Of a stretch of DNA of 20,596 nt, positions 1-20,596 are shown in pieces. The position numbers and the translations under genes were made by a program. Position 1 is the stretch's first letter. Every line of letters begins with the position of its first letter. Origin of the DNA: a virus; the IMG/VR virus record IMGVR_UViG_3300042894_005510, positions 1 to 20,596 of that record, one strand, 5' to 3'. A model generated the notes under the pieces. That model made no database searches. It worked only from the letters and a program-made list of their open reading frames with translations, and was not told the DNA's origin.

Positions 1-180
1 AAACTGGCTGCTGCACAAAAACTTATGCAAGCCAAGGGAATACAAATTGGTACAAAGCTAAAAGATGGTTCTCAAATAACCTCTATTGGCAAAACAGGGA
101 TCTTGAAGTTGTCAAGACCAGATGGAACAACATATCAAACACGCGCCGGTAGAATACGCAAGCAAGATATAGCAACGTAA
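1..180 (+). CDS. 3' end of a plus-strand gene, unknown product (partial)
   Basis: An open frame enters from the left edge and ends at TAA 178-180, giving the last 59 residues of a protein. The tail is basic and reads KGIQIGTKLKDGSQITSIG, then GILKLSRPDGTTYQTRAGR, ending RKQDIAT. The alternation of short beta-like stretches with Gly and Asp turns would fit a small SH3-like barrel, but that is a guess. It converges on the minus-strand nucleotidyltransferase, whose stop lies 8 bases away, with no terminator hairpin visible between them. The start, full length and function lie outside the window. Confidence 0.7.
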   Translation, partial: KLAAAQKLMQAKGIQIGTKLKDGSQITSIGKTGILKLSRPDGTTYQTRAGRIRKQDIAT

Positions 181-188
181 TCCTCGTT

Positions 189-1079
189 TCAGGCCTTATA
201 CTTCTCCACCAAAGCCTCAAGCTCACTCAATAGCGTGCCCATGCTGCTGGTCTGCACCACCGTGGTGGTTAGTGAACCATAGTGCATTTCAAGGACATCT
301 AAAAGGAGCCGCTTGAGGCTTTCCTCATCTGGCTTATCTCGCAACGTGCTGTTGGCATGTAGTGTCTCTAGAGATTTTTCCTTGACATCAAACCAACTGT
401 CCAGCTGCTCTAGTGTCCACTCACCTCGCCGAATGCTCTTGAGCACCTCGCTGTTGCGCTCAATGTCAAGGTCATGCTCTACCAGGATCTGCTCGCATTG
501 CAGCATGAGCCTCACTACATGCACTCCAAACTTCAGATCCCATCCGTGTTCAGCAATAGTGGCAGCTCTTTTGGGATTGCTGCTGTTGGTTTTGTTGCGA
601 ATTTTTGACATTTGTGAAAATGCGTATCCCCGAAGTTTTCCCATAGCTCCTTTGTGGAGGAACTCTTTCCTATGCTCTCTCACATGCTCTGCGATTTTGG
701 TGCTGTGGAGAATGCAGCGGCGGGGAAGAAAGAGAACGTCCAAAACATTTGGATTATTCTCCATCGCCAGTTGCATAAAATCAACGATATTATAAATAGA
801 AAAGTCCAACTCTTTCCGTTGATCCGGCAGCTGAATGTGATGCTCGCTCCACACTCGAAACCGCTGTTCTTGTGTGCCAAAGCCATAGACCCTGCCGCCG
901 TCGGTGAAGGGGAACACAATCTCACGGGGCGGGATGCAGAAGCCAAAGCAATCCATGTCACTGGTATCACTGGATACGCCATAGGCAACACTACCAGCAT
1001 ACCCCAGAAACTGAGTGTTGTCCGGTAACCACTTGGGTGGGTGTATGAGTTTTCGTTCAACTAATGTGTGGAGCAGCAC
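189..1079 (-). CDS. RlaP-type nucleotidyltransferase (DNA polymerase beta superfamily)
   Basis: A 296-residue protein with the polymerase-beta nucleotidyltransferase signature near the N-terminus: GSVAYG at residues 29-34 followed by SDMD at 40-43, where D41 and D43 would bind the catalytic metals. Downstream, DFSIYNIVDFMQLAMENNPN and HKGAMGKLRGYAFSQ match the conserved body of the predicted nucleotidyltransferases called RlaP (RNA repair pathway polymerase-beta family, Pfam PF10127), which occur in bacteria and large phages. They are proposed to add nucleotides to RNA ends in repair; this is inference for this protein. The start is GTG 1077-1079 with AGGAG seven to eight bases upstream. The 52-residue gene at 1092-1250 lies just upstream and is probably co-transcribed. 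Length is normal for the family and no key residue is missing. Confidence in the family is high; the substrate is unknown. Confidence 0.88.
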   Translation of the reverse strand: MLLHTLVERKLIHPPKWLPDNTQFLGYAGSVAYGVSSDTSDMDCFGFCIPPREIVFPFTDGGRVYGFGTQEQRFRVWSEHHIQLPDQRKELDFSIYNIVDFMQLAMENNPNVLDVLFLPRRCILHSTKIAEHVREHRKEFLHKGAMGKLRGYAFSQMSKIRNKTNSSNPKRAATIAEHGWDLKFGVHVVRLMLQCEQILVEHDLDIERNSEVLKSIRRGEWTLEQLDSWFDVKEKSLETLHANSTLRDKPDEESLKRLLLDVLEMHYGSLTTTVVQTSSMGTLLSELEALVEKYKA

Positions 1080-1091
1080 GACAATCTCCTG

Positions 1092-1250
1092 TCAAACAGT
1101 TTGCATGGTTTTGATGGCAGCATCCAGCTGAGTCAACAGCTCTTGATGTTCCTCAAGGCAAGGGCATCGTCCTAGTGTCCTGTGAAGGCACACACATTCT
1201 CCATGCCAATCTTCTAAGTCAATTCTCGCTCGTGCTGCCTCGAGTGCCAT
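1092..1250 (-). CDS. small CxC/CxC protein, unknown
   Basis: A 52-residue frame with phage-like coding character between two recognised minus-strand genes. It contains two cysteine pairs, CVC at 19-21 and CPC at 29-31, spaced by seven residues with a histidine (H23) between, followed by a helical, Glu/Gln/Leu-rich tail ending KTMQTV. Four cysteines in such a pattern could bind one zinc ion, which is inference only. The stop TGA (1092-1094) is 12 bases before the start of the nucleotidyltransferase, so the two are likely one transcript. The ribosome binding site is weak (ACAGG close to ATG). The frame stays open and coding-like for 14 more codons upstream without an ATG, so a TTG start directly before the ATG or another upstream start cannot be excluded. 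Confidence 0.6.
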   Translation of the reverse strand: MALEAARARIDLEDWHGECVCLHRTLGRCPCLEEHQELLTQLDAAIKTMQTV

Positions 1251-1303
1251 CAAAACCTGTTGCTTGTGGTCAGACCTGTGTGGATCCCTATATCAGCTAT
1301 CAC

Positions 1304-1331
1304 AGCGTAACACATCATACCATAATGTCAA
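1304..1331 (-). promoter_or_regulatory. candidate minus-strand promoter (weak -10)
   Basis: TTGACA at 1326-1331 preceded by GG, a 16-bp spacer ending in TGT, and -10 TACGCT. The -35 and spacing match the promoter class seen across the window, but the -10 is poor. A TGGTATGAT extended -10 lies inside the spacer and is an alternative. It would serve the 52-residue gene and the nucleotidyltransferase. Confidence 0.4.
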
Positions 1332-1340
1332 CCACTAGGT

Positions 1341-1937
1341 TTATAGCAGCAGGTCGCTTACCTTCTGTGCCTGCCATTTAGTCCAAACTCCTCGGCGCAC
1401 AAAAAGGTCAATCACTTTGGGATTAGCCAACAATATCTCACGTGGTGTGTAAGCCTGCATGCCAACTATTTTAAAACACTTGGGATTGAGCACAATATAA
1501 CTGCGGCTGTTTGGACTTTCAATGCGGTTGTGATACCAAAGAAAGTCTATTCCCAGTTTGCGGAACATGCCCGGTAACTTTTTTTCCCAATCATCGAAGC
1601 TTGACTTTCTCAAAAATGGTTGTAGTTCTTGTGGCATGCGACTTGTGTTGTGGTAAATGTGATCCCACTTTTCACTAAAATTTGGGCCATCCAGGACCTG
1701 AATACCTTTGTCACATCCATCCATGTTGACCTGATACATATAGGTCTTTGAGGCTTGATCACCTGCCAACATGTCAGTAAAAAAGTCTTTTTGCAAACTG
1801 CGCTCCACAGCCGCAGCCCAGGTTCCCACATGTGACAAAAAGTGAAACTGTTTGATGTTGGGCACATCGCTACTGTGCCATAAAATGCGTTGAGTTATTT
1901 CCGTAAGTTTCATCCTGTATTTAACTAGATCAAGCAC
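1341..1937 (-). CDS. possible ADP-ribosyltransferase-fold phage protein
   Basis: A 198-residue protein. Three stretches recall ART-like proteins found in phages and toxins: ILWHSS near residue 18, in the place of the usual LYHGT; SHVGTWAAAVERS at about 35-47, like a HFGT-K-AA-R segment; and YHNRIESPNSRSYIVLNP near residues 139-156, like the N-R-x-E ... SYIVxDP-x-x-I end of these domains. This fold assignment is inferred from recalled motifs and is not certain; a target cannot be named. The start is GTG 1935-1937; an in-frame ATG (MKLTEITQ, residue 9) has AGG directly abutting it, too close for an ordinary binding site. No promoter of the local class lies just upstream, so it is probably read through from the gene at 1989-3035. 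Confidence 0.6.
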   Translation of the reverse strand: MLDLVKYRMKLTEITQRILWHSSDVPNIKQFHFLSHVGTWAAAVERSLQKDFFTDMLAGDQASKTYMYQVNMDGCDKGIQVLDGPNFSEKWDHIYHNTSRMPQELQPFLRKSSFDDWEKKLPGMFRKLGIDFLWYHNRIESPNSRSYIVLNPKCFKIVGMQAYTPREILLANPKVIDLFVRRGVWTKWQAQKVSDLLL

Positions 1938-1946
1938 TTGCAGGAT

Positions 1947-1959
1947 CCAGTTAAACTGG
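1947..1959. repeat. 13-bp perfect palindrome in intergenic gap
   Basis: CCAGTT-A-AACTGG, two 6-bp arms around one base, lies in the 51-bp gap upstream of the GTG start at 1937. It could be a small operator or a chance palindrome; it is too weak for a terminator and has no T run. Confidence 0.35.
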
Positions 1960-1988
1960 GAGCCGCCAGCTAGCGTGTTGCTGCGTGT

Positions 1989-3035
1989 TCACATGACCTT
2001 GAGGATCACATGATGCGCAGTAATCTTGCCCGTGAGCTCGTGTTGCTTGCCGCGGATGCTATTGCCCAGCACAAACAAGCGAGTGAGTGAGCCAGCCTTG
2101 CTCCAATGCGGCAGAATCTCATCGGGCTTGCGCAGTGTCTTGCACATGCTGACCTTGCTGTCCCAACCAACCAGCTGCCGGCCCTGCATGCTAAGCACCT
2201 GCTCGGTGGCAACATACAGCTCGATGTGATGGGTCCGGGTATTGTAAAGCACTGCTGCGGTAGCCCCAATCACATTCTTGGGGTCCACACTCTTGATACC
2301 CAGGGTGTTGTCCTGCTGCACACGGACCTTGCGGGCGGCCTTTTCGCCCTGGCGATCGCGCTCGTTGCTGGTGCTTGCCACCAGTCGCTTGCGCGCCTTG
2401 CGAGCACTGTCCTTGACTGCACTGCCATTGCTGGCAAGCAGGTTCAAGGTATTGAGAATGGTATGCAAGGGTTTGACCCACTTACGGCAAGCCGGGCTAG
2501 AGCTGGCATCCTGCAACCGTTCCTGATACCAACGCACCAGTTCACGAATCACAACAGGCTTGCTATCGCCATGCTGGCGCACAACAGCCCGGGTCTCGTC
2601 GGCAACTGCCTTGATATCGCACCGTCCGGCGTTGAAGCGGGCACGAACGTTATCCAACAGGGCCATGCAGTTGACAATCTTGCTGAGCTTGCGCCCGTTG
2701 GCAGTGGAGGGAATTTCCTCCCACTGAGGCTGAACCTGCTCGGCAACAAGGGCTTGCAGCATCACCGCTTCCAGTTGCTGCCGGATGCGCTGGCTGCTGC
2801 CGGGCGCAAGCTTGGCGCCGCGATTGAGGCAGTAGGCAATCTTGCCAATCAAAATCATGCTGTTGGGGGCAAGTGCCTGAGCCTGTGCCTCGAGACCCAA
2901 GCTTGCAGCATATTGCACCACCTCGGCCTTGAGCTGGCGCACATCGCATTCGGTGTTGACCCAATTCAGGCACTGGGGATACACCGCAGCAAACGTGGGA
3001 TCCTGGTAGTTCAGCTTGCTGATAACGTCTTGCAT
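1989..3035 (-). CDS. conserved large-phage protein, function unknown (348 aa)
   Basis: A 348-residue protein with an alpha-helical N-terminal two thirds, a basic linker rich in Arg, Lys and Ala at about 215-245, and a C-terminal domain from about residue 250. The C-terminal domain pattern, VDPKNVIGA, YNTRTHHIELYVA, SMQGRQLVGWD, KTLRKPDEILPHW and a final HHVILKV, is one I recall from uncharacterised proteins of T4-like and cyanobacterial phages. No catalytic motif is evident. The start was set at ATG 3033-3035 because AAGGAG lies five bases before it; an in-frame codon at 3068 falls inside the promoter and is rejected. A near-consensus promoter lies at 3057-3084, so the leader is very short. 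The family is probably real; the function is unknown. Confidence 0.85.
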   Translation of the reverse strand: MQDVISKLNYQDPTFAAVYPQCLNWVNTECDVRQLKAEVVQYAASLGLEAQAQALAPNSMILIGKIAYCLNRGAKLAPGSSQRIRQQLEAVMLQALVAEQVQPQWEEIPSTANGRKLSKIVNCMALLDNVRARFNAGRCDIKAVADETRAVVRQHGDSKPVVIRELVRWYQERLQDASSSPACRKWVKPLHTILNTLNLLASNGSAVKDSARKARKRLVASTSNERDRQGEKAARKVRVQQDNTLGIKSVDPKNVIGATAAVLYNTRTHHIELYVATEQVLSMQGRQLVGWDSKVSMCKTLRKPDEILPHWSKAGSLTRLFVLGNSIRGKQHELTGKITAHHVILKVM

Positions 3036-3056
3036 GACATCTCCTTCTATGTGCTG

Positions 3057-3084
3057 ATTATAGCACATGGGGCCACACTGTCAA
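3057..3084 (-). promoter_or_regulatory. sigma70-type promoter for the 348-residue protein gene
   Basis: TTGACA (3079-3084), 16-bp spacer ending TGC, TATAAT (3057-3062): both hexamers perfect, with an extended -10. TTTTTTGG directly precedes the -35. The ATG of the gene lies 22 bases beyond the -10, with AAGGAG between. Confidence 0.88.
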
Positions 3085-3093
3085 CCAAAAAAG

Positions 3094-3399
3094 TCAGTCG
3101 TTGTCCACGACGCAGCGAACATCCAGGTCAGCCGCCCTGAACTCCACAGACAGCAGCTCGCCCTGACGGCGGTGCTCCTGGATGAACATAAACCAAACTT
3201 CCCGTCCGGTCTTATGGGATTTCATCCAAAAGCCCCACTCTTGTGCCTCAACAAGGGCAGAACCCCTGCGACGCTCCAGCTGATTTGCCCGCCGACCCTG
3301 CCTGATCATCTCATGTTCCAAGCACGAGGCTTCCGTGGAAAACTCCCTGATACCCCTGTGCCAATTGAACAGCTTGCTTGATATCACCAGCCGATTCAT
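3094..3399 (-). CDS. small basic phage protein, unknown
   Basis: A 101-residue protein, strongly basic in its first half (QGRRANQLERRR) and ending acidic (CVVDND). The stretch EWGFWMKSHKTGREVWFMFI at about 53-72 is rich in aromatic residues and suggests a beta hairpin. I do not recognise the family. The start is ATG 3397-3399 with CGGAG six bases upstream; a GTG directly before it would add one residue. It has its own promoter at 3425-3452, and its stop lies 10 bases before the -35 of the next promoter, so it appears to be a single-gene unit. A nucleic-acid binding role would suit the charge, but nothing shows it directly. Confidence 0.7.
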   Translation of the reverse strand: MNRLVISSKLFNWHRGIREFSTEASCLEHEMIRQGRRANQLERRRGSALVEAQEWGFWMKSHKTGREVWFMFIQEHRRQGELLSVEFRAADLDVRCVVDND

Positions 3400-3424
3400 C
3401 ACACGCTCCGTGCTTTGTATCGTG

Positions 3425-3452
3425 ATGATAGCAGGGTTTGTGAGGTTGTCAA
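3425..3452 (-). promoter_or_regulatory. sigma70-type promoter overlapped by inverted repeat
   Basis: TTGACA (3447-3452), 16-bp spacer ending TGC, TATCAT (3425-3430). The -35 lies inside the 36-bp inverted repeat at 3442-3477. It serves the 101-residue gene. Confidence 0.8.
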
Positions 3453-3477
3453 CCTAAAATTTTAGCCTGACAACCTC
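3442..3477. repeat. 36-bp inverted repeat over a -35 box
   Basis: Two 18-base halves meet at AAAA/TTTT and pair at 16 of 18 positions; the outer arms are GAGGTTGTCA and TGACAACCTC. It starts about 16 bases past the stop of the gene at 3494-3652 and covers the -35 of the next promoter. It could be a terminator hairpin for the upstream gene, although no T run follows on the minus strand, or an operator for the promoter. Confidence 0.6.
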
Positions 3478-3493
3478 GTTAAAAATCAGCGGT

Positions 3494-3652
3494 TTACAGC
3501 CGGAAAGCCTCCAGCAAGATCTGCATGTCGCTGGTGTCGCGTGCATCAGCTTGCGGGTAACCCCCTGTAACATCTCGTGGCTTGAGATCGCTGTTGCATT
3601 CTGCAACACACTGGGCAAGGCTGGGGTACTCAGTTACAATATCCTGGTCCAT
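3494..3652 (-). CDS. small acidic phage protein, unknown (52 aa)
   Basis: A 52-residue acidic protein starting MDQDIVTEYPSLAQCV and ending MQILLEAFRL. The start is ATG 3650-3652, preceded by AAGGGA about nine bases upstream. A reading that begins at 3703 would run into the promoter at 3686-3713 and is not used. It is a single-gene unit: promoter immediately upstream, inverted repeat immediately downstream. I do not recognise the family. Asp/Glu richness and small size resemble phage inhibitor or DNA-mimic proteins, but this is only a general resemblance. Confidence 0.6.
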   Translation of the reverse strand: MDQDIVTEYPSLAQCVAECNSDLKPRDVTGGYPQADARDTSDMQILLEAFRL

Positions 3653-3685
3653 GATCGCATATCCCTTGTTTGCAGCTTCCTGCCA

Positions 3686-3713
3686 TATATAGCATGCTCT
3701 CAAAGTTTGTCAA
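3686..3713 (-). promoter_or_regulatory. sigma70-type promoter for the 52-residue gene
   Basis: TTGACA (3708-3713), 16-bp spacer ending TGC, TATATA (3686-3691), with AAAAACATGG before the -35. The 117 bases from 3714 to 3830, up to the next gene's stop, contain no frame I can support; the ATTGATAT there occurs twice. Confidence 0.8.
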
Positions 3714-3830
3714 CCATGTTTTTCGCTCAGCTAGTGCTATCAACATACAGCAGGCAGCCACGAACCGCACGACAGAGCGCGAAAATCGCTAAGCCATTGA
3801 TATCATTGATCTGCTAACCTATTGATATTT

Positions 3831-4094
3831 TTAGCTTTTTTGCATGAGATACATGCAGACAGCTTGGGTATCAACTTTCACACACTGCTCCGAGGCGACG
3901 GTGCGCTTGCGAAGTTCGTTTTGCCAGCTGGTGCGCGGAGTGTATTCCACTCTGATGCGCTTGGGCGTAAACCCCACAACTTTTGCAATGATCAAATCAG
4001 TGTAATCACTCAGGCTCACAGCCACCCAATCATCTATCTCCAGCTGCTGTTGGAGTCTGTCAGTTTGACATAATGTCTCAGTGTTTGCTGTCAT
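3831..4094 (-). CDS. small SH3-like barrel phage protein (paralogue of 6662-6880)
   Basis: An 87-residue protein. Residues 20-54, IDDWVAVSLSDYTDLIIAKV then VGFTPKRIRVEYTPR, share the pattern D-x-VA-(x)n-L-x-x-x-VVGFTxxxxRxxYxxR with the 72-residue protein at 6662-6880, so the two are paralogues. The repeated short beta strands suggest a small SH3-like barrel; this is inferred. It follows the 112-residue gene by five bases and has no clear binding site of its own, so its translation is probably coupled to that gene. It is the last gene of the prs transcript. No function is known to me. Confidence 0.7.
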   Translation of the reverse strand: MTANTETLCQTDRLQQQLEIDDWVAVSLSDYTDLIIAKVVGFTPKRIRVEYTPRTSWQNELRKRTVASEQCVKVDTQAVCMYLMQKS

Positions 4095-4099
4095 GAGTT

Positions 4100-4438
4100 T
4101 CAGCTAAAATGTGCCAATACGTGCATTTGGAAATCAGGATACATCAAGTGGCTCAACGTGGGATAGTATTTTTCAAAATGCTCTTTGTAGGCTTTTTCCC
4201 AAGCCGGCAAAATAGCAAGATCAATCACACGGGCTGGGTCCATGTCCTCAAATCCCCAGCGTGCATCGCCGCTGTCCCAAAGTTTAACTCCCATGACAAC
4301 ATACTCGCCACTCATGCCATCCACAAGCACCCAAGGTGCTTGATTGTCATCATAATTTTCTTCATACAGATCCGCTAACTGTTGATGCCAAGGTATTTTT
4401 CTGCCCCAAACTACCAAAAAGTTGGTACTTACTCCCAT
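4100..4438 (-). CDS. phage protein, unknown (112 aa)
   Basis: A 112-residue protein beginning MGVSTNFLVVWGRKIPWH, with APWVLVDGMSGEYVVMGVKL near residues 34-53 and a C-terminal half rich in aromatic residues and Asp, ending MHVLAHFS. The first 60 residues look like a compact beta sheet. I do not recognise it by name. The start ATG 4436-4438 has AGGGA about nine bases upstream, which lies at the prs stop codon (4450-4452), so it is translated from the prs transcript. A link to PRPP metabolism is possible from position only. Confidence 0.7.
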   Translation of the reverse strand: MGVSTNFLVVWGRKIPWHQQLADLYEENYDDNQAPWVLVDGMSGEYVVMGVKLWDSGDARWGFEDMDPARVIDLAILPAWEKAYKEHFEKYYPTLSHLMYPDFQMHVLAHFS

Positions 4439-4449
4439 GATATTATTCC

Positions 4450-5376
4450 CTAGGTAAAAAGGCTGCTGACACTGCGTTCAGTGTGAATACGTTGAATAGC
4501 AAATGCTATTAGCTCACTGACGCTGAGAATGCGAATTTTGTCATGTGGTTGTCCGGAAAACTTGATGCTGTCAGTTACAGTGACACTTTCAATTACACTA
4601 TCACAAAGCCTTGACACTGCTGATCCCGAAAGCACTCCGTGAGTAACATACACACTTACACTAGCTGCCCCTTGGTCTAGCAATGCTTGAGCAGCGTTTA
4701 CCAGGGTGCCACCACTGTCCACAATGTCATCGATCAAAATACAGTCGCGATCTTGAACATGGCCAATTACGTTCATTACCTCGCTTTGCCCGGCACGTTC
4801 GCGCCGCTTGTCAATAATAGCCAGATCGCATGACAATCTACTAGCCAAAGCTCGTGCGCGAACAACGCCTCCCACATCGGGACTGACAACCATGATGTTG
4901 CGATCTTGAAAATTGGTTTTGATATCTCGCGCAAAAAGCGGAGCAGCATATAGATTGTCAACTGGGATATCAAAAAACCCCTGGATTTGTCCAGCATGCA
5001 AATCCATGGTTAGAACTCTATGCGCGCCTGCTTGTGTGATAAGATTGGCAACCAGCTTGGCACTAATGGGAGTTCGGGGGCCACTTTTACGGTCTTGCCG
5101 GGCATACCCAAAATAGGGAATAACGGCAGTTACCCTGCGGCAGCTGGCACGGCGGAGAGCATCCAGAGTAACTAATAATTCCATAAGGTTGTGACTTGCA
5201 GGATAGCTGGTGCTTTGCACCACAAACACATCCTCGCCTCTGATGTTTTCATGGATCTCCACACTAATTTCCCCATCTGCAAAGGCATTAATGCTCGCTT
5301 TGGTTATTTGTGTGTCAAGATGCTTCACTATAGAGTCTGCTAGAGGAACGTTACTATTGCAAGAGATTATTTTCAT
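4450..5376 (-). CDS. prs: ribose-phosphate pyrophosphokinase (PRPP synthetase)
   Basis: A full-length 308-residue class I-like PRPP synthetase (bacterial enzymes are about 315), which transfers pyrophosphate from ATP to ribose 5-phosphate. Visible motifs: DGE at 34-36; [11 protein letters not shown] at 87-97 for ATP binding; [20 protein letters not shown] at 125-144; [16 protein letters not shown] at 163-178; DKRRER at 189-194, the flexible loop with its lysine; and the PRPP loop DDIVDSGGT at 216-224. No key residue appears lost. The start ATG has AAGG six bases upstream. Upstream, TTGACA lies at 5467-5472 but lacks a good -10, so its promoter is uncertain. In phages such genes often accompany NAD salvage (nadV) or nucleotide synthesis; no partner is in the window. 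Two small genes follow in the same transcript. Confidence 0.96.
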
Positions 5377-5508
5377 ACATTACCTTGTTTTTCGTTAGTA
5401 AACAAACTGCTAGATGTTACAGCTTGTTGAGATCTACAAGACAAACCTAACTTGCTTGAGTTACCATGTCAAATATAATCCTTAAACTGTGAGTTTTCCA
5501 GCAGCCAA
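5377..5508. other. 132-bp intergenic region upstream of prs
   Basis: No supportable gene. It holds a minus-strand TTGACA (5467-5472) with only weak -10 candidates (TTAGGT or TAGGTT) at 16-17 bp, and a short CTTGT/ACAAG hairpin near 5423-5440. It may carry the prs promoter or just be a leader. Confidence 0.4.
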
Positions 5509-5820
5509 TTAACACCAAGTAAGTATGAATTTCATCATGTCTCTTTCACGTGCAAACCAAAACACCCAATCCCCGTTGTCGTGGAGATCATTGTAAATGT
5601 AGCACCAATCCCCTTCAAAATAGTCCAGCCAGCCCATCATGGCTTCATGGATGATGTTGCCATCTCGGCACTCACCTAGTTCCCGTTCACACCAAGCTTG
5701 CATTTCGTCCACTGTTCTACTAGTGTTGGCAGTAAGTTCTGAAATGCACACGCAATGGGCAAACACATACTTCAAGAGGTCTTGGCGATCATAGCCATCA
5801 ATACTTGTTGTGATTTTCAT
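5509..5820 (-). CDS. small phage protein with C-terminal GDW...LTWC domain
   Basis: A 103-residue protein whose last third, EGDWCYIYND at 69-78 then WVFWFARERDMMKFILTWC at 85-103, shares the pattern GDW-C-Y ... F-F-R ... M-x-F-x-LTWC with the protein at 6109-6333 and, more weakly, with that at 18256-18555. All three end exactly at this motif. Similar tails (F-[RK]-[FD]-x-x-x-A-x-x-F-x-L-x-W) occur in unnamed small proteins of T4-like phages, as I recall. The start ATG 5818-5820 has AGGGA about nine bases upstream; a TTG at 5835 is not needed. It is the last gene of the transcript from 6638-6665. Function unknown. Confidence 0.7.
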   Translation of the reverse strand: MKITTSIDGYDRQDLLKYVFAHCVCISELTANTSRTVDEMQAWCERELGECRDGNIIHEAMMGWLDYFEGDWCYIYNDLHDNGDWVFWFARERDMMKFILTWC

Positions 5821-5855
5821 AATAGTCCCTGACAAATGATATTTTCACAGCCATG

Positions 5856-6107
5856 CTAGTCCTCCAACACTTCCACAGTGACTCGCACTCGCTTGTTCAG
5901 CAAGAGATCCATTTCGGCATGTTCGCGCTGATCATCCCAACTCTGCAAGCGCACAAACAGTCCTGTCTCACGAGGGGTTGCAAACTCCACAAGCTGTGCC
6001 TGTCCGCCATCTTGCACCTCCACGGCGGTCTCATGCTCCTCAAGTCGACGACGCTTGCCTGAGGCATCACGCTCGGCAACAACGGATTGAGTCCATTCCC
6101 ATTTCAT
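5856..6107 (-). CDS. small charged phage protein, unknown (83 aa)
   Basis: An 83-residue protein rich in Glu and Arg: ERDASGKRRRLEEHETAVEV near residues 12-31, then ATPRETGLFVRLQSWDDQRE and a strand-like end VRVTVEVLED. The predicted alternation looks like a small beta protein. The ATG at 6105-6107 lies one base after the TAG of the preceding gene and has no independent binding site, so translation is probably coupled. I do not recognise a family. It is in the four-gene transcript that starts at the 6638-6665 promoter. Confidence 0.65.
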   Translation of the reverse strand: MKWEWTQSVVAERDASGKRRRLEEHETAVEVQDGGQAQLVEFATPRETGLFVRLQSWDDQREHAEMDLLLNKRVRVTVEVLED

Positions 6108-6108
6108 A

Positions 6109-6333
6109 CTAGCACCATGTAAGTTGAAACATCAAGGCCATGTTAGGATCGCGGAATTTGAACTCTATAGGGCCATAATGGTAGCACCAGTCGCCCCTAA
6201 GGACTCCCGCATGAGTGTTGCACCACCGTTTGGCCTCTTCAAGATCAGTGTAGGAGTCTCTCCCCTTGCGAGTCCACATAACTGAATGCCAGATTTTTGG
6301 CGGAGTTTGAAACGCCTTGCGGTTGATGGTCAC
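6109..6333 (-). CDS. small phage protein of the GDW...LTWC family
   Basis: A 74-residue protein with RGDWCYHYG at 46-54, then IEFKFRDPNMALMFQLTWC at 56-74. It is the clearest member of a family shared with 5509-5820 and 18256-18555. The start is GTG 6331-6333 with AGGAG six bases upstream. The pattern F-K-F-R-D-P-x-x-A-L-M-F-x-L-T-W at the extreme C-terminus recalls unnamed T4-like phage proteins. The N-terminal half (KIWHSVMWTRKGRDSYTDLE) is specific to this copy. Function unknown; the constant free C-terminus suggests it is a binding surface, which is inference. Confidence 0.72.
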   Translation of the reverse strand: MTINRKAFQTPPKIWHSVMWTRKGRDSYTDLEEAKRWCNTHAGVLRGDWCYHYGPIEFKFRDPNMALMFQLTWC

Positions 6334-6342
6334 GTTTGGCTC

Positions 6343-6612
6343 CTAGTAGCCGTCAGCGTTGCGACGCTCGTCTCGCTCACCTTCCCGGCGGCTTTCCTCC
6401 CGAATAGTCAGCATGCGATCATACAGGCTTTCAACAGAATAGGGATTTTCGCGTTCCCAACTGAAAGTTTTGGGCATGCTGTTGAGCTCACAGCAGGCAG
6501 CTTCAGCCTCCTCCCGCTTGAGGTAGACCGTGTCCGGCATGCCAGTGTCAAAGCTGTAAGGATCAGTGTGGATATAGACCACAACCCAAAGCTCACTGGT
6601 GTTGATTGACAT
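6343..6612 (-). CDS. small phage protein, unknown (89 aa)
   Basis: An 89-residue protein beginning MSINTSELWVVVYIHTDPYS, with TVYLKREEAEAACCELNS at 29-46 and a strongly charged tail (EESRREGERDERR). The N-terminal pattern, a strand with WVVVYI then a helix with EEAEAACCELN, looks like an alpha/beta ribbon seen in small phage proteins that start with xWxVxxxxD. The start ATG 6610-6612 has GAGGA seven bases upstream and sits below the promoter at 6638-6665; a longer frame through the promoter is rejected. First gene of a four-gene transcript. Confidence 0.7.
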   Translation of the reverse strand: MSINTSELWVVVYIHTDPYSFDTGMPDTVYLKREEAEAACCELNSMPKTFSWERENPYSVESLYDRMLTIREESRREGERDERRNADGY

Positions 6613-6637
6613 GGTGCTGTCCTCGCTTGATGTGGCC

Positions 6638-6665
6638 ATTATAGCAGACCTGAGCTGGCTGTCAA
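6638..6665 (-). promoter_or_regulatory. sigma70-type promoter; -35 holds the upstream stop codon
   Basis: TTGACA (6660-6665), 16-bp spacer ending TGC, TATAAT (6638-6643): both hexamers perfect. The TGA within TTGACA is the stop codon of the 6662-6880 gene. Drives four genes down to 5509. Confidence 0.87.
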
Positions 6666-6880
6666 GAGGTAAAATGTTCTGGGGCTTTGACCAAATCACC
6701 GGGAGGTCTAAGGATTGTAGTCTCCTCCGTATCGCCATACCAATGTCGTCGCTCGTATCTGATACGCACCTGCTGTGCTGTGAATCCCACAACTGTGCCA
6801 ACAACCAGGCTCTTGTATCCGTGCGGAGTCAGCGCCACCTTATCACCAACGTTCAAATCCTGACCAAAGACGTCCTGCAT
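6662..6880 (-). CDS. small SH3-like barrel phage protein (paralogue of 3831-4094)
   Basis: A 72-residue protein beginning MQDVFGQDLNVGDKVALTPH, then YKSLVVGTVVGFTAQQVRIR and YERRHW. The opening VGDKVA and the GTVVGFTxxxVRIRYxR segment are typical of a small barrel type common in large phages, by recollection. It shares this core with the protein at 3831-4094. The start ATG 6878-6880 has AAGGAG nine bases upstream. The stop TGA is part of the -35 box of the next promoter. It follows 6902-7129 in the transcript from 7153-7180. Function unknown. Confidence 0.75.
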   Translation of the reverse strand: MQDVFGQDLNVGDKVALTPHGYKSLVVGTVVGFTAQQVRIRYERRHWYGDTEETTILRPPGDLVKAPEHFTS

Positions 6881-6901
6881 AATCCAATACTCCTTGAGAT
6901 A

Positions 6902-7129
6902 TCAAACTGACACTGGAGTTTCTGGTTCTACATCCAAAACACCCGGGAGGATGCGAGCTGCCTCGGCAATAGACTGATCTGCCCTGCCGGTGATCACGCC
7001 AATTGCATCCATTACCGTCAACTGCAAGAATCCTATTTTCTTGAGCTCAACAACCACATTATGGGCCTGTTGAGTTCCATCGAGCGTGACAATCCAAACT
7101 TGTAGATCTCTGTCCTGCTGGTGATTCAT
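6902..7129 (-). CDS. small ferredoxin-like protein, inhibitor I9-like pattern
   Basis: A 75-residue protein with a beta-alpha-beta-beta-alpha-beta pattern: VWIVTLDG, HNVVVELKKIGF, LTVMDAIGVITGRAD, SIAEAARILPGVLDVEPE. The segment G-V-I-T-G-x-A-D followed by a helix and PGVxxVEPE is the usual end of subtilisin propeptide/inhibitor I9-like domains and of small stand-alone proteins with the same fold. Fold is inferred from pattern; a protease target is unknown. The start ATG 7127-7129 has AGGAAAGC just upstream. It is the first gene after the promoter at 7153-7180. Confidence 0.75.
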   Translation of the reverse strand: MNHQQDRDLQVWIVTLDGTQQAHNVVVELKKIGFLQLTVMDAIGVITGRADQSIAEAARILPGVLDVEPETPVSV

Positions 7130-7152
7130 GAGCTTTCCTCGTTTGTGTGACC

Positions 7153-7180
7153 ACTATAGCAGGCTTTAGGACATTGTCAA
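7153..7180 (-). promoter_or_regulatory. sigma70-type promoter inside the end of 7166-7456
   Basis: TTGACA (7175-7180), 16-bp spacer ending TGC, TATAGT (7153-7158). The -35 encodes Leu-Thr near the end of the 7166-7456 protein and that gene's TAA falls in the spacer. Confidence 0.82.
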
Positions 7181-7456
7181 GCTATTCCTGGCATCTCGAA
7201 CCAAGGCAGCCAACTCTTCTGGCGTGAGCTTTTGGCGAGCCTGCTCCAGCAGCCTCTGCTCCTTGCTTTTGCGTGGTGTGGGATTCTTGGCGCGACGAGC
7301 AGCAGCCGCATCGAGCTTTTTGACTCGAGCCCTCCACTCTTCCTCACTCTCCAGCTCTTCCCACGCCAAATATGCCTGTGTCTCATCATAGTGGGTGTCA
7401 AGGTAGAGCACCGCCACTATCCCGTCCACCACCACTCGCTCCATGAGCTCATCCAT
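7166..7456 (-). CDS. small helical phage protein, tandem paralogue of 7449-7781
   Basis: A 96-residue protein. Residues 23-56, YDETQAYLAWEELESEEEW then RARVKKLDAAAARRA, align with YDDCQVYILWETPESDEEW and ERLAKLDEQAVKRA in the preceding gene's product, so the two are tandem paralogues. A Lys/Arg-rich linker (KNPTPRKSKEQR) and a helix QKLTPEELAALVRDAR follow; this last resembles short TPEELxxLV segments of phage proteins. Start ATG 7454-7456 overlaps the upstream stop by 8 bases; ATG 7442-7444 is an alternative start. Its final codons carry the next promoter's -35. Function unknown. Confidence 0.7.
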   Translation of the reverse strand: MDELMERVVVDGIVAVLYLDTHYDETQAYLAWEELESEEEWRARVKKLDAAAARRAKNPTPRKSKEQRLLEQARQKLTPEELAALVRDARNSLTMS

Positions 7457-7781
7457 ACTTTTTCTTCAACCTCTCATACAGTTCACGCTCAGCAGCTTCT
7501 TGCTCTTGCCTCTGCTTTTCTGCTGCCCTTTTGCGCTTGTCAGCAGTGACAGCACGTTTGACAGCCTGCTCATCAAGCTTGGCCAGTCGCTCAGCCCATT
7601 CTTCATCACTCTCGGGAGTTTCCCAAAGGATGTAGACCTGACAGTCGTCATACCAGCTGTGGATGCACAACCGGGCACCAGGATTCAACAGCTCGGGCAA
7701 GTCCGCCACGTTAATGGGAGCGTGATACTCATCCAGATCACGCCTGTGCTCGATGACTCGTCGTTCTCGGGCTTTGCTCAT
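7449..7781 (-). CDS. small helical phage protein, tandem paralogue of 7166-7456
   Basis: A 110-residue protein with a basic N-terminus (SKARERRVIEHRRD), a strand-rich centre, LNPGARLCIHSWYDDCQVYI at 32-51, and a long charged helix from about residue 57 to the end, probably a coiled coil (KRAAEKQRQEQEAAERELYE). The block WYDDCQVYILWE followed by ESDEEW is shared with the next gene. The start ATG has AGGAGG eight bases upstream. A DNA- or RNA-associated role would suit the basic helix, but no motif shows this. Confidence 0.72.
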   Translation of the reverse strand: MSKARERRVIEHRRDLDEYHAPINVADLPELLNPGARLCIHSWYDDCQVYILWETPESDEEWAERLAKLDEQAVKRAVTADKRKRAAEKQRQEQEAAERELYERLKKKYG

Positions 7782-7810
7782 TATTCATCCTCCTCGCTGG
7801 ACATTTGCTC

Positions 7811-8140
7811 TCAAGGCACCCGGCAGTCTCGCGCCCAACCAGTGTGCATGACATTGCATGTCACTGTAGCTGGCTTGTGTTGCAAGATAGAGACCACGCT
7901 AGCAGCTTGCGAAATGGAAGTGTCTGTGGTTCCAGATGCTTCTGCGCATGCTAGTTTGACCTTGATGGTCTCCGATCCAGTCATTACCTCGCCAACTTCG
8001 CAGCGGGCATCAGATGTTCTCACACGACTTTCGTTGCTGGCCATGACCATCATAAACAGCACCAGAGACACTGATACCAACACGCACAAGCCTACAACGG
8101 GAGGGAACACAAACCGTCCATGTCGAAAAAAGTCAATCAT
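7811..8140 (-). CDS. small single-pass membrane protein, unknown
   Basis: A 109-residue protein with a short basic cytoplasmic start (MIDFFRHGR), one membrane segment (FVFPPVVGLCVLVSVSLVLF, about 10-29) and an outer part with four cysteines (CEVG, LACAEAS, TCNVM, DCRVP) that could form two disulfides in the periplasm. The start ATG 8138-8140 overlaps the stop of 8133-8615 in ATGATTGA, and GGAG lies eight bases upstream, so the two membrane genes are coupled. The tail pattern, a Cys-x-Val near a TG-x-E-T strand, is known to me only from unnamed phage proteins. A role in the envelope during infection is inferred. Confidence 0.72.
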   Translation of the reverse strand: MIDFFRHGRFVFPPVVGLCVLVSVSLVLFMMVMASNESRVRTSDARCEVGEVMTGSETIKVKLACAEASGTTDTSISQAASVVSILQHKPATVTCNVMHTGWARDCRVP

Positions 8141-8615
8141 GGTTTTTGCTCCGGATGGTGATGGTGGGACAGAACCTCTGTTTGATGCCCACGAGATACT
8201 GATAACAAACCTGCAAGAAAGTGGGTGCCTTTTCTGGTGCTGCCTCAACAGCGGCCCGTGTTTTACGAGCTGCCCACTTCACTGCTTCAGGGGTTGCCAC
8301 CACCACTACTACCACAGCCAAGGCACCTGCAATCACAGCCACCGCAAAGCCAATGGTCATAGCTAGTGTCGTGATGTTGAACAGCAGGAAAGGAACAACA
8401 AAAAACACACCTACAATGTAGATCCACAGAGACAAGTTTAGCAGTGTGATCAACGTGCCTAGCAGGATGGTTCGAAAAAATGTGCAGAGATCAGTGCCTC
8501 GTTCCACAGCTCGTTGAGCACGAGTTTGATGTTGGTCCCAATTCAAAAATCGGTCCATGATCCGGCAGTTCCATAGGAACCACCTCACATACCATTGTTC
8601 ACTGTTCACTTGCAT
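8133..8615 (-). CDS. two-pass membrane protein, unknown
   Basis: A 160-residue protein with a cytoplasmic, Trp- and Arg-rich first 40 residues (WYVRWFLWNCRIMDRFLNWD), then two or three hydrophobic segments: about 48-68 (ILLGTLITLLNLSLWIYIVG), 69-85 and 87-107 (IGFAVAVIAGALAVVVVVVA), and a basic and Ala-rich tail (EAVKWAARKTRAAVEAAPEK). No known holin, antiholin or spanin signature is evident. The start ATG 8613-8615 has AAGGA nine bases upstream. Its coupling to the Cys-bearing single-pass protein downstream suggests that they act together in the inner membrane. Confidence 0.75.
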   Translation of the reverse strand: MQVNSEQWYVRWFLWNCRIMDRFLNWDQHQTRAQRAVERGTDLCTFFRTILLGTLITLLNLSLWIYIVGVFFVVPFLLFNITTLAMTIGFAVAVIAGALAVVVVVVATPEAVKWAARKTRAAVEAAPEKAPTFLQVCYQYLVGIKQRFCPTITIRSKNHD

Positions 8616-8627
8616 GCTACGATCCTT

Positions 8628-9029
8628 TTACGATTGCTTATTGTTGTCTACACTGCCAGGCACAACCTCGCCATCGTGACGCAGGATTCGGTTGTCTTGC
8701 TCTTCATCGCCATACTGCACTTCGGCCCAGTTCAGCCGGGTGCTTCCGTCCTCGTATCGCTGAGCGTTGAGCCACTCGATGAACAGCGCACGGCCAGTGT
8801 CACCATCCTCACTGTCGCTCCAGCCTTCCTTGCTGCCATCAGGCGGCACAAAAAAGGTGTGGTAGGTGTTCACAGGACTGGTGAAGATAGGCGTCACACC
8901 CACAATGCCTTGGTTCACAAGGCCCATATTTGCCCAGGAAAAAATTTCCATGGCCTTGGCATGAGCCTCTTGGATCCGCAAGCTGTCCCAGCTGGTGACC
9001 ACAATCATGTGATGTCGCATGTAACCCAT
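8628..9029 (-). CDS. conserved large-phage protein, unknown (133 aa)
   Basis: A 133-residue protein beginning MGYMRHHMIVVTSWDS, with AHAKAMEIF near residue 25, then NTYHTFFVPPDGSKEGW at about 55-71 and YEDGSTRLNWAEVQYGDE at 92-109. This series (MRHH.IVVT, FF.PPDGSKEGW, EVQYGD) is one I recall from unnamed proteins in many large phages; no activity is known to me. The start ATG 9027-9029 has TTGGAGAG six bases upstream, immediately after the stop of the preceding gene. Asp/Glu-rich; predicted alpha/beta. Confidence 0.8.
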   Translation of the reverse strand: MGYMRHHMIVVTSWDSLRIQEAHAKAMEIFSWANMGLVNQGIVGVTPIFTSPVNTYHTFFVPPDGSKEGWSDSEDGDTGRALFIEWLNAQRYEDGSTRLNWAEVQYGDEEQDNRILRHDGEVVPGSVDNNKQS

Positions 9030-9030
9030 T

Positions 9031-9702
9031 TTACTCTCCAATCATCTCTTGCACCCACTTGGGGCACATCTTGATACGGCTCTGGGTGATGGCTGCATGA
9101 TCGTAGTTGATGTCCTTGGTGTCCTGGTAGTGCAGCAACCAAAGCCAAGGACGATGCTGCCAGCGAGGCAGCAGTTGGCCAGCACTCTGCAGGCCTTGGA
9201 TCTTGTGACGCAGTGCTTCGCGAGCATCGTGGTCGCCACACCACACCCCGGGATTTTCCCGGTCCACATAGCCCTCGAAATGTCCGCTGCTGGTGTAGCC
9301 CCAATGGTCTGTGCCGCTGTGAGGAATCCAGTTGTAGTAGACCTTGGCACCGTTCACATGGTCACCGCAGAAGGTGTCGAAACACAGCAGCAGCCCATCC
9401 CGGTGAGCGTAGATGAAAAATCGTTCCTCACGATCATGATCCGCGCCCCCGTATCCCTTGGCCACAAAGGGCAGCTCTAGAGCCAGCTCGAAACCCATGT
9501 GAGTGATGATCTCCTGGTAGCGATCCAGCCTGTTACTAAAGGTTGTGTCGCCCAACTCCTCTAGAGCCCTCTGCTTGCGCTGGTTGTGGCTGACGTGCAT
9601 TACCATGCCCAGGTTGACACTATCGGGATTGTCGCGGCCCAGCATGCGCTCAGCCGTGTCCAGTGGGTCAAACTTCAGCAAGCGATCAATTTCGTCACTC
9701 AC
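9031..9702 (-). CDS. conserved large-phage protein, unknown (223 aa)
   Basis: A 223-residue protein. Its middle and C-terminal half carry ERFFIYAHRDGLLLCFDTF near 116-134, NGAKVYYNW, then GVWCGDHDAREALRHKI at about 172-188, LWLLHYQDTKDINYDHAAI and ALRHKI-type helices. These blocks are shared with uncharacterised proteins of large phages, from memory. Histidines and aspartates are abundant (HDAREALRH, HYQDTKD, YDH), as in a metal site, but no known hydrolase motif fits. The start is set at GTG 9700-9702 because AAAGGA lies eight bases upstream and the promoter at 9730-9757 lies just beyond; a longer frame to 9780 would cross the promoter. Confidence 0.78.
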   Translation of the reverse strand: MSDEIDRLLKFDPLDTAERMLGRDNPDSVNLGMVMHVSHNQRKQRALEELGDTTFSNRLDRYQEIITHMGFELALELPFVAKGYGGADHDREERFFIYAHRDGLLLCFDTFCGDHVNGAKVYYNWIPHSGTDHWGYTSSGHFEGYVDRENPGVWCGDHDAREALRHKIQGLQSAGQLLPRWQHRPWLWLLHYQDTKDINYDHAAITQSRIKMCPKWVQEMIGE

Positions 9703-9729
9703 AGCTGGGTTCCTTTTCTCTATGTGGCC

Positions 9730-9757
9730 ACTATAGCAGGATACGGTTTTATGTCTA
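9730..9757 (-). promoter_or_regulatory. sigma70-type promoter; -35 holds a TAG stop
   Basis: TAGACA (9752-9757), 16-bp spacer ending TGC, TATAGT (9730-9735). The -35 deviates from TTGACA at one base, which makes the TAG stop of the 9755-10027 gene. Drives six genes down to 7166. Confidence 0.78.
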
Positions 9758-10027
9758 GCTTTGATTTTTTGGCGGACCAAACTTGTTTGCTAGCCTGAGA
9801 TACTCTTGATACTCAGCATCCTGCTGCCGAACATGTTTCTCAATGATGGGTTGCCAAGAGCCTGGCACTGTGCCGGCCTGGCCGGCTTGATAAGCCTCTA
9901 CCTCACGCAGCAGAGCGCCGTATCCACCATCATCATAACGTCCAGAATAACCAGCATTGTCTAGGCGAGCTTGCGCTTCGGCTTTGACCCAAGAGATGAT
10001 TTGGTTGCGAGTGGGATTTTTGCTCAT
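9755..10027 (-). CDS. small phage protein, unknown (90 aa)
   Basis: A 90-residue mostly helical protein: MSKNPTRNQIISWVKAEAQA, then LDNAGYSGRYDDGGYGALLREVEAY and a charged helix ending ANKFGPPKNQS. The start ATG 10025-10027 has GAGG five bases upstream at the end of the preceding gene. Its stop TAG lies inside the -35 box of the next promoter. I do not recognise it. It is the last of a run of genes beginning at the 11791-11818 promoter. Confidence 0.7.
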   Translation of the reverse strand: MSKNPTRNQIISWVKAEAQARLDNAGYSGRYDDGGYGALLREVEAYQAGQAGTVPGSWQPIIEKHVRQQDAEYQEYLRLANKFGPPKNQS

Positions 10028-10034
10028 GTCTGCC

Positions 10035-10511
10035 TCAGATAATATCCACGGTTTCTTGTCCGCCTGTAAACAACAGGGCCTCAACAAAAGGCAACGGATG
10101 ATCATTGTTGGTGGTGCAATAGGCAATCAGCGCCTTTGCACGAGTTTCAACATCTTGATCATGGATGTTGAACAGTTCTTGCTGATTTTGCGGCCCGCGT
10201 ACCTGATCGTTCATGAAAAGATAATGAGCATATTTTTCTGCCTGTTTGGCAGCATCAGCTGATTGAAAACACAGCTCAGCTAGAATTCTAAAATCACCAC
10301 CCGCTTGGTTTCGGCCACGTTGCAGCGAATTGAACAAAGTGCTTTGGCCAATCTTGAGATGTGCTCCGCTTACAGTTCCTGTAAGATAATCAGTCACATA
10401 CTGTCGTGCAAAGTAGATTACATATCGGTGTACTAGCTCAAGCTTACCGCGCGCTAGCCCTTCTCGACTGATTCGTATGTTACAGTAGTCTGCGTGTCCG
10501 GCGCCGTTCAT
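10035..10511 (-). CDS. possible GIY-YIG-like (T5orf172-type) protein
   Basis: A 158-residue protein. The central part, YVIYFARQYVTDYL near 30-43, then HLKIGQST at 51-58, SLQRGRNQAGGDFRILAEL at about 62-80, and a helix with EKYAHYLF near 93-100, resembles the order of motifs in T5orf172/MUG113-type GIY-YIG domains: strand-YVY, KIG, R, G-F, and a Glu in E-x-x-x-H. The spacing and first motif are not perfect, so this is a tentative call; a nuclease role is inferred. The start ATG 10509-10511 has AAGGA eight bases upstream. An in-frame start at 10532 lies inside the preceding gene and is not used. Confidence 0.62.
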   Translation of the reverse strand: MNGAGHADYCNIRISREGLARGKLELVHRYVIYFARQYVTDYLTGTVSGAHLKIGQSTLFNSLQRGRNQAGGDFRILAELCFQSADAAKQAEKYAHYLFMNDQVRGPQNQQELFNIHDQDVETRAKALIAYCTTNNDHPLPFVEALLFTGGQETVDII

Positions 10512-10515
10512 TGTA

Positions 10516-10815
10516 CTATTCCTTGATACCAAAGGCGTTGTTGATGCGTGCCGGACGTCTCCAGAAGTGGTCCTTGCTCTCCAGTACCATCTTCATAAAT
10601 CGATCCCAAAGCGGGCGCGGCCAGTCTTTGTTCCATGCTGTTGCCACCGCTGCTTGGAGTGCTTGCTGCTCTTTCCGATCGCGGGTCTTTGTGATCAAGG
10701 TTGCATAGTGGATCACCAGCTGACGGATGTCATCGTCAGTGAGTGACTCAACGTCAGCATCTGTGGCTGTGCCTGCCTGCAACTGCTTGATCACATCATC
10801 GTAGGACTTGGTCAT
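10516..10815 (-). CDS. small helical phage protein, unknown (99 aa)
   Basis: A 99-residue, apparently all-helical protein: MTKSYDDVIKQLQAGTATDA, VESLTDDDIRQLVIHYATLI and a Trp-rich stretch NKDWPRPLWDRFMKM at about 62-76, ending NNAFGIKE. It follows the 138-residue gene by four bases, which also ends GIKE, so a shared short tail (or the coding of the following binding site AAGGAATAG) may be the reason. I do not recognise a family. Confidence 0.68.
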   Translation of the reverse strand: MTKSYDDVIKQLQAGTATDADVESLTDDDIRQLVIHYATLITKTRDRKEQQALQAAVATAWNKDWPRPLWDRFMKMVLESKDHFWRRPARINNAFGIKE

Positions 10816-10819
10816 CTTG

Positions 10820-11236
10820 CTACTCCTTAATACCTAGCAGCTCGCGCTCTTCACGGCTGAGCTTGCTCAACACCTTCTGGCGTCGCGCCTCCCGCGTGGC
10901 AGCTTCCTTGGCTCGACGCTGGCGATCCTGTTCCTGGTGCTCCTCCCACCATGCCACAACCTCGCTCCAGTCTACGCCACTCTTGCGGTTGTCATACCAT
11001 ACCGGCATGGCGTCACGAACGATTTTGAGTGGCATCTGGTCACTGGTGAGCATCATGTGTGTGGCCGAATCCATTCCAGTCAAGGCTGACAGCACTCCAC
11101 ACAACATGGCCTCGCGCTCAGCCAGCTTGGCCTTGAGCCGATCAATCTCCTCATGCAGCGGACCAGTCAACTTCTGTGCGTGCCGGCTAGCTGCCTCACG
11201 GCGTTCCTGTTCAGTCTCATGTACGATGCAGGGCAT
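10820..11236 (-). CDS. phage coiled-coil protein starting MPCI (138 aa)
   Basis: A 138-residue protein with a helix at about 8-50 (ERREAASRHAQKLTGPLHEE, DRLKAKLAEREAMLCGVLSA), a central WSEVVAWWEEHQEQDRQRR motif near 90-108 and a basic helical tail. The order MPCIV, long helix, then V-x-x-WWEEHxxxDxxR is familiar from small unnamed proteins of large phages. The start ATG has AGGAG eight bases upstream and overlaps the stop of the decayed paralogue in TGATG. The binding site and first codons are part of the 28-bp direct repeat copied at 11495-11522. Function unknown. Confidence 0.75.
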   Translation of the reverse strand: MPCIVHETEQERREAASRHAQKLTGPLHEEIDRLKAKLAEREAMLCGVLSALTGMDSATHMMLTSDQMPLKIVRDAMPVWYDNRKSGVDWSEVVAWWEEHQEQDRQRRAKEAATREARRQKVLSKLSREERELLGIKE

Positions 11237-11250
11237 CAGATCTTCTCCTC
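11223..11250. repeat. 28-bp direct repeat, copy 1
   Basis: Identical over 28 bases to 11495-11522, offset 272. Each copy covers the end IEEKI-stop of one gene, the binding site AGGAG and the start MPCI of the next. The repeat marks a partial duplication of a two-gene junction. Confidence 0.9.
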
Positions 11251-11337
11251 GATGATAACATTAGCTAGGGGTTCATGTGTTCCGAACAGTTGTTCTCTCA
11301 ACTCGCCATATCAGGCGGCTGACATTCAGCAGCAGTT
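11236..11337 (-). pseudogene. decayed 3' end of a paralogue of 11508-11762
   Basis: Translated in the frame ending at TGA 11236-11238, the last 24 residues read YGELREQLFGTHEPLANVII then EEKI, against HGEFSEQELFDSRQALASAI then IEEKI in the intact gene at 11508-11762. Homology can be followed upstream across two stop codons: TGC (Cys) aligned with TGA at 11311-11313, and GTT aligned with TGA at 11326-11328, up to AAC-TGC at 11332-11337. The rest of the gene is missing. It has no start codon with a binding site. It is best read as the scar of a lost second copy; a short expressed peptide from a TTG is possible but unsupported. Confidence 0.72.
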
Positions 11338-11440
11338 AAGGATATTCGATTATTGTACCCTCGAAATGTTCAACAGAGGGGGGACGATAGTCGTTGAGCC
11401 AACCCCAAATGAAAACGATCAGGATTCCCAACCCGACCAT
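11336..11440 (-). CDS. possible 34-residue membrane peptide
   Basis: An ATG at 11438-11440, overlapping the stop of the 22-codon frame upstream in TGATG, opens 34 codons: MVGLGILIVFIWGWLNDY, then PPSVEHFEGTIIEYP. The first 15 residues form one hydrophobic membrane segment, followed by a polar tail. GGGGG lies about nine bases upstream. It fills the space between the two copies of the direct repeat. Size and the decayed surroundings mean it may be chance; the hydrophobic start and coupled start codon argue for it. Confidence 0.4.
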   Translation of the reverse strand: MVGLGILIVFIWGWLNDYRPPSVEHFEGTIIEYP

Positions 11441-11508
11441 CAGGCGTTGCCCCCGAGGCAAGCTGCTTCATTATGCTCTTCAAGGACGATCTCAACGATG
11501 CAGGGCAT
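11440..11508 (-). pseudogene. truncated start of an MPCI-type gene (22 codons)
   Basis: Within the second copy of the direct repeat, the binding site AGGAG and the codons for MPCIV are the same as at 10820-11236, but the frame then diverges (EIVLEEHNEAACLGGNA) and stops at TGA 11440-11442. It is probably the 5' remnant of a duplicate of the 138-residue gene, now possibly serving as a leader whose translation leads into the 34-codon frame. Confidence 0.5.
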
Positions 11509-11522
11509 CAGATCTTCTCCTC
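11495..11522. repeat. 28-bp direct repeat, copy 2
   Basis: Second identical copy of the junction sequence at 11223-11250, here at the end of the intact 84-residue gene. Confidence 0.9.
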
Positions 11523-11762
11523 AATAATGGCAGAAGCCAGCGCCTGGCGGCTGTCAAACAACTCTTGCTCACTGAACTCACCGTGGCAGGTGGAGTACAT
11601 AACACGGCAGTTGCCAAACCTCTTGAAAAACTGTGCCTGCTCCTTGGTAGCGTCCCATTTAGGATGATGATTCTCCACCAGCATGCGGCTCAGCACAGGT
11701 GCGCTATGCACGCGGTTGTCGAGGATCAAATATACAGTCTGGTCCAGGTCAAACTTGAACAT
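11508..11762 (-). CDS. small conserved phage protein, unknown (84 aa)
   Basis: An 84-residue protein beginning MFKFDLDQTVYLILDNRVHS, then APVLSRMLVENHHP, TKEQAQFFKRFG and CHGEFSEQELFDSRQAL. The plan, a barrel-like start with TVYxxxxNxVHSAPVLSRxxVEN, a TKEQ helix, then a YxTxHGxxxExxxxxS/TRxxL end, is common among small unnamed proteins of large phages as I recall. The start ATG 11760-11762 has AAGGA about ten bases upstream and is below the promoter at 11791-11818, so longer readings are rejected. A decayed copy of its 3' end lies at 11236-11337. Confidence 0.78.
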   Translation of the reverse strand: MFKFDLDQTVYLILDNRVHSAPVLSRMLVENHHPKWDATKEQAQFFKRFGNCRVMYSTCHGEFSEQELFDSRQALASAIIEEKI

Positions 11763-11790
11763 AAGTGTTGTTTCCTTGCTCTGTGTGCCC

Positions 11791-11818
11791 ATTATAGCAT
11801 GACGAGAGGGGCTGTCAA
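11791..11818 (-). promoter_or_regulatory. sigma70-type promoter; -35 holds the upstream stop codon
   Basis: TTGACA (11813-11818), 16-bp spacer ending TGC, TATAAT (11791-11796): both perfect, preceded by AAAAAGG. The TGA in the -35 terminates the 184-residue gene at 11815. Probably drives genes down to 9755. Confidence 0.88.
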
Positions 11819-12369
11819 CCTTTTTGTTCTTTCTGTAGGCGAACCACAACCTTGAGCTGCTCGTTGGCAGCACTCTGTCGACCTTGCTGGTGAAACAGTT
11901 CGGTGTGATACCCTATTTCTTTTGCCTTTTTGATCTCATCCTCAGCACGGTTCAAAATATGCTGAATCTCTCCTTCAAGCTGGCTGAGAATGGACTTGGG
12001 AGTTTTACGGAGTGTGATACCCGGGCAAGGAAGCTTGAACACCGCAGGATCAATGCTCCAGCACACATCCTCCCACTCATCATCTCTCATGGTGATGTAG
12101 TCATCCTCAGTGTAGCCCAGCCTGTCTACACCTTGCCCAAGGCCAACAAACGTGCCATCCTCAAGCCAGGCCGAGTAGCCATAGCTGTCGTAGCCCCACT
12201 CGTCATAGTTGCCAAAATGGATCTTCTCATCATATTGGTCAACCCCTGCCTGGTAGGGAGAGGGAACCTCACCATAGGCGTTGCGATCGAACTGTTCGAC
12301 CGCGTCGAGCTTCATGCGTGCGTCACTGTTCTTGCGAGGAGTGGCAGGGCTGTATTTTCCGCGGCTCAT
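11815..12369 (-). CDS. conserved large-phage protein, unknown (184 aa)
   Basis: A 184-residue protein. The centre, EWGYDSYGYSAW at about 57-68 then GTFVGLGQGVDRLGYTEDDY near 72-91, is a block I know from unnamed proteins of large phages (G-Y-D-S-Y-G-Y-S ... F-V-G-L-G-x-G-x-D-R-x-G-Y-T-E-x-D-Y). The N-terminus is basic and low in structure; residues from about 125 on form a long charged helix. The start ATG 12367-12369 has AAGGAG eight bases upstream. It is transcribed alone from 12396-12423, and its stop codon is inside the next promoter's -35. Confidence 0.78.
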   Translation of the reverse strand: MSRGKYSPATPRKNSDARMKLDAVEQFDRNAYGEVPSPYQAGVDQYDEKIHFGNYDEWGYDSYGYSAWLEDGTFVGLGQGVDRLGYTEDDYITMRDDEWEDVCWSIDPAVFKLPCPGITLRKTPKSILSQLEGEIQHILNRAEDEIKKAKEIGYHTELFHQQGRQSAANEQLKVVVRLQKEQKG

Positions 12370-12395
12370 AAGGTATGCTCCTTGCTTGTGTGCGC

Positions 12396-12423
12396 ATTAT
12401 AGCACGATGCTAGGCGCTGTCAA
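12396..12423 (-). promoter_or_regulatory. sigma70-type promoter for the 184-residue gene
   Basis: TTGACA (12418-12423), 16-bp spacer ending TGC, TATAAT (12396-12401): both perfect, preceded by AAAAACTGG. Confidence 0.88.
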
Positions 12424-12441
12424 CCAGTTTTTCCCAACAGC

Positions 12442-12762
12442 CTACCTGCCCATTTCCTCTCGGGTGACCAAGTGCTGACCATCGCCCACGCTCAGCAAAT
12501 GGCCTATCTCGTTGAACCAACCCACACGCGATACTTGCCCCCTGAGAGGACTGTCTACCCGAGCTTCCGCAGGATACATGCCCATGGCACTCTCTCCCAT
12601 GTCTGCCAGTGTGAGCACACCCCCAATCTCGCGGATCTCATACACATGGTTGGGCTTGAGCAGGTTGGTGCTGTATTCCTCGAACATGGCGCCCAGGATA
12701 AGATCACCCTTTGAATACTGGTTGTCAGCAGGGCGGATGGCAAAGCGGGCTAGAGTTCGCAT
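12442..12762 (-). CDS. small conserved phage protein, unknown (106 aa)
   Basis: A 106-residue protein with GDLILGAMFEEYSTNLLKPN at 19-38, then HVYEIREIGGVLTLADMGES, a run of beta strands like that of small phage barrel proteins (L-K-P-N-H-V-Y-E-I-R-E-I). The C-terminus, GHLLSVGDGQHLVTREEM, is also strand-rich. The start ATG 12760-12762 has AGGA seven bases upstream. It is the second gene in the transcript from 13198-13225, ten bases after 12772-13170. Function unknown. Confidence 0.75.
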   Translation of the reverse strand: MRTLARFAIRPADNQYSKGDLILGAMFEEYSTNLLKPNHVYEIREIGGVLTLADMGESAMGMYPAEARVDSPLRGQVSRVGWFNEIGHLLSVGDGQHLVTREEMGR

Positions 12763-12771
12763 GGTGTTTTC

Positions 12772-13170
12772 CTAATCTTCCCGGTTGGTATTACGGCGCA
12801 CACTGCCCTCGTATGGGGTAAGCTGGCACTGTTCGATGGGCAGTTCTTCCCAATCCTCATACTCATACCCCCGCCTGCCAGCCATCCACCGGTAGATCAG
12901 CTCTAGATACCTCACTGATGGCTCGTGTTCCCACTTGCGCTTGCTGGGGTCGAACAGCTTGCCCAACAGTTGACCAATCCGTTCTGCGTCGCTGAGATGA
13001 GCCTTGGGCTTGAACAGATCTACCTGATCGCTGCCATTCTCACTGTCATACCAATAGCCGTCCTGCAAGCGGTCCTGTGCCACTTGTGCAAGGATCATTG
13101 CTTTTTCCATAGGAGTAGAAAACACAAAAACTCGATCACCATGCTTCTCAAGGAATCGGAGGATCTTCAT
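12772..13170 (-). CDS. small conserved phage protein, unknown (132 aa)
   Basis: A 132-residue protein starting MKILRFLEKHGDRVFVFSTP, with a helix EKAMILAQVAQDRLQDGYWY at 22-41 and YLELIYRWMAGRRGYEYEDWEE near 88-109. The N-terminal plan, MKIL-x-x-x-KHGD then a helix ending in D-x-W/Y-Y-D, is familiar to me from unnamed proteins of large phages. The start ATG 13168-13170 has AGGA about eight bases upstream. It is the first gene of a two-gene transcript facing away from the plus-strand ADP-ribosyltransferase candidate. Confidence 0.75.
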   Translation of the reverse strand: MKILRFLEKHGDRVFVFSTPMEKAMILAQVAQDRLQDGYWYDSENGSDQVDLFKPKAHLSDAERIGQLLGKLFDPSKRKWEHEPSVRYLELIYRWMAGRRGYEYEDWEELPIEQCQLTPYEGSVRRNTNRED

Positions 13171-13197
13171 TTGGGCTGTCCTTGCTTGGTCCTGTGC

Positions 13198-13225
13198 ATT
13201 GTAGCAGAACTCTAGTCAGTGTCAA
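13198..13225 (-). promoter_or_regulatory. sigma70-type promoter in the divergent region
   Basis: TTGACA (13220-13225), 16-bp spacer ending TGC, TACAAT (13198-13203), preceded by AAAAAATGG. It lies only 23 bases from the plus-strand ATG at 13249. Confidence 0.84.
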
Positions 13226-13248
13226 CCATTTTTTCGCGTAAATATCCC

Positions 13249-14076
13249 ATGCGTATAACAGATCTCAATCCCCGGATCCTACGGGAAAGTTTCTCCAACA
13301 TCAGCGTCGAGCAGTTGGGCATCAAAAATCTAGTGGACCAAGCTGATAGCAGTTTGACCGGAGAGGCTGCTGATGCCCTAGAAGGATTTGTAGGTGTGCC
13401 ACCGGATGCCCAAAACAAGGGCATGTGGGGCGGAATCATGAAAAGTGCTCAACTGGAAGATGCATACAGCCCACAGCCAAGTGAGCGGGGCCAACGGATC
13501 CGAGCCAGCCTGGAGCAGAGTTTTAGGCCAGTGCAAGCGGCCTTGCGGCGGAAGTTTGGCGACACCATACGTCTCTATCGAGCTCAAACCTCTGTGGGTG
13601 ACAAAGGTGGTCCCCGGCACACACTCAGCTGGACAAGTGACCCCCGCGTTGCAGCTTGGTTTGCGGGAGTAGATCCCAGGCTCATGAAGGTCAAGCCCAT
13701 AACTGACCAGGCTATTCAACAAGCAGTGCAAGAGTACAACCAAAAGGGCAAAGTCACTTGGAGAGGGAAACGCTACGTGCGCACCGATGAGCCCACTAAT
13801 GACCCTGACCTAGACCCCTATTACTACCACATCTTTGATCAAGATGGTGACATGATAACTGATGGCGACGATTTAGAGGAGCAGTTCCGGGAAGACCAAA
13901 CTTGGATCACCGAGCTGTTGCAAAAGAGAGACCGCAAGCTTGAGAAAGTCCTGCAAGCTGACATACCTGTCGATAGCATCATCTGGATAACCGATCGTGC
14001 AGGCCAAAGCGAGTTCATCCTGCACAACCAGCCCGGGCGCCCGGGATTTGTCACCAGCCTGGGCCAGCTGGGCTAG
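13249..14076 (+). CDS. candidate ADP-ribosyltransferase (R-S-E class, QxE)
   Basis: A 275-residue protein, the only complete plus-strand gene in the window. The C-terminal two thirds carry the R-S-E pattern of arginine-type mono-ADP-ribosyltransferases such as T4 Alt/ModA/ModB: TIRLYRAQ with R111 at 106-113, HTLSWTSDPRVAAWFAG at 124-140 with S127 and S130 in place of the STS motif, and VDSIIWITDR ... GQSEFILH at 241-259, giving Q253-x-E255 of the catalytic loop. A long insertion at about 150-235 (with a D-rich PDLDPYYYHIFDQDGD stretch) separates the second and third motifs. The first 90 residues are helical and unlike the motif region. The start ATG 13249 lacks a clear binding site; GTG 13219 would be ten codons longer but lies in the divergent promoter. 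Such enzymes modify host polymerase or ribosomal proteins, or attach NAD-capped RNA; the target here is unknown. Confidence 0.72.
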   Translation: MRITDLNPRILRESFSNISVEQLGIKNLVDQADSSLTGEAADALEGFVGVPPDAQNKGMWGGIMKSAQLEDAYSPQPSERGQRIRASLEQSFRPVQAALRRKFGDTIRLYRAQTSVGDKGGPRHTLSWTSDPRVAAWFAGVDPRLMKVKPITDQAIQQAVQEYNQKGKVTWRGKRYVRTDEPTNDPDLDPYYYHIFDQDGDMITDGDDLEEQFREDQTWITELLQKRDRKLEKVLQADIPVDSIIWITDRAGQSEFILHNQPGRPGFVTSLGQLG

Positions 14077-14080
14077 CCCA

Positions 14081-14518
14081 TTACTGCTTTTTGGCAGGTT
14101 CCATGCTCCGGCGGATCTCAGCCGTTTCCTTTTGCATCCAGGTTGTCACCAGCTCTAGTCCAGGATCCACAACTTGGTTGAACTTGGGATGATTGAGCAC
14201 TCGCTCGCCCATCTCACTGCCAGCAATCAACAGCACTGTCTGTCGGCTGGGCACAAGACTAGCCAGCGAGCCTGTGAAAACCATCAGTCCACAAAAGCAC
14301 CAAAACCAACGCCAGGCAGTTTTGCGTGTATCACGAACGCCTGCCAGTGCGTCGCCTTGGAGGCGTACGTAGGCGCTGTTGGTTTCATCGTGATGCACAA
14401 GCCAAACTATCAAGCTTACTACGCCAAGTATGCCAAATACAACAGTAACAAAAGTGAGAAAGTTACCCAGCGTGCCGGTGACACCACTAAGATAGATGAG
14501 AATGGAGAGGTTGTTCAT
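14081..14518 (-). CDS. phage membrane protein with IAGSEMGE motif
   Basis: A 145-residue protein with two or three membrane segments (about 7-40, NFLTFVTVVFGILGVVSLIV, and about 70-90, WFWCFCGLMVFTGSLASLV), then SRQTVLLIAGSEMGERVL at about 92-109 and an amphipathic tail (LVTTWMQKETAEIRRSMEPA). The series P-S-x-x-T-x-x-x-I-A-G-S-E-x-G-E after a membrane hairpin is shared by many unnamed small membrane proteins of T4-like and jumbo phages, as I recall. The start ATG 14516-14518 has AGGGA eight bases upstream, below the promoter at 14556-14584. It converges on the plus-strand gene with four bases between stops and no visible terminator. Function unknown. Confidence 0.8.
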   Translation of the reverse strand: MNNLSILIYLSGVTGTLGNFLTFVTVVFGILGVVSLIVWLVHHDETNSAYVRLQGDALAGVRDTRKTAWRWFWCFCGLMVFTGSLASLVPSRQTVLLIAGSEMGERVLNHPKFNQVVDPGLELVTTWMQKETAEIRRSMEPAKKQ

Positions 14519-14555
14519 TTTATGGTCCCTAGTTCACTATCAAATGGTTAACTGA

Positions 14556-14584
14556 CTTATAGCATGGGGCTATAGGTATGTCAA
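14556..14584 (-). promoter_or_regulatory. sigma70-type promoter; -35 holds the Thg1 stop codon
   Basis: TTGACA (14579-14584), 17-bp spacer ending TGC, TATAAG (14556-14561). The one class member with a 17-bp spacer. The TGA in the -35 is the stop of 14581-15393. Confidence 0.75.
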
Positions 14585-15393
14585 CTTGTTTTCAGCTCAA
14601 CAGTTGCATTGTGGAAAAGTACATCTGCAAGATTGCTGATGCTGTTTACGGGTGGAAGGTCAAAATCTTGGATCTCGGTTCTGGTGACAAGCTCTGTTGC
14701 ACAGGGCCTGTGTTTTTCAGGAATCATGCCAAGCTCAAGATCGGTTAGTGTTCTCTGCACGTTGGCACGACGGACCCATGTGCCCTGTTTGAAAAATGCA
14801 GGGTATTGTGCCCAGTTCACACCACGGGCATATAGCATTTCGTGTTTGTCACGTCCGTTTTTGTTTTGCAATTCCTGGTGGCTGTAGTAGTGATGGGCAG
14901 CCATGCTTATGCTGTTTTTGGCAGCATCTTGCGCCCGCCACAGCAGCATGTTGGCAGCTTCGGTTTCTGTAGGCATGCTGATGACCCGGCAGTCAAAATG
15001 CGGCAGTTTCAGCACCAGTTCCATCCAATTGGTGAAATAGTTCATCACGTTCTCTATGAAACTGGCAGTGGCCAGGCCAGCCAACACGCTAGTCATCTTC
15101 ATTACCTTGCCGTCAAACCACGCGACGCCATTGGGACCGGGGATCCACACCAAGGAGATTTCATCACTTTGAACATAACCCACAGTGGCATGGGTTTCCT
15201 TCACCAGTGTCTTGGTGGTTTCAATCATGCATCGGCTCATGTGGATGTCGTATGGCCTTTCCATGTCCCGAGTAAACTTACTGAAACCTCTTCCGTCGAT
15301 TCTTGCATAGAGAGGAAGTTGAGGAAGGAACCGCCTACTGGTTTCCTGAGCCTCATAATCCTTCATCCTGTCGCCAAGACTGTCCTTGCTCAT
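14581..15393 (-). CDS. Thg1-like tRNA 5'-end guanylyltransferase/polymerase
   Basis: A 270-residue Thg1/TLP family protein, enzymes that add nucleotides in the 3'-to-5' direction to tRNA 5' ends. Visible: YARIDGRGFSKFT at 29-41 with metal-ligand D33; VGYVQSDEISLVW at 71-83 with D77 and E78; HFDCRVISMPTETEAANML at 132-150; WRAQDAAKNSISMAAHHYYS at 152-171; YARGVNW at 188-194, usual in the family. Length is normal. The start ATG 15391-15393 (MSKDSLGD) has GAGAG just upstream inside the end of the preceding gene; a longer in-frame start overlaps that gene and is not used. Phage members often act as repair enzymes on truncated tRNAs (as bacterial TLPs do) rather than on tRNA-His; which applies here is unknown. 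It follows 15401-15988 in one transcript. Confidence 0.93.
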   Translation of the reverse strand: MSKDSLGDRMKDYEAQETSRRFLPQLPLYARIDGRGFSKFTRDMERPYDIHMSRCMIETTKTLVKETHATVGYVQSDEISLVWIPGPNGVAWFDGKVMKMTSVLAGLATASFIENVMNYFTNWMELVLKLPHFDCRVISMPTETEAANMLLWRAQDAAKNSISMAAHHYYSHQELQNKNGRDKHEMLYARGVNWAQYPAFFKQGTWVRRANVQRTLTDLELGMIPEKHRPCATELVTRTEIQDFDLPPVNSISNLADVLFHNATVELKTS

Positions 15394-15400
15394 GTGACTC

Positions 15401-15988
15401 TCAAACTGGAGTGATGACAGTGGTGCGCACAGTTTCTGTCTGCACATCTGCCCAAATGTATGTGTCGTTCAAGCGATCTTGGTGCAGTTTGGCTGACTTG
15501 CGGTAGTCGCGCTCAACTGCTGCCAGCCTCTTGAGGCGATTGTCTACATATTCCAGCCACTCTTGATTTGGCGCATCAGCTTGCGTCCACCGGGAGAAGT
15601 CTGGGATGCCGACAGGAGGGTCCCAAAAGAAAGGTGGGGCGTTGGGTGGCACAAGCCCTTGGCTCAGCTTTTCTGACACAGTGCGCCAATATTCTTGATC
15701 TAGCCTGATCTCATCAAGATACTTGAGAATATTTTCAAGATCTTTTTTGGTCTGCAACGTCACAAGCTCAATCAAATCTTGGCATTGCTTTGGTGTGAGC
15801 GCAGTTGCATCGAAATCAAGGGCAGGTGCTTGATTGTACCAATGAACCCAAAAAGCCAAAGTGGGATCAAAAGTATTTTTCTCCACAATGGAGCGCACGG
15901 CATCGCCGTACATTTTCACAAACTGTTTGCCCGTTTGGCCCAAGAGTGCTCGACGATTTTGTGTGGACTTTTTCACAATGGTGATCAT
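15401..15988 (-). CDS. phage protein, unknown (195 aa)
   Basis: A 195-residue, mainly helical protein beginning MITIVKKSTQNRRALLGQTG, with a Pro/Phe-rich segment GLVPPNAPPFFWDPPVGIPD at 109-128 and a charged C-terminal helix (DNRLKRLAAVERDYRKSAKL). I do not recognise it. The start ATG 15986-15988 has AAAGGA about nine bases upstream and lies below the promoter at 16010-16037. It precedes the Thg1-like gene by seven bases, so a partner role in tRNA repair is possible by position alone. Confidence 0.7.
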   Translation of the reverse strand: MITIVKKSTQNRRALLGQTGKQFVKMYGDAVRSIVEKNTFDPTLAFWVHWYNQAPALDFDATALTPKQCQDLIELVTLQTKKDLENILKYLDEIRLDQEYWRTVSEKLSQGLVPPNAPPFFWDPPVGIPDFSRWTQADAPNQEWLEYVDNRLKRLAAVERDYRKSAKLHQDRLNDTYIWADVQTETVRTTVITPV

Positions 15989-16009
15989 CAGCGTGTTCCT
16001 TTCCCCAGC

Positions 16010-16037
16010 ACAATAGCAGTATTGATTGGATTGTCAA
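16010..16037 (-). promoter_or_regulatory. sigma70-type promoter; -35 holds the HD hydrolase stop
   Basis: TTGACA (16032-16037), 16-bp spacer ending TGC, TATTGT (16010-16015). The TGA in the -35 is the stop of 16034-16486. Drives 15401-15988 and the Thg1-like gene. Confidence 0.78.
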
Positions 16038-16486
16038 TCAGCTAGCTTGAGTCGCTCGCAAATCTCCAGGTAAAACTCATGGTAGCGAGCCATGCGACGA
16101 ATGTCCTTTTCTGTGACACCTTTCAAGCGCCGGATATCCGAGTTGTGACGCAGGTCGCACTTTTTCACACGCATGGCATCGGGGTTGGCGAAAACTCGAG
16201 CCTTGTATTCGTCGAGTGTTTCACCCGGCACTTTGGTGAGTGCCCTCACGCCCGCAATCACACGCTCGGTGCAGCCAATATCTCTGAGATCAGCGTAGGT
16301 GGCATCAGTATCTTCCACGACGTCGTGCAAGATCGCAATACCTTGTAGCTCTTCGTCTTCGCTGCGGAGATAATGGAGAACTTTTAGACAGTGGAGAATG
16401 TAGGGAGCACCGCCCTTGTCAAACTGACCAGCATGCACGTTAGTTGCAAACACCAAACACTTGCCTAGCAGCTCACCCTTGTTCAT
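16034..16486 (-). CDS. SpoT/MESH1-like HD hydrolase
   Basis: A 150-residue stand-alone HD domain of the RelA/SpoT hydrolase type. Motifs: HAGQFDKGGAPYILHCLKV at 18-36 with H32; ILHDVVEDT at 52-60 with H54-D55 and E58-D59; VKKCDLRHNSD at 107-117 with D111 and N115. These are the metal and substrate residues of small alarmone hydrolases (MESH1), which remove the 3' pyrophosphate of (p)ppGpp. No synthetase domain is attached. The start ATG at 16484-16486 has AAGGA about nine bases upstream; an ATG 27 bases earlier falls in the promoter -10. A role in blocking the host stringent response, or a different nucleotide substrate, is inferred. Confidence 0.85.
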   Translation of the reverse strand: MNKGELLGKCLVFATNVHAGQFDKGGAPYILHCLKVLHYLRSEDEELQGIAILHDVVEDTDATYADLRDIGCTERVIAGVRALTKVPGETLDEYKARVFANPDAMRVKKCDLRHNSDIRRLKGVTEKDIRRMARYHEFYLEICERLKLAD

Positions 16487-16511
16487 ATTGATATTCCTTG
16501 CTTTATGACCC

Positions 16512-16539
16512 ATATTAACACAGCTAGCAGCTTAGTCAA
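16512..16539 (-). promoter_or_regulatory. sigma70-type promoter for the HD hydrolase
   Basis: TTGACT (16534-16539), 16-bp spacer ending TGT, TAATAT (16512-16517). It directly follows the terminator of the SPFH operon. Confidence 0.7.
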
Positions 16540-16542
16540 CCT

Positions 16543-16572
16543 AAAAAAGCGGGGGCATGCCCCCGCTTTTTT
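16543..16572. terminator. 30-bp perfect palindromic terminator
   Basis: AAAAAAGCGGGGG, CATG, CCCCCGCTTTTTT: a 7-bp G/C stem with a four-base loop, flanked by A6 and T6, symmetric on both strands. It ends the SPFH operon 11 bases past its stop and would also stop any plus-strand transcript. It is the only classical intrinsic terminator that I see in the window. Confidence 0.96.
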
Positions 16573-16583
16573 CACAAACTCAG

Positions 16584-17504
16584 TTACTTCACCTGCACAA
16601 AGGGCAGCGCGCCACCTGGCACCATTGTGTTGGGTAGTTGCCCATTCCACTTCTCTGCGGCAGTAAGTGCCACAAGATCAGCATTTGCTCGCAGTGCATC
16701 GCCACGTGCTCGGATAGCTCCGGCCTCGGCATCGCCACGCAGTCGGATAGCCTCTGCCTCGGCTTCTGCTCGTGCTTTGACAGCATCAGCTTGTGCCCGG
16801 GCTTGAGTTACCACAATCTCACCCTGCACCTTCTCACGCTGAGCGTTCTGTCGCAGTCGTTCCACTTCCACCTCCGCAAGCATTCGCTGTTCAATGCTCT
16901 TCTCGTAGGCGTCGCTAAAGTCTACGTCTTCCACAGCTACGTTTTCGATAACGAAAGGACCTTGTGTGCTGGCTAGGATAGCTGCCTTGATGTCACTGCC
17001 CAGTCGCGTGCGTTCTTGAATCGAGGTCACTGCATTGTATCGACCCATGACATTCTTGAGTTCGTCACGCACTCGAGGAATGATAACACGATCCTGCACG
17101 CCTCGAAGGCCCGTGTATTGCGTGTAGACTTCGTCTACATTGCTCTCAGCCACTCGCCAGTTAACAGAGATAGTGATGTTGGCTGGCTGTTGGTCCTTGC
17201 TGTAGACAGCTTCCTTGTCCAGACGCAGCAGGATGGTTTCTGTGCTCATTGTAACCACATTGTCGATGAATGGCACCTTGAAGCCCAGGCCTGGCTGCAC
17301 AACACCAACCAGCTTGCCGTTGCGCAGTAGCACGCCGCGCTGGCGTTCGTCGATTGTGTACCAGCTGCCTAGGAGCACAGTGAGTGCAAACAGGGCAGCC
17401 AATGCACCACCCGCCATGGTGGCGATGAATCGAAAATTCACTCGGGGAGTCTCCTGTAGCGGATTGATTCGGGGATTGGAGTTACCGGGAGGTTGATTCC
17501 ACAT
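16584..17504 (-). CDS. SPFH/prohibitin-like membrane protein
   Basis: A 306-residue SPFH (stomatin/prohibitin/HflK/C) protein: polar N-terminus, a membrane segment at about 25-48 (FIATMAGGALAALFALTVLL), YTIDERQRGVLLRNGKLVG at about 50-68 and VVQPGLGFKVPFIDNVV at 69-85, the core beta domain (ITISVNWRV), then ERTRLGSDIKAAI and a long Ala/Glu/Arg coiled coil at about 205-285 with near-repeats (AEAEAIRLRGDAEAGAIRARG). The order and length are those of prohibitins. In the cell these proteins form large rings in membranes and regulate proteases such as FtsH; a phage copy might act on that system or on membrane defence. The ATG 17502-17504 follows the small membrane gene by one base, with GGAT about nine bases upstream. 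Ends at the terminator. Confidence 0.93.
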   Translation of the reverse strand: MWNQPPGNSNPRINPLQETPRVNFRFIATMAGGALAALFALTVLLGSWYTIDERQRGVLLRNGKLVGVVQPGLGFKVPFIDNVVTMSTETILLRLDKEAVYSKDQQPANITISVNWRVAESNVDEVYTQYTGLRGVQDRVIIPRVRDELKNVMGRYNAVTSIQERTRLGSDIKAAILASTQGPFVIENVAVEDVDFSDAYEKSIEQRMLAEVEVERLRQNAQREKVQGEIVVTQARAQADAVKARAEAEAEAIRLRGDAEAGAIRARGDALRANADLVALTAAEKWNGQLPNTMVPGGALPFVQVK

Positions 17505-17505
17505 T

Positions 17506-17634
17506 TTAGAGGGGATCCTTGCGGTCAGGAGGGGTTCGGTTGCGATCGTAGAAACTTTCGATCAGCTTGCTGGCACCATAGGCACATACGCCAATGAGCA
17601 CCAGAGCACCGATGAGTTCAATCAGCAATAGCAT
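17506..17634 (-). CDS. 42-residue single-pass membrane protein
   Basis: An ATG at 17632-17634 with AAAGGAAA eight bases upstream opens 42 codons: MLLLIELIGALVLIGVCAYG, then a polar tail with SFYDRNRTPPDRKDPL. Residues 2-20 form a membrane helix, with a positively charged cytoplasmic or periplasmic tail. Stop TAA lies one base before the SPFH start, so the two are tightly coupled. It is probably a partner or regulator of the SPFH protein in the membrane; this is inference from position. Confidence 0.75.
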   Translation of the reverse strand: MLLLIELIGALVLIGVCAYGASKLIESFYDRNRTPPDRKDPL

Positions 17635-17651
17635 AAGTGTTTCCTTTTGTT

Positions 17652-18134
17652 TCAGGGATAGAGTTTGAGATGACCCAAAATGTCTGCAACTTCAGGTCTG
17701 TTGCGATCCACAAGGCACCAAATGCAAGTGGTCTCTTGGCGAGTCATCAGCACACGCCCATCATCCATGGTTTTGATGACTGCTGCCTTGCCATTAGCTG
17801 CAACAAGATCAGCTACCTCTTGATTTTCCACAAAAAATGGGTAGCTGGGGTCAACAACCGACCCCTTGACAGTGAGGTGGTATTCCCAACCATAAGTGCA
17901 TCTCAGACCATGAAGCTGGTCCATTGTGGCACCCAGTACAATTGTGGTGTTGAAGTAGTAGGCACCTTGTGCGACTCCTTCAGCAACATACTGCTGAACA
18001 AGCGGATGATCTGCAAATAGGCTCATCATCTGCACACCAGCATGATGTACTTGTGCAGCCAGCTTTCCTGGGTTCATGCTGGGCAGATCAGTTCGGGCCA
18101 GCACGTAGACAGCTAGATCAGGCGTGGCTTCCAT
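17652..18134 (-). CDS. Pth2-like peptidyl-tRNA hydrolase
   Basis: A 160-residue protein of the Pth2 type, enzymes that cleave peptidyl-tRNA to free the tRNA. Visible: LAVYVLARTDLPSMNPGKLA at 7-26, in which RTDL and the K in GKLAAQVHHAGV are the family signature; EYHLTVKG, VADLVAANGKAAV at about 106-118; and the terminal GHLKLYP, typical of Pth2. The family's usual T-x-x-x-P-G-S-x-T segment is here replaced by TRQETTCIWCLVDRNRPE, so activity should be viewed as likely, not certain. The start ATG 18132-18134 has AAGGAG eight bases upstream and lies below the promoter at 18159-18186. First gene of the Pth2, small membrane protein, SPFH operon. Confidence 0.86.
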   Translation of the reverse strand: MEATPDLAVYVLARTDLPSMNPGKLAAQVHHAGVQMMSLFADHPLVQQYVAEGVAQGAYYFNTTIVLGATMDQLHGLRCTYGWEYHLTVKGSVVDPSYPFFVENQEVADLVAANGKAAVIKTMDDGRVLMTRQETTCIWCLVDRNRPEVADILGHLKLYP

Positions 18135-18158
18135 TTGTTGTTCTCCTTGTGTAGCGTC

Positions 18159-18186
18159 AATATACAGCACAGACAGACTGTGTCAA
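18159..18186 (-). promoter_or_regulatory. sigma70-type promoter of the Pth2-SPFH operon
   Basis: TTGACA (18181-18186), 16-bp spacer, TATATT (18159-18164), preceded by TAAAAAGG. The spacer ends CTG instead of TGC. Confidence 0.78.
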
Positions 18187-18255
18187 CCTTTTTATCTCAG
18201 TCCATAGAGGGGGTGTTGGTATATTGTATCACACGCAACCGGCTCACAGATGCCG

Positions 18256-18555
18256 TCAACTCCATGTGAGCAAACATTGCAGATAAGTTTCTTGGTTGGG
18301 AAACTCCATGCGCCAGGTGCTGCGCCAGTCGCCGCCGAGCCAGCGCAACTCTGCGTCGTAGTGCGTCTTGAACCACTTTACCAAAACGGCATGTAGGGTG
18401 CCGTCATGGTTATAAGAAGTGCTACATGCAATGCTGATGACACAGTTGCGATACCATGTGGGTTTTTCCTCCCAATCGAATGGCAACTCTACTACAACCT
18501 TATCATGTTCTGTCAACACCAAGTTGTTCCTGTAATAGGGCTTAATCCTTGCCAT
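18256..18555 (-). CDS. small phage protein, divergent GDW...LTWS family member
   Basis: A 99-residue protein. Its C-terminal part, LRWLGGDWRSTWRMEFPNQE at 70-89, then TYLQCLLTWS at 90-99, shares GDW, an aromatic-basic strand and the terminal LTW-C/S with 5509-5820 and 6109-6333. The N-terminal region (DKVVVELPFDWEEKPTWYRN, CVISIACSTSYNHDGTLHAV) is strand-rich. The ATG 18553-18555 overlaps the preceding gene by 14 bases and has a poorly placed binding site; a TTG or GTG about 11-12 codons later, after AGGA, is an alternative start. Function unknown. Confidence 0.68.
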   Translation of the reverse strand: MARIKPYYRNNLVLTEHDKVVVELPFDWEEKPTWYRNCVISIACSTSYNHDGTLHAVLVKWFKTHYDAELRWLGGDWRSTWRMEFPNQETYLQCLLTWS

Positions 18556-18808
18556 ACTCCAACACATAGCGGACGGCATCATCCACTGACATCTCTTCTC
18601 CGCTCCAGTCGTTGATGATAGGGCCCTGATGCACTCGTAGGAGTTCGCACAGGAGTTGTTTTTGTTCGGGAGTGTCCTGTTGGTGCATGGCGCTGGCGCT
18701 GGCACCTAACTCCATGTACTGTTCGATCAAACCTTGCGCCACAGGGTTATCAGCTACTTGATAGCCCTTGAGCGTGCCCCATTTCAAGAGAATATAGTTT
18801 TCGGTCAT
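18542..18808 (-). CDS. small conserved phage protein, unknown (88 aa)
   Basis: An 88-residue protein starting MTENYILLKWGTLKGYQV, with DNPVAQGLIEQYMELGASAS and QQDTPEQKQLLCELL, and ending DDAVRYVLEYGKD. The pattern I-L-L-K-W-G-T-L-K ... N-P-x-A ... LG-S-x-S-AM-x-Q-x-D-T-P-E-Q-K-x-x-x-C-E-L is one I recall from many large phages, with no known role. The start ATG 18806-18808 has GAGG six bases upstream. It is followed at once by the 99-residue gene, overlapping it. Confidence 0.8.
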   Translation of the reverse strand: MTENYILLKWGTLKGYQVADNPVAQGLIEQYMELGASASAMHQQDTPEQKQLLCELLRVHQGPIINDWSGEEMSVDDAVRYVLEYGKD

Positions 18809-18820
18809 CGTTACCTCACC

Positions 18821-18919
18821 TCAGTTGAACTTTGTTGCCTTACCGTTCTTTACCCGTCGGAGAAGATATGACGGAGAGAGGAACTTGCAGATTTTCCTAC
18901 CATGCAGGGGATACTCACT
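18821..18919 (-). pseudogene. 3' remnant of a second RNA ligase gene
   Basis: The frame ending at TGA 18821-18823 encodes SEYPLHGRKICKFLSPSYLL then RRVKNGKATKFN, which matches the last 32 residues of the RNA ligase at 19336-20547 (RDHPLHGRRMAKFISPAYLL, RRVKNGEATEYQ). It keeps motif V (K-F-L-S) but nothing upstream of it. Similarity begins abruptly at the stop codon of the 18915-19187 gene, so that gene replaced the rest of the ligase. There is no start codon or binding site for the fragment. The divergence from the intact copy is too great for a very recent duplication. Confidence 0.82.
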
Positions 18920-19187
18920 TAGCCCGAGTGTTAGCTTTCGTGTGAGCACGCACTTGCTTGGTGTAAGCGTTAAGGTCACGGATGAAGCAATGCCAGGGGT
19001 CAACATCAGCTATCCACATCCGATACACGTCGGGGTTCTGCTCCAGCCAACCAGGCATTTTGACCAGTGCGCGGAGCATAGTGTCAGCAAGATCACGACT
19101 GAGATTGCTAGTGTCTAGGCCCAAGGCAGCAGCAGCTACATACACACGGCCAACGTTAGCAAACATAGGCTTGGGGAGATCGCTCAT
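18915..19187 (-). CDS. small helical phage protein, unknown (90 aa)
   Basis: A 90-residue helical protein: MSDLPKPMFANVGRVYVAAA, ALGLDTSNLSRDLADTMLRA, VKMPGWLEQNPDVYRMWIAD and a basic tail (KQVRAHTKANTRAK). WIADVDPWHCFIRDLN near 58-73 is conserved-looking. I do not recognise the family. The start ATG 19185-19187 has AAGGA seven to eight bases upstream and a promoter at 19215-19242. Its stop overlaps the beginning of the ligase remnant. Last residues are unlike the rest and may derive from the joint. Confidence 0.72.
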   Translation of the reverse strand: MSDLPKPMFANVGRVYVAAAALGLDTSNLSRDLADTMLRALVKMPGWLEQNPDVYRMWIADVDPWHCFIRDLNAYTKQVRAHTKANTRAK

Positions 19188-19214
19188 TTGCTAGTCCTTT
19201 ATGTATTATACGTC

Positions 19215-19242
19215 ATATTAGCACAGTTTTGGACATTGTCAA
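19215..19242 (-). promoter_or_regulatory. sigma70-type promoter for 18915-19187
   Basis: TTGACA (19237-19242), 16-bp spacer ending TGC, TAATAT (19215-19220). A hairpin (19243-19258) abuts the -35. Confidence 0.82.
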
Positions 19243-19321
19243 CCAGAAAGTTTTCTGGGATCAATCTGTCTAGTAGTTATTCCTGCGTAACGCAGGGGCA
19301 TAGGCAGCAATAGACCCTATG
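19243..19321. repeat. three short hairpins between RNA ligase and next promoter
   Basis: CCAGAAA-GT-TTTCTGG (19243-19258), CCTGCGT-A-ACGCAGG (19282-19296) and CATAGG/CCTATG (19299-19304 with 19316-19321) fill most of the 93-bp gap after the ligase stop. None has a T run on the minus strand. They may end or protect the ligase transcript, or act on the promoter; no small RNA can be claimed. Confidence 0.45.
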
Positions 19322-19335
19322 TAGATTGTGGCGCA

Positions 19336-20547
19336 TCACTGGTATTCCGTTGCCTCGCCGTTCTTCACCCGCCTGAGAAGATACGCAGGTGAGATGAACT
19401 TGGCCATGCGTCGTCCATGCAGGGGATGATCCCGGGGCACAAGGCTGCGCACCACTACACCTTCTCGCACGTTGGTGCCACCCACCGTTGTGACACCGTC
19501 TCTCACAGCCTCAATGGCAGTTTGGTCAAAGGGGCCAGTGTAGAGGGTAGGTACACAGGGCAGGTCCCGGCCCCAGTAGGCCACGGCATCTGGGCTAAGC
19601 CATTCACGGCCAATCCGCATGTCAAACACCCGGAACGTGGGCTTAGTGGTGCCGTAGTCGAGGTCCTGAACGCCTTTGCCGAAAACCTCTCCCAAGATAG
19701 CCACCGGATGAGCACCGCCGTCCACCTTGCTCATGCTGTGGAGGAGCCCGGCGAGGTCATGGTCGGCTAGCAGTGTGCCAAGTGCCCGCACATAGAGGTT
19801 GTTGGCGTTGGCTTCGTTGTTCTTGAACACCAGGCCCTGACTGCCCAGCCCCTTGCTGCTGACAGTGATGCTCCTGTAGCCCCCATGGTCGGCGAACATC
19901 TCGGGATGGTCCATGTCTGGGAAGTACTGGATGATACAGCAGGTGCCATGCAGTTTTTCTGTAGCCACCACCACTTCGCCAGGTTCGAAGATGTCTGGCA
20001 CGCTCTCCCAACGCTGAAAATCGTAGGTAAGAGCAGCCTCGGCAACACTTGCCACTTCGCCTGCCATAGCTACAGGCACCGGCGGTTCCCACTTGGTAAT
20101 GCCCAAGATTGCAGCAGCATCCTCGCCTAGCTTGACCGGATATTCAAGACTGTCCTTGCCTACTACATGTACATCCGTCGCCGACCCAAAATCAGCAGAG
20201 AGACAATCGTCATCACCATATGCAATGAGCCCATACAGCACCCCTTCGCTGAAAATACCACGCAGCTTGAGAGGCTTTACACGGTTGCCATCACTGCCTG
20301 CCAGCACACCCTTGTTGGTTTCTGCATTCCAGAACTCCATTTCCTTGAGCAGGTAATCTGGAAGAATAGATGCACTGGGAATGTAGACTACCCAGTCACC
20401 AGTCTTGTAGCGTGGGCTACCGTCCTCCAGCTTGCCGCTGATGCAGGTGTAACCCAGTCCTTCCAGCTTGACGATTGAAAGCCGATCCGCGTTGGGATGG
20501 TTGATAACCTCGGCCACCCGGACCACCGGGCAGGAAAATGTGCTCAT
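19336..20547 (-). CDS. Rnl5-type RNA ligase (DraRnl/DRB0094-like)
   Basis: A 403-residue ATP-dependent RNA ligase of the Deinococcus DRB0094 (Rnl5) type. An N-terminal OB-like domain (VAEVINHPNADRLSIVKLEG at 11-30, YKTGDWVVYIPSASILP at 47-63) precedes the nucleotidyltransferase domain: motif I ATEKLHGTC at 195-203 with adenylated Lys K198, GEVFG at 286-290, FRVFDMR at 305-311, motif IV REGVVVRS at 361-368 with E362, motif V MAKFIS at 381-386 with K383. All expected motifs are present. Family members seal 3'-OH/5'-phosphate nicks in RNA, often on a template. The start ATG has AGGA seven bases upstream, with a promoter at the window's edge. A 3' fragment of a second copy lies at 18821-18919. 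Confidence 0.95.
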   Translation of the reverse strand: MSTFSCPVVRVAEVINHPNADRLSIVKLEGLGYTCISGKLEDGSPRYKTGDWVVYIPSASILPDYLLKEMEFWNAETNKGVLAGSDGNRVKPLKLRGIFSEGVLYGLIAYGDDDCLSADFGSATDVHVVGKDSLEYPVKLGEDAAAILGITKWEPPVPVAMAGEVASVAEAALTYDFQRWESVPDIFEPGEVVVATEKLHGTCCIIQYFPDMDHPEMFADHGGYRSITVSSKGLGSQGLVFKNNEANANNLYVRALGTLLADHDLAGLLHSMSKVDGGAHPVAILGEVFGKGVQDLDYGTTKPTFRVFDMRIGREWLSPDAVAYWGRDLPCVPTLYTGPFDQTAIEAVRDGVTTVGGTNVREGVVVRSLVPRDHPLHGRRMAKFISPAYLLRRVKNGEATEYQ

Positions 20548-20571
20548 GTATTTTTCCTATCTTGCAACATC

Positions 20572-20596
20572 ATGATAACATCAGGAAGACAAATGT
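20572..20596 (-). promoter_or_regulatory. RNA ligase promoter, cut by the window edge
   Basis: TATCAT (20572-20577) preceded by TGT, then a 16-bp spacer and ACA (20594-20596), which would be the second half of TTGACA. The first half would lie at 20597-20599. Confidence 0.6.

Follow-up and report, generated by a model that had tools for sequence, protein, structure and literature searches.

We analysed a virus fragment of 20,596 nucleotides (20.6 kb), here called the window. Its plus strand carries an uninterrupted open reading frame at positions 13249–14076, whose 275-residue product, P0001, resembles ADP-ribosyltransferases (ARTs). As the original prediction had remarked, this is the only complete plus-strand gene; the remaining convincing genes of the window all lie on the minus strand. 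Those with PHROG matches, at 14581–15447, 189–1079, 4450–5376 and 19336–20547, are, as listed, a tRNA-His guanylyltransferase, a nucleotidyltransferase, a ribose-phosphate pyrophosphokinase and an RNA ligase. A copy 98% identical to P0001 occurs on five IMG/VR contigs of up to 328,603 bp, which makes a jumbo phage the very probable source. The three R-S-E motifs occur in the predicted order and positions, all on the plus strand: R111 in LYRAQ (motif 1; 13579–13581), S127 in SWTSD (motif 2; 13627–13629) and Q253-S254-E255 in GQSEF (motif 3; 14005–14013). Motif 2 had been placed at S127 or S130. S127 is invariant among homologues, and S130 was rejected as the motif serine; it is not conserved, being D in the relatives from phages phiM9 and RHph_I1_18, and S127 is therefore taken as the motif-2 residue.

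Rhizobium phage RHph_I1_18 encodes a relative of P0001 (EVB91_003; 26% identity, tblastn), as does Sinorhizobium phage phiM9 (gp062, AU106_gp062; 28%); others lie on further IMG/VR contigs, some of whose records reach 435–500 kb. The relatives belong to T4-type jumbo phages. In an alignment of 17 members (21–98% identity to P0001), the columns of R111, S127 and E255 are invariant in all 17, and W128, D131, A139 and G140 are almost so. Judged from this invariance, the R-S-E motif is not a chance resemblance; its conservation in homologues, on which the original prediction depended, was found throughout. Neither P0001 nor any of the 17 members gave a hit over cut-off in Pfam, NCBIfam or PHROGs. 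A PHROG family of unknown function, phrog_4776, matches eight members weakly (best E 2e-4), and no functionally named PHROG family covers P0001. The family profile retrieved no PDB sequence below E 0.5, plasmids gave no match, and no relative was found in bacterial genomes by pattern scan and tblastn. The family appears to be a different one from that of Alt, and undescribed.

Motif 3 varies between subfamilies: it is QSE in that of the window, SKE or CKE in the Rhizobium type, and QQE in one relative (L040). QxE is found in ARTs acting on asparagine or nucleobases. The original prediction took QxE as a hint that P0001 has a target other than arginine, or an RNA/DNA base. The suggestion is weak; since position 253 may be Q, S or C, QxE is a subfamily feature, and it was rejected as a firm predictor of the target. 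The same variability would suit a catalytically altered relative of the ARTs, be it an NADase, an NAD phosphorolase or an inactive structural internal protein, and NAD consumption has been predicted for some phage ARTs (PMC9503650). Nevertheless, the invariance of R, S and E across very diverged members argues against loss of activity, and a phosphorolase of the RES type has Y and N in place of S and E, which the P0001 family does not; on balance, altered chemistry of this kind is improbable.

An AlphaFold model based on the family alignment has a pLDDT of 86.6 and a pTM of 0.76, with residues 1–14 below 50. Foldseek gave no significant match to this model in the PDB (best E 0.4). When the Foldseek candidates were re-aligned with VIA-align, the top 15 chains were all R-S-E ADP-ribosyltransferases (Z 5.0–6.0, 127–143 aligned residues, rmsd 4.1–5.6). 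A Z near 6 is modest by itself; jointly with the invariant triad, it supports an ART fold. Structure prediction, which had been proposed as a check, thus yielded a model that resembles ARTs, and not a fold devoid of the split NAD-binding cleft. Residue conservation and modelled fold together support the assignment of P0001 as an R-S-E ADP-ribosyltransferase.

Motifs 2 and 3 are separated by an unusually long insertion, as had been foreseen; it proved real and family-wide. It spans residues of about 142–240 (13672–13968, plus strand) and is present in every subfamily. In the model, its ~95 residues form an alpha-beta unit composed of a helix, a few strands and a long helix. Structural matches ranked after the 15 ARTs cover residues 142–234 only; those to OSCA/TMEM63, immunity proteins and a P1 head protein are too weak to name the fold of the insert. 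The Rnt1p dsRBD, which appears in the Foldseek list only at E above 2, was likewise set aside for P0001. Lying beside the NAD cleft, the insert would be the likeliest target-recognition element.

Signals upstream of the gene point to late transcription. The sequence TAAATA, the core of T4-type late promoters, lies at 13239–13244 (plus strand), four nucleotides before the ATG of P0001, and would give a nearly leaderless transcript; the original prediction had overlooked it. T4 late promoters follow the consensus TATAAATA, whose first T is variable, over positions −13 to −6 relative to the start of transcription (PMC1524935); since CG precedes it, the element before P0001 matches six of eight positions. 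No Shine-Dalgarno sequence precedes the gene, as the original prediction had noted. Exact TAAATA occurs three times in the window: once within a gene, and four nucleotides before the ATGs of P0001 and of a minus-strand gene at 1341–1913. Because this total is at chance level (3.4 expected), the argument for a late promoter leans on position and on the relatives. Exact TAAATA is found upstream in 11 of the 14 distinct relatives examined, two of which (L038 and L040) have no exact copy upstream. The spacing is 4–5 nt in seven lineages (the window, L014, L027, L015, L033, L035 and L037), 23–27 nt in three others and 41 nt in one. In RHph_I1_18, TAAATA lies 28 nt before EVB91_001, the first gene of the operon to which the P0001 relative belongs. 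Among T4-core genes of four jumbo genomes, TAAATA is near 10 of 19 testable virion genes versus none of 13 replication genes (p about 0.001 in a one-sided Fisher test calculated by hand), and a gp55-type late sigma factor (phrog_234) is encoded in all seven records of P0001 relatives that were searched.

The divergent promoter reported 23 bases from the start of P0001 is indeed there. It is a sigma-70-type early promoter, TTGACA-N16-TACAAT, on the minus strand at 13198–13225; it begins at 13225 and faces the minus-strand genes. As these neighbours carry sigma-70-type promoters, P0001 appears as a late island within an early region, a position that alt also has in T4. Late expression, originally a guess, thus gains support from the TAAATA core and from the gp55 homologues in the genomes of relatives.

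The N-terminus carries a second signal. Residues 1–13, MRITDLNPRILRE (13249–13287, plus strand), form a predicted capsid-targeting propeptide with a predicted cut between E13 and S14; the assignment draws on the motif, the low pLDDT of this segment and the gp21 homologue in relatives. The cleavage-like motif, which the original prediction had also overlooked, is LRE at residues 11–13. The T4 protease gp21 cleaves behind L/I-X-E, and ten N-terminal residues of IPIII are enough for packaging (PMC9026906). A motif of the form [LIFM]xE ending at residues 8–15 is present in 13 of 13 tested family N-termini versus 15–18% of genes in the same genomes, and strict L/I-X-E in 11 of the 13 versus 12–14% of genes; the 13 N-termini are not independent and fall into about six types that cannot be aligned with each other. 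[LIFM]xE is a short motif, and its background of 15–18% counts against the packaging reading. In RHph_I1_18, the N-terminus of the relative, MISFKSHLNE/S, recurs in slightly altered form in about nine otherwise unrelated proteins. Among these is EVB91_002, encoded next door; its match is to a family of phage protein kinases whose annotation is inhibition of host transcription. A gp21-type protease (PF03420, over cut-off) is encoded in seven of eight records of P0001 relatives and in none of 14 control genomes; gp21 and gp55 genes both occur in every near-full-length relative. The window contains neither, and both are taken from the 328-kb relative with the 98% identical copy of P0001. These N-termini and gp21 homologues lend sequence support to the early idea that the enzyme is packaged like T4 Alt.

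Two other readings have to be weighed against this evidence. An ART made late that stays unpackaged, and acts in the producing cell on, for example, translation, lysis timing or superinfecting phages, would fit the late promoter taken alone, and T4 ModA and ModB are precedents for unpackaged ARTs of the infected cell (PMC10468400). The genes for ModA and ModB, however, are early; moreover, every tested relative of P0001 has the cleavage-like motif, and the same peptide on about nine otherwise unrelated RHph_I1_18 proteins is what would be expected of a targeting tag. This alternative is accordingly unlikely, if the least so of those considered. Much harder to sustain is a role as the toxin in a pair that serves as a toxin-antitoxin (TA) or superinfection-exclusion system, even if some phage ARTs are TA toxins (PMC9503650): no common partner gene was noticed, the neighbours that were looked at differ between phages, and neither a late promoter nor an N-terminal tag is expected for a TA toxin.

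Quite probably, then, P0001 is a virion-packaged R-S-E mono-ADP-ribosyltransferase of a T4-superfamily jumbo phage, Alt-like in action. Late in infection, RNA polymerase with a gp55-type sigma factor would start from the TAAATA element, and the mRNA would begin at the ATG or a base or two from it. The first 13 residues would take the protein into the prohead core, where a gp21-type protease would cleave after LRE13. The mature enzyme would remain in the head with the DNA, enter the next cell with it, and use NAD+ at once to modify a host macromolecule. Sequence and model support the R-S-E residues, the ART fold, the late promoter core, the cleavage motif and the gp21 and gp55 homologues in relatives; from these we infer packaging, cleavage, injection and catalysis.

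The promoter arrangement of P0001 is shared by a wider class of genes. Five phage genomes (G001, G002, G003, G005 and RHph_I1_18; L048–L064, L073–L101, L122–L161) contain 101 genes with TAAATA 3–7 nt before the ATG, versus 1.7 expected from the whole-genome rate. The counts (expected numbers in brackets) are 16 (0.24) in G001, 26 (0.48) in G002, 11 (0.39) in G003, 42 (0.39) in G005 and 6 (0.18) in RHph_I1_18; no such gene is found among 169 in T4 (from parts covering most of the genome) or 166 in phiM9. A permuted-hexamer control, which allows for AT-rich upstream regions, gave 0–7 at the same positions, so that the excess is smaller and still clear. Distances, taken to the first ATG of greedy ORFs with gene starts from a crude caller, form two peaks, at 3–7 nt and 18–38 nt, with few between. 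Only one of the 101 genes has a Shine-Dalgarno-like motif, versus 29–45% of genes overall in these genomes. Under the geometry of T4, transcription from a TAAATA 5 nt upstream would start at the A of the ATG. Since TAAATA is so close to the start codon and almost all of these genes have no ribosome-binding site, the sequences imply leaderless late mRNAs; a literature search found no paper that links TATAAATA with leaderless transcripts.

Homologues of the head-completion protein gp4 are among the genes of this class in G001 and G005. Within the class, [LIFM]xE at residues 7–20 is modestly enriched (14 of 49, p 0.04) and [LIF]xE[ASGNK] more strongly (10 of 49, p 0.0002). As the first enrichment is only modest, the leaderless class is not simply a cargo class. 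A wider proposal, in which our doubts somewhat outweigh our confidence, is that T4-superfamily jumbo phages have a second late mode, with a gp55-type promoter abutting the start codon to give leaderless mRNAs that serve injected head cargo among other late genes. P0001 would then be the first member of a cargo family not yet described, with an insert that selects a new target, possibly nucleic acid.

Several further genes of the window and of related genomes deserve mention. The minus-strand gene at 1341–1913 is the only other window gene with the late TAAATA arrangement of P0001 (1918–1923, 4 nt before the ATG). Its 190-residue product, which starts MKLTEITQRILWHSSD, has a 61% identical copy in G001, likewise with TAAATA 4 nt before the ATG. 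The conserved blocks WHSS, HxGTWAA and NRIESPxSxSYI suggest a second, H-Y-E-like ART; there is no confident family match, and with a model from three sequences reaching a pLDDT of only 38, the class is assigned from sequence alone. In G001, a late gene (L058:13885-16104, minus strand) encodes a 739-residue candidate for injected counter-defence; the protein starts MKLFDLLPVVNLSLTEA and combines a DUF6267, a cytidylyltransferase and an Acb1 anti-CBASS domain. The same genome encodes a 1242-residue protein (L051:6833-10561, plus strand; starts MKLVDILENKED) with GNAT and deaminase domains, a weak KptA-like match and no close upstream TAAATA. In RHph_I1_18, a 159-residue protein (L120:8633-9112, minus strand), MISFKQHLNE/STEFLYHGTS, with TAAATA 5 nt before its ATG, is by motif another possible packaged ART. 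A P0001-type ART domain also occurs within an 813-residue multidomain relative (L032:4083-10707) with repeated PPRPGLVPQSGDWDxPxRWVRP linkers; it adjoins a 1226-residue protein with topoisomerase I, NUDIX and portal-like matches.

If the packaging reading is correct, the strategy of T4 Alt, in which pre-made enzymes are injected with the DNA, reaches giant phages via an unrelated-looking enzyme family. Hypothetical genes could then be searched for injected effectors by a sequence rule: the core of a late promoter at the start codon, together with a short N-terminal [LIF]xE. Should leaderless late mRNAs from T4-type promoters be confirmed, it would also have to be asked how, late in infection, a T4-type phage gets mRNAs that have no ribosome-binding site translated.

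Among known systems, T4 Alt is the nearest in strategy. Both enzymes are ARTs of T4-superfamily phages with a short N-terminal propeptide, predicted for P0001, and a gp21-type site, and alt, too, is an early-strand gene that has a late promoter, TATAAATA, of its own. However, there is no significant sequence similarity (hhalign probability 9.5 over 37 columns, essentially the TLYR motif region alone), and Alt is far longer (682 versus 275 residues). Its late promoter lies ~27 nt upstream, and its gene has a ribosome-binding site, whereas that of P0001 is 4 nt from the ATG, without such a site. Motif 3 of T4 Alt is E-x-E, as opposed to Q/S/C-x-E in the P0001 family. ModA and ModB are likewise phage ARTs, but early and unpackaged. 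In a comparison with ModB only, R111 of P0001 aligns with ModB R73, in an alignment of 15 columns at probability 1.9; R73 is mutated in the inactive R73A/G74A form of ModB (PMC10468400). The best fold matches are C3/VIP2-type actin- or Rho-modifying ART toxins, namely iota Ia (1giq, Z 6.0), CDTa, Certhrax, Vis and C3larvin. P0001 differs from these in sequence (10–14% identity), in its extra long insert, and in being encoded by a phage gene that bears signals for head targeting and late expression. A survey of phage ARTs, which includes the Alt/VIP2, N4 and polyvalent-protein classes, had already come to the conclusion that packaging and injection are frequent among ARTs of myoviruses (PMC9503650). 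There, packaging was argued from head-protein fusions and gene neighbourhood; for P0001, the argument comes from targeting peptides and late promoters. Packaged phage ARTs are therefore already known in principle; the novelty, as far as could be checked, lies in the family, in the evidence from targeting peptides and in the way the promoter is arranged.
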